A stretch of DNA of 42,421 bases, from contig NZ_CADCTE010000087.1 in the NCBI RefSeq assembly GCF_902805515.1, positions 1 through 42,421 on the forward strand. The letters run 5' to 3'. The notes below the pieces were generated by a model, which searched no databases, was not told the origin of the DNA, and saw nothing but the letters and a program-made list of their open reading frames with translations. The DNA comes from an uncultured Arthrobacter sp. (GTDB lineage: Bacteria; Actinomycetota; Actinomycetes; Actinomycetales; Micrococcaceae). Positions within the stretch are counted from its first letter, which is position 1. The number at the start of each line of letters is the position of its first letter. A program made the position numbers and the translations under genes. Shown here in pieces: positions 1-42,421 of the stretch.

Positions 1-304
1 AGTAGGCGCAGGCCACCGCGCAGCCGTTCGCCGTGGAGGGCGAGATGAAGTCGGCGGAGCGCCCGTTGGGCTTTGCCGCCAGCGACTTCTTGACGCCCAG
101 GACGAGCGCCTCGGTCTTGATCCGCACCCAGCGCCGGACGTTCGCCTCGTCGCCGGCGAGCTCGGGGATGCGCCAGTGGCTCGCCACTTCGACCACTTCG
201 GCCTCCGGCCAGCGTGCCAGCACCCGCTGGCCCCGGGGAAGCGCGGCCGCCTCCGGCTCGATGTAGATACGGCTGACCTGGAGGAGTTTGCTCGCCTCAA
301 TCAT
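1..304 (-). CDS. Spore photoproduct lyase-like radical SAM protein, N-terminal part
   Basis: Only the first 101 codons lie in the window; the gene runs off the left edge. The frame starts at ATG 304 with GGAG about 10 bases upstream. It contains the block RSADFISPSTANGCAVACAY, and the next codon begins with T, so the motif reads CxxxCxxC if that residue is Cys as expected. That spacing is the iron-sulfur ligand pattern of radical SAM enzymes, and the surrounding residues match the spore photoproduct lyase (SplB) family, which reverses the thymine dimer known as spore photoproduct in UV-irradiated DNA. Members outside spore formers are known but their role is unclear. The gene lies 116 bases downstream of a same-strand glycosylase-like gene, which suggests a small DNA-repair group. 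Family membership is fairly sure; activity is inferred. Confidence 0.8.
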   Translation of the reverse strand, partial: MIEASKLLQVSRIYIEPEAAALPRGQRVLARWPEAEVVEVASHWRIPELAGDEANVRRWVRIKTEALVLGVKKSLAAKPNGRSADFISPSTANGCAVACAY

Positions 305-420
305 GAATGCCTGGCTCCGGTTCGTGGGGGGGGAATTCCACGCTACCGCAGCGCACCGACACTTCGGCGGTCGACCGGGTACGGCGGTCCGGGCGACGAA
401 CGGTCCCGGCCCGGCGCGGC

Positions 421-1065
421 CTAGATGGTCTGGCGCACCCGGATGCCGGCGCGGCCCATGGCGTCGGTGTAGGCCGCATGGATTTCCTTGAGCCAGATCT
501 CCTGGTTCGCCGGCGTCCCCTTGAAGGCCCGCTCGCTGGTGGAGCGCACCTCATAAATCTTGAAGCCGCGCTTGTAGATGGCCCGGTTCTCGAGTTTCAT
601 GAGCCGGCGGGCCGCCTTATGGGCGTCGGCTCCGTGGGCGATCAGCGCCGACGCACGCGGAACCTGCTGGAGGAAGCTCAGGAGCGGTTTTACACCGTCG
701 GCGATCTGGTCCATCGACAGCGCCCGCTCCTTGCCCTCCTCGAGGAACCACGGGTAGGCGTTCCACGGCATGACCTGCTCGGGGCGGAGGCCGGCGGACT
801 CGTAGATCTCGGCGATCCGCACGGAGGCCGGATCGTCGTTCTCGAACGAAACGAAGCCCGAGGGCAGCGACGAGCCCGGACTCGAGAAAAGACTGACGAT
901 CTTGCAGCCATCGACGTCGTGCACCGGGTCGATGTACGGAACGGTTGACCCGGGCTTGAGCTCCCCGAGCGAATCGCACAGCCGGTTCACGTCTTCAATA
1001 TTGGGGTCGTAGCGCCGCTCCCATTGCTGGGCCTGATAGGTGGGGTCCGCCATACGTTGTGCCAA
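421..1065 (-). CDS. Uracil-DNA glycosylase-superfamily-like protein
   Basis: A 214-residue soluble protein. The central part contains CKIVSLFSSPGSSLPSGFVS, then ENDDPAS, then VMPWNAYPWFL, and near residue 150 ALIAHGADAHKAARRL. This order of a beta-strand with a Pro-Gly turn, an Asn-Asp pair, a W-N-x-x-P-W block and a late hydrophobic strand with a Gly is how divergent uracil-DNA glycosylases look. The canonical GQDPYH motif is absent, so activity on uracil is not assured. The start is probably TTG at 1065: AGGAGG lies five bases before it, whereas the in-frame ATG at 1053 is 17 bases from that AGGAGG. It may share a transcript with the downstream photoproduct-lyase-like gene. Alternative: an uncharacterised actinobacterial family using the same fold. 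Confidence 0.6.
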   Translation of the reverse strand: MAQRMADPTYQAQQWERRYDPNIEDVNRLCDSLGELKPGSTVPYIDPVHDVDGCKIVSLFSSPGSSLPSGFVSFENDDPASVRIAEIYESAGLRPEQVMPWNAYPWFLEEGKERALSMDQIADGVKPLLSFLQQVPRASALIAHGADAHKAARRLMKLENRAIYKRGFKIYEVRSTSERAFKGTPANQEIWLKEIHAAYTDAMGRAGIRVRQTI

Positions 1066-1332
1066 TTCAACCTCCTAGCGGACATCGCCTGGAGTGGCAC
1101 AAACTTGTCCGCAGATCTCCAGTTTACGCCGCGGGGCGCCTCGGTCCGGCGCAGGGGCCATAATCCCCGCCCCTCCGCGCCACGGGAGCAGGACCGGGGC
1201 CGCCCTTCACCTGGAGGGCCGGCGGCGTGTCGCAGCGGACACGCCGTCGTCCCGGAACTCATTCGGAGAGACCCGGCCCGGGCGACATGCGATAGGGTGG
1301 AATGCGCTGTTCTCACGTTTATGGATTCCTGC

Positions 1333-1338
1333 TATCAT
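1333..1338 (+). promoter_or_regulatory. -10 box TATCAT for a leaderless CGNR gene
   Basis: TATCAT lies exactly six bases (gagaag) before ATG 1345. With initiation six to seven bases after the box, the mRNA would begin at the ATG. No ribosome binding site at a usable distance is seen for this ATG. The site favours 1345 over the upstream in-frame ATG at 1321 and the downstream one at 1351. Confidence 0.55.
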
Positions 1339-1344
1339 GAGAAG

Positions 1345-1962
1345 ATGCCCATGACATACGAGGGCGGAGCTCCGGTCATTCGGGACTCCCCGGCCCTGGA
1401 TCTCGCGAACACCTACTTCGCGGTACGCGGGAAGCCCCGGGAGGGACTTTCGACGCCGGCCGATGTGGCAGCCTGGGTCCTCGAAGTGGCCCCGCAGCTC
1501 GACGGAATCGAGCTGCCCGCCGAGGAGCTCGCCGAGGCCCGGGAGGGCGACCTCGCGCTGTTCCTCGAACTGCGGAGCGCGGTGCGGACCCTCGCCTCGG
1601 ACCTCACCAAGGGCCTCAGCCCGGCCGAGGGGCCCGTCGCGGTCCTGAACCGCGCCGCCGCGCTGGCGCCGGCAGCCCCGGTCCTGACCCTTACGCCGCA
1701 GGGTGCGTTGTCGAAGTCCGCCCGGGCCCGGAGCACCGCCCCCCGGGCGGCGTTGTCCGCCCTGGCCCGGGACGCCGCCGACCTGTTTTCCGGGGAGCGG
1801 CTGCAGCAGCTGCGCGACTGCCAGGCGCCGGGATGTTTCCTGTTCTTCCTCAAGGACCACCCCCGCAGGGAATGGTGCACCCCGGCCTGCGGAATGCGCG
1901 TCCGCGCCTCGCGCGCCTATTACAAGCGCACCCATGCCGACGAGGTGTCCCCGGGCTTCTAA
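1345..1962 (+). CDS. CGNR zinc-finger (ABATE-domain) regulator
   Basis: A 205-residue protein. Residues 10-30 carry SPALDLANTYF, the usual opening of the ABATE domain (L-D-[FL]-x-N-T). The C-terminus has a treble-clef zinc finger with Cys159, Cys164, Cys178 and Cys182, the last in CGMRVRASRAYYKR, matching the CGNR motif with Met for Asn. Such proteins are thought to be stress-linked transcription regulators; the basic C-terminal helix would bind DNA. The 279-base gap to the divergent glycosylase-like gene contains a GGCGTGTC/GACACGCC hairpin (1224-1245) and otherwise no gene. The gene converges with the flavoprotein downstream. No target can be assigned. Confidence 0.8.
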   Translation: MPMTYEGGAPVIRDSPALDLANTYFAVRGKPREGLSTPADVAAWVLEVAPQLDGIELPAEELAEAREGDLALFLELRSAVRTLASDLTKGLSPAEGPVAVLNRAAALAPAAPVLTLTPQGALSKSARARSTAPRAALSALARDAADLFSGERLQQLRDCQAPGCFLFFLKDHPRREWCTPACGMRVRASRAYYKRTHADEVSPGF

Positions 1963-2032
1963 CCGCCCGGGAACACCGCACCCGGCATCAGGAGCCGTCG
2001 AGCTCCCGCACTGGGTCCGCGGCCGTACCGGC

Positions 2033-3454
2033 CTACAGCCCGTACTGCTCGAGGAGCCGCAGCCAGACCTCACTGACCGTCGGGAACGACGGGACTGCGT
2101 GCCAGAGCCGCTCCAGCGGCACCTCGCCGGCAATCGCGATCGTCGCCGCGTGGAGCATTTCAGCGACATCCGGCCCGGCCAGGGTCGCGCCGATGATGAC
2201 CCTGCGGTCCTCGTCGACAATCATCTGCGCCCATCCGGTGTACCCCTCGGCGTGGAGGGCGGAACCGGCCACCGCGATCGGGAGTGAGACCTCCGACGCG
2301 TTGACGCCGTCCTTCGTCGCCTGCTCAAGCGTGCGTCCCACCATGGCGATCTCCGGATCCGTGAAGACCACCTGCGGCACCGCGTACGAGTTCGCCGTCG
2401 CGGCATACCTGCTCCACGGCTCGACGTCGTCACCGAGGGTACCGGCGGCCCGGGCGGCGATGGCATCGCCGGCGGCACGGGCCTCGTACTTGCCCTGATG
2501 GGTCAGCATCACCTTGTCGGCGGCATCACCCAGGACATAGAGCCAGTCACCCGCGCTGCGGACCCGCCCGGTGTCATCGGAGCGAAGGCCCGTGGAGCTC
2601 AGCCCGAGATCCTCGAGGCCGAGCCCGTCCAGCGCCGGCCGGCGGCCCGTGGCCACGAGCAGCCTCTCGGACTCGATGGTGTCGCCGCTGTCGAGGGTGA
2701 CGGACACCGCGTTTTCACCGTTCTTGGCAACGGTCCGGATGCCGGTGTTGGTCAGGACCCGGATCCCTTCCTTCTCAAGGGCGTTCTTCACCAGATCGGC
2801 CGCCGGCGTCGGGAACCCCCGAAGGATTCCGCTGCGGGCAACAATCGTCACCTTCGCCCCAAGCCGGGAGAAGGCCTGGGCCAGCTCGGTGCCGGCCACG
2901 CCTGCGCCGATCACCGTGATCGACTCCGGAACGTCCTCGGCCGAGACAAGCTCGCGGGTGCCCCAGAACGGAGTCTCATCGAGCCCCTCGATGGCGGGGA
3001 CCACCGGCACGGACCCGGTGGCGATCACGACAGCCTGGCGGGCCTGGATCGTGGTGACCGTCCCATCCTTGGCCGTGACCTGAACCTCGCGCTCCCCGGA
3101 GATGCGCCCCTGGCCGCGGACCAGGGTAATCCCCTGCTGCGCCACCCACTTCGCCTGCCCGGAGTCGTCCCAGTTAGCCGCCATCGCATCCCGGCGGGCG
3201 AACACCTGGGCGGCGTCGAGGCTGCCCGTGACCGCCTCGCGCGCTCCCGGCAGGGACAGTGCGGCGGAAAGGGCGGCGCCGGAACGGATGAGCGCCTTGG
3301 ACGGCATGCAGGCCCAGTACGAGCACTCGCCGCCGACCAGTTCGGATTCGACCAGCACCGCCGTCAGCCCGCCCCGGACCGCCCGATCAGCCACATTCTC
3401 TCCAACCGGGCCGCCTCCGATGACGACGACGTCGGTTGTCTTTACTTCGGTCAC
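2033..3454 (-). CDS. FAD-dependent pyridine nucleotide-disulfide oxidoreductase
   Basis: A 473-residue class I flavoprotein disulfide reductase related to dihydrolipoamide dehydrogenase, glutathione reductase and mercuric reductase. It has the FAD Rossmann motif VVVIGGGPVGENVA (9-22), the redox pair Cys44/Cys49 in GGECSYWACMPSKAL, an NAD(P) site VIGAGVAGTELA, the second FAD motif YVLGDAAD, and a C-terminal His452/Glu462 pair in HAVPSFPTVSE. The start is GTG 3454, with GGAAGG eight bases upstream; a longer frame to 3604 lacks any start signal. The disulfide substrate is unknown: there is no neighbouring E2 lipoyl protein, and no extra N-terminal metal domain as in many mercuric reductases. It is divergent from an OhrR-type regulator and may share its control region. 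Confidence 0.88.
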   Translation of the reverse strand: MTEVKTTDVVVIGGGPVGENVADRAVRGGLTAVLVESELVGGECSYWACMPSKALIRSGAALSAALSLPGAREAVTGSLDAAQVFARRDAMAANWDDSGQAKWVAQQGITLVRGQGRISGEREVQVTAKDGTVTTIQARQAVVIATGSVPVVPAIEGLDETPFWGTRELVSAEDVPESITVIGAGVAGTELAQAFSRLGAKVTIVARSGILRGFPTPAADLVKNALEKEGIRVLTNTGIRTVAKNGENAVSVTLDSGDTIESERLLVATGRRPALDGLGLEDLGLSSTGLRSDDTGRVRSAGDWLYVLGDAADKVMLTHQGKYEARAAGDAIAARAAGTLGDDVEPWSRYAATANSYAVPQVVFTDPEIAMVGRTLEQATKDGVNASEVSLPIAVAGSALHAEGYTGWAQMIVDEDRRVIIGATLAGPDVAEMLHAATIAIAGEVPLERLWHAVPSFPTVSEVWLRLLEQYGL

Positions 3455-3690
3455 AATTTTTACCTTCCACCACGTGGTGCCGCGAGCCGGCCCACCGGGC
3501 CCGGGAACCGGGTCCTGATCTTTGTGCTGCCGCCCGGGAGATCGACTCCCTGCCGCTTTGGTACAAGCGCGGATCCTCAGCGCCCCTGGAACGGCAGACC
3601 GCACAGAGCCTGCCCGTCAGGATGGAAAGGCCCGCCCCGAACAATCCCGGGTAGGGGTTCGTTCGACGGGAACTTCCGCATTCAGATCCT

Positions 3691-3709
3691 CTAACTGTTA
3701 GTACGCTAA
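3691..3709. promoter_or_regulatory. Candidate MarR/OhrR operator
   Basis: CTAACTGTTAG (3691-3701) is an 11-base palindrome that shares its right half with TTAGTACGCTAA (3698-3709). The second element has the TTAG-n4-CTAA form typical of MarR/SlyA-family sites. Three half-sites therefore lie in 19 bases, 42 bases before the MarR start codon and in the gap shared with the divergent flavoprotein. Autoregulation is inferred. Confidence 0.5.
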
Positions 3710-3750
3710 GCTTTATTCCGCAGGACCATCTTCAACCCCAGGACGGAGCC

Positions 3751-4209
3751 ATGGCTGCCCCCGACGACGACGATTTGCTGCTTGAGCGCCAGCTCTGCTT
3801 TGCGCTGTCCATCGCCTCCCGGACGGTGGTCAACGCCTACCGTCCGGTCCTTGAGAAACTGAAGCTCACCCACCCCCAGTACCTGGTGATGCTCATCCTG
3901 TGGGAGCAGGACAACCGGTCGCTGCGGGAGATCAGCGAGATCCTCATGATGGAGCCGGCCACCATTTCGCCGATGCTCAAACGGCTCGAATCCCTCGGCT
4001 ACCTCACCCGGAACCGGGTGCCCGGGAATGAGAGGACGCTGTCGGTGCGCCTGACGGAGACGGGCACCGCCCTGAGGGCGGAGGCCGTCGGGGTGCCCGG
4101 GACCATGCTGGAGCGGCTCGGGCTGACCCGGGAGCAGGTGGAAACGCTCAACGATTCAATGCGCGGAATCATTGCGGCAGCCACCCGGGCCGGCTCCGCC
4201 GCCGGCTAG
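3751..4209 (+). CDS. MarR-family regulator, OhrR type
   Basis: A 152-residue winged-helix regulator. The start QLCFALSIASRTVVNAYRP is characteristic of OhrR peroxide sensors, with the conserved reactive cysteine at residue 16, followed by LTHPQYLVMLILWE, a DNA-recognition segment LMMEPATISPMLKRLE and the wing RNRVPGNERTLSVRLT. OhrR proteins release DNA when the N-terminal Cys is oxidised by organic hydroperoxide. ATG 3751 is preceded by GGACGGAG. No ohr peroxidase gene is adjacent; the divergent neighbour is a disulfide oxidoreductase, a plausible redox-related target. A candidate operator lies at 3691-3709. OhrR-type assignment is good; the inducing oxidant is inferred. Confidence 0.85.
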   Translation: MAAPDDDDLLLERQLCFALSIASRTVVNAYRPVLEKLKLTHPQYLVMLILWEQDNRSLREISEILMMEPATISPMLKRLESLGYLTRNRVPGNERTLSVRLTETGTALRAEAVGVPGTMLERLGLTREQVETLNDSMRGIIAAATRAGSAAG

Positions 4210-4243
4210 CAGCCGACACCGGACAGGGTCCCTCCAGCGGGTG

Positions 4244-5221
4244 TCAGCGCGACACCGGCTCCGTCGCCTCGAGCAGCCCGAGTTCGCTGCGCCGCGGCAT
4301 CCCCTCCCAGTCTCCGGGCACCAGGCACGCGAAGGCTCCGGTGCGCACCGCCGTCAGCAGGCACTCGGCGGGCGCGAGCCCCCTCAGCCGTTCGGCGAGA
4401 TACCCGGCGACGAAGGCATCACCGGCGCCCACGGTGTCCACGGGCTGGACGGGGACGGCGGCCTGTTCGAAGTACATCCCGTCCACCAGGGCCAGGCACC
4501 CCTGGGCGCCGCGCTTGACCACGACCTGCGAGGGCCCAAGCTCCGCGAGCGCGCCGGCGAGTTCCCTCGGACCCTCGGCCGGGCCCACCAGCAGGGCGGC
4601 TTCGTCGTCGCCGGCGAAGAGGATGTCGGCCCGGCCGGCGAGACGCCGGAGCACGGGCGAGGCGGCCTCGGGGCTCCACAGCGCCCCGCGGTAGTTGACG
4701 TCGAAGGAGACCGGGATGCCGGCTGTGCGCGCGGTCTGCACGGCGAGGTCGACGGCGTCGGCGGCCGACTCGGACAGCGCCGGGGTGATGCCCGTGACGT
4801 GCAGGAGCCCGGCGGCGGCGATCTCCTCCACCGGCACATCGGCGGGGCCGAGGCGGGAGCCGGCGCTGCCGGCCCGGTAGTACCAGACCTTCTGGTGGTG
4901 TTGCGTGCGCCGTTCCTTGATCATCAGCCCGGTGGGCGCGGCCGGGTCGCGGATCGCGCGCACCTCGAGGCCTTCGGCGCGCAGCTCGCGGACCACGAGG
5001 TCGCCAAGGCTGTCCGCACCCACCCGGCCGAACCACGACACCGGGGTGCCGAGCCGCGCCAGGGCGATGGCGACATTGGATTCGGCGCCGCCGATGCCCA
5101 GGCCGAGTTCGGAGGCATGGGCCAGCGGCCCCGGCGTCTGTGCCCTCATCAGGGCCATCGTTTCGCCGAAGGTGATGACCCCGGCGGACCCGGCGGGGCT
5201 GCCGCCGGACACCGCGGTCAT
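4244..5221 (-). CDS. kdgK: PfkB-family sugar kinase, 2-keto-3-deoxygluconate kinase type
   Basis: A 325-residue ribokinase-fold enzyme that would phosphorylate a 2-keto-3-deoxy sugar acid with ATP. It opens VITFGETMALM, has the first PfkB signature region GGAESNVAIALARLG and the second signature DTVGAGDAFVAGYL with the catalytic base Asp268. A segment LMIKERRTQHHQKVWYYRAG is like the substrate-contact loop of KDG kinases. It is the last gene of the six-gene operon, and its ATG overlaps the stop codon of the aldolase by four bases. The pairing with a KDPG-type aldolase supports the KDG kinase assignment over other PfkB sugars. A longer upstream frame is antisense-like padding over the aldolase and has no start signal. 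Confidence 0.82.
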   Translation of the reverse strand: MTAVSGGSPAGSAGVITFGETMALMRAQTPGPLAHASELGLGIGGAESNVAIALARLGTPVSWFGRVGADSLGDLVVRELRAEGLEVRAIRDPAAPTGLMIKERRTQHHQKVWYYRAGSAGSRLGPADVPVEEIAAAGLLHVTGITPALSESAADAVDLAVQTARTAGIPVSFDVNYRGALWSPEAASPVLRRLAGRADILFAGDDEAALLVGPAEGPRELAGALAELGPSQVVVKRGAQGCLALVDGMYFEQAAVPVQPVDTVGAGDAFVAGYLAERLRGLAPAECLLTAVRTGAFACLVPGDWEGMPRRSELGLLEATEPVSR

Positions 5222-5904
5222 TCCTCCGCTCCCCGCGGTGCGGGCACCGGACGTGACCGGGCCACCAGTTCGGAGACCTCGCGGGCCCGCTGGATCAGGC
5301 CCGCCGGGCTTCCACCGGCGAAGGCGTCCTGCAGGAGCGGCCCGCCGAGGCTGACGGCGAGCGCACCGGCCTCGATCCAGCCGGGCACGTCGGCGATGCC
5401 GATGCCGCCGCTGGGAATGACGGAAATGTCGGGGAAGGGCCCGCGCAGCTGGCCGATATACCCGGGCCCCACGGTGGAGGCGGGGAACAGCTTGACCGCC
5501 GTCGCCCCCGCGTTCCAGCCTGCCAGCAACTCGGTGGGGGTCAGGCCGCCGGGGTAGACCGGGATGCCCCGCTCGACGCACAGGCCCACGGTCGGAAGGT
5601 CCATCACGGGGGTGACGATGTAGGCGGCTCCGGCGTCGATGGCCTGGCGTGCCTGCTGGACCCCGGTGACCGTGCCCACGCCGATTTCGGCGTCGGGCCC
5701 GAACCGTTCGAGCAGCCGCGGCAGCTCCTCGAGTGCGCCGGGGGTGCTGAGGGTCAGTTCGATCGAGGTGACCCCTCCGGCGAGGAGCGCGTCGAGCACC
5801 GGGGCGTACTGCTCCGCGTGGCCCGCGCGGAGCACCGCGATCACCGGATTCCGGAGCAGGGCCTGGCCTGCGGCCGGACGCCGGAGGGAGGCGGGAGAAG
5901 TCAT
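5218..5904 (-). CDS. eda: KDPG/KHG-type aldolase
   Basis: A 228-residue class I aldolase that would cleave 2-keto-3-deoxy-6-phospho sugar acid to pyruvate and glyceraldehyde-3-phosphate. Visible features are Arg26 in VIAVLR, the catalytic Glu49 in SIELTLSTPGA, the strand GVGTVTGVQQA, the PGGLTPTE turn, the Schiff-base Lys138 in TAVKLFPAS, and the phosphate-binding end IPSGGIGIADVPGWIEAGA. Length is normal for the family. Both gene ends overlap neighbours by four bases (ATGA), so it should be translationally coupled to the SDR upstream and the kinase downstream. Stereochemical preference (gluco versus galacto) cannot be read from the sequence. Confidence 0.88.
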   Translation of the reverse strand: MTSPASLRRPAAGQALLRNPVIAVLRAGHAEQYAPVLDALLAGGVTSIELTLSTPGALEELPRLLERFGPDAEIGVGTVTGVQQARQAIDAGAAYIVTPVMDLPTVGLCVERGIPVYPGGLTPTELLAGWNAGATAVKLFPASTVGPGYIGQLRGPFPDISVIPSGGIGIADVPGWIEAGALAVSLGGPLLQDAFAGGSPAGLIQRAREVSELVARSRPVPAPRGAEE

Positions 5905-6656
5905 CGGCCCAGCCACCCTCCGTCGATCGGGAGGATGGTGCCGTGGATGTAGTCGGCGGCACGCGAGGAAAGGAACACGACTCCTCCTGTCAGGTCGTCC
6001 GGCTCCCCCCAGCGCCCCGCGGGGATGCGCTCGAGGATCTGCGCCGAGCGGTTCCCGTCGGCCAGGAGGGCCTCGTTCATGTCCGTGGCGAAGTAGCCGG
6101 GCGCGACGGCGTTGACGTTGACTCCCCGGCCCGCCCATTCGTTGCTCAGCGCCTTGGTCAGCTGCCCGACGGCGCCCTTGGACGCCGCGTACGCCGGCAC
6201 CCGGAACCCGCCTTGGAAGGTGAGCATCGAGGCGAGGTTCACGATCTTCCCCTCGCCGCGCTCCAGCATGGGGGCACCGAAGCCCTGGCACAGCTGGAAG
6301 ACGGCGCGGGTGTTGACCTGCATGACCGTGTCGAAGTCCGCCAGCGGGAACTCGACGGCGTCGTGCCGGATCTGCGTTCCGGCGTTATTGACGAGGATGT
6401 GCACCTCGGAGGCGGCCAGGGCGGCGGTGATCGCCCCCGCAATCGACTCCTCGCTGGTGAGGTCCACCGCGATGGTGTCGATCCGGCGGCCCAGCCGCGC
6501 GGCGGTCTCCTCGAGTTCAGCGGAGACCGAGCTGCGCTGCAGGGCGATCACGTCCGCTCCCGCCTTGAGCAGGGCCCGGGCGGTGGCCTGGCCGATGCCG
6601 CGGGATGCCCCGGTGATGGCGGCGGTGCGTCCGGTGAGGTCGAAGGGATTAGACAT
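5901..6656 (-). CDS. SDR oxidoreductase, KduD-like (2-deoxy-D-gluconate 3-dehydrogenase family)
   Basis: A 251-residue classical short-chain dehydrogenase. It has the NAD(P) motif TGASRGIG (15-22), the NNAG motif (90-93), and the catalytic set Asn115, Ser143, Tyr156 and Lys160 (YAASK). The stretch SMLTFQGGFRVPAYAASKG followed by NVNAVAPGYFATDM closely resembles KduD, which reduces a 2,5-diketo-3-deoxy sugar acid to 2-keto-3-deoxygluconate. In this operon that would feed the kinase and aldolase directly. It overlaps the upstream zinc dehydrogenase by eight bases and the aldolase by four. Family is sure; KduD-type specificity is likely but not proven by sequence. Confidence 0.82.
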   Translation of the reverse strand: MSNPFDLTGRTAAITGASRGIGQATARALLKAGADVIALQRSSVSAELEETAARLGRRIDTIAVDLTSEESIAGAITAALAASEVHILVNNAGTQIRHDAVEFPLADFDTVMQVNTRAVFQLCQGFGAPMLERGEGKIVNLASMLTFQGGFRVPAYAASKGAVGQLTKALSNEWAGRGVNVNAVAPGYFATDMNEALLADGNRSAQILERIPAGRWGEPDDLTGGVVFLSSRAADYIHGTILPIDGGWLGR

Positions 6657-7701
6657 CGGCCGCCCCGCTCTCTTCGCCCGCGGACCCGACGAGGACCTTC
6701 AGGACCCCGCCGGCCGACATGGCCTTGGTGAAGGCCTCGGGCACCTCGCCCAGGCCGAAGACCTCGATGGGCAGCCGGCCCAGCTGCAGCACGTCGGCCT
6801 CGATCAGCCCGACGGCCCGTTCCATGTCCTGGCGCGTGTAGACCCGCACACCGAGGAGTGTCTGCTCGGAGAAGGTGATGCCCTGGAGGTCGAGCTTCGC
6901 AGGCTCCTTGTACACCCCGACAAGCACGATGGTTCCCTGCACGCGGGCCGCCCCCGACAGGGCGGCGGCGACGGAAGGGTGGGCCGCGGAGTCGAAGACG
7001 ATATCGGCGCCTGCGCCTGCGGTCCTCGAGCGGACGGTGCCGGCGGGGTCCTCACCCGGCGCAAGGACGGAGAAACCGAACCGCCCGGCCGCCTCCCGGC
7101 GGTCCTCGCTCGGCTCGATAAGGAACACCTCCCCGGCGCCGGCCTCCCGGGCGACGAGGGCCGTGAGCAGCCCGATCGGGCCGGCCCCGAAGACGGCGAC
7201 CCGCTCACCCCCCGACAGTCCGGACCGGGCGACGGCGTGCACCGCGACGGCCAGGGGCTCGGCGAGGGCGGCCTGCCGGGCGGGCACCTTCGGATCGACG
7301 GGCAGGAGCGCCCGCGCCGGAAGGGCGACGTACTCGGCCAGCGAACCCGGCGCGTCGATGCCGTAGAGGTTGAGGTTGGAGCACACGTGGGAATTTCCGC
7401 TGGTGCAGGGGCCGCAGGTACCGCAGGTGATCAGGGGCTCCACGACGACCCGCGTTCCCTCGGGGGGACCGTCGGGCGCGGCGACGGCGACCGTACCGGT
7501 GATTTCGTGGCCCAGGATCAGCGGCGGAGCGGCCCGCGGGTGGGTGCCGTGGTAGATGGAGAAGTCGGTGCCGCACAGGCCCGTGTACTCGACCCGGATC
7601 AGCGCCCAGCCGTCGGGCACCTCGGGCAGGGGAACCTGCTGCACCGCGACGGTCTCCGGCGCGGTGAGCACGGCGGCCTTCATTGAATCGGAGGGGGTCA
7701 T
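6649..7701 (-). CDS. Zinc-dependent medium-chain alcohol dehydrogenase
   Basis: A 350-residue MDR enzyme. Catalytic zinc ligands appear as Cys43 (GLCGTD) and His65-Glu66 (ILGHEITG); structural zinc ligands are Cys93, Cys96, Cys99 and Cys107. The nucleotide fold is at VAVFGAGPIGLLTA. Within the operon it probably oxidises a secondary hydroxyl of a sugar acid; L-galactonate-, L-gulonate- or 2-keto-3-deoxy-L-galactonate 5-dehydrogenases belong to this broad family. Its ATG at 7701 overlaps the end of the hydroxyacid dehydrogenase by four bases (ATGA). The substrate is inferred from context only. Confidence 0.85.
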   Translation of the reverse strand: MTPSDSMKAAVLTAPETVAVQQVPLPEVPDGWALIRVEYTGLCGTDFSIYHGTHPRAAPPLILGHEITGTVAVAAPDGPPEGTRVVVEPLITCGTCGPCTSGNSHVCSNLNLYGIDAPGSLAEYVALPARALLPVDPKVPARQAALAEPLAVAVHAVARSGLSGGERVAVFGAGPIGLLTALVAREAGAGEVFLIEPSEDRREAAGRFGFSVLAPGEDPAGTVRSRTAGAGADIVFDSAAHPSVAAALSGAARVQGTIVLVGVYKEPAKLDLQGITFSEQTLLGVRVYTRQDMERAVGLIEADVLQLGRLPIEVFGLGEVPEAFTKAMSAGGVLKVLVGSAGEESGAADV

Positions 7702-8672
7702 GAGAGCACTTTCGGGTTGAGGATATTGCGCGGGACGGTTCCGGAGCAGACATCGAGCACGTTCTCGAGGGTCCGGCTCTTCAGTTCGCCGTAGGACTCC
7801 TCGCTGTACCAGGCGGCGTGGGGCGTCAGCACGGCGTTCCCGAGGCCCAGGAGGGGGTGGCCCTCCGGCAGCGGCTCCTGCTCGAAGACATCCAGGCCCG
7901 CCCCGGCGAGCTGCCCCGATTCCAGGGCGGCAACCACCGCCGCGGTGTCCACGACCCCACCGCGGCAGGTGTTCACCAGCACCGCGCCGGGTTTCATGGC
8001 CGCGAGGGTTCCGGCGTCGATGAGGTGGTGCGTGCCGGCGTTCAGCGGCACGTGGAGGGAGACGACGTCGGCGCGGGCAAGGAGTTCCTCGAAGGTGACG
8101 ACCTCAACGCCGTCGGGAGTGACCGAGCCGGGGGTGAGGCGGGGTTCGTAGCCGATCACCGTGTACCCGATGCCGCGGGCCTTGCGGGCGGTGGCCGAGC
8201 CGATGAGCCCGAGCCCGACGATGCCGAAGACCCGGGTGGCGGTCCGGTGCAGCGGCCGCACCGGGGCCAGGCTGTGTTCGCCGGCGCGCATCCGCCGGTC
8301 GAGCTGGGTCACTCCGCGGGCCAGGGTCAGGGCCAGCGCGATTGCGTGGTCGCTGACGTCTTCGGTCCCGTAGTCGGGCACGTTGCACACCGCGACGCCG
8401 CGGGCCGTGGCGGCGTCGACGTCGACCGTGTCAACGCCCACCCCGTACCGCCCGATGGCCCGAAGCGCCGGAAGGGCGTCGAGCACCCGGGCCGTGATGG
8501 GCGCGTACTGCACCAGGATCCCGTCGGCTCCCGCGGCGGCGGCGATGACGTCGTCCTCGGTGCGGCAGGTGGCCAGGGTGAGGCCGGCGCCGCGGCTGCG
8601 GGCCAGGTCCTCCTCAATGGCGATGGAGTCGTGGTCGCAGTCGGTGATGACGATTTTCAGCTGATCGGACAT
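7698..8672 (-). CDS. D-isomer-specific 2-hydroxyacid dehydrogenase (CtBP-like)
   Basis: A 324-residue NAD-dependent dehydrogenase. The N-terminal part includes GRYGVGVDTVDVDAATARGV, the NAD fold is at FGIVGLGLIGSATARKA (about 149-165), and the catalytic triad is Arg237 (NTCRGG), Glu266 (DVFEQEP) and His285 (TPHAAW). The YGTEDVSDHA segment is typical of the C-terminal-binding-protein subgroup. It would interconvert a 2-keto and a D-2-hydroxy acid, so in this operon it may act on a sugar acid or remove a side product. The start at 8672 is well placed behind GGAGGGAT. A 60-base gap separates it from the dehydratase upstream, the only real gap in the operon. Confidence 0.85.
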   Translation of the reverse strand: MSDQLKIVITDCDHDSIAIEEDLARSRGAGLTLATCRTEDDVIAAAAGADGILVQYAPITARVLDALPALRAIGRYGVGVDTVDVDAATARGVAVCNVPDYGTEDVSDHAIALALTLARGVTQLDRRMRAGEHSLAPVRPLHRTATRVFGIVGLGLIGSATARKARGIGYTVIGYEPRLTPGSVTPDGVEVVTFEELLARADVVSLHVPLNAGTHHLIDAGTLAAMKPGAVLVNTCRGGVVDTAAVVAALESGQLAGAGLDVFEQEPLPEGHPLLGLGNAVLTPHAAWYSEESYGELKSRTLENVLDVCSGTVPRNILNPKVLS

Positions 8673-8732
8673 CTCATCCCTCCACTGACTGGAATGCTAG
8701 TGCTTTTGCGCCGGACCGGACCTCCGCGGCCG

Positions 8733-9821
8733 TCATGCACGCACCGCTTCGAGGGACGCGAAGTCCAGCTCGACGCCGTGGCCGGGAAGTTCGGGGGCCA
8801 CGGCGAAGCCGTCCTCGATGCGCAGCGGCGCCGCGAGGTAGGCGTCGAGCCCGAACCCATGGGCCTCCATGTAGGTGCGGTTGGGCGCCGCGGCCAGGGC
8901 GTGGACCGTGAGGTCGTGCACCCCGTGCGAGGTGACGGGGAGGTTGTGTGCCTCGGCCAAGGCGCTGACCTTCCGGAAGGTGGTGTAGCCGCCGCAGTTG
9001 CTGACGTCCGGTTCGGGGAAGGTGATGGCACCGGCGGTGATCGCCTGCTGGAATTCGTAGAGGGTGTGGAGGTTCTCACCCCCGGCGATCGGCTGGCGGC
9101 CCTCGCGGACAATGCGGGCGTAGCCGGCGAAATCGTCGGGGATGGTGGGCTCCTCGATCCAGACCAGGTTGAAGTCGGCGAGCGCATGGGCGGCGCGGAT
9201 CGACTCGTCGACGCTCCACTTCATGTTCGCGTCAACCATCAGGGGGAAGTCCTCGCCGAGGTGCTCGCGCATCCGGGCCACCCGGGCCACGTCCTCGCGC
9301 AGCTGCGGCCGTCCGACCTTCATCTTGATGGCACGGAAGCCCTGCTCCTGGTAGCCGTCGGCCTGGGCGAGCAGGTCCTCGATCGGCAGCTGAAGGTCGA
9401 TTCCACCGGCGTACACGGGCACCTTCGGGTCGAAGCCGCCGAAGAGGCGCCACAGTGGCTGCTGGGCCTTCTTGCCCTTGAGGTCCCACAGGGCGATGTC
9501 AATCGCGGAGATGGCCGAGGTGACATGTCCCCCGCGGCCCGCGTAGTGGAGGGCCCACCACATCTGCTGCCACAGCGATTCGATGCGGTCGGCGTCCTGG
9601 CCCTGCAGCAGGGGCGCGAGGTAGCGGTCGATCATCACAGCCACGGCCGCACCGCCGTGATTGACGGTGTAGGTGTAGCCCAGGCCTACGGCCCCGTCGC
9701 TGTCGGTCACCCGCACGGTGATGAGTTCAAAATCCAGCATCACCCCGTGCATGCTGTCGGTCAGCGTCTGCTGCAGCGGGATCCGGTAAAGGTCCGTCTG
9801 CATTGTTTCGACTTTGGCCAT
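8733..9821 (-). CDS. Mandelate racemase/muconate lactonizing family sugar-acid dehydratase or cycloisomerase
   Basis: A 362-residue enolase-superfamily enzyme and first gene of the operon. Expected residues are present: base Lys166/Lys168 in RAIKMKVG, metal ligands Asp197 (VDANMKW), Glu223 (WIEEPT) and Glu249 (AGGENLHT), and the Asp272/His299 dyad (PDVSNCGG, TSHGVHDL). The N-terminal GLGYTYTVNHGG and GGIDLQLP, and the EPTIPDD and GGENLHTLYEF blocks, resemble from memory 3,6-anhydro-L-galactonate cycloisomerases and relatives more than talarate/galactarate dehydratases. Either would yield a 2-keto-3-deoxy sugar acid. The start is ATG 9821 behind AAAGGAG. A LacI-type palindrome lies 65 bases upstream. 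Family certain, substrate open. Confidence 0.8.
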   Translation of the reverse strand: MAKVETMQTDLYRIPLQQTLTDSMHGVMLDFELITVRVTDSDGAVGLGYTYTVNHGGAAVAVMIDRYLAPLLQGQDADRIESLWQQMWWALHYAGRGGHVTSAISAIDIALWDLKGKKAQQPLWRLFGGFDPKVPVYAGGIDLQLPIEDLLAQADGYQEQGFRAIKMKVGRPQLREDVARVARMREHLGEDFPLMVDANMKWSVDESIRAAHALADFNLVWIEEPTIPDDFAGYARIVREGRQPIAGGENLHTLYEFQQAITAGAITFPEPDVSNCGGYTTFRKVSALAEAHNLPVTSHGVHDLTVHALAAAPNRTYMEAHGFGLDAYLAAPLRIEDGFAVAPELPGHGVELDFASLEAVRA

Positions 9822-9885
9822 GGTCACTCCTTTGGACGTGGGTACCGAGGAGCCGGCTCTTCCCCGGAGGGCCGTCCGACGCCTA

Positions 9886-9899
9886 GAAAACCGGTTTTC
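9886..9899. promoter_or_regulatory. LacI-family operator palindrome
   Basis: GAAAACCGGTTTTC is a perfect 14-base palindrome centred on CG, the form bound by LacI-family proteins. It sits between the divergent sugar-acid operon (start 9821) and the LacI regulator (start 9999), the expected place for a shared autoregulatory site. Binding by this regulator is inferred. Confidence 0.7.
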
Positions 9900-9998
9900 C
9901 CCGGCGGCGTCCACCCTACGGCGATTCCCGGGTGAGGTCAACATCACACCTGCCGCTGTGGCAGAATCAGACTGCCGCATGCTTCGAAGGGAGGTTCA

Positions 9999-11069
9999 GT
10001 GCGCGACGCCGACGCTCCGCTCCACTCGAAACAGCGCTCCCGCCTCATTGACGTGGCCAACCATGCCGGTGTCACCAAATCGGTCGTTTCCCGGGTCCTG
10101 AACAACGACCGCACCCTCTCCATCCGGGAGGAGACCCGTACGCGCATCCTCGACGCGGTGCGGGACCTGGGCTACCAGCCGCACACCGGCGCCCGCGCCC
10201 TGGCCGGCGCCAGTACCCGCGCCCTTGCCCTGCTCATCCCGGACCTCACCAACCCGGTCTACTCCCGCATTACCCGCGGCGCCGTCCAGCAGGCGCGGGC
10301 CCGCGGCTTCGCCATGCTGCTGGCGGAGGACTCCGCCGATTTCGGCGTGGACCGGCAGTTCGCCGACCTCGTGGCGAGCCACCGCGTGGACGGGCTCCTG
10401 ATCGCCTCGGCACGCCCCGACCACCCGCTGTTGGGCATGCTGCCCGACTCCCGGATTCCGCACGTGTTCGTGAACCGCGTCGTCGCGGGCTCCGGGCGGA
10501 ACATCTCGCTGCAGATCGAGGCGGCCAGCCAGGCCGCCCTGGACCACCTGCTCGCGCTGGGGCACCGGCGGATCGGCCACGTCTCGGGCCCGGAGCAGCT
10601 CGCGCCGACCGTCAGCAGACGGGCCGGGCTGCTTGGCGCCGCGGCGGCGGCGGGCATTCCGGAACCCTCGATCGAGTCGGGGGAGTTCAACGAGCAGGGC
10701 GGCTATGCCGCGGCCACCCGGCTGCTGGCGGACCACCCCGACCTGACCGCGATCTACGCGAGCACCCTGAATCAGGCGATCGGCGTCCTCTCGGCCGTCC
10801 ATGCCGCGGGGCTGCGCATTCCCGGGGACATCTCCGTCATCTCCTACGACGACCTCCCCCTCGCCGGGTTCCTCCACCCTCCCCTGACGGCCATCGCCAT
10901 GCCGCTGATGGAGCTGGGGCAGGCGGCCGTCGACGCACTCTGCGCCCAGCTCGAAGGGGCACCCCCCAAGGATGTGCTGGTGCCGGGCGCCCCCGAGGTG
11001 GTGGTGCGCGGGTCAACCGGGCCGCCGCGTTCTGGACCGCCCGCCGGCACCGCAAAAGTGCCGTCTTAA
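9999..11069 (+). CDS. LacI-family transcription regulator of the sugar-acid operon
   Basis: A 356-residue regulator. The N-terminal helix-turn-helix LIDVANHAGVTKSVVSRVLN is followed by a hinge region GARALAGASTRALAL and a periplasmic-binding-protein-like effector domain beginning ALLIPDLTNPVYSRI. The GTG start at 9999 is supported by GGGAGG five bases upstream. It is divergent from the dehydratase-led operon and a perfect LacI-type palindrome lies in the gap, so it is most likely the local repressor, released by a sugar-acid pathway intermediate. The last 25 residues are Pro/Gly-rich and probably disordered. The inducer is not predictable. Confidence 0.88.
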   Translation: MRDADAPLHSKQRSRLIDVANHAGVTKSVVSRVLNNDRTLSIREETRTRILDAVRDLGYQPHTGARALAGASTRALALLIPDLTNPVYSRITRGAVQQARARGFAMLLAEDSADFGVDRQFADLVASHRVDGLLIASARPDHPLLGMLPDSRIPHVFVNRVVAGSGRNISLQIEAASQAALDHLLALGHRRIGHVSGPEQLAPTVSRRAGLLGAAAAAGIPEPSIESGEFNEQGGYAAATRLLADHPDLTAIYASTLNQAIGVLSAVHAAGLRIPGDISVISYDDLPLAGFLHPPLTAIAMPLMELGQAAVDALCAQLEGAPPKDVLVPGAPEVVVRGSTGPPRSGPPAGTAKVPS

Positions 11070-11111
11070 AGCGGATCTCTCCTTCGGCGGCGGCCCTTCG
11101 GCGGCCCCCAG

Positions 11112-11127
11112 GCGCTAGTCTTAGCGC
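11112..11127. promoter_or_regulatory. Inverted repeat upstream of the DHFR-fold gene
   Basis: GCGCTA, four bases, TAGCGC, lying 24 bases before the ATG at 11151. It overlaps a TAGTCT that could serve as a -10 box. It could be an operator or a small hairpin at the 5' end of the mRNA; nothing decides between them. Confidence 0.3.
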
Positions 11128-11150
11128 ACCGGACCGAAGGGACCCGCACC

Positions 11151-11723
11151 ATGACGAAAACGATCTACAGAGCCGCCTCCTCCCTCAACGGATTCCTCGC
11201 CGACGGGGAGGGTTCGATGGACTGGCTCTTCGCCGTGGACCAGCCCGAGCCCTACCACCAGGGGCACTTCCTGGACGGCATCACGGTGCTGGTCCAGGGG
11301 TCGAAGACCTATGAGTGGATGCTCGAGGCCGAGGGCGTCCTCGACCGCCCCGGACGGTGGCGGGAGTTCTACGGGAACCGCCCGGTGTTCGTCTTCACCA
11401 ACCGGGACCTTCCCCGGCCGGACGGCGCCGATGTGCGGTTCGTCTGCGGCGAGCCCGGCGCCGTCTACCCGCAGCTCCTCGAGGCCGCGGGGGACAAGGA
11501 CATCTGGCTGATGGGCGGTGGCGACCTCGCCGGCCAGTTCTTCGACGCCAACCTGCTCGATGAGGTGCAGGTGGCGATCGCCCCGGTCACCCTCGACGCC
11601 GGGGCGCCGCTGCTGCCGCGCTTCATCCAGTCGGACCGGCTCAGCCTGCGCAGCGCGGAGCAGCTCGCCCAGTTCGCCCACCTGACCTACGAAGTCACCC
11701 GCTGGCAGCCCCATCCTGCCTAA
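11151..11723 (+). CDS. Dihydrofolate reductase-fold (RibD C-terminal-like) protein
   Basis: A 190-residue soluble protein. It opens YRAASSLNGFLAD, the usual start of the DHFR-like RibD C-terminal family, and continues with VLVQGSKTYEWML, PVFVFTNRDLP and the NADPH-binding turn DIWLMGGGDLAGQFFDANL. Related proteins (YyaP, YwjB) are widespread in Gram-positives and their physiological substrate is not established, although reductase activity on pteridine- or flavin-pathway compounds is plausible. ATG 11151 is preceded by GAAGGGA about nine bases away. It stands alone between the LacI gene and the riboswitch-controlled hydrolase. Confidence 0.8.
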   Translation: MTKTIYRAASSLNGFLADGEGSMDWLFAVDQPEPYHQGHFLDGITVLVQGSKTYEWMLEAEGVLDRPGRWREFYGNRPVFVFTNRDLPRPDGADVRFVCGEPGAVYPQLLEAAGDKDIWLMGGGDLAGQFFDANLLDEVQVAIAPVTLDAGAPLLPRFIQSDRLSLRSAEQLAQFAHLTYEVTRWQPHPA

Positions 11724-11859
11724 CCACCCGCCCAGGGCCGGATGCCGCGCTTTTCCTGTGCCTTTCCTGCGGATAATCCTCTGGTGCCGCACCCCCGGTG
11801 GTTCGAGAATGGAGGGGAGGGCGGCAGCGAACCTGCCCTCCAGCGGCGGCTGCGGCCCC

Positions 11860-11939
11860 GCTTTCGACAAGGGCAAAACCGGTGCGAGCCGGTGACGCAA
11901 AGCCACGGGGCCTTACGGTCAGCCGGGCTGCCGAACAGC
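11860..11939 (+). ncRNA. Class I cyclic-di-GMP (GEMM-I) riboswitch aptamer
   Basis: The conserved core is visible: AAGGGCAAAACC, then a P2 stem ACCGG/CCGGT closed by a GCGA (GNRA) tetraloop (11878-11893), then GACGCAAAGCCACGGGGCC, then CAGCCGGGCTGCCG, the P3 side. A closing P1 helix pairs 11860-11866 (gctttcg) with 11932-11939 (cgaacagc, one bulged C). GACGCAAAGCC and the GNRA loop are hallmarks of the c-di-GMP-I class. The 3' strand of P1 ends directly against AAGG, the presumed ribosome binding site of the hydrolase start at 11951, so ligand could control access to translation. A GATAAT -10-like box lies at 11772-11777. A GEMM-Ib (cGAMP) variant is not excluded. Confidence 0.85.
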
Positions 11940-11950
11940 AAAGGTCTCCC

Positions 11951-13237
11951 ATGCACGACACCTCCCCGGGTACCGCCCGGCCCATCCCCCGCCGGTTGGC
12001 GGCACACCTGCTGCGCACCGCGCTCACCCTCTGCCTTGCCGCCGTCGTTGCGGCGCTCGGACCAGGGGCACTCCAGCCGGTCCACGCCGCCACGGCGTCC
12101 ATCTCCCTGAGCGCCTCCAGCGGATCCGCCGGGACCCTGGTCACCGTCTCCGGAACGGGGTTCCCCAAAAAGTCGAAGGGCACCCTCACCGCCGGTACGG
12201 CCTCCGTGCCCTTCACCGCCAACGCGTCCGGATCCTTTACCGCCGGCATTGTCATCCCCGACGCCGGCAGCCCGGTGCTCGTCGAGGCGCGGGCGGGCTC
12301 GAGCATCGCCTCGGCGCCCTTCACCCTGACCTACGCCCCGCCCGCCGGGCCCGCCCCCGTGCCGGGGATCCGCACGGCACCGCTGCGTTTCGGCGCCGGC
12401 ACCCCCGGCGGACCGATGGCCGCCGGTGAGCTGGACGAGGTGGCCGTGCTCGCCGGCGAGGCACCGTCGGTCGTCCTGTCCTACAAGGACTTCGCCCAGG
12501 CCCCGCCGCTGGCCGAGCTCGACGCCGTCCGGTCCCGCGGCGCCGTGACCCTGCTGACCTGGGAGCCGTGGCTCTGGGGCGGCGGCACCGCCCAGCCCGC
12601 CTACTCGCTCGACCGCATCGCCGCCGGGGACTTCGACCCGTACCTGCGCCAGTGGGGCTCCGCCCTGACCCAGTGGGGCCATCCCGTGATGCTGCGCTTC
12701 GGCCACGAGATGAACGGCAACTGGTACCCGTGGGCGGAAGGGGTCAACGGCAACGAGGCCGGCGACTACGCCGCGGCATGGCGCCACGTGCACGACGTCG
12801 TGGCCTCCACCGGCGCCACCAATATCTCCTGGGTGTGGAATCCGAACGTCCCGTACTGGGGGTCGACGCCCCTGGACCAGCTCTACCCGGGAGCCCAGTA
12901 CGTCGACGCCGTAGCGCTCGACGGCTACAACTGGGGCGCCTCCGCCTCGTGGAGTACCTGGGTGGAGCCCGATGCCCTGTTCGGGGAAGGACTTGCGGAG
13001 GTGCGCCGGCTCGCCCCGGGGAAGCAGATCCTGATCGCCGAGACCGCGTCGGCGGAGGCGGGCGGATCGAAGTCCGCCTGGAACACGTCCCTGGTGCGCT
13101 ACCTCGCGGCCCAGCCCGACGTCACGGCCCTGGTCTGGTTCCACTTCGCCAAGGAAACCGACTGGCGGATCAACAGCAGCGCCGGCTCCGCGGCGGCGCT
13201 GGCACAGGCGCTCGCGGCCCGGCCGCCGGCGGGCTGA
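11951..13237 (+). CDS. Secreted GH26-like glycoside hydrolase
   Basis: A 428-residue exported protein. A signal peptide covers about residues 1-46 (RR, hydrophobic core, cut near VHA/ATAS). Residues 48-125 form a beta-rich TIG-like domain (SGSAGTLVTVSGTGFP). The catalytic part has VMLRFGHEMNGNWYPW, with the likely acid/base Glu253, a conserved ISWVWNPN strand, VDAVALDGYNWG, and the likely nucleophile Glu364 in ILIAETASAEAGG; this matches clan GH-A family 26 (beta-mannanase-like) proteins. Polysaccharide substrate is not known and could be an extracellular matrix glycan. The gene sits 11 bases behind a c-di-GMP-I-type riboswitch. A strong hairpin follows at 13244-13270. Confidence 0.82.
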   Translation: MHDTSPGTARPIPRRLAAHLLRTALTLCLAAVVAALGPGALQPVHAATASISLSASSGSAGTLVTVSGTGFPKKSKGTLTAGTASVPFTANASGSFTAGIVIPDAGSPVLVEARAGSSIASAPFTLTYAPPAGPAPVPGIRTAPLRFGAGTPGGPMAAGELDEVAVLAGEAPSVVLSYKDFAQAPPLAELDAVRSRGAVTLLTWEPWLWGGGTAQPAYSLDRIAAGDFDPYLRQWGSALTQWGHPVMLRFGHEMNGNWYPWAEGVNGNEAGDYAAAWRHVHDVVASTGATNISWVWNPNVPYWGSTPLDQLYPGAQYVDAVALDGYNWGASASWSTWVEPDALFGEGLAEVRRLAPGKQILIAETASAEAGGSKSAWNTSLVRYLAAQPDVTALVWFHFAKETDWRINSSAGSAAALAQALAARPPAG

Positions 13238-13243
13238 GCCGTC

Positions 13244-13270
13244 CCGGAGCGGACCCCTCGTCCGCTCCGG
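13244..13270. terminator. Bidirectional hairpin terminator
   Basis: An 11-base-pair perfect stem, CCGGAGCGGAC and GTCCGCTCCGG, with a five-base loop, lies between the convergent hydrolase and response-regulator genes. There is no T-tract, as is common in GC-rich actinobacteria. Confidence 0.6.
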
Positions 13271-13306
13271 CGCCGGCGGCCCGGAGTTTCCGGAATCCGG
13301 GGACTT

Positions 13307-14065
13307 TCAGGTCTGGACCCGCTCCGGGGCCAGCCGGTATCCGACGCCCCGGACGGTCACCAGCCAAGCGGGCTGGCGGGGATCTTCCCGGAGCTTCTTT
13401 CGGAGATTCCCGATATGCACTTCGACGGCCCGTTCGTCCACATCGCTCACGTAAGCCGCGTCGCGGTACTGCTCGCCGCGCACCACCCGGACCAAATCGG
13501 CTTTAGTGCGGACCGAGCCGCCGCTGCGCATAAGGTCGTGAAGTAAATCGAACTCGCTCCGCGTTAAACTGATTTCGGCATCAAACAGTTTGGCAGTGCG
13601 GGTTTCCTGGTGGAGCACGAGGCCGTTGTGGCGCAGTACCGGCTGCTGCGGAACCGCCCCCGCCTCGGGGGATGCGCCGGCCGGCCCTCCGGCCTCCCGC
13701 GGCCGCCGGAGCATGGCAGCGACCCGGGCCCTCAGCTCGCGGGGCCGGAAGGGCTTGGTGAGGAAGTCGTCGGCGCCGGACTGGAGGGCCATGAGGGTGT
13801 CCAGTTCATCGGCGCGTGCGGTCAGCATAATGACGTAGCAGTCGCTGAACGCCCGGATGCGCCGGAGCACCTCGAAACCGTCGATATCGGGCAGTCCGAC
13901 ATCGAGGGTCACCACCGTGGGGCTGTTGCCGCGCACCGCGAGGACCCCCTCACGCCCGGTCGCCCCTGAGTGAACCTCGAACCCCGACTGCTGAAGGACA
14001 GCGCTCAAGAGATTGCGCACATCTTCGTCGTCTTCAATAACGACGGCAGTCCCCTGCTCACCCAT
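13307..14065 (-). CDS. OmpR-family response regulator
   Basis: A 252-residue two-component regulator. The receiver domain (1-120) has the acidic pocket Glu11-Asp13, phosphoacceptor Asp55 in VVTLDVGLPDIDGFEVL, Thr82 and Lys104 (LTKPF). A Gly/Ala/Pro linker (about 120-142) leads to an OmpR winged helix ending VTVRGVGYRLAPE. The ATG at 14065 follows TAAGGGAAA. It is divergent from a membrane histidine kinase across a 181-base, unusually AT-rich gap, so the two form a cognate pair that may be autoregulated. No target gene can be named from sequence. Confidence 0.92.
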   Translation of the reverse strand: MGEQGTAVVIEDDEDVRNLLSAVLQQSGFEVHSGATGREGVLAVRGNSPTVVTLDVGLPDIDGFEVLRRIRAFSDCYVIMLTARADELDTLMALQSGADDFLTKPFRPRELRARVAAMLRRPREAGGPAGASPEAGAVPQQPVLRHNGLVLHQETRTAKLFDAEISLTRSEFDLLHDLMRSGGSVRTKADLVRVVRGEQYRDAAYVSDVDERAVEVHIGNLRKKLREDPRQPAWLVTVRGVGYRLAPERVQT

Positions 14066-14234
14066 ATTTTTCCCTTACGCCGGAGGCCGGGAGACGTGAA
14101 ACGTATTCACCCTCGCACACCTTGAGACCCGTGATTGTTTTACAGGCTACAAGGGAAGTTCGTGTTAAGTAAGTTACGCAAGATTGCCGCAGTTTCTTTA
14201 CCGAATTTCTGCACCTCAATGCCCGTACGAGAGC

Positions 14235-14240
14235 AATAAT
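14235..14240 (+). promoter_or_regulatory. -10 box AATAAT for a leaderless kinase gene
   Basis: AATAAT (five of six bases match TATAAT) ends six bases before ATG 14247, the same spacing seen at several other genes here. It supports 14247 as the start rather than in-frame codons further upstream. Confidence 0.5.
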
Positions 14241-14246
14241 AGAGAA

Positions 14247-15977
14247 ATGTCCTCTCTTCATACGGAACCCGCGCCACCAGATTTTCTGTATGAGCCTCCG
14301 CCCGTCGAGTCGACCCCGACCACAAAGACGAACCTCTACTTCCGGCGGCTCGGTCCGCGGGTCCGGATCGGCCTGTGCCAGCTGCCCCTGACGGTCATCA
14401 TCATCGGCATCGTGCTGGCCGCCCCCAGCGTCTGGCCTGGACTGCTCAGCCTCCACTGGTTCCAGCTCGGACTCGCCATCCACGCGGCGCTGTTCCTGGC
14501 CTGCTGGCTGATCCCCTGGGAGCGCCTGCCCCAGGCCGCCCCCCTGATCATCCCGGTCGGGGACATCCTGGCGATCGCCGTGACCCGCAACAGCGGGCTG
14601 GAAATCCTCCCCGGCCTCGGTGCGCTCGCCGTTTTCCCCGTCATCTGGCTGGCCGCCTCGGGCATCCTCGGCTGGCTGGCGGTGCTCATGAGCTTCGTCG
14701 GTCCCCTGCTGATCGTGGGGTTTCCGGTGCTGGCCAAGCTCCCGGACGTCACCGCGGCCGAGCTGAGCGGCACGGTCTTCCTCCCCCTGACACTGCTCTC
14801 GGTCGCCCTCGCGGTCCGCTTCGCGACCGCCAATGTGGCCCTGCAGCAGCGCCAGCTGATGAAGAAGGATGCCATCCTGCGCGAGCTGCTCAAATCGAGC
14901 AAGGAGCGCGAGCGGCTCCTGCACACCGTGCTGGACACGATCGACGTCGGCGTCGTGGCGGTCAATGCCGAGGGCGAGACGATCCTCACAAACCACCAGC
15001 AGAACCTCCTCCACCGCCTCGCCCTGCCCTCCGGAAGCTCCGGCGCCGACGAGTCGGCGCTTGCACTGTTCGGCCAGGACCAGCGGACGGTCCTGCCGGA
15101 GGCCAAGCGCCCGGTGCGCCGGGCGGTCGACGGCGAGTCCTTCGCGGACTACCTGATCTGGATCGGGCAGGGCAACGACCAGCGGGCCCTCTCCACGGCG
15201 GCGCGGGCCATGAAGAGCGACTCCGGCGCGTTCAGCGGCGCCGTCATCGCCTCGAGCGATGTCACCGGCCTGGTCGAGGCGATCGCAGCGAAGGACGACC
15301 TGATCGCCAATGTCTCCCACGAGCTGCGGACGCCACTGACCTCGATCCTCGGCAACCTGGAACTGGCGCAGGACGCCGGCGATGAGGTGCCCCCGCGCAC
15401 CGCCTACTATCTGGACATCGCCCACAGCAATGCCGAGCGCCTGCTCGAGATCGTCTCGGACCTGCTGCTGTCGGCCTCCGCCGCGCTGAGCGTCCACCCC
15501 CGCCGCACCGACATTGCGGGCCTCGTGGATTCCAGCGTCGGCTCGCTGAGCGCCCTGGCCCGCGCCGGGGGAATCACCATCCGGGTTGATGTGCCCTCCC
15601 CGTTGTGGGCGCACGCCGACCCGCAGCGGACCTCCCAGGCGATCGACAACCTCCTGTCGAACGCGATTAAGTACTCCCCGGAGGGCGGCGCAGTCACCAT
15701 CACGGCCCGGCCCGACGGCGACGAGGTGGTCCTGTCGGTCGAGGACACCGGCTCCGGAATGACCCCGGCGGACGCCGCGAGGGTCTTCGACAAGTTCTTC
15801 CGTGCCCGCTCGGCCCGGGAATCGGAGGTTCCCGGCACGGGCCTCGGGCTGTCCATCACCAAGGCCATTGTCGAGGGCCACGGCGGAACGATCTCATGCA
15901 GCAGTGAACCCGGCCGGGGCACCCGTTTCACCGTCACCCTTCCCGATCACCCGGCACCGGCCGACACCCCGGCCTAA
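14247..15977 (+). CDS. Membrane sensor histidine kinase
   Basis: A 576-residue kinase. After about 35 polar residues there are several hydrophobic segments between about residues 40 and 195, forming a membrane sensor region. A coiled linker (LKSSKERERLLHTVLDTID) leads into a PAS-like domain (about 220-340). The dimerisation domain has phosphoacceptor His358 in NVSHELRTPLTSILGNLEL, and the ATPase domain has the N box DNLLSNAIKYS, the G1 box DTGSGM, the F box VFDKFF and the G2 box GTGLGLSI. It should phosphorylate the divergently encoded OmpR-type regulator. The input signal is unknown. A leaderless start is suggested by AATAAT six bases upstream. Confidence 0.9.
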   Translation: MSSLHTEPAPPDFLYEPPPVESTPTTKTNLYFRRLGPRVRIGLCQLPLTVIIIGIVLAAPSVWPGLLSLHWFQLGLAIHAALFLACWLIPWERLPQAAPLIIPVGDILAIAVTRNSGLEILPGLGALAVFPVIWLAASGILGWLAVLMSFVGPLLIVGFPVLAKLPDVTAAELSGTVFLPLTLLSVALAVRFATANVALQQRQLMKKDAILRELLKSSKERERLLHTVLDTIDVGVVAVNAEGETILTNHQQNLLHRLALPSGSSGADESALALFGQDQRTVLPEAKRPVRRAVDGESFADYLIWIGQGNDQRALSTAARAMKSDSGAFSGAVIASSDVTGLVEAIAAKDDLIANVSHELRTPLTSILGNLELAQDAGDEVPPRTAYYLDIAHSNAERLLEIVSDLLLSASAALSVHPRRTDIAGLVDSSVGSLSALARAGGITIRVDVPSPLWAHADPQRTSQAIDNLLSNAIKYSPEGGAVTITARPDGDEVVLSVEDTGSGMTPADAARVFDKFFRARSARESEVPGTGLGLSITKAIVEGHGGTISCSSEPGRGTRFTVTLPDHPAPADTPA

Positions 15978-16079
15978 CGGCGCCTCCCGGGTGGCCCGCC
16001 ACCTCCGCCCGGCCGCCCTCCGGACCCGCCGGCGTCGGTGGCTGGCGGCCCGCCGGAGCCCTCCGGCGCTCCCGGGTGA

Positions 16080-16110
16080 TTGACGCCGGTTCCCGGTTTT
16101 GCAGTAGAAA
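16080..16110 (+). promoter_or_regulatory. Candidate alpha-galactosidase promoter
   Basis: TTGACG at 16080-16085 is a five-of-six match to the -35 consensus. A weak -10 region (AGTAGA at 17 bases or TAGAAA at 19 bases) follows. Between them CCCGGTTTTGC resembles half of the LacI-type palindrome at 9886-9899. Assignment is tentative. Confidence 0.35.
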
Positions 16111-16116
16111 TGAGGG

Positions 16117-18264
16117 ATGCAGTCCTCCCCCGTTCTCCACCTTTCGCGTTCGGGCACAAGCGTTGTGCTCGACACCACCACCAACGGCCTCCCGGCGGTT
16201 CTCTACTGGGGCGAGGCCCTGGGGGACATCGCCGACGACCAGCTGATTGCCCTCGCAGCGGCCCTCCGCCCGCAGCGGGTATCGGGCGGCATCGACATCC
16301 CGGCCCGTCTGACCCTCGTTCCGCAGGAGTCCTTCGGCTGGCAGGGAACCGCCGGCTTCACCGGGCACCGCGGCGGGTCCTTCATCTCCGCCGCGTTCAC
16401 CACCACCGACCTGCAGTCCACGGCTCACGACGTACGGCTCACCGCCGTCGACGCCGTCGCGGGCCTGACCCTCGAAGCGGAACTGACTGTCACCGAAGCG
16501 GGCCTGTTCCGCCAGCGCCTCGGCGTCATCAACAGTGCCGACATCGCCTACGAGGTCCGCTCCCTGCTGGCCACCTTCCCCCTTCCGGCCAGCGCACAGG
16601 AGGTCCTGGACACCACGGGCCGGCACCTGCGCGAGCGCAGCCCCCAGCGCCACGCCCTCACGGCCGGCAGCTACCGCAGGGAGAGCAGGAAGGGCCGCCC
16701 CGGCGCCGACGCGACCCTGCTGCTGGGCGCGGGCGAACCGGCCTTCGGGTTCCAGCGCGGCCTGGTCCACGCCGTCCACACCGCCTGGAGCGGGAATCAC
16801 CAGCTGCTCGTCGAAAAGACGCCGACCGGCGAGGCCTTCCTAGGAGCCGGGGAGCTGCTGCTCCCCGGCGAAATCGTGCTCGCTCCCGGGCAGCGGTACG
16901 ACGCGCCCGAGGCCCTCGGGTCCTGGGGCCATGGGCTCAACGAGCTCGCCGCCCGCTTCCATCAGGAACTGCGGCTCCGCGCCAACCACCCGCGGCGCCC
17001 GCGCCCGGTCACGCTGAACACCTGGGAAGCGGTCTACTTCGATCACAACCTCGAGCGCCTGACCCACCTCGCCGACAAGGCCGCCGCCGTCGGCATCGAG
17101 CGTTTCGTGCTGGACGACGGCTGGTTCTCCGGCCGCCGGGACGACACCGCCGGGCTCGGTGACTGGTTCGTGGACCCCGCGGTGTGGCCCGAGGGGCTGA
17201 CCCCGCTGATCGACCACGTCCGGTCGCGCGGGATGGAGTTCGGGCTGTGGTTCGAACCCGAGATGGTCAACCCCGACTCCGACCTGGCGCGGAGCCATCC
17301 TGACTGGATCATCCAGGCCGAGGGCCGCCTGCCCGTGCCCGGACGCCAGCAGCAGGTGCTCAACCTGGCGAACCCCGAGGCCTACGACTACATCCTGAAG
17401 TCGATCGACGCCGTGCTCACCGAAAACGACATCTCCTACGTCAAGTGGGACCACAACCGCGAGGTGCTCGACGGTGCCGACGCCCGCACCGGACACGCGG
17501 TCATCCACGAGAACGTCCTGGCGCTGTACCGCCTGCTCGACGAGCTGAAGCAACGCCACCCGGGCCTCGAGATTGAAAGCTGCGCCTCCGGCGGAGCCCG
17601 CGTGGACCTCGGCATCCTCGCTCGAACCGACCGCATCTGGACGAGCGACTGCATCGACCCCATCGAACGCCTGCCGAACCAGAAGTACACGGGGCTCCTG
17701 GTGCCGCCGGAGCTGATGGGCATGCACGTCGGCGGGCCTGTCTCGCACTCCACCGGACGCGCGCACGGCCTGTCCTTCCGCGCCGCCACGGCCGTCTTCG
17801 GCCACTTCGGTGTGGAGTGGGACATTTCGGACCTCAGCGCCGAGGACACCGCCGCCCTGGCGGAGTGGATCGAGGTCCATAAGTCGTGGCGGGACGTGCT
17901 CCACACCGGGCACACCGTCTACGCCGACCTTCCGGACCCGGCGATGGACGTGCGCGGCGTCGTCGCCCGGGACGGTTCGTCGGCCCTGTTCGGCTACTCG
18001 CTGACCGCCTCCAGCGCCAGCTACCCTCCGGGACGGATCGTCTTTCCCGGGCTCGACCCCGAGGGCTCCTACAGCATCTCGCTCGCTGCACCCCACCGCG
18101 AGCTTCCGGGGAACGGGCAGTCAGCCCTGGCCTGGGTGCAGGCGGCCGCCGAGGGATCCCCGCTGTCGCTCAGCGGACGCCTGCTGGGCTCGGTGGGCCT
18201 TGAAGCGCCGGTGCTGTTCCCGGAGCAGTCGGTCCTGATCGAGCTCAGGCGGACCGAGGGCTAG
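16117..18264 (+). CDS. GH36 alpha-galactosidase
   Basis: A 715-residue cytoplasmic enzyme (no signal peptide), normal for bacterial GH36. It has an N-terminal beta-sandwich, then the (beta/alpha)8 domain with LNTWEAVYFDHN, RFVLDDGWF, FGLWFEPEMVNPDSDL, the nucleophile Asp445 in YVKWDHNRE, ESCASGGARVDLG, and the likely acid/base Asp511 in WTSDCIDPIERL. In most relatives the last motif reads SDNTD; here Asn and Thr are Cys and Ile. It would release alpha-galactose from raffinose- or melibiose-type sugars. GAGGG precedes ATG 16117. The gene stands upstream of the repeat array and the LacI/GH42 locus, so galactoside use is the shared theme. Confidence 0.9.
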   Translation: MQSSPVLHLSRSGTSVVLDTTTNGLPAVLYWGEALGDIADDQLIALAAALRPQRVSGGIDIPARLTLVPQESFGWQGTAGFTGHRGGSFISAAFTTTDLQSTAHDVRLTAVDAVAGLTLEAELTVTEAGLFRQRLGVINSADIAYEVRSLLATFPLPASAQEVLDTTGRHLRERSPQRHALTAGSYRRESRKGRPGADATLLLGAGEPAFGFQRGLVHAVHTAWSGNHQLLVEKTPTGEAFLGAGELLLPGEIVLAPGQRYDAPEALGSWGHGLNELAARFHQELRLRANHPRRPRPVTLNTWEAVYFDHNLERLTHLADKAAAVGIERFVLDDGWFSGRRDDTAGLGDWFVDPAVWPEGLTPLIDHVRSRGMEFGLWFEPEMVNPDSDLARSHPDWIIQAEGRLPVPGRQQQVLNLANPEAYDYILKSIDAVLTENDISYVKWDHNREVLDGADARTGHAVIHENVLALYRLLDELKQRHPGLEIESCASGGARVDLGILARTDRIWTSDCIDPIERLPNQKYTGLLVPPELMGMHVGGPVSHSTGRAHGLSFRAATAVFGHFGVEWDISDLSAEDTAALAEWIEVHKSWRDVLHTGHTVYADLPDPAMDVRGVVARDGSSALFGYSLTASSASYPPGRIVFPGLDPEGSYSISLAAPHRELPGNGQSALAWVQAAAEGSPLSLSGRLLGSVGLEAPVLFPEQSVLIELRRTEG

Positions 18265-18270
18265 TCAGTG

Positions 18271-18285
18271 CGGGAGCTGCTCCCG
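18271..18285 (+). terminator. Small hairpin after the alpha-galactosidase gene
   Basis: CGGGAG, three bases, CTCCCG, seven bases after the stop codon. It is a short stem with a tight loop and no T-tract; it may help termination together with the hairpins of the repeat array that follows. Confidence 0.35.
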
Positions 18286-18340
18286 TTCGCCGGGTCCTGC
18301 TCCGTCCAGCTTTGCCCGGAGTGACCATTCCGGACGAAAG

Positions 18341-18710
18341 CTGCCCACCGACCGGCGCTGGTCGGTGGGCATATCCGGACATACCCACGGAACAGACGCG
18401 GTCAATGAGCAGAACGGCCTAACCCCGCACAACTGCCCACTGACCAAGGCCAGTCAGTGGGCAAAACGGCCCAACCCGGCACAACTGCCCACCGACCAAG
18501 GCCAGTCAGTGGGCAAAACGGCCCAACCCGGCACAACTGCCCAGTGACCGAGACCGGTCAGTGGGCAGAGCGCCCAACCCGGCACAACTGCCCAGTGACC
18601 GAGACCGGCCAGTGGGCATATCCGGACATGCCCACGGAACAGGCGCGGTCGGTGGGCAGAACGGCCCGACCCGGCACAACTGCCCGCTGATCAAGGCCGT
18701 TCGGGCGTCA
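18341..18710. repeat. Tandem array of palindromic repeats with 52- and 92-base units
   Basis: Units begin with CTGCCC at 18341, 18433, 18485, 18537, 18588 and 18680, giving spacings of 92, 52, 52, 51 and 92 bases. A 52-base unit holds one inverted repeat (TGCCCACTGAC...GTCAGTGGGCA around eight bases) and a conserved 22-base linker containing CGGCCCAACCCGGCACAA. The two 92-base units carry an inserted 40-base segment (linker TATCCGGACA plus a second TGCCCAC...GTGGGCA hairpin). The last unit is degenerate. Units differ by paired changes that keep the stems. The array fills most of the 529-base gap between convergent alpha-galactosidase and LacI genes; 18711-18793 shows nothing further. Open frames through it are only repeat translations. 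Confidence 0.9.
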
Positions 18711-18793
18711 AATCGGCGCGCGGGCGCCAGTCCCATTTCTGAGACGTCAGGAAGCAGCCGAATGCCGGGGCGGCCAACCCGGGGCAGCGCCGC

Positions 18794-19810
18794 TCAGGCG
18801 GAACCGCGCCACATGACCACGGTCTCGAGCACGCGCGGCGAGCTGGGCAGGCCCATCAGCTGGGCGAGCACCAGTTCGGCAGCCGTGGTGCCGAGGAGCC
18901 CTGCCGGCTGGCGCACGGTGGAGAGCTGGGGCCGGCACCGCAGGGCCCAGCTGCTGTCGTCGAAGCCGACAATGCCGACGTCCTCGGGCACGCGCCGTCC
19001 GGCCTCCTGCAGGGCGGTCATGGCGCCGGCGGCCACCGCGTCGGAGGCCGCGAACACGCCGTCGATCGACGGGTCGCGGCGGAGCAGCTTCTGCATGCCC
19101 TCGAAGCCGGCGGCGTAGGTGTAGAGAGGGTACTCAACGACCAGGCGGGGGTCGTACCGCTCCCCCATCGCGGCCCGGAATCCGGCCAGGCGGTCCTGGC
19201 CCGAGTCGCGGTCCAGGGCGCTGGCGATCATGCCGACGCGCTGGCGCCCGGTGCCGAGCAGCCTGCTCGTGATTGCGCGTGCCGCCTCGACATTGTCGAT
19301 CGCGGCGTACGGCAGGTCGGGAGTGCCGTCGGGATGTCCGACGAAGGCGGCCGGCAGCCCGATGTCGGCGACGGCTGCGGCGATGGGATCCGAGGCGCGG
19401 GCCGAGACGATGACGGCGCCGTCGATCAGGCCCCCACGCAGGTGGTCGGCGACCCGGCGGCTGTCGCGGTCGGAGTCGATAATGAGGGTGACCAGCTGGT
19501 AGTCGGCCTTGGAGAGCGCCTCGTTGGCACCCAGCAGGATCGAGCCGATGTTCGGGTCCTCGAACAGGAGCGAATGCGGCTCGTGAATGATCAGGCCGAT
19601 CGCCCTGGATTCCTGGGTGACCAGGTTCCGGGCCGCCGTATTGCGCACGTAGCCCACCTGGGCGATCGCCGCCTCGACGGCCATCCGCGCCTCCGCAGAG
19701 ACATATTTCTCCCCGTTGACCACCCGGGAGACGGTGCCCCGGGACAGCCCCGCGGCGTCGGCGACGTCGTTGATCGTGGCGCGCCGTGCTCGCATTCGGG
19801 TGAGGGACAT
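18794..19810 (-). CDS. LacI-family transcription regulator of the galactoside operon
   Basis: A 338-residue regulator. The helix-turn-helix TINDVADAAGLSRGTVSRVV is followed by the hinge NTAARNLVTQESRAIGLI and a sugar-binding domain with PSIDGVFAASDAVAAGAM and VGIVGFDDSSWA. ATG 19810 has no ribosome binding site but TACAGT lies exactly six bases upstream, so the mRNA is probably leaderless. It is divergent from the GH42/ABC operon, and two TGGGAGCG-type operators lie in the gap, so it should repress that operon until a galactoside-derived inducer binds. Its 3' end faces the palindromic repeat array. Confidence 0.88.
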   Translation of the reverse strand: MSLTRMRARRATINDVADAAGLSRGTVSRVVNGEKYVSAEARMAVEAAIAQVGYVRNTAARNLVTQESRAIGLIIHEPHSLLFEDPNIGSILLGANEALSKADYQLVTLIIDSDRDSRRVADHLRGGLIDGAVIVSARASDPIAAAVADIGLPAAFVGHPDGTPDLPYAAIDNVEAARAITSRLLGTGRQRVGMIASALDRDSGQDRLAGFRAAMGERYDPRLVVEYPLYTYAAGFEGMQKLLRRDPSIDGVFAASDAVAAGAMTALQEAGRRVPEDVGIVGFDDSSWALRCRPQLSTVRQPAGLLGTTAAELVLAQLMGLPSSPRVLETVVMWRGSA

Positions 19811-19816
19811 ATCTGT

Positions 19817-19822
19817 ACTGTA
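19817..19822 (-). promoter_or_regulatory. -10 box TACAGT for leaderless lacI-type gene
   Basis: On the minus strand TACAGT is followed by six bases (acagat) and then ATG 19810. No Shine-Dalgarno sequence precedes the ATG. Confidence 0.55.
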
Positions 19823-19857
19823 GCCGAGCCTCCGACTACTCGGAGGTAGCTCAGCCG

Positions 19858-19886
19858 TTGACAGCCTTCGGGGCCGTTGCTACGCT
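19858..19886 (+). promoter_or_regulatory. Near-consensus promoter of the GH42/ABC operon
   Basis: TTGACA (19858-19863), a 17-base spacer, and TACGCT (19881-19886). The -35 element is perfect. The first operator begins on the last base of the -10 box, so a bound repressor would block initiation. The predicted leader to the TTG start at 20010 is about 117 bases. Confidence 0.75.
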
Positions 19887-19954
19887 GTGAACGCTCCCAG
19901 AGATTGCAGAGGACATCGGTTCCGTGGTTTCTGGGAGCGTTCACAGAGCGTTCA
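19885..19954. promoter_or_regulatory. Paired LacI-type operators
   Basis: CTGTGAACGCTCCCAGA (19885-19901) and its exact reverse complement TCTGGGAGCGTTCACAG (19930-19946) form a 17-base inverted repeat. Each contains a site (19886-19899, 19932-19945) that matches the TGGGAGCGCTCCCA type of site known for CelR-like LacI proteins at 12 of 14 bases. Centres are 46 bases apart. A partial third copy, GAGCGTTCA at 19946-19954, repeats eleven bases after the same word in the second site. Confidence 0.75.
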
Positions 19955-20009
19955 AGGCAACGAGGCCCCTCCTCGTCTTGCGCGTGCAGAGCAAGCCGAA
20001 GGAGCAGGG

Positions 20010-22073
20010 TTGAACCTGAACAAATATCCAGTCACGGAGCTGTCCGGAAACGGAAAGCTCGTCTATGGCTGCGACTACAACCCCGAGCAGTGGAGCCGTG
20101 AGGTCTGGCTGGAAGACGTCCAGCTGATGAAGCAGGCCGGCGTGAACCTCGTGGCCATCAATATCTTCGGCTGGGCCGAACTTGAAAGCTCGCCCGGGAA
20201 CTACTCCTTCGAACGCCTCGATGAAATCCTCGACCTGCTCCACGAGCACGGAATCGGCGTCAACCTCGGCACCGGCACCTCCTCCACCCCGGCCTGGCTG
20301 ACCACCCTTCACCCCGAGATCCTCCCCCAGTCCGCCGACGGAGTCCGGGCCTGGCCCGGCGGACGGCAGGCCTGGTGTTCAAGCTCCCCGGTGTACCGCG
20401 AGCACGCGCTGCGCCTGGTCGAGCAGGTCTCCCGCCGCTACGGCGCCCACCCCGCCGTCCGGCTCTGGCACGTCTCCAACGAACTCGGCTGCCACAACGC
20501 CCTGTGCTACTGCGACGTCTCGGCCTCCGCGTTCCGCGGCTGGCTCCGCAGCCGCTATGAGACCCTCGATGCGCTCAACGCCGCCTGGGGCACCACCTTC
20601 TGGTCGCAGCGCTACTCCGGGTGGGACCAGATCCTTCCTCCGCGCACCACCATCTCCGCGTACAACCCCACCCAGGTCCTGGACTTCCACCGCTTCAGTT
20701 CCGATGAACTGCTCGGCTACTACTCGGCCGAGGCGGAGATCCTGCGGCAGCACAGCACCGTGCCGGTCACCACCAACTTCATGGTCACGGCCCACATCCG
20801 CACCCAGGACTACTGGTCATGGGCGCCGCACATGGACGTCATCGCCAACGACCACTACCTCGACCACCGGCTCGAGGCACCGACCATGGAACTGGCCTTC
20901 GCCGCCGACGCCACGCGCGGACTCGCCCAGGGCTCGCCCTGGCTGCTGATGGAACACTCCACCTCCGCCGTGAACTGGCAGCCGCGCAACATCGCCAAGG
21001 CACCCGGCGAGATGATCCGGAACTCCCTGACCCACCTCGCCCGAGGGGCCGACGGCCTGTGCTTCTTCCAGTGGCGCGCCTCCGTCCAGGGCAGCGAGAA
21101 GTTCCACTCCGCGATGCTCCCCCACGCCGGAACCGATTCGCGGGTGTGGAAGGAAGTCGTTGAGCTGGGCGGCATCCTTGAACGCCTCACCGAGGTCGGC
21201 GGCAGCACCGTGACCGCCGAGGCCGCCCTGGTCTTCAGCTGGGAAGCCTGGTGGGCCTACGACCGGGAGTCCCACCCGTCGTCGGATATTGCCTACCTCG
21301 ATCAGGTCCACGCCGCGTACAAGGCGCTGTGGGAGGCAGGCATCACCGTCGACATCGTCGCCCCGGGTGCCGACCTCTCCGCCTACAAGCTCGCCGTCGT
21401 GCCCGGCCTGTACCTGGTGCGCGACAGCGACGCCGCGGCGCTGGCCGACTACGTTGCCGACGGCGGCCACGCGCTCGTGACCTTCTTCAGCGGCATCGTC
21501 GACGAAAACGAGAAGGTCCGCACCGGCGGCTACCCCGGGGCGTACCGGGAACTGCTCGGTATCCGCACCGAGGAATTCCTTCCCCTGGCCCCCGGTGACA
21601 TGCCGGCCCTGGACAACGGCACCGCGGCGTCGCTGTGGAGCGAGGCACTGCGCCTCGAAGGAGCCGAGGCAATGGTCTCCTTCACCGGCGGCCACCTCGC
21701 CGGCACCGCCGCCGTCACCCGCAACCGGCACGGCGCCGGCACCGCCTGGTACCTCGCCACCGCGCTGGAGCCGGCGGCGCTGCGCGAAACCCTCACCCGG
21801 GCCGCCGCCGACGCCGGGATCACCGCCGCGTCCTCCCCCGAGGGCCTGGAGACGGTTGTCCGCTCCAACGGGGACCGGAGTTACGTCTTCCTGATCAACC
21901 ACTCGCCCGAAGAACACAAACACGCAATCCAGGGCCAGGAACTGATTGTCGGTGAGGAAGTTGCCGATGTCGTCGTGGTCCCCGCAGGCGCCGTCCGGGT
22001 TGTCCGCACCTCCACCTCCGCCCACCCAACCAATGGCCTCCCCACAGGCTCAAAGGATGTTGAAAGTGACTAG
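20010..22073 (+). CDS. GH42 beta-galactosidase
   Basis: A 687-residue cytoplasmic enzyme of typical GH42 length. It opens LVYGCDYNPEQWSREVW; the acid/base is Glu158 in WHVSNELGCH, followed by the metal-site cysteines CYCDVSASAF, and the nucleophile is Glu315 in LLMEHSTSAVNWQPRN. The C-terminal parts (trimerisation and beta-domain) are complete. It would cleave beta-galactosides imported by the linked ABC transporter. The start is TTG 20010, with GGAG five bases before it; a GTG at 19887 in frame lies inside the operator and is unlikely. It overlaps the next gene by eight bases. Confidence 0.92.
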   Translation: MNLNKYPVTELSGNGKLVYGCDYNPEQWSREVWLEDVQLMKQAGVNLVAINIFGWAELESSPGNYSFERLDEILDLLHEHGIGVNLGTGTSSTPAWLTTLHPEILPQSADGVRAWPGGRQAWCSSSPVYREHALRLVEQVSRRYGAHPAVRLWHVSNELGCHNALCYCDVSASAFRGWLRSRYETLDALNAAWGTTFWSQRYSGWDQILPPRTTISAYNPTQVLDFHRFSSDELLGYYSAEAEILRQHSTVPVTTNFMVTAHIRTQDYWSWAPHMDVIANDHYLDHRLEAPTMELAFAADATRGLAQGSPWLLMEHSTSAVNWQPRNIAKAPGEMIRNSLTHLARGADGLCFFQWRASVQGSEKFHSAMLPHAGTDSRVWKEVVELGGILERLTEVGGSTVTAEAALVFSWEAWWAYDRESHPSSDIAYLDQVHAAYKALWEAGITVDIVAPGADLSAYKLAVVPGLYLVRDSDAAALADYVADGGHALVTFFSGIVDENEKVRTGGYPGAYRELLGIRTEEFLPLAPGDMPALDNGTAASLWSEALRLEGAEAMVSFTGGHLAGTAAVTRNRHGAGTAWYLATALEPAALRETLTRAAADAGITAASSPEGLETVVRSNGDRSYVFLINHSPEEHKHAIQGQELIVGEEVADVVVVPAGAVRVVRTSTSAHPTNGLPTGSKDVESD

Positions 22074-22995
22074 TTCAAGCATTTCTCCGGCACTGGCCAA
22101 GGGGGCGCAGAAACCCCGGAGAACCAAGACCTTCGCGGCCCAGCGCCGCGCAGTCCTCCTCTTCATCGCGCCGTTCGCCGTCCTGTTCCTGGCGTTCTAC
22201 GCCATCCCGATCGTCTTCGCCGTGGTTCAGTCGCTCCTGACGGTGGAGCGGGAGGGCACCTTCGGGGCGCCGCAGGAGGTCTTCGGCGGTTTCGTCCAGT
22301 ACCAGCAGGTGTTCCAGAACACCGAGTTCTGGCGGTCCGTGGGACGGGTGGTCCTCTTCGGCGTCGTCCAGGTTCCGATCATGCTCGGCCTGGCCCTGCT
22401 GTTCGCCCTGCTGCTGGACTCCCCGCTGCTGAAGGGCAAAAAGTTCTTCCGCCTCGCGTTCTTCGCCCCCTACGCCGTTCCCGGTGTCATCGCCGCGATC
22501 ATGTGGGGCTTCCTCTACTCGCCGACGCTCTCTCCGTTCGGGCTGATCACCTCGGAGGTCAACGTCCTCTCCGCGGAGCTCGTGCTGTGGGCCATCGCCA
22601 ACGTCGTGACGTGGGTGTACGTGGGCTACAACATGCTGATCATCTACTCCTCGCTGCTGGCCATCCCCACCGAAATCTATGAGGCGGCCAAGCTCGACGG
22701 CGCCAGCAACATCCAGATCGCCTGGCGCATCAAGATCCCCCTGGTCGTGCCGGCCATCATCCTCACCGGGGTGTTCTCGATCATCGGCACACTCCAGCTC
22801 CTCGCCGAACCCCAGACGCTTCGCAGCTTCAGTTCGGCCATCAGCAGCACCTTCACCCCGAACCTCGCGGTTTACACCACGGCGTCGGTTCCCAACTACC
22901 ACCTTGCCGCAGCGTTCTCCGTAGTGCTGGCCCTGGCAACGTTTATCCTCTCCTTCGTCTTCCTCAAGGCAACCCAGCGGAAGGTCAGCCAGTGA
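22066..22995 (+). CDS. Sugar ABC transporter permease (MalF-like)
   Basis: A 309-residue CUT1-family permease with six predicted membrane segments and the ATPase-contact EAA loop TEIYEAAKLDGASNIQ. GTG 22066 is favoured because AAAGGA lies eight bases before it; ATG 22057 would begin right at that sequence. It overlaps the GH42 stop and ends in a GTGA overlap with the second permease, so the three are translationally coupled. With its partner it would form the channel for an oligogalactoside. No ATPase gene is present in the operon. Confidence 0.9.
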   Translation: MTSSSISPALAKGAQKPRRTKTFAAQRRAVLLFIAPFAVLFLAFYAIPIVFAVVQSLLTVEREGTFGAPQEVFGGFVQYQQVFQNTEFWRSVGRVVLFGVVQVPIMLGLALLFALLLDSPLLKGKKFFRLAFFAPYAVPGVIAAIMWGFLYSPTLSPFGLITSEVNVLSAELVLWAIANVVTWVYVGYNMLIIYSSLLAIPTEIYEAAKLDGASNIQIAWRIKIPLVVPAIILTGVFSIIGTLQLLAEPQTLRSFSSAISSTFTPNLAVYTTASVPNYHLAAAFSVVLALATFILSFVFLKATQRKVSQ

Positions 22996-23909
22996 GCGCA
23001 GCAGCAGCGGCCCCAGTTTCAACCCGAAAGTCGGTGCGCAGGGGAAACGCCCCCCGCGGGCCCCGGCACAGCATCATGTCCCGCACCGGGGCGATGCTCA
23101 TCATGGGCGTCTTCACCCTTTACTTCCTCACCCCCATCTGGTGGCTGCTGGTCTCCTCGACCAAGACCGGCGGCCAGATCACCGGCACGGCGCCGCTGTG
23201 GTTCACCATGGAGTCGATCCCGACGTTCTTCAGCAACATCGGCCGGCTCTTCACCTACAGCGACGGCGTGTTCGGGCGCTGGCTGCTCAACAGCGCGATC
23301 TACGCGGGCCTGGGCGCACTCCTTGGGACCATCATCGCCGCCATGTGCGGCTACGCCCTGGCCAAGTACGAGTTCAAGGGCCGCGAGGCCATCTTCAACA
23401 TCGTGCTCAGCGGCGTGCTGGTGCCGGCGACGGCCCTGGCCCTGCCGCTGTTCCTGATCTTCAGCGAGGTCAAGCTCACCAACACCCTGTGGGCCGTGTT
23501 CCTCCCGAGCCTGGTCAGCCCGTTCGGCGTGTACCTCGCCCGCATCTACGCGGCGGCCAGCGTCCCCGGCGAGCTGCTTGAGGCCGCCCGGCTGGACGGC
23601 TCCGGGGAGATCCGGACGTTCTTCACCGTGTCCACCCGCCTGATGGCGCCGGCCCTGGTGACGATCTTCCTGTTCCAGTTCGTCGCGATCTGGAACAACT
23701 TCTTCCTGCCCCTGATCATGCTCCGCGACCAGACCCTGTTCCCAGTGACCCTGGGCCTGTACGCGTGGAACAGCCAGATCAGCCAGATTCCCGAACTGAG
23801 GGTCCTCGTGATCGTCGGAGCCCTCGTCTCGATCCTCCCGCTCATTGCAGCATTCCTTGCGCTTCAGCGCTTCTGGAGCAGCGGGCTGGGTGCCGGAAGC
23901 GTCAAGTAG
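22992..23909 (+). CDS. Sugar ABC transporter permease (MalG-like)
   Basis: A 305-residue CUT1-family permease. A basic N-terminus (RKSVRRGNAPRGPRHS) precedes six membrane segments; the first is MLIMGVFTLYFLTPIWWLL. The EAA loop is PGELLEAARLDGSGEIR, and the C-terminus ends with a hydrophobic segment and LQRFWSSGLGAGSVK, typical of MalG-like subunits. The GTG start overlaps the stop of the first permease by four bases. It partners the first permease and the binding protein downstream. Confidence 0.9.
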   Translation: MSAAAAAPVSTRKSVRRGNAPRGPRHSIMSRTGAMLIMGVFTLYFLTPIWWLLVSSTKTGGQITGTAPLWFTMESIPTFFSNIGRLFTYSDGVFGRWLLNSAIYAGLGALLGTIIAAMCGYALAKYEFKGREAIFNIVLSGVLVPATALALPLFLIFSEVKLTNTLWAVFLPSLVSPFGVYLARIYAAASVPGELLEAARLDGSGEIRTFFTVSTRLMAPALVTIFLFQFVAIWNNFFLPLIMLRDQTLFPVTLGLYAWNSQISQIPELRVLVIVGALVSILPLIAAFLALQRFWSSGLGAGSVK

Positions 23910-23940
23910 CTTCCAACACCAACACCTCCACCAACCTGCC

Positions 23941-23958
23941 CCGCGGCAACCGCCGCGG
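23941..23958 (+). promoter_or_regulatory. Intercistronic hairpin before the binding-protein gene
   Basis: CCGCGGC, four bases, GCCGCGG, in the 75-base gap between permease and binding protein and 26 bases before the ATG. Such a stem can protect the downstream message from decay or slow transcription, giving the binding protein a level different from the permeases. No T-tract follows. Confidence 0.5.
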
Positions 23959-23984
23959 AGCACCCCCACCGATAGGAAAAGAAA

Positions 23985-25325
23985 ATGCGCGCGCATTACG
24001 GAAAAGCCACCGCAGCCTTTGCCATGGTCTCAGCGCTCACCCTCGCCGGCTGCGCAGGCGGCGGCGGCGGCGACTCCACGGCCGGCGGCGAAGGCGGCAG
24101 CTCGTGCGAGCCGTCGTCCGGTCCCGTCGACCTGACCTTCACCACCTGGGTTCCGGGCATGGACAAGGTTGTCGACCTGTGGAACGAGGAAAACCCCGAC
24201 ATCCAGGTCAAGGTGCAGACCGGGCCGAACGGCAACTCGGGCACCTACCAGAACTTCTTCAACCAGCTGCAGGCCGGCAACGCCCCGGACCTCGGCCAGA
24301 TCGAATACGACGCCCTGCCGAACTTCCGCGTCCAGGACGGCCTCGAGAACATCGCGTCCTGCGAGAACGTCTCCGACGCCGAGGACCAGTTCGTTGACTG
24401 GACCTGGGGCCAGGTGACCTTCGGTGAGGACGACGCCGTCTACGCGGTCCCCCAGGACAGCGGCCCGATGGCCATGTTCTACCGCAAGGACCTCTTCGAG
24501 CAGGCCGGCATCGAGGTTCCGACCACGTGGGAGGAATACGCCGCCGCAGCGGAGGAGATCAAGGCCCAGGGCTCCTACATCACCAACTTCCCCCGCGGTG
24601 ATGTGAACTGGTTCGCCGGCAATGTATGGCAGGCCGGCGGTCAGTGGTTCTCCAACGACGACGAGGGCTGGGATGTGAACCTCACGGGTGAGGAATCCGA
24701 GCAGGTCGCCAACTACTGGCAGGGCCTGCTCGAGAAGGACCAGGTTTCGACCCTGCCCTCCTTCTCGGACGAGTGGAACGCTTCCTTCAACGAGGGCGAC
24801 CAGTGGACCTGGATCTCCGCGGTGTGGGGTGCCTCGACGCTGGCCACCGGCGCCCCCGACACCTCGGGCAAGTGGGCCGTGGCGCCCATGCCGCAGTGGG
24901 AAGACGGCGGAACGGCCGCAGGCAACTGGGGCGGTTCCTCCACCGCGGTCCTGAAGGGCTCGGAGCACCCGTACGAGGCGGCGCAGTTCGCGCTGTGGCT
25001 CAACACCGACCCCGAAGCCCTGGCCCTGGCGAACGAACTCGGCGGGCTCTACCCCGCCGCGAAGTCGGCCACGGACCTCGAGGCCTTCAGCGGTGGCGTT
25101 GAGTACTTCGGCGGACAGAAGATCTACGACGTGTTCGCAGAAGCCTCCTCGAACGTTGACCCCAACTTCACCTGGGGCCCGACGATGACCCAGACCTACA
25201 CCGACGTCTCGGACGGGTTCGGCAAGGCCATCGGCGGCGACGGCACCCTCATGGATGCCCTCACCTCCGGCGAGGAAGCGACCGTCGAGTCCCTGAAGTC
25301 GCAGTCGATCCCGGTCAAGGAGTAG
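23985..25325 (+). CDS. Sugar-binding lipoprotein of the ABC transporter
   Basis: A 446-residue family 1 extracellular solute-binding protein. A lipoprotein signal peptide ends in the lipobox LAGC with Cys23 as the lipid anchor, followed by a Gly/Ser-rich tether. The mature domain has DLTFTTWVPGMDKVVDLWNE, NAPDLGQIEYDALPNF, YAVPQDSGPMAMFYRKDLF and APMPQWEDGG, all usual for CUT1 binding proteins. It should capture an oligogalactoside outside the membrane. AGGAAAAG precedes ATG 23985. Being the last gene, downstream of a protective hairpin and before a strong terminator, it may be made in excess of the permeases. Confidence 0.92.
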   Translation: MRAHYGKATAAFAMVSALTLAGCAGGGGGDSTAGGEGGSSCEPSSGPVDLTFTTWVPGMDKVVDLWNEENPDIQVKVQTGPNGNSGTYQNFFNQLQAGNAPDLGQIEYDALPNFRVQDGLENIASCENVSDAEDQFVDWTWGQVTFGEDDAVYAVPQDSGPMAMFYRKDLFEQAGIEVPTTWEEYAAAAEEIKAQGSYITNFPRGDVNWFAGNVWQAGGQWFSNDDEGWDVNLTGEESEQVANYWQGLLEKDQVSTLPSFSDEWNASFNEGDQWTWISAVWGASTLATGAPDTSGKWAVAPMPQWEDGGTAAGNWGGSSTAVLKGSEHPYEAAQFALWLNTDPEALALANELGGLYPAAKSATDLEAFSGGVEYFGGQKIYDVFAEASSNVDPNFTWGPTMTQTYTDVSDGFGKAIGGDGTLMDALTSGEEATVESLKSQSIPVKE

Positions 25326-25385
25326 CAACCGGCCGCCCCGCGGCCAGCTCGACAGGCGGCCCCGCCCCGGGCCTCCCGCCTACCC

Positions 25386-25428
25386 GATCACCACCTCCGC
25401 CGCACCGGCGGGGGTGGTGATCTGTTTT
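25386..25428 (+). terminator. Strong intrinsic terminator of the GH42/ABC operon
   Basis: A 16-base-pair stem: GATCACCACC, a T-G wobble, CCGCC, a five-base loop, GGCGG, G, GGTGGTGATC, followed by TGTTTT. It lies 60 bases after the binding-protein stop and is the clearest Rho-independent terminator in the window. Confidence 0.9.
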
Positions 25429-25488
25429 GCCGGCAGGTCCGTGCCGAAACCTTCTCCCGCGGCCCTGCCCTATCGGGAGCACCTCCCC

Positions 25489-25494
25489 TAAACT
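25489..25494 (+). promoter_or_regulatory. -10 box TAAACT for a leaderless hydrolase gene
   Basis: TAAACT is seven bases before GTG 25502 (ten before GTG 25505). No ribosome binding site is seen. It supports the short form of the protein that begins at its Tat signal. Confidence 0.5.
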
Positions 25495-25501
25495 GACATC
25501 T

Positions 25502-26281
25502 GTGGTGACGCGCCGCGATTTTCTTCTGGGGGCCGGCCAGTGTGCGCTGCTGTCAGCGGTTTTTGGATGCGGACCTCCGGGAGGAAGCGTGCAGAATCAG
25601 GAAAACCCGGCGCTGCTTTCGGCGCGGCCCAACCCGGATGCGCAGCACGACCGGACCATGAAGGGGGTCCACCCCCTGGGGCTTGAGCCGCGGCGTGATC
25701 CCCTCGTGTACGTGCCCGAAGGCCTGCAGGCCGACCGGCCCGCTCCGCTGCTTGTCGCCCTGCACGGCGCGGGGGGCGACGCCGCCGGCGGGCTCGCGCT
25801 GCTGCGCCGCATCGCGGACCAGTACAACATCGTGGTCCTCTCCCCCGCCTCCCGGGGCTCCACCTGGGATGCCATCCGGGAGACCTACGGGCCCGACGTC
25901 GATGTGATCAACCGGTCCCTTCAAGAGGTCTTCGACCTGGTCGCGATCGACCCGTCGATGGTGGGGATCGGCGGCTTTTCCGACGGCGCCTCCTACGCCC
26001 TGGGACTGGGCCTGGCCAACGGCGACCTGTTCCGGCGCATCGTGGCCTTCTCCCCCGGTTTCATCCCGCCGGCCCCGCGCAGCGGCGAACCGGCGATGTT
26101 CATTTCGCACGGCACGGGCGATACGGTGCTGCCGATCTCCTCGACGAGCCGCCGGGTCGTCCCCGCGCTCGAGCGGGAGGGATACGAGGTGGTGTACCGC
26201 GAGTTCGACGGACCCCACACCGTCCCGGCCAACATCGCCGAGGAAGCCGCCTCCTGGCTGAACTGGCACCAGCGCGTCTAG
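25502..26281 (+). CDS. Tat-exported alpha/beta-hydrolase (esterase/phospholipase-like)
   Basis: A 259-residue protein. It begins VVTRRDFLLGAG, a twin-arginine signal, with a cysteine at 23 in AVFGC that could be a (weak) lipobox, so it may be a Tat lipoprotein. The hydrolase part has the oxyanion region LLVALHGAGGDAAGG, nucleophile Ser160 in GGFSDGASYA, Asp207 in SHGTGDTVLP and His239 in FDGPHTVP, a full catalytic triad. The layout resembles small carboxylesterases and polyhydroxyalkanoate/feruloyl-esterase-like enzymes. GTG 25502 or 25505 are both possible starts. Acylphosphatase follows 50 bases downstream on the same strand. The substrate is unknown. Confidence 0.8.
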   Translation: MVTRRDFLLGAGQCALLSAVFGCGPPGGSVQNQENPALLSARPNPDAQHDRTMKGVHPLGLEPRRDPLVYVPEGLQADRPAPLLVALHGAGGDAAGGLALLRRIADQYNIVVLSPASRGSTWDAIRETYGPDVDVINRSLQEVFDLVAIDPSMVGIGGFSDGASYALGLGLANGDLFRRIVAFSPGFIPPAPRSGEPAMFISHGTGDTVLPISSTSRRVVPALEREGYEVVYREFDGPHTVPANIAEEAASWLNWHQRV

Positions 26282-26331
26282 TGGGATCAGGGACGTCATC
26301 ATGTTCTACTGCGGCAGGGAGGGGGAAGGCG

Positions 26332-26610
26332 ATGGGCGGGGATCAGCGGCTCGAAGCTGTCGTTTCCGGTGAGGTGCAGGCGGTGGGCTTCCGCTACTGG
26401 ACACGGCTCCAGGCGGAGCAGCTCGGCCTCGTCGGCACTGCGGTGAACCGCGACGACGGCTCCGTTGACATTGTCGCCGAAGGACCGGAACCGGCGCTCC
26501 AGGAACTGCTGCGCCGGCTGCGCTCCGGGAGCACCCCGGGCCGGGTGGCCGGCGTCGACGCGGTGGTCACCGCCCCCTCCGGCGGACTGACCGGGTTCCG
26601 CGGCTCCTGA
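26332..26610 (+). CDS. acyP: Acylphosphatase
   Basis: A 92-residue protein of standard acylphosphatase length. It carries VSGEVQAVGFRYWTRLQAEQ with the phosphate-binding Arg21, and GTAVNRDDGSVDIVAEG with the catalytic Asn39, then the helix PALQELLRRLRSG. It hydrolyses acyl phosphates in the cytoplasm. ATG 26332 follows the purine-rich GGGAGGGGGAAGG. It may be read from the upstream hydrolase transcript. It converges on the flavoprotein gene with only 18 bases between. Confidence 0.92.
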   Translation: MGGDQRLEAVVSGEVQAVGFRYWTRLQAEQLGLVGTAVNRDDGSVDIVAEGPEPALQELLRRLRSGSTPGRVAGVDAVVTAPSGGLTGFRGS

Positions 26611-26628
26611 GCCGGCGCCGGAAGGCGC

Positions 26629-27543
26629 TCACGGCCGCGCGGTGTCCTCCTCCACGAGAACGGCATTGAGCGCGACGGCCGTGCGGTAGGCGTCCCCGGC
26701 GGCGGACATCAGCTGGGCAGCGGGATCGGTGACATTACCCACCGCCCACACCCCCGGCACACTGGTGCGGCCCACCTCGTCGACGGCCACGCAGCCGTCA
26801 CCGCGCAGCGTCCAGCCGAAGGCGTCGGTCAGCGCGGAGTCCACCCGCGCCTCCGGTTCGCAGAAGAGTCCCTCGCACTCGACTGCGGCCCCGGAGTCCA
26901 ACTCCACCGAGACCAGTCCCTGCGTCCCGCCGGCCAGTGCCTTCACCTTCCCTTCGACGACCGGGACCCCGCGCTCCTTGAGCTGCAGCCGGTCCTCCTC
27001 GGTGAGCCCCTCGAGGGTGTGCGTGAAAAACGCTACGTGCGGCGACCACTGGCGCAGCAGGAGTGCCTGGTGCACCGAGGATCCGGTGGTCCCAAGGACG
27101 CCCAGCCGGCGGTCGCGGACCTCCCAGCCGTGGCAGTAGGGGCACTGAAACAACCCCCTGCCCCAGGCCTTCTCGGCGCCCTCGAGGTCGGGCAGGACAT
27201 CCTGCAGTCCGGTGGCCGCGATCACGTGGCGGGCCTCCAGCGTCCGCCCGCACTCAAGCTCGACCAGCCAGCCGGTGTCCGTGCTCACCGCGGCCACTCC
27301 CGCGCCGTCAACCAGCTCCACGCCGTAGACGGCTGCCTCACGGCGGGCCATCGCCACGAGTTCGAGCGGCGGGGCACCGTCCCGGGTGAGGAACCCATGG
27401 GCGGCTTCGGCCGCGGCGTTGCGGGGACCGCGGGCGTTCACGACGGCGACACCGCGCCGCGCCCGGCCCAGGACAAGCGCGGCGCTCAACCCGGAGAGCC
27501 CGCCGCCGAGAATGACGACATCGTGCGAGGAGGTTGTAGGCAT
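26629..27543 (-). CDS. Thioredoxin reductase-like FAD/NAD(P) oxidoreductase
   Basis: A 304-residue low-molecular-weight TrxR-like flavoprotein. FAD motif VVILGGGLSGLSAALVLG (9-26), a redox pair Cys134/Cys137 in LFQCPYCHGWEVRD, an NAD(P) site LGVLGTTGSSVHQALLLRQW and the second FAD motif VPGVWAVGNVTDP are present. The NAD(P) site GTTGSS is less canonical than GxGxxA. CPYC with a following HGWE is typical of a TrxR-like branch found beside various partners in actinobacteria, distinct from the housekeeping TrxB. No thioredoxin gene is adjacent. The 40-base gap to malQ upstream would allow one transcript. The disulfide partner is unknown. Confidence 0.87.
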   Translation of the reverse strand: MPTTSSHDVVILGGGLSGLSAALVLGRARRGVAVVNARGPRNAAAEAAHGFLTRDGAPPLELVAMARREAAVYGVELVDGAGVAAVSTDTGWLVELECGRTLEARHVIAATGLQDVLPDLEGAEKAWGRGLFQCPYCHGWEVRDRRLGVLGTTGSSVHQALLLRQWSPHVAFFTHTLEGLTEEDRLQLKERGVPVVEGKVKALAGGTQGLVSVELDSGAAVECEGLFCEPEARVDSALTDAFGWTLRGDGCVAVDEVGRTSVPGVWAVGNVTDPAAQLMSAAGDAYRTAVALNAVLVEEDTARP

Positions 27544-27583
27544 CCTCCATCTCTACCGGAGGGCCGGACAAAAGGCAGCGGGC

Positions 27584-29764
27584 TTATGCTCCTCCCGGCC
27601 CCCCGGAAATTCCGCTTGACTCACCCAGGGCAGCGGGCCGGTGCAGCGCCCGCACCAGGGAGAGGAAACGCGGGTTCCCGGCCAGTTCATCGAGCAGCAC
27701 GGCCCGCCCCCCGGCGTCGGCCAGCGGGATGCGCCAGTTCGGGTATTCGTTGTTGGTTCCCGGCTGGTTCTGCGTGCGGCGTTCCCCGACAGCATCGGCG
27801 AGCGCCACGCCGAGCAGTGCCGACGGTGACTGCGCGATGAACGCGTGGAGCGCTTCGACGGTCTCCTGGACCGATGCCTCCCCGCGGGGCAGCAGTCCCC
27901 GCTCGCGGAGCAGCGCCAGGAAGCTCTCCTGGATGGCCGAATCCGCTGCGCGCTCCTCCTCGACGGGGCGGCTGAGCAGCCCGAGCGACTCGCGCAGCAC
28001 GACGTGCTCGCCGACCAGGTAACCGGCCGACGGCGGGAGGTCATGGGTGGTCACGGTGGTGAGGCAGGCCCGGCGGTACTCCTCGGGGGGCCGCGGCCCG
28101 CTGATGGTCTGCTCGAACCACATAATGGAGGTGCCGAAAATGCCGCGCTCGGCGAGGTACTCCTGGACGCCGGGCTCGAACACCCCGAGGTCCTCGCCGA
28201 CAACGAGCGCCCCCGCCCGCTCCGCCTCCAGGGCGAGGATCCCGATCAGGGCCTCATGGTCGTAGTACACGTAGGCTCCGCCGCCGGGTGCGGCGCCGGC
28301 CGGGATCCACCACAGGCGGAACAGGCCGAGGATGTGGTCAACCCGGATCCCGCCGGCATGCCGGAGGATATTGCGCAGCATGTCGCGGAACGCGGCATAC
28401 CCGGATTCGGCCAGCCGCTCGGGGTGCCACGGCGGCTGGCTCCAGTCCTGCCCGTGCTGGTTGAACATGTCCGGCGGGGCCCCGACGCTGATCCCCTGGG
28501 CCAGCACGTCCCGCAGCGCCCACGCATCGGCGCCGCTGGGGTGCACCCCGACGGCGAGGTCGTGAACAATGCCAATCCCCATCCCCGCATCGGTGGCCTC
28601 CAGCTGGGCCTCCTGCAGTTGCTCATCGCACAGCCACTGGAGCCATTCGTGGAACTCCACTCGTGCCGCCAGCCGCTCCCGGGCCCGGCGGGCCGCCGGG
28701 GAACCCGGCCGGCCCGCGTCGTCCCACTCGGGCGCCCCGGGTTCCAGGGTCTCGGCCAGGGCGGACCAGAGCGCGAAGTCCTCGAGCCCCTGGCCCTGCG
28801 CGGCGCAGTAGTCTTCGAAGTCGGACTGCCGCTGGGCGGGCCGTTCCACCGCGAAGATCAGCTCGAGCGCGGTGAGCTTCGCCTCGAAGGACGCATCGCG
28901 GTCAAGCAGGTCGGTGGTGGTGTTCGCGTCGCGGAATCCGGCCGCGAGCCCGTCCACGATCCCGCGCGATTCCGCATCCAGCCGTGCGTACTCGGGGATG
29001 GCCTCGATGCGCAGGTACATCGGATGGAAGAACCGCCGGGTGGTCGGCAGGTAGGGCGAGGGTTCGACCGGCGGTGCGGGCTCGGCGGCGTGCAGCGGAT
29101 TCACCAACACGAAGCCGGCGCCCTGTTCGGCAGCCACCCCGGCGAGCTGGCCCAGGTCCGCCAGGTCGCCGATCCCCCAGGAGGTCGAGGACCGAACGGA
29201 ATACAGCTGCGCCATCAGGCCCCAGGTCCGTGAGTCAAGGAGCGCGGCGGTTCTCGACAGCCGGTCGGGGGTGACCACCAGCGTGCAGGTTCCGGTGCGT
29301 TCGCCGGCCCGGGCGTGGAGGGTGTGCCAGCCGAGCGGCAGCGAGTGCGGGAGGGCGGCGTTGACCCGCTCCAGGGGAACGCCGTCGAGGGTGCGGAAGG
29401 CTGCCGGGCCCCCGTCCACACTGGCGCTGTAGCGGAGCCCGTCCTCGGCGTCGACCCACACCTCGACGTCGGCACCGGCCGGGACGGTGAGGGGAACAGG
29501 CTCGACCGAGCCGGCACGGACGACGACGACCGGCGGCAGGAGCCTGCGCCAGGGCGCATCCTCGGCCTCGGCGAGCGAGGCGTCGACGGCCTCGGGGGTG
29601 TCGGCGGCAACGCCGAGCGCGGCAAGGACCGCCACGAGGGTTTCGGGCCGGACCTGCTGAAGCGACCCGTCCCAGCCCTGGAACGTGGCTCCCACCCGGT
29701 GCGCTTCGGCCAGCCGCTGGAGTGGGGTGGGTGAAGGCAGGGGGACCGTTTCGGATGGACTCAT
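27584..29764 (-). CDS. malQ: 4-alpha-glucanotransferase (amylomaltase, GH77)
   Basis: A 726-residue cytoplasmic enzyme with the N-terminal extension common in actinobacterial MalQ. It moves maltosyl or longer glucan units between malto-oligosaccharides. GH77 signatures: WGIGDLADLGQLAG, the nucleophile Asp in GIRVDHILGLFRLWW, the acid/base Glu in VVGEDLGVFEPGVQEYL, and the stabilising Asp in TTVTTHDLPPSAGYLVG. The ATG at 29764 has no ribosome binding site; TACATT lies six bases upstream, so it is probably leaderless. It is divergent from an APC permease with back-to-back promoters. No other maltose genes are adjacent. Confidence 0.93.
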   Translation of the reverse strand: MSPSETVPLPSPTPLQRLAEAHRVGATFQGWDGSLQQVRPETLVAVLAALGVAADTPEAVDASLAEAEDAPWRRLLPPVVVVRAGSVEPVPLTVPAGADVEVWVDAEDGLRYSASVDGGPAAFRTLDGVPLERVNAALPHSLPLGWHTLHARAGERTGTCTLVVTPDRLSRTAALLDSRTWGLMAQLYSVRSSTSWGIGDLADLGQLAGVAAEQGAGFVLVNPLHAAEPAPPVEPSPYLPTTRRFFHPMYLRIEAIPEYARLDAESRGIVDGLAAGFRDANTTTDLLDRDASFEAKLTALELIFAVERPAQRQSDFEDYCAAQGQGLEDFALWSALAETLEPGAPEWDDAGRPGSPAARRARERLAARVEFHEWLQWLCDEQLQEAQLEATDAGMGIGIVHDLAVGVHPSGADAWALRDVLAQGISVGAPPDMFNQHGQDWSQPPWHPERLAESGYAAFRDMLRNILRHAGGIRVDHILGLFRLWWIPAGAAPGGGAYVYYDHEALIGILALEAERAGALVVGEDLGVFEPGVQEYLAERGIFGTSIMWFEQTISGPRPPEEYRRACLTTVTTHDLPPSAGYLVGEHVVLRESLGLLSRPVEEERAADSAIQESFLALLRERGLLPRGEASVQETVEALHAFIAQSPSALLGVALADAVGERRTQNQPGTNNEYPNWRIPLADAGGRAVLLDELAGNPRFLSLVRALHRPAALGESSGISGGPGGA

Positions 29765-29770
29765 TGTCCC

Positions 29771-29776
29771 AATGTA
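29771..29776 (-). promoter_or_regulatory. -10 box TACATT for leaderless malQ
   Basis: On the minus strand TACATT, six bases (gggaca), then ATG 29764. It lies back to back with the permease promoter at 29842-29847. Confidence 0.55.
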
Positions 29777-29841
29777 GGCGGGCGGACCCGGACTGCTCCA
29801 GCCGACACAGGAGTTTCATCAGCCGACTTACCATTTTCGAA

Positions 29842-29847
29842 TACACT
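29842..29847 (+). promoter_or_regulatory. -10 box TACACT for a leaderless permease gene
   Basis: TACACT, six bases (tcccta), then GTG 29854. There is no ribosome binding site before the GTG, and the box decides this start over longer in-frame options that overlap malQ. Confidence 0.55.
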
Positions 29848-29853
29848 TCCCTA

Positions 29854-31176
29854 GTGACACTTTCTGAGCTACGCAGCGACACCCGACTCAAGCGCGCCGT
29901 GACCGGGCGGCTCCTCTTCTTCTTCATCCTGGGCGACATCCTCGGCGCCGGCGTGTACGCGCTCGTGGGAGTGATTTCCAAGGAGGTGGGTGGGGCCCTG
30001 TGGGTGCCGCTGATGGCCGCACTGGGCCTTGCGCTGCTCACGGCAGGCTCCTATGCGGAGCTTGTGACCAAGTACCCCCGTGCCGGCGGAGCGGCCGTGT
30101 TCGCCGAGCGGGCTTTCCGCCGGCCGCTCATCTCCTACCTGGTCGGATTCTGCATGCTTGCGGCGGGGGTGACCAGCGCGGCCGGTCTTGCCCTGGCGTT
30201 CACGGGGGACTACCTCGCCGCCTTCGTGGATGTCCCGGCGGCGCCGGCCGCCCTCGTGTTCCTCGCACTTCTGGGGTTGCTGAACGCCCGCGGGATCCGG
30301 GAGTCGGTGAGGAGCAACCTCGTCATGACCGTGATTGAGGTGTCCGGACTCCTCCTGGTGATCGGCCTGGTGGCGTTCTACGTCCTGGCCGGCGGCGGCG
30401 ACGTCTCCCGCGTGAACGAGTTCACCCCGGGCGTGAATCCGGCAGCAGCGGTGCTCGGGGCCTCGCTCATTGCGTACTACTCGTTCGTCGGGTTCGAGGT
30501 GTCGGCCAACGTTGCCGAGGAGGTGCGCGGGATCAGCCGAGTGTATCCCCGGGCACTCTTTGGCGCCCTGCTCACCGCCGGCGTCGTTTACCTCCTGATC
30601 GGCCTTGCGGCCTCCGCCGCCCTGCCGGCGAAGGACCTCGCAGGGTCCTCCTCTCCCCTGCTCGACGTCGTCGCCGCCACCGGTGCCGGCATCCCGCCAT
30701 GGCTCTTCGGCCTCGTCGCGCTCGTCGCGGTCACCAACGGCGCGCTGCTCGCGCTCGTCATGGCCAGCCGCCTCACCTATGGAATGGCCGGACAGGGCCT
30801 GCTTCCTTCCGCGCTGGGACGGGTCCTGCCGAACCGGCGGACCCCTTGGGTCGCGATCCTGGTCACCACGGGCGCGGCCATGGCGCTTACGCTCACGGGA
30901 GATCTCGCCTCGCTTGCCGAGACGGTGGTGCTGCTGCTCCTGTTCGTCTTTCTCTCCACCAATATCGCCGTCCTGGTGCTCAAACGCGACCGGGTGGAGC
31001 ACGGCCATTTCAGCATCCCGGCCGTCGTCCCCTACCTCGCCATCGGCTCCTGCCTCCTGCTGCTGAGCCAGCAGGACGGCGCGATCTGGCTGCGCGCAGC
31101 CATTCTGCTGGCGGTCGGGCTGGCGCTCTACGCCGCCGGGCGCTTCGTCCGGAACCGCCGCAGCCTCCCCGCCTGA
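29854..31176 (+). CDS. APC-family amino acid/polyamine permease
   Basis: A 440-residue integral membrane transporter with about twelve hydrophobic segments. The first, LLFFFILGDILGAGVYALVG, contains the unwound GAG motif of the APC fold that binds substrate, and the sixth region has SLIAYYSFVGFEVSANVAEE, also typical of the superfamily. The usual length for the family is 430-500. It would import or exchange an amino acid; the specific substrate cannot be told. GTG 29854 is preceded by TACACT at six bases and no ribosome binding site, suggesting a leaderless mRNA. It is divergent from malQ with no obvious functional link. Confidence 0.88.
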   Translation: MTLSELRSDTRLKRAVTGRLLFFFILGDILGAGVYALVGVISKEVGGALWVPLMAALGLALLTAGSYAELVTKYPRAGGAAVFAERAFRRPLISYLVGFCMLAAGVTSAAGLALAFTGDYLAAFVDVPAAPAALVFLALLGLLNARGIRESVRSNLVMTVIEVSGLLLVIGLVAFYVLAGGGDVSRVNEFTPGVNPAAAVLGASLIAYYSFVGFEVSANVAEEVRGISRVYPRALFGALLTAGVVYLLIGLAASAALPAKDLAGSSSPLLDVVAATGAGIPPWLFGLVALVAVTNGALLALVMASRLTYGMAGQGLLPSALGRVLPNRRTPWVAILVTTGAAMALTLTGDLASLAETVVLLLLFVFLSTNIAVLVLKRDRVEHGHFSIPAVVPYLAIGSCLLLLSQQDGAIWLRAAILLAVGLALYAAGRFVRNRRSLPA

Positions 31177-31228
31177 CCGATCGGGCAGCTGCGGCTGGAA
31201 CGGGCACGAACCATGTCCCTACCCGGCG

Positions 31229-31287
31229 GTAACTTATCGGCCAGGGTCCTTGCTAAGTTACTGCCCAGTAGTTTACAAATGTAACTT
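31229..31287. promoter_or_regulatory. Cluster of inverted repeats upstream of the heptad-repeat gene
   Basis: GTAACTTA (31229-31236) and TAAGTTAC (31254-31261) are an exact inverted repeat around 17 bases. TTACAAATGTAA (31273-31284) is a TTACA-n2-TGTAA palindrome, and TGTAACTT (31280-31287) repeats the first word. The stretch is AT-rich against its surroundings and includes TACAAAT, a possible -10. It looks like a multi-site operator, perhaps for a TetR-type repressor encoded elsewhere. Confidence 0.5.
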
Positions 31288-31340
31288 GAATCACATCGGT
31301 TCACCGTGTACGTCACCGACCCACCTGGTTCGGGACGTGC

Positions 31341-33071
31341 ATGGACTGCTCAATGACGAGCGCACCCGGCACACGATCCATCCGTCCGCGCCTCGTCATC
31401 GGCCTCCCCGATTCGAGAACGGACTTGTCGCACATGCTCAGATCCATCGCGCCCACCTCCCACCACCGCCTGCACGCGGTGGTGACGGTCTTCCTTTCCC
31501 TGCTCCTCGTGGCACTCCTCGCCTTCTTCGCCCTCTTCACCGGCAAGGTGGCGAACGGAGCCGGCCAGCTTTCCGAGGGGGCGGGGCGGGCCAACGACGG
31601 CTCGGCCGCACTCAGTGCCGGGGCGGCATCGGCGCGTGACGGATCGAAGAAACTGGCGGAGGGAACGGCATCCCTCGACAAGGGAACCGGCGAGCTCTCC
31701 AGCGGGCTGAAGAAGGCCGGAACCGGTGCCGCGTCCCTGTCGACCGGCGCCGCCGACCTCAACGAGGGCGCGGGCTCACTGAGCTCAGGCGCTGGCGCTG
31801 CGGCAACCGGAGCGGCCGAGCTGCAGGCCGGCACGGCCCGGCTGGCCGTCGGCGCGCAGAAGCTTGCCGACGGCACCGCCCAGGCGCAGGCCGGAGCGCA
31901 GCGGGCAGCCGACGGCGCCTCGCGGCTCGCCGCGGGGGCCGACCAGCTGGCGGCGGGCACCCGGAGCGCCCTCGACGGCTCCGCGGCCCTCGGCGCGGGG
32001 GTCTCCGACATTATGGCCGAGACCGAGCTATCCATCCCCGACTCCGCCCTGCTGGCCGAGGGTGCGGCCAAGACGGCGGCCGGAGCCGCGGCCCTGCGTG
32101 ACGGCGCCGTCGAGCTCGACGCGGGGGTGGACCGGCTCAACGCCGGCACGGTTCAGGCCCGGGACGGATCGGCCCAGCTGGCCGCGGGCACCCATGACCT
32201 GGTGGCCTTCGCCGAGGCCAACCCACTCGTCCCCGTCGGTGCCCTGCTTGAGAAGCTGAAGGCACTCGATGCCGGCGCAGGCGGCCTCAACGCGGGCCTG
32301 GTCGAGCTCAGCGCCGGAAGCGGCAGCCTCGCCCTGGCCACCGAGCACAAGGTGGTCCCGGGCACCCAGGCCCTGGCCAACGGCACGGTCCTGGTTCACG
32401 AGGGCACCCTGAAGTCGCAGGCGAAGCTGAACCGCCTCTACACCGAGGGACTGACGCCGCTCAAGGCCGGAACGGACAAGCTCACGGCCGGCATGCAGCT
32501 GCTCGACGCCGGTTTCCAGGGATCGCCGGGCCAGCCCGGACTGCTTGGTGGAGCGGGCCAGCTCGCTGCGGGCACCACCGCACTCAACGGCGGCCTGATG
32601 CAGCTGAACGCCGGCTACCAGGGAACCGCCGTCGAACCCGGACTCCTCGCCGGGGCCGGCCGGCTCAACGAGGGTGCGGCCGCACTGAGCGGCGGCAACG
32701 CCCGCCTCGCCGAAGGCGCGCTGCGGCTCTCCGAGGGCTCGACCCGGCTTGCCTCGGGCACCAACAACCTCAAGGACGGCATGGGGAAGCTCACCGAGGG
32801 AGCCGCGCGCCTCGACACCGGCGCCGGCGACCTCAATGCGGGTGCGGCCCAACTGGCCGACGGCAACGCCAAACTCGCCGACGGCGCCGCCCAGCTCGCC
32901 GAGGGCAACGGGAAGCTCGCCGAGGGGACCGAGAGGATGTCCGCCTCCACCTCGGCGATGACTCCGGCGTCCGTCGCCACCTCCCCCGGGATCGTTGCCG
33001 TCGCGCTGCCGCTGCTGATCCTGGGCGCGCTGGTGGCCATGATGCTGGCCTCCCGCCCGCGCCGCCACTAG
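31341..33071 (+). CDS. Membrane-anchored xxxLxxG heptad-repeat protein (YhgE/Pip-like repeats)
   Basis: A 576-residue protein built mostly of glycine heptads of the type GAxxLxx. About 54 heptads can be counted between residues about 72 and 545: an unbroken run of 22 at the start, several short runs broken by inserts of 7-22 residues, and a final run of 14. One membrane segment precedes them (AVVTVFLSLLLVALLAFFALF, about 50-68) and one follows (IVAVALPLLILGALVAMML). The repeats are those of YhgE/Pip surface proteins, but the six-helix ABC-2-like end of YhgE is missing. Both ends in the membrane would hold the repeats outside as a long rod. ATG 31341 follows CGGGACG weakly; starts at 31353 or later are possible. 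Confidence 0.8.
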   Translation: MDCSMTSAPGTRSIRPRLVIGLPDSRTDLSHMLRSIAPTSHHRLHAVVTVFLSLLLVALLAFFALFTGKVANGAGQLSEGAGRANDGSAALSAGAASARDGSKKLAEGTASLDKGTGELSSGLKKAGTGAASLSTGAADLNEGAGSLSSGAGAAATGAAELQAGTARLAVGAQKLADGTAQAQAGAQRAADGASRLAAGADQLAAGTRSALDGSAALGAGVSDIMAETELSIPDSALLAEGAAKTAAGAAALRDGAVELDAGVDRLNAGTVQARDGSAQLAAGTHDLVAFAEANPLVPVGALLEKLKALDAGAGGLNAGLVELSAGSGSLALATEHKVVPGTQALANGTVLVHEGTLKSQAKLNRLYTEGLTPLKAGTDKLTAGMQLLDAGFQGSPGQPGLLGGAGQLAAGTTALNGGLMQLNAGYQGTAVEPGLLAGAGRLNEGAAALSGGNARLAEGALRLSEGSTRLASGTNNLKDGMGKLTEGAARLDTGAGDLNAGAAQLADGNAKLADGAAQLAEGNGKLAEGTERMSASTSAMTPASVATSPGIVAVALPLLILGALVAMMLASRPRRH

Positions 33072-33215
33072 GCCGGCGGGGACAGCTTCCAACGCCCGGC
33101 GGGGAGGGGACGGCAAGCGCCCCCTCCCTGCCGATCGGCGTCCGGTGCCAACAGCTCCGAATGTCCGAAGTTCAGGCAGTCCGCACGTCGGGCAATCCAA
33201 GCCCGTGCCGGTCCG

Positions 33216-33242
33216 GTGCCGCCGCCGACAGGGCGGCGGCAC
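33216..33242. terminator. Bidirectional hairpin between convergent genes
   Basis: GTGCCGCCG, a nine-base loop, CGGCGGCAC form a nine-base-pair perfect stem. It lies between the heptad-repeat gene and the thioesterase gene, 28 bases from the latter's stop. No T-tract. The rest of 33072-33270 holds a second weaker stem (GGGAGGGG/CCCCTCCC near 33102-33129) and no gene. Confidence 0.55.
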
Positions 33243-33270
33243 CCCCGGCTCCGGGGCGGAAATCCCTTCC

Positions 33271-33819
33271 TCAGGCCGCCCAGGAATGGGGCGCCGGGCG
33301 CCGGCTCCCCGGCAGGGCGTTGTTCACCCTCCACTGGTGGATCCAGTCCGGGAGCACCAGGTCGGCCGGCGGGCGCCCGAACTCCTTGAGGATCTCCTCG
33401 TTCTCGACCGGCCCTCCGGCGGATACCAGCCGGGTTGCGATGAAGGCCCGGGCATAGATTTCGCCGTCCGCCACCATGCGCTGCTCGAAGTAGACGGCCC
33501 GGTCGTCAAGGCCGATGATCCTCGTCTCGATCGAGTACCGCTGTCCCAGCCGGAGCGACTTGCGGAAGCTGATGGTCTCCCCTGCCGCCACCGGACTCCA
33601 GCCCCTGTGCCGCATCCTTGACCAGACCCCGCTGCGGACCATGAGGTCGAAACGGCCGAGGTCCATGAGGGAGAAGTACATGCCGTTGTTGACATGCATG
33701 GCGATGTCGATGTCCGTGGGCAGGACACGCAGCGGAAGGGAGGACTCTCCCCAGACATCCAGGGCGGGCCGGCGGCGCGAGGTCAGGAGCAGGAGGAGGG
33801 TGCGCAGGAGTAGGTGCAT
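33271..33819 (-). CDS. Hotdog-fold thioesterase-like protein
   Basis: A 182-residue protein of the 4HBT/acyl-ACP thioesterase-like hotdog fold. After a hydrophobic N-terminal stretch (LLLRTLLLLLTSRRR) comes the active-site region DIDIAMHVNNGMYFSLMD, where Asp and the HVNN turn are typical, then FRKSLRLGQRYSIETRIIGL and the last strand ARAFIATRLV. Relatives include human THEM6-like proteins; the acyl substrate is unknown. The start at 33819 is set by TAATAT, a near-perfect -10 box six bases upstream (leaderless). The N-terminal hydrophobic run may anchor it to the membrane. Confidence 0.8.
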   Translation of the reverse strand: MHLLLRTLLLLLTSRRRPALDVWGESSLPLRVLPTDIDIAMHVNNGMYFSLMDLGRFDLMVRSGVWSRMRHRGWSPVAAGETISFRKSLRLGQRYSIETRIIGLDDRAVYFEQRMVADGEIYARAFIATRLVSAGGPVENEEILKEFGRPPADLVLPDWIHQWRVNNALPGSRRPAPHSWAA

Positions 33820-33825
33820 CGGCTC

Positions 33826-33831
33826 ATATTA
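33826..33831 (-). promoter_or_regulatory. -10 box TAATAT for the leaderless thioesterase gene
   Basis: On the minus strand TAATAT, six bases (gagccg), then ATG 33819. This is the best -10 match among the leaderless candidates in the window. Confidence 0.6.
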
Positions 33832-33880
33832 CTAGCCGGTAACATCGGGTGCCACTGCATGCGAGGGAGGATGAATGACA

Positions 33881-33940
33881 CCGTCCCACATGCCGCCCTT
33901 CCAGCTTGGAGCGGCGATGACCGGCGGCGCGGTGGGACGG
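33881..33940 (-). terminator. Possible long-loop hairpin after the PNPOx gene
   Basis: CCGTCCCAC (33881-33889) pairs with GTGGGACGG (33932-33940), with a 42-base interior that can pair further. It lies 18-78 bases downstream of the PNPOx stop and upstream of the thioesterase promoter. Weak as a terminator because of the large loop. Confidence 0.35.
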
Positions 33941-33958
33941 GTGGGGACCTAGCCGACC

Positions 33959-34621
33959 TCAGGGCCACAGCCGGTCGGTCCGCCAGGAATCCCCCGTGCG
34001 GGTGTAGCGAAGCCGGATGTGACGCCTCTCCGGGTCCGCCTGCCAGAACTCCACGGCTGCCGGTTCCACGGTGAACACCGCCCAGGTTTCCGATCCCAGC
34101 CCGGGCCGGGCCTCGAGCTGCTCCAGGTGCCTCCCGACGGCGGCCTCGACCTCACCGGGGGTCCCGAGCACCTGGCTCTGGCGTCCGGCAAGCACCAGCG
34201 CCCGTGCCGAGGGGTGCCGGCGCTGGAAGTCCTTATCGTTTTCCTCAGGGCCGGCGATGCGGACAGCCCCGCGCACCCGGACCTGCCGCCCCAGTTCGGG
34301 CCAGAAGAAGGTCAGCGCCGCGGACGGATTGGCGGCAAGCTGGCGGCCCTTGGGGCTGTCGGTGCTTGAGGCGACCGACCACCCCGACGCGTCCACGTCC
34401 TTGAGGATCACGATCCGCGCGTCCGGGAGCCCGTCCTCGCCGACGGTCGCAAGGTTGACGGCGTGCGGGGCAAGAATGCCCGACCGCAGGGCGGCCTCGA
34501 GCCACTCAAGGAAGAGCGGCAAGGGCGACGCCGGTGCCGACGCGGGCTCGAAGGACGGCATGTCCTGAGGGAAGACAGGGGCGGTGCGCAGGAGGTCGAC
34601 AGCGGGGCTCGAGTCGGTCAT
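33959..34621 (-). CDS. pdxH: Pyridoxamine 5'-phosphate oxidase-family protein
   Basis: A 220-residue FMN protein with the full PdxH layout. FMN contacts appear in DARIVILKDVDASGW and STDSPKGRQLAANPSAALTFFWP, followed by RQVRVRGAVRIAG; the C-terminal dimerisation end RRHIRLRYTRTGDSWRTDRLWP is cut short in the usual way. PdxH makes pyridoxal 5'-phosphate from the pyridoxine or pyridoxamine phosphate. Some actinobacterial relatives act on other substrates, so pdxH is likely but not certain. The start is ATG 34621 with TAGGCT six bases upstream and no ribosome binding site. It is divergent from the PAP2 gene. Confidence 0.82.
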   Translation of the reverse strand: MTDSSPAVDLLRTAPVFPQDMPSFEPASAPASPLPLFLEWLEAALRSGILAPHAVNLATVGEDGLPDARIVILKDVDASGWSVASSTDSPKGRQLAANPSAALTFFWPELGRQVRVRGAVRIAGPEENDKDFQRRHPSARALVLAGRQSQVLGTPGEVEAAVGRHLEQLEARPGLGSETWAVFTVEPAAVEFWQADPERRHIRLRYTRTGDSWRTDRLWP

Positions 34622-34627
34622 GCGGCC

Positions 34628-34711
34628 AGCCTAGCGGCTCAGGCGGCACCCGCGGCAGGAGTTCATCGTGCGGACACCAGCGTGCCAATCCTTCCGTACC
34701 GTCGCTAGAGT
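34628..34711. promoter_or_regulatory. Back-to-back leaderless promoters of the PNPOx and PAP2 genes
   Basis: Minus strand: TAGGCT (34633-34628), six bases, ATG 34621. Plus strand: TAGAGT (34706-34711), six bases (cgaacc), ATG 34718. Both genes lack ribosome binding sites, so both mRNAs probably begin at the start codon. Confidence 0.55.
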
Positions 34712-34717
34712 CGAACC

Positions 34718-35506
34718 ATGGCCCCGGAGGAGAACCAGTACGTCGGCGCGAGGGACGTGACCCGCTGGGGCACTCCGGCGGGCCGGTGGCTCGTGCGGAT
34801 GATCTCACCGCTGGCGCGCTGGGTCGGACCGCACTGGGCCCTGTTGCTGATTCTGCTCATCGGCGGGGGCCTGGCCGCCGCCCTGACGGCGGCCTCCTCC
34901 GAGGTGTACGAGTCTGTTGTGGACTCCGATGGTGTGGCGGCCCTCGATCAGCCGGCCCTTGACCTCGCGCTGTCGCTGCGCGAACCCTGGCTCGATGGGC
35001 TCATCACCGGCTATACGCACATCGGCGGCCCGGTCGGCATGCCGGTCCTCACGGTGGCGGTTATGACGCTGCTGGCGCTGCGCCGCCGGTCCTGGACCCC
35101 GGTCATCATCATCGCCGCAGCGGCCTTCGGGTCGCTGTTGATGACCATCGCCGGCAAGGAGGCCGTGGGCCGGCTCCGGCCACCCCTGGACGCGGCGGTC
35201 CCACCCTTCGAAAGCTCCCCGTCCTTCCCCAGCGGACACTCCCTCAATGCCATCGTCATTGCCGGGGTGGTGGCCTACCTCCTCGTCCTGCGCCGCTCGC
35301 GGCGACGGCGGGCCCCCGTTCTGACCGTCGCTGCGGCAATCCTCTTCGCCGTCACCATGGGTCTGAGCCGGGTCTACCTTGGCCATCACTGGCTCACCGA
35401 CGTCGTCGTTGCCTGGACCCTCGGCCTGGCCTGGCTTGCAGTGGTGATCACCATGCACCGGCTGCTGCTGACGGTGCGCCGCCGGCGGGCGCCGGCCGCG
35501 CCGTGA
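34718..35506 (+). CDS. PAP2-family membrane phosphatase
   Basis: A 262-residue protein with about six membrane segments and the three PAP2 motifs in order: KEAVGRLRPP, the FPSGHS block, and SRVYLGHHWLTDVV. The catalytic residues are the His of PSGHS and the His of HHWLTD. It acts on a lipid phosphate at the outer membrane face, for example undecaprenyl pyrophosphate or phosphatidic acid. The C-terminus is very basic. The start at ATG 34718 is supported by TAGAGT six bases upstream. The stop overlaps the GTG of AlkB by four bases, so the two are coupled although they have no evident shared pathway. Confidence 0.9.
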   Translation: MAPEENQYVGARDVTRWGTPAGRWLVRMISPLARWVGPHWALLLILLIGGGLAAALTAASSEVYESVVDSDGVAALDQPALDLALSLREPWLDGLITGYTHIGGPVGMPVLTVAVMTLLALRRRSWTPVIIIAAAAFGSLLMTIAGKEAVGRLRPPLDAAVPPFESSPSFPSGHSLNAIVIAGVVAYLLVLRRSRRRRAPVLTVAAAILFAVTMGLSRVYLGHHWLTDVVVAWTLGLAWLAVVITMHRLLLTVRRRRAPAAP

Positions 35507-36171
35507 CCGGCTCGGCCGGCTCCCTCTTTCCACGGGAGCGCACGGAAATTGCGCCCGGGGCGGTGCACGTCCCGGACTGGCTCACGCTCACGCAGCAGCA
35601 GGAACTCGTGGCAGCCTGCCGCGGCTGGGCGGCGGGTCCGGTCCCCATGCGCGCGGCACGGATGCCCACCGGCGGCGCAATGTCGGTGCGGACCGTGTGC
35701 CTGGGCTGGCACTGGCAGCCCTACCGGTACAGCCGGACAGCCGACGACGCCGGGGGCGGCCGGGTCGCCCCGTTCCCCGATGCCCTCGGCGCGCTGGGGC
35801 GGGCGGCGGTGGACGCCGCCTACGGCCCGGGCAGCGGGGACGCCTACTCCCCTGACGCCGCACTCGTTAACTTCTACGACGCCGCGGCGAAGATGGGAAT
35901 GCACCAGGACAGGGATGAGCGCTCCGACGCTCCCGTGGTGTCCCTCAGCCTGGGCGACGAATGCGTCTTCCGTTTCGGCAACAGCGAGAACCGGAACCGG
36001 CCCTGGCAGGACCTGGTGCTCGCGTCGGGCGACCTGTTCGTCTTCGGCGGACCGTCACGGTTCGCCTACCACGGGGTGATGGGGACACGGGCCGGCACCG
36101 CCGATCCGCGCCTCGGCCTCACCGGTCGGCTGAATATCACGCTGCGCGCCACGGGGCTCCAGCGCCGCTGA
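35503..36171 (+). CDS. alkB: AlkB-type DNA/RNA repair dioxygenase
   Basis: A 222-residue Fe(II)/2-oxoglutarate dioxygenase that would remove methyl groups from N1-methyladenine and N3-methylcytosine. Iron ligands are His134 and Asp136 (MHQDRDE) and His190 (AYHGV); 2-oxoglutarate binds Arg209 and Arg215 in GRLNITLR. LVNFYDAAAKMGMHQD and LASGDLFVFGG are typical of bacterial AlkB. The GTG start at 35503 sits in a GTGA overlap with the PAP2 gene, so expression depends on that message; no Ada-type regulator is nearby. Confidence 0.92.
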   Translation: MTGSAGSLFPRERTEIAPGAVHVPDWLTLTQQQELVAACRGWAAGPVPMRAARMPTGGAMSVRTVCLGWHWQPYRYSRTADDAGGGRVAPFPDALGALGRAAVDAAYGPGSGDAYSPDAALVNFYDAAAKMGMHQDRDERSDAPVVSLSLGDECVFRFGNSENRNRPWQDLVLASGDLFVFGGPSRFAYHGVMGTRAGTADPRLGLTGRLNITLRATGLQRR

Positions 36172-36237
36172 CGGCTCGGAGAAGAATCCTGCGCGGTCGC
36201 TGAGTTCCTGCCCAGTCGCTGAGCGGGCGCCGAGGAG

Positions 36238-36885
36238 TTACCGCCGGCCTTCCTGCGCCGCTGACTTGGCGGCAGAGATGACCTTGAAACGGCGGCGCTG
36301 CCGCGGTGGAAGCAGTGCGAGGTAGTGGGGGTTCGCCCGAAGGAATTCCTGGGCCTCGGGGCAGTACGGTGTGATGGCCAGACGGCGCCGGTGGGCGTTG
36401 AGCAGGACCGACTGCATGAGGAAGGGCTCAAGGCCCAGCTTGCGGAAACGCGGGTCGACCACCGCGTGCAGCAGCAGGACGTCGCCGCCCCTCATCTCAT
36501 ACTGGACGTAGCCGGCCATCACCCCGTTGCGGTAGAGCTCGAACCGGGAAAACAGCACATTGTCCCGGAAGACCTCCCGCATGCCTGCGGGCTCGGCCTG
36601 CGCCTCAACGGCGGATTCCCTCCGCTGCAGTTCCTCGACGAGCTCCTCGTACCGGTCCCGCGTCTCCATCGTGGGGTAATCGCACTCCAGGAGCTGGTAG
36701 ATCCGGTTGCACAGCGCACGAAGCTGCCGCGTGGGGACTTCGGCAAGGTTGGCGGGGTACTCCGCATCGTCCACCTGGCGCGTGGCGCCGAGCGCGAGCC
36801 TGGAAATCCGCGGAAGCGACCCGGGGTCCGTGACAGCCGGACGGGTGCTGCCGGGGTGATCCAGTACTTGGGCGTTTTCATCCAT
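36238..36885 (-). CDS. GNAT-family N-acetyltransferase-like protein
   Basis: A 215-residue protein. The N-terminal half (to about 105) is mostly helical (TRQLRALCNRIYQLLECDYP, then an acidic/basic helix RYEELVEELQRRESAV). The C-terminal half has the small YjdJ-type acetyltransferase pattern: FSRFELYRNGVMAGYVQYEM, then LLLHAVVDPRFRKLGLEPFL where PRFRKLGL stands in the acetyl-CoA loop, then LAITPYCPEAQEFLRANPHY. It is likely a CoA-binding protein of unknown substrate. ATG 36885 is chosen because GGAG lies six bases upstream; an in-frame GTG at 36897 overlaps that site. It converges with alkB. Confidence 0.72.
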   Translation of the reverse strand: MDENAQVLDHPGSTRPAVTDPGSLPRISRLALGATRQVDDAEYPANLAEVPTRQLRALCNRIYQLLECDYPTMETRDRYEELVEELQRRESAVEAQAEPAGMREVFRDNVLFSRFELYRNGVMAGYVQYEMRGGDVLLLHAVVDPRFRKLGLEPFLMQSVLLNAHRRRLAITPYCPEAQEFLRANPHYLALLPPRQRRRFKVISAAKSAAQEGRR

Positions 36886-37111
36886 GGTCTGCTCCACTGT
36901 GGCGGTTCCATGGCCTCCTGCTTGACCAGTCCGTGCAGTCTAGTGGAGAACCGGAAAAAGGGAAACCTCAGGGCACTGACGGTCATTTCACCGTTTCAGC
37001 GACCTTTACCGGGGGCACCGCCCGCCCCTCGGACCGACGTTGCGCAGGCTCCGATCCCCCGCGTAGTCTCTGGTGCCCAGCAGACGGCCCGGCACCAGCG
37101 AAGGCACTCTC

Positions 37112-38410
37112 ATGCAGCCGAACACTCCCCCCGCCCTTCGACGGCGCATCCCCCGCACGGCCGACCTCGCCCCGCTCCTGCGGTTCCGCCGGCCGCAGTT
37201 CGGCACGGCCTCCCGGCTCCGCCGCGCCAACACCATCGAGGACCTGCGCGCACTCGCCAAGCGCCGCACCCCGACCGCACCGTTCGACTACACGGACGGA
37301 GCGGCGGAGGCGGAAATCTCCCTGGCCCGGGCCCGCGACACATTCCTTAACCTTGAGTTCCGGCCCTCCATCCTGCGCAATGTCGGAACGGTCAGCACGG
37401 CCACCCGGATCCTGGGCGGCACAGCCGCCCTGCCCTTCGGCATCGCGCCGACCGGTTTCACGCGCATGATGCAGTCCGAAGGCGAGTACGCCGGCTCCCG
37501 GGCCGCCGAAGCCGCGGGCATCCCCTACACGCTTTCCACCATGGGCACCGCTTCGATCGAGGACGTCGCAGCGGCCGCCCCCGCGGGGCGCAACTGGTTC
37601 CAGCTCTACCTGTGGACCGACCGGGACCGCTCCCTGGAACTGATCGACCGGGCGGCGGCCGCCGGCAATGACACTCTGATGGTCACTGTCGATACCGCCG
37701 TCGCGGGAGCACGCCTGCGCGATGTCAGGAACGGACTGACCATCCCGCCGGCACTGACTCTTCGAACCGTCGCCGACGCCTCCTACCGGCCGGGCTGGTG
37801 GTTCAACTTCCTCACCCACGAGCCGTTGTCCTTTGCCTCGCTGTCCCACTACCCGGGAACCGTCGCTGAGCTGATCAATTCGATGTTCGACCCGACCCTG
37901 ACCTACGAAGACCTCGATTGGCTGCGCGGGGTATGGAAGGGAAACCTCGTGGTGAAGGGCATCCAGACTCTTGAGGACGCCCGCCGGGTGGTCGACCACG
38001 GTGCCGATGGCATCGTCCTGTCCAACCACGGCGGACGCCAGCTCGACCGGGCACCGGTCCCCCTCCAGCTGCTCCCGCAGGTGGCGGGCGAGCTGAAGGG
38101 CAGGACGGCCATCATTATTGACACCGGCATCATGAGCGGCGGCGACATCGTTGCCGCGCTTGCCCTCGGCGCAGACTTCACCCTGATTGGCAGGGCCTAC
38201 CTCTACGGCCTGATGGCCGGGGGCCGCGCGGGAGTAGACCGGGCCATCGAGATCCTTGCCGCCCAGACCGTGCGCACGCTGCAGCTGCTCGGCGTGAACC
38301 GGGTTGAGGATCTTGGCCCCGAGCACGTGGTACTGCCGGCCGGAACCTCGCCCGGATGGGAAGGTCTCAATTCAATCTCGAACCTCCGAAACCGGGGAGG
38401 AGGCCGCTAG
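37112..38410 (+). CDS. FMN-dependent alpha-hydroxyacid oxidase/dehydrogenase (LldD-like)
   Basis: A 432-residue (S)-2-hydroxyacid oxidase family member. FMN and active-site features: [58 protein letters not shown], the catalytic base His306 with Arg309 in [11 protein letters not shown], and [20 protein letters not shown] for FMN phosphate. It would oxidise L-lactate or a related hydroxyacid to the keto acid. Lactate dehydrogenases usually read DSG rather than DTG here. The start is ATG 37112 with AAGG nine bases upstream and a TAGTCT -10-like box at 37064-37069. A hairpin (38421-38444) follows the stop. Confidence 0.87.
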
Positions 38411-38420
38411 TATTCGGAGG

Positions 38421-38444
38421 GTGGCCCGTGGGGGTGCGGGCCAC
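38421..38444 (+). terminator. Hairpin after the hydroxyacid oxidase gene
   Basis: GTGGCCCG, eight bases, CGGGCCAC; an eight-base-pair stem ten bases after the stop and 22 bases before the next start. It could terminate the oxidase transcript or reduce read-through. It is followed by an A-rich, not T-rich, stretch. Confidence 0.4.
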
Positions 38445-38466
38445 ACCAAAAGTCTGGGGAGACACA

Positions 38467-38790
38467 ATGCAGCGTGAACGGGTGCGGTATCCGTTGAGCT
38501 ATCGGCGTGCCCGCACCGCACTCTTTGCGCTCGGGCTGTTCTGGCTGTGGCTGGGACTGGGCAGCGCGGACTTCATCGCAGGCCTTTCCGAATCCCCGGT
38601 CCATGCGTTCATCGCCATCTACGCCCTGGCGGTGGCCGCCCTGGTCTCGCTTCCGGCGGCGCTGCTGGCCGGCACGCGGATGCTGCTCACCCGGCCCCGG
38701 CGGGACGGCGAGGTTCTCCACCTTCCGGCGCGCGGCGAGGCCCCCGACACGGCCCCTGCCCACTGGTGGTACGGCTCCAGGGCCTCCTGA
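38467..38790 (+). CDS. Small membrane protein of unknown function
   Basis: A 107-residue protein that I do not recognise. Two hydrophobic segments (TALFALGLFWLWLGLGSADF and FIAIYALAVAALVSLPAALL) are joined by a short loop, preceded by a basic N-terminus (MQRERVRYPLSYRRAR) and followed by a soluble tail ending PAHWWYGSRAS. ATG 38467 is supported by GGGGAG six bases upstream. It lies behind the hydroxyacid oxidase and converges with the DUF4193 gene; neither suggests a role. Confidence 0.7.
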   Translation: MQRERVRYPLSYRRARTALFALGLFWLWLGLGSADFIAGLSESPVHAFIAIYALAVAALVSLPAALLAGTRMLLTRPRRDGEVLHLPARGEAPDTAPAHWWYGSRAS

Positions 38791-38817
38791 CAGCAGGCCC
38801 CGCCCAAGACGTGGCCG

Positions 38818-39120
38818 CTAGCCTTCGCATTCGTTGCAGTAGGCCAGGCCGTTCTTCTCCAAGGCAATCTGGCTGCGGTGCCGGACCAGGAAGCAGGAGG
38901 CGCAGGTGAACTCGTCATCCTGCGGCGGAATCACCTGGATGAGGAGTTCCTCGCCGGAAAGATCCGCCCCCGGCAGATCGATTCCCTCCGCCGTGTCACC
39001 GTCCTCAATGTCAACGGAGGAGGACTGCGCGCTGCTTCCACGGTTCGCCTGAAGCGCTTCGAGGGACTCCGCTTCCTTGTCCTCGTCGTTATTGCGGGGT
39101 GCGTCGTAATCCGTTGCCAT
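38818..39120 (-). CDS. DUF4193 zinc-ribbon protein
   Basis: A 100-residue acidic protein of a family restricted to actinobacteria. It begins MATDYDAPR, the usual DUF4193 start, continues with a low-complexity acidic region (NNDEDKEAESLEAL, then SSSVDIEDGD), and ends in a zinc ribbon with FTCASCFLVRHRSQIA and AYCNECEG (two CxxC pairs). Its function is unknown; some relatives are co-expressed with RNA-polymerase or dUTPase regions, though none is adjacent here. A TAGACT box at 39179-39174 (minus) with a 46-base leader, and an 11-base palindrome GTTGCAGCAAC at 39161-39171, lie upstream. Confidence 0.9.
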   Translation of the reverse strand: MATDYDAPRNNDEDKEAESLEALQANRGSSAQSSSVDIEDGDTAEGIDLPGADLSGEELLIQVIPPQDDEFTCASCFLVRHRSQIALEKNGLAYCNECEG

Positions 39121-39368
39121 GGTGAAGCCGTTCTGATGGGGTGTCGAAGCTGGGAAGCCTGTTGCAGCAACCGAGTCTAACGGGAAATCGGGGCGGCTTT
39201 GACATGATGGGCGCTTTATGCCGGGAGCCTTGTCATATTCACGGAGAACAGGCCGCGCCAGTTCCGCGGGGCGCGCTGCCGGAGGGGCGGACAACGCCCT
39301 CCCGGGGGGCGAGCCGGGGACGGGCGCCCGCGGAATGGACGCCTCGGCCCCCTCACTACCAGATGGTC

Positions 39369-39374
39369 TAGCAT
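39369..39374 (+). promoter_or_regulatory. -10 box TAGCAT for the leaderless MarR gene
   Basis: TAGCAT, six bases (tgcgct), then ATG 39381; no ribosome binding site. The rest of the 260-base gap from DUF4193 (39121-39380) shows no gene. Confidence 0.55.
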
Positions 39375-39380
39375 TGCGCT

Positions 39381-39938
39381 ATGGCACAGCAGCGTTCCAG
39401 ACCTTCATCCGGCTACTGGTACGCCCCGGAGCCGGACCGGGAGCGGGGCTTGAATGTCCTCAACGCTCTCAGGGACTACCGCAGCGCGGAGACAGCGATG
39501 CGGCGGCGGACCCGGGAGTCCATGGGGATGAATGAAACCGACATGCTCGCCGTCCGGTTCCTCCTTCAGGCCGAGCAGGCCGGTGAGCGGATCGGCCCGA
39601 AGGACCTCGGAACAAAGCTTGGCATTTCCTCCGCCTCGACAACCACCCTCATCGACCGGCTCGTCGCCAGCGGGCACGCCCGCCGTGAGGACCACCCCAC
39701 CGACCGCAGGGCCCTGGTGATCCGGCCGACGACGGGCTCCGACGCCGAAGTCCGAGCCACCCTGGGCGGAATGCACGCCCGCATGATGGCGGTGGCCGCC
39801 TCACTGAGTGACGGTGATGCCCGCGCGGTCATCGATTTCCTCACCAGGATGCGCGAGGTCCTCGATCAGGACGAGCACCAAATCCCTCCGGCCGGGACCA
39901 GTTCGGGCGCCGCGGAGGGCACCGGCCCCTCGGTCTGA
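39381..39938 (+). CDS. MarR-family transcription regulator
   Basis: A 185-residue winged-helix regulator. After a polar N-terminus comes ALRDYRSAETAMRRRTRESM, MNETDMLAVRFLLQAEQAG, the recognition region LGTKLGISSASTTTLIDRLV and the wing RREDHPTDRRALVIRPT. The DHPTDRR wing is standard for MarR. No reactive N-terminal cysteine is seen, unlike the OhrR-type protein at 3.7 kb, so it probably senses a small ligand. The C-terminus beyond the dimer helices is Pro/Gly-rich. Its target is unknown; the nearest candidate is the small membrane gene downstream. ATG 39381 has TAGCAT six bases upstream. Confidence 0.87.
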   Translation: MAQQRSRPSSGYWYAPEPDRERGLNVLNALRDYRSAETAMRRRTRESMGMNETDMLAVRFLLQAEQAGERIGPKDLGTKLGISSASTTTLIDRLVASGHARREDHPTDRRALVIRPTTGSDAEVRATLGGMHARMMAVAASLSDGDARAVIDFLTRMREVLDQDEHQIPPAGTSSGAAEGTGPSV

Positions 39939-40087
39939 CCCGCCGCTGCACCGGAATCGGGCCCTGTCGCCGTCCGGCGCTGTGCCCGAAGCTAACAGCC
40001 GGCCGGGCCGGCGGAGCGCGTAGGCTTAATGAGGAGCCCGGCCGCTCCTCCCGGGGCGGGCGGCCGAATTCATCAGCAAGGGGGCAT

Positions 40088-40354
40088 ATGGAATCCGAGA
40101 CGACCTACGACGTCGAACCGGGCGAAGGTTTCTACACCTGGCCCCGGCCGCTGCCGCCGTCGACGCTGCGGGTCCTCAAGAAGGGGTTGCTGCTGGTCGC
40201 CGCCCTGCTCACCGTCCATCAGTTCATCCCGGCAGGCAGCGCCGGCTCCCTGGTCAGCGAGGTCTTCACGATCGCACTCGTGATGTCCTGGCTGGCTCCA
40301 CTGGGCCGGATGTACACCCGGCTGGCAGGTCGCCGCGGCGACCGTTCCGGTTAA
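40088..40354 (+). CDS. Small membrane protein of unknown function
   Basis: An 88-residue protein I do not recognise. A polar, aromatic N-terminus (YDVEPGEGFYTWPRPLPP) precedes two hydrophobic segments (LLLVAALLTVHQFIPAG and VSEVFTIALVMSWLAPLG) and a short basic tail. ATG 40088 has AAGGGGG at a normal distance, which supports it as a real gene. A TAGGCT box at 40021-40026 could be its -10 with a leader of about 55 bases. It converges with the XRE gene. Confidence 0.65.
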   Translation: MESETTYDVEPGEGFYTWPRPLPPSTLRVLKKGLLLVAALLTVHQFIPAGSAGSLVSEVFTIALVMSWLAPLGRMYTRLAGRRGDRSG

Positions 40355-40408
40355 TCGGGAGAGTGCACCGCGTGCACTTGCCGGCATGGCCCGCGTCCCG
40401 GGACCGGC

Positions 40409-40636
40409 TCAGCCGGGATCGGCCACCACCAGCAAATCCCCCACCTGGCAGTCAAGGGCCTCGCACACCGCGGCCAGGGTCGAAAAACGGATTGCTCGAG
40501 CCCTGTCGTTCTTGAGGATCGAGAGGTTGACCAGGCTTACTCCGACCCGGCGGCTGAGCTCGGTCAGGGTCATCCCCCTGGCCTCGAGCAGTTCATCGAG
40601 GCGGCAATGGATGCGTTCCTCGGACTCGGCGGGCAT
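40409..40636 (-). CDS. Small XRE/Cro-type helix-turn-helix regulator
   Basis: A 75-residue protein that is essentially one helix-turn-helix domain: LDELLEARGMTLTELSRRVG, then SLVNLSILKNDRARAIRFSTLAAV and EALDCQVGDLLV. This is the YozG-like small Cro type. Its ATG overlaps the last base of the membrane gene's stop codon (TGATG), so the two are translationally coupled. Such regulators are commonly paired with DUF2975 membrane proteins, as here. Autoregulation through the TATCGA/TCGATA repeats upstream of the pair is likely. Confidence 0.9.
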   Translation of the reverse strand: MPAESEERIHCRLDELLEARGMTLTELSRRVGVSLVNLSILKNDRARAIRFSTLAAVCEALDCQVGDLLVVADPG

Positions 40637-41283
40637 CAGACCAGCCCGACGACGTCGTCCTGGAGCCGCCGGCCGCGGTGCACGATGGCCGCGAAGAGCG
40701 CCATCACCAGCCCGATGACCACCGGGGTGGGGCTGAACTCAAGGAAGAAGACGGTCCGGCTGTCCGCCCCGGGGAACAACCCCGAATACCCCACAAGCCG
40801 GTCCCTCCCGGCGGAGCCGAGCGCCTGGGCCAGCGTGCCGGCGACCGCCACGAGGATGCCCACCACGCCGATGGCCCCTTCTGCACCCCGCGTGAAGGTC
40901 CGTTCCGCCGCGATCCGCCGGCACAGGACCCACACCAGCACGCACACGGCCACCACGATCAGGGCCTGGAGCCCGGCCGAGACGGCGAGCAGCAGCCCCT
41001 CGGTGGCGGGCACCGACTCGAAGGCCACCTCGACACTGCTGTAGCGTGCCCCCCGCACTTCCTCAACGACGCCGTCGACGCTGGGGGCGGCAACATTCCG
41101 GAGGGGAAGGTCAAGGGTCACCGGCCCACGGAGGAGGGCGCGGATCTCCGAAACGGCGAGGGCCGTGGCCACCACCGCGACAACGGCCGCCACGACCATC
41201 AGGAACACTGCCTCGGCGCGGGACATGACCGGCGCAGAAGCCCGCTTCAGCCTGGATGGAGATCTTCCGCTTTTGGGTCCCAT
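40636..41283 (-). CDS. DUF2975-like four-helix membrane protein
   Basis: A 215-residue protein with four predicted membrane segments (near residues 25-47, 97-121, 134-153 and 180-203) and an outside loop containing LDLPLRNVAAPSVDGVVEE. A basic N-terminus of 20 residues faces the cytoplasm. Size, topology and coupling to a YozG-like XRE protein match the DUF2975 family, whose role is not established. It may hold or signal to the regulator. ATG 41283 follows AAAGGAC. The pair resembles two-gene membrane-regulator modules found in many Gram-positives. Confidence 0.75.
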   Translation of the reverse strand: MGPKSGRSPSRLKRASAPVMSRAEAVFLMVVAAVVAVVATALAVSEIRALLRGPVTLDLPLRNVAAPSVDGVVEEVRGARYSSVEVAFESVPATEGLLLAVSAGLQALIVVAVCVLVWVLCRRIAAERTFTRGAEGAIGVVGILVAVAGTLAQALGSAGRDRLVGYSGLFPGADSRTVFFLEFSPTPVVIGLVMALFAAIVHRGRRLQDDVVGLV

Positions 41284-41295
41284 AGCGTCGTCCTT

Positions 41296-41333
41296 TATCG
41301 AGAATCGTTGTTAATGTTTTTCGATAACGTATC
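41296..41333. promoter_or_regulatory. Operator/promoter region of the DUF2975-XRE pair
   Basis: TATCGA (41296-41301) and TCGATA (41321-41326) are inverted repeats 25 bases apart in an AT-rich stretch, and GATAACGTATC (41323-41333) adds a second GATA/TATC palindrome. The pattern fits a Cro-type dimer site over the promoter of the two-gene unit. Confidence 0.5.
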
Positions 41334-41385
41334 TCCACCCGCCGGGGTGGTCAAGAGCGGCGCTCCCGAACCGGCCCCGCTTCGG

Positions 41386-41829
41386 TCAGGGCTTGGCCAG
41401 GTACTCGTTGCGGACATCGATGAGCTTTTGAAGGTAGGCGGCAAGGAAGATCCGCTCGACCGCGCGCCCGAGGAGGCCGAGCGGCGCCGAGAACTCGATG
41501 CGGTCGATCATCACGGATCCGCCGTTTTCCCCGCGGAATTCGTGCTCGTGGCGGAAGCTGCGGAACGGTCCCCGGACCTGTTCGTCAACGAACCGGTGGG
41601 GCGGCTCCATCTCGGTGATGCGGCTGGTCATGGAAATGGGGAGGCCGAAGTGCCACGCCCGCCAGGTCACCTGCTCGCCAAGGGAGATCGTCCCGGAGGT
41701 CACCCCTGCCACCGCCCGCTCCCGGGAGTGCGCCATCGATTCCCGGTGGGCGTCGATGCTGCGGGACCGTTCAAACAGCTCCGGCACGGGCAGCGGGGAG
41801 CGGGTGGTGCGCTCGAAGTAGACGCTCAT
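41386..41829 (-). CDS. SRPBCC-family (START-like) protein
   Basis: A 147-residue single-domain protein of the ligand-binding SRPBCC/polyketide cyclase-like fold. It starts SVYFERTTRSPLPVPELFER, as in this family's first strand and helix, then LGEQVTWRAWHFGLPISMTS, PHRFVDEQVRGPFRSFRHEH with an alternating strand pattern, and the long C-terminal helix LLGRAVERIFLAAYLQKLID. It probably binds a hydrophobic ligand in the cytoplasm; function unknown. ATG 41829 has AATACT six bases upstream, a weak leaderless signal, and GGGGA next to it. It is divergent from the secreted protein. Confidence 0.82.
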   Translation of the reverse strand: MSVYFERTTRSPLPVPELFERSRSIDAHRESMAHSRERAVAGVTSGTISLGEQVTWRAWHFGLPISMTSRITEMEPPHRFVDEQVRGPFRSFRHEHEFRGENGGSVMIDRIEFSAPLGLLGRAVERIFLAAYLQKLIDVRNEYLAKP

Positions 41830-42048
41830 TCCCCGAGTATTGCATTCCATCCCGGCGCACCCTGGCGCACCCCGCGCCGGGATCCCCGACGGGTGACGAC
41901 CGGTAGCGGCACGAGCAGCATCCCGGGTGCCACCACCCAGACGAAATGGCAAGGGCCCTCCAACAGCGAATACTTGGTGCGTTCCCTTGATCCTCCGGAT
42001 AAGGTAAGGTCCGCAGGGCGGAGGCCCCTGCAGTCTGGGGAATATTCG

Positions 42049-42421
42049 GTGCGTAAGGCTGAGAGCTGGCTTAAATCGGCGGCGGGAGCGGTGGCGCTGA
42101 GCACGGTGATCCTCCTGGGATCACCTGGTGTGAGCGCGTACGCCGTCCAGGTGACTGCGGAAAAGGACGGACACGTCCCGCCCGGGCAGCAGAAGGGCCA
42201 GCAGGAGCCCCCGCCGGGTGAGCCGGAGCGGCCCACCGACCCAGGGCCGTCGGAGCCCAAGCCCCAACCGACCACGGCCCCTCCGCCCACCGTCCCGGTG
42301 GAACCGACGACTCCACCGCCGCCGGAAGTCCCCACGCCGGAGCCGACGCCCGAACCGACCCCCGAGCCGACGCCCGAACCGACGACGGAAGCGCCGCCCG
42401 CGCCCGCCCCGGTGGCCCCCC
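42049..42421 (+). CDS. Secreted Pro/Glu/Thr-rich protein, N-terminal part
   Basis: The frame opens at GTG 42049 (GGGGA seven bases upstream) and runs off the right edge after 124 codons without a stop. Residues 1-31 are a signal peptide (basic RKAESWLK, hydrophobic core LSTVILLGSPGV, cut near SAYA/VQ). The rest is unstructured: EKDGHVPPGQQKGQQEPPPG, then PTTAPPPTVPVEPTTPPPP and a run of PEPT repeats. Such linkers carry wall-spanning or surface domains in Gram-positives. The functional domain lies outside the window, so no function is assigned. The 219-base gap to the divergent SRPBCC gene holds no other gene. Confidence 0.75.
   Translation, partial: MRKAESWLKSAAGAVALSTVILLGSPGVSAYAVQVTAEKDGHVPPGQQKGQQEPPPGEPERPTDPGPSEPKPQPTTAPPPTVPVEPTTPPPPEVPTPEPTPEPTPEPTPEPTTEAPPAPAPVAP

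Follow-up and report, generated by a model that had tools for sequence, protein, structure and literature searches.

In an Arthrobacter-type bacterium, a canonical c-di-GMP-I riboswitch probably controls translation of a secreted, beta-glucanase-like GH26 enzyme

The closest described counterparts of the RNA reported here are the Vc2 and Vc1 members of the c-di-GMP-I family (RF01051) in Vibrio cholerae. For Vc2, the reported ligand contacts are G20, A47, and C92, and the conserved bases also include C22, A23, A25, G42, C44, G45, and A47–A49 (PMC3764141, PMC4744006). Vc1 precedes gbpA, a secreted polysaccharide-related gene, and neither a terminator nor an anti-Shine-Dalgarno sequence is reported to be apparent there (PMC4744006). 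A further design of relevance is the B12 riboswitch of ppe2 in M. tuberculosis, which precedes a translated short open reading frame (ORF), with the downstream gene translated mainly by termination-reinitiation (PMC11260477). The literature searched contained no riboswitch study on c-di-GMP in the Micrococcaceae and no actinobacterial c-di-GMP-I riboswitch before a hydrolase. The riboswitch class is already known, and what is new is a member in an actinobacterial, little-described regulon. The reading preferred here, with a probability of roughly 0.7, is that of a canonical c-di-GMP-I riboswitch in an Arthrobacter-type bacterium, acting on the initiation of translation of a secreted, beta-glucanase-like GH26 enzyme. 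The stretch of DNA analyzed, 42,421 nt in length, is referred to throughout as the window (Table 1).

Using cmscan with Rfam 15 across the whole window, one match exceeded its threshold (11863–11936, forward strand; RF03167, 65.8 bits; gathering score, 59; E = 1.7e-13), while the remaining two matches listed (E = 0.72 and E = 1) were below their gathering scores. The former of these, to the Twister-sister ribozyme model (5281–5325, reverse strand; 23.7 bits; threshold, 34), is probably a chance match. The first-pass annotation had placed a GEMM-I aptamer at about 11860–11939, and a genome search with the covariance model of the parent family, RF01051, bore this out (11862–11935, 65.7 bits; threshold, 35). 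RF03167 and RF01051 each had one match in the draft genome (3.74 Mb, 91% complete), and neither model had any in the 14 genomes used as controls. A genuine c-di-GMP-I (GEMM-I) type aptamer directly 5' of the GH26 gene is confirmed; a model whose training set of family aptamers includes that of the window scored it at 89.4 bits. The core features had been described accurately in the main, as AAGGGCAAAA (11869–11878), GACGCAAAGCC, a P2 capped by a GNRA loop (GCGA, 11884–11887), and P3 were all found in the sequence. The P1 helix is short, with ~4 bp between UUCG (11863–11866) and CGAA (11932–11935). The contact bases correspond to 11872 (G20), 11899 (A47), and 11931 (C92), and the predicted C44–G83 interhelical partners are intact (C 11896, G 11922), both columns being invariant in the family aptamer alignment.

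Table 1. Positions of the riboswitch, its surrounding elements, and the downstream gene within the window
Feature	Coordinates	Strand	Basis
GATAAT, possible -10 element	11772–11777	+	By eye; stretch identical in two nearest relatives
GGAGGGC/GCCCTCC stem	11816–11841	+	Exact arms 11816–11822 and 11835–11841
Hairpin directly 5' of P1 (P0)	11842–11862	+	Predicted, 8 bp in the window
c-di-GMP-I aptamer (P1, P2, P3)	11863–11936	+	RF03167, 65.8 bits; RF01051, 65.7 bits
P3 5' strand GGGGCCUU, possible anti-Shine-Dalgarno strand	11907–11914	+	8 bp with 11941–11948, two of them G-U
AAAGG Shine-Dalgarno-like site and ATG	11940–11953	+	Sequence; AAAGG 11940–11944, ATG 11951–11953
GH26 hydrolase (428 aa); by eye, the N-terminus resembles a signal peptide	11951–13237	+	Pfam PF02156, 44.5 bits; cut-off, 20.2

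Overall, the window aptamer has in common with Vc1 and Vc2 the fold, the G20/A47/C92 contacts, the GNRA-capped P2, and both C44 and G83, and differs in its actinobacterial host and GH26 target. As with Vc1, it stands before a secreted polysaccharide-related gene, but the Vc1 motif lies within the first 111 nt of a ~225-nt 5' UTR, whereas the window aptamer ends 14 nt before the start codon (PMC4744006). The 3' strand of P1 had been said to abut the ribosome binding site 11 nt before the ATG; AAAGG does lie just 3' of P1, while the spacing from the Rfam end of the aptamer (11936) to the ATG is the longer value.

The best Rfam label, c-di-GMP-I-GGC (RF03167), leads RF01051 by 0.1 bits, and this lead is what would favor a true ligand variant with altered ligand or affinity. 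We infer that ‘GGC’ denotes the bases at positions 20, 47, and 92. The RF03167 consensus has GACGCGAAGCC where the window has GACGCAAAGCC, such that, at position 47, the window has A in place of the G of the consensus; the window aptamer therefore passes the RF03167 score and lacks its distinguishing base, whereas it passes the RF01051 score and carries G20/A47/C92, the GNRA loop, and the C44 and G83 bases. In GEMM-I RNAs, an A at position 20 is taken here to go with cGAMP. The window has a G at this position and, because G20 is kept, c-di-GMP rather than cGAMP is the expected ligand.

To place the base at position 47 in context, related aptamers were drawn from three samples. The family sample (395 genomes) had RF03167 matches in 43 genomes, over the cut-off in 38, and all 62 family places were taken, of which L147 and L148 (weak and without the core) and L144 (3' part off pattern) were dropped. 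The resulting 59 family leaders carried G-A-C at positions 20/47/92 in 58 cases and G-G-C in one (L026). From the order (396 genomes, 44 with a match) and phylum (396 genomes, 157 with a match) samples, 54 loci were read out of many more matches, mostly the best-scoring, and A47 was present in every one (49 by script, 5 by eye). In total, A47 occurred in 112 of the 113 related aptamers read, and an exact G47-core pattern was found in none of 100 phylum genomes. As A47 is present nearly throughout, the window RNA is best regarded as a canonical c-di-GMP-I aptamer, the Rfam label is probably misleading for it, and a true GGC variant is very improbable. The GGC model seems to catch ordinary actinobacterial c-di-GMP-I aptamers through general likeness. 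The sole G47 aptamer (L026, 1501–1576, reverse strand) precedes a short ORF and a response regulator and offers a natural GGC-type test case.

The c-di-GMP-I structure was well maintained over 57 distinct aptamers, with standard pairs in 97.5% of cells and P1 as the weakest helix (90.4% paired). Two-sided changes were observed in 6 of 20 pairs, values reached by 0 of 500 shuffles, though relatedness inflates such counts; one of the double changes is shared by the window, where a C-G pair at the base of P2 is replaced by A-U. Upstream of the aptamer, the counterparts of the P0 hairpin in the 59 leaders had double changes in all three consensus pairs, with each pair broken in 7–9 leaders. A further upstream stem (11816–11841) had also been suggested as an extra element, and its arms are indeed exact, but the covariation seen in the family belongs to the P0 hairpin instead. 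Beyond the window, this stem was seen in the two nearest relatives alone, and in one of them the 5' arm carries a 3-nt deletion. It may represent a leader element or something akin to a terminator. The candidate GATAAT is weak as a -10 element because a sigma-70 scan of 11700–12050 found no promoter-like site. Many response-regulator leaders (L009, L011, L017, L023, L036, L119, and similar) have a TTGCTANNAT-like sequence a few bases 5' of the hairpin that, by eye, resembles an extended -10. A leader more strongly conserved than the coding sequence was considered as a sign of function and rejected, as identities to the two nearest relatives were 93.3–98.0% for the leader and 93.6–94.8% for the coding sequence.

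The product of the downstream gene is apparently an exported, beta-glucanase-like GH26 enzyme, in agreement with the secreted GH26-like hydrolase proposed from the first reading of the sequence; membership of GH26 is supported by the Pfam score and by both glutamates, and export is predicted from the N-terminus. The closest solved relative was 2vi0, ‘endoglucanase H’ (phmmer E = 7.7e-46, residues 179–422), which we take to be Clostridium thermocellum Lic26A, a lichenase. The candidate catalytic motifs HEMNG and IAETA of the window protein align with HEANG and IAEFA of 2vi0 (HExNG and IAE in common), and the two glutamates are presumed to have the catalytic roles usual in GH26. In contrast to 2vi0, the window protein starts with a signal-like N-terminus of its own, and >100 residues precede the segment that aligns. 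No NCBIfam match was found for the protein at E = 0.001.

Relatives carry the c-di-GMP-I switch before several surface and enzyme genes. Based on tblastn with the proteins of the window, the gene following the 59 family leaders was a GH26 homologue (n = 19), a response regulator (n = 22), or another gene (n = 18, including L021, which is masked by N). Among those of the latter that were scanned with Pfam, downstream genes encoded a GH5 enzyme (L127), an ice-binding-like protein (L123), a protein with FG-GAP repeats (L016), and one with an AraC-type N-terminal domain (L145), while those of L117, L122, L139, and L140 had no match over a Pfam cut-off. Ten order and phylum loci that were scanned included a MerR/HTH protein, a response-regulator receiver, a GH16 enzyme, and polysaccharide-lyase-like, CAP-domain, and type IV pilin-like methylation-motif proteins, with no Pfam match for the downstream gene of two. 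At L150 and L153, the aptamer precedes a MerR/HTH protein of 73–74 aa (by Pfam and by likeness, respectively) that presumably resembles BldC, a developmental regulator.

When the best 80 of 327 GH26 relatives found were considered, an upstream leader match to the model built here occurred at 14 of 80 loci, all from named genomes and not counting the window itself; one of the 14 is weak (L061, 33.6 bits). On the GH26 tree, where rows labelled ‘none’ (e.g. L100) are those with no match to this model, the riboswitch label was clustered yet not confined to one clade; a single origin of the pairing was rejected, as the tree needs 4 changes, 2 of them forced by well-supported branches. The locus L099 (WNZI01000001.1), entered as Vibrio cholerae strain 35D, has a GH26 gene and riboswitch that group with Arthrobacter and is probably mislabelled. 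The small share of GH26 loci with a leader match, together with a leader no more conserved than its coding sequence, could point to an aptamer that has decayed or lost its function and persists through inheritance, but all contact bases and the C44–G83 partners are intact and P2 has undergone the paired change, leaving this explanation with very little credence.

When the 8 nt nearest to C93 are set aside, the first AUG was located 15–25 nt from C93 in all 59 family leaders (18 nt in the window). For 20 of the 22 response-regulator loci, this AUG (the next one in L030) starts a short ORF in another frame (L009–L011, L013, L014, L017, L018, L023, L026, L027, L029, L030, L033, L034, L036, L118–L120, L124, and L125), while in L015 and L121 it is in the frame of the regulator itself. 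The stop of the short ORF begins 1 or 5 nt past the first base of the nearest ATG of the regulator in 19 loci by script, and an equal overlap was seen by eye in L034, where the script missed the motif. The short ORFs vary in sequence and, through their overlap with the regulator ATG, are likely translational couplers. A GGAC recurs in codons 3–4 of the short ORFs and, by eye, is a candidate partner for a GUCC that follows the Shine-Dalgarno site. The ppe2 design resembles these response-regulator relatives and not the window gene, though the relatives differ from it in ligand and aptamer class and their coupling is read from sequence alone (PMC11260477).

That an AUG is found near the aptamer even when it opens only a short ORF suggests that the step under control is the start of translation next to the aptamer, and translational control is likely. 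A scan of 11700–12050 in the window revealed no intrinsic terminator-like site, consistent with the earlier statement that the aptamer is followed by no separate terminator. Actinobacterial switches can terminate without a U-tract, and equilibrium folding (below) gives no clear direction, both of which would suit a switch whose main target is transcription (such as by factor-dependent termination) or the decay of the RNA. Set against the missing terminator-like site and the proximity of the AUG in 59 of 59 leaders, such a mode of action is improbable.

The direction of the switch is, even more than its ligand and its translational mode, something we infer. The aptamer would have no separate expression platform and, as it ends so close to the start codon, ligand-driven folding should alter ribosome access to AAAGG and the AUG. 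In the mechanism proposed, the P3 5' strand of the ligand-free RNA would pair with the Shine-Dalgarno region (AAGGUCUC, 11941–11948), and binding of c-di-GMP would lock P3 and P1, release the Shine-Dalgarno region, and turn the enzyme ON. With this pairing forced, the predicted energy relative to the forced aptamer was -0.1, -0.6, and -0.9 kcal/mol for leader starts at 11785, 11812, and 11840, and the pairing lost to the aptamer by 2.5 kcal/mol for a start at 11859. The first reading had P1 itself masking or freeing the AAGG, which it may; bearing on this are the ~4 bp of P1 and a rival duplex between the P3 5' strand and the Shine-Dalgarno region, which comes within 1 kcal/mol of the aptamer fold for 3 of 4 leader starts.

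Complementarity to the Shine-Dalgarno region was rejected as proof of an ON switch, as control tails were nearly equal and own pairs were not clearly better than swapped ones. Specifically, 34% of 187 control gene tails pair equally well with the window P3 strand, the mean P3–tail pairing was -10.5 kcal/mol in the family compared to -9.4 kcal/mol in controls, and own P3–tail pairs averaged -10.5 compared to -10.2 kcal/mol when swapped (7.4% of permutations as low). In 40 of 59 family tails, a U comes directly after the final AGG (AGGU anywhere in 18 of 187 control tails), and AGGUNC occurs in 29 of 59, counts that are not independent because the family is related by descent. By eye, the tails that follow the aptamer elsewhere in the order, in other families, have a different appearance. 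A comparison of equilibrium folds in the presence and absence of a forced aptamer was likewise rejected as a test of direction, having no consistent sign over 53 family leaders: the forced aptamer raised Shine-Dalgarno accessibility in 16 and lowered it in 10, compared to 26.5% and 29.5% of 200 control chimeras, respectively. In the window itself, accessibility dropped from 0.15 to 0.08 when the aptamer was forced, and both nearest relatives likewise had a decrease.

The same canonical aptamer could instead form an OFF switch, in which the ligand-bound form would favor a local hairpin holding the Shine-Dalgarno site and start codon (AGGU with ACCU, codons 5–7), or would block the ribosome sterically, such that the glucanase is made at low c-di-GMP. 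An enzyme that cuts matrix polysaccharide while c-di-GMP is low would be in keeping with dispersal. The hairpin is predicted in the window and L133, with a similar one in L132, and in all three of these leaders the forced aptamer lowers accessibility; they are, however, near-identical, and the 53 family leaders have no consistent fall. An OFF switch is a serious contender, if somewhat short of an even chance, and ON is preferred here by a small margin, with OFF nearly as likely.

Beyond the preferred reading of translational control at the GH26 gene, a broader proposal is speculative and, on balance, unlikely: that the compact Arthrobacter-type aptamer is its own expression platform, with P3 and not P1 switching because the P3 5' strand doubles as the anti-Shine-Dalgarno strand, and that it would drive glucanases directly and the response regulator via a throwaway short ORF by termination-reinitiation, forming one c-di-GMP regulon devoted to cutting extracellular polysaccharides. 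In favor of the preferred reading, matches to GGDEF (5) and EAL (5), each over its cut-off, are present in the draft genome, so c-di-GMP is plausibly both made and broken down. Within the window, a response regulator (13307–14065, reverse strand), convergent with the GH26 gene and without its own aptamer, is the best match in the genome to the riboswitch-controlled regulator of L011 (61% identity; second best 55%, on C85), and a histidine kinase gene (14184–15977, forward strand) is divergent to it. The flanking forward-strand genes encode a LacI-type regulator (9999–11069), a GH36 alpha-galactosidase (16117–18264), and, by eye, a beta-galactosidase-like ORF (19887–22073), a sugar-use neighborhood.

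Because the GGC model seems to pick up ordinary c-di-GMP-I aptamers, surveys that count RF03167 matches as a ligand variant could mislead in actinobacteria. For the Micrococcaceae, the finding ties c-di-GMP to secreted glucanases through a directly testable RNA.
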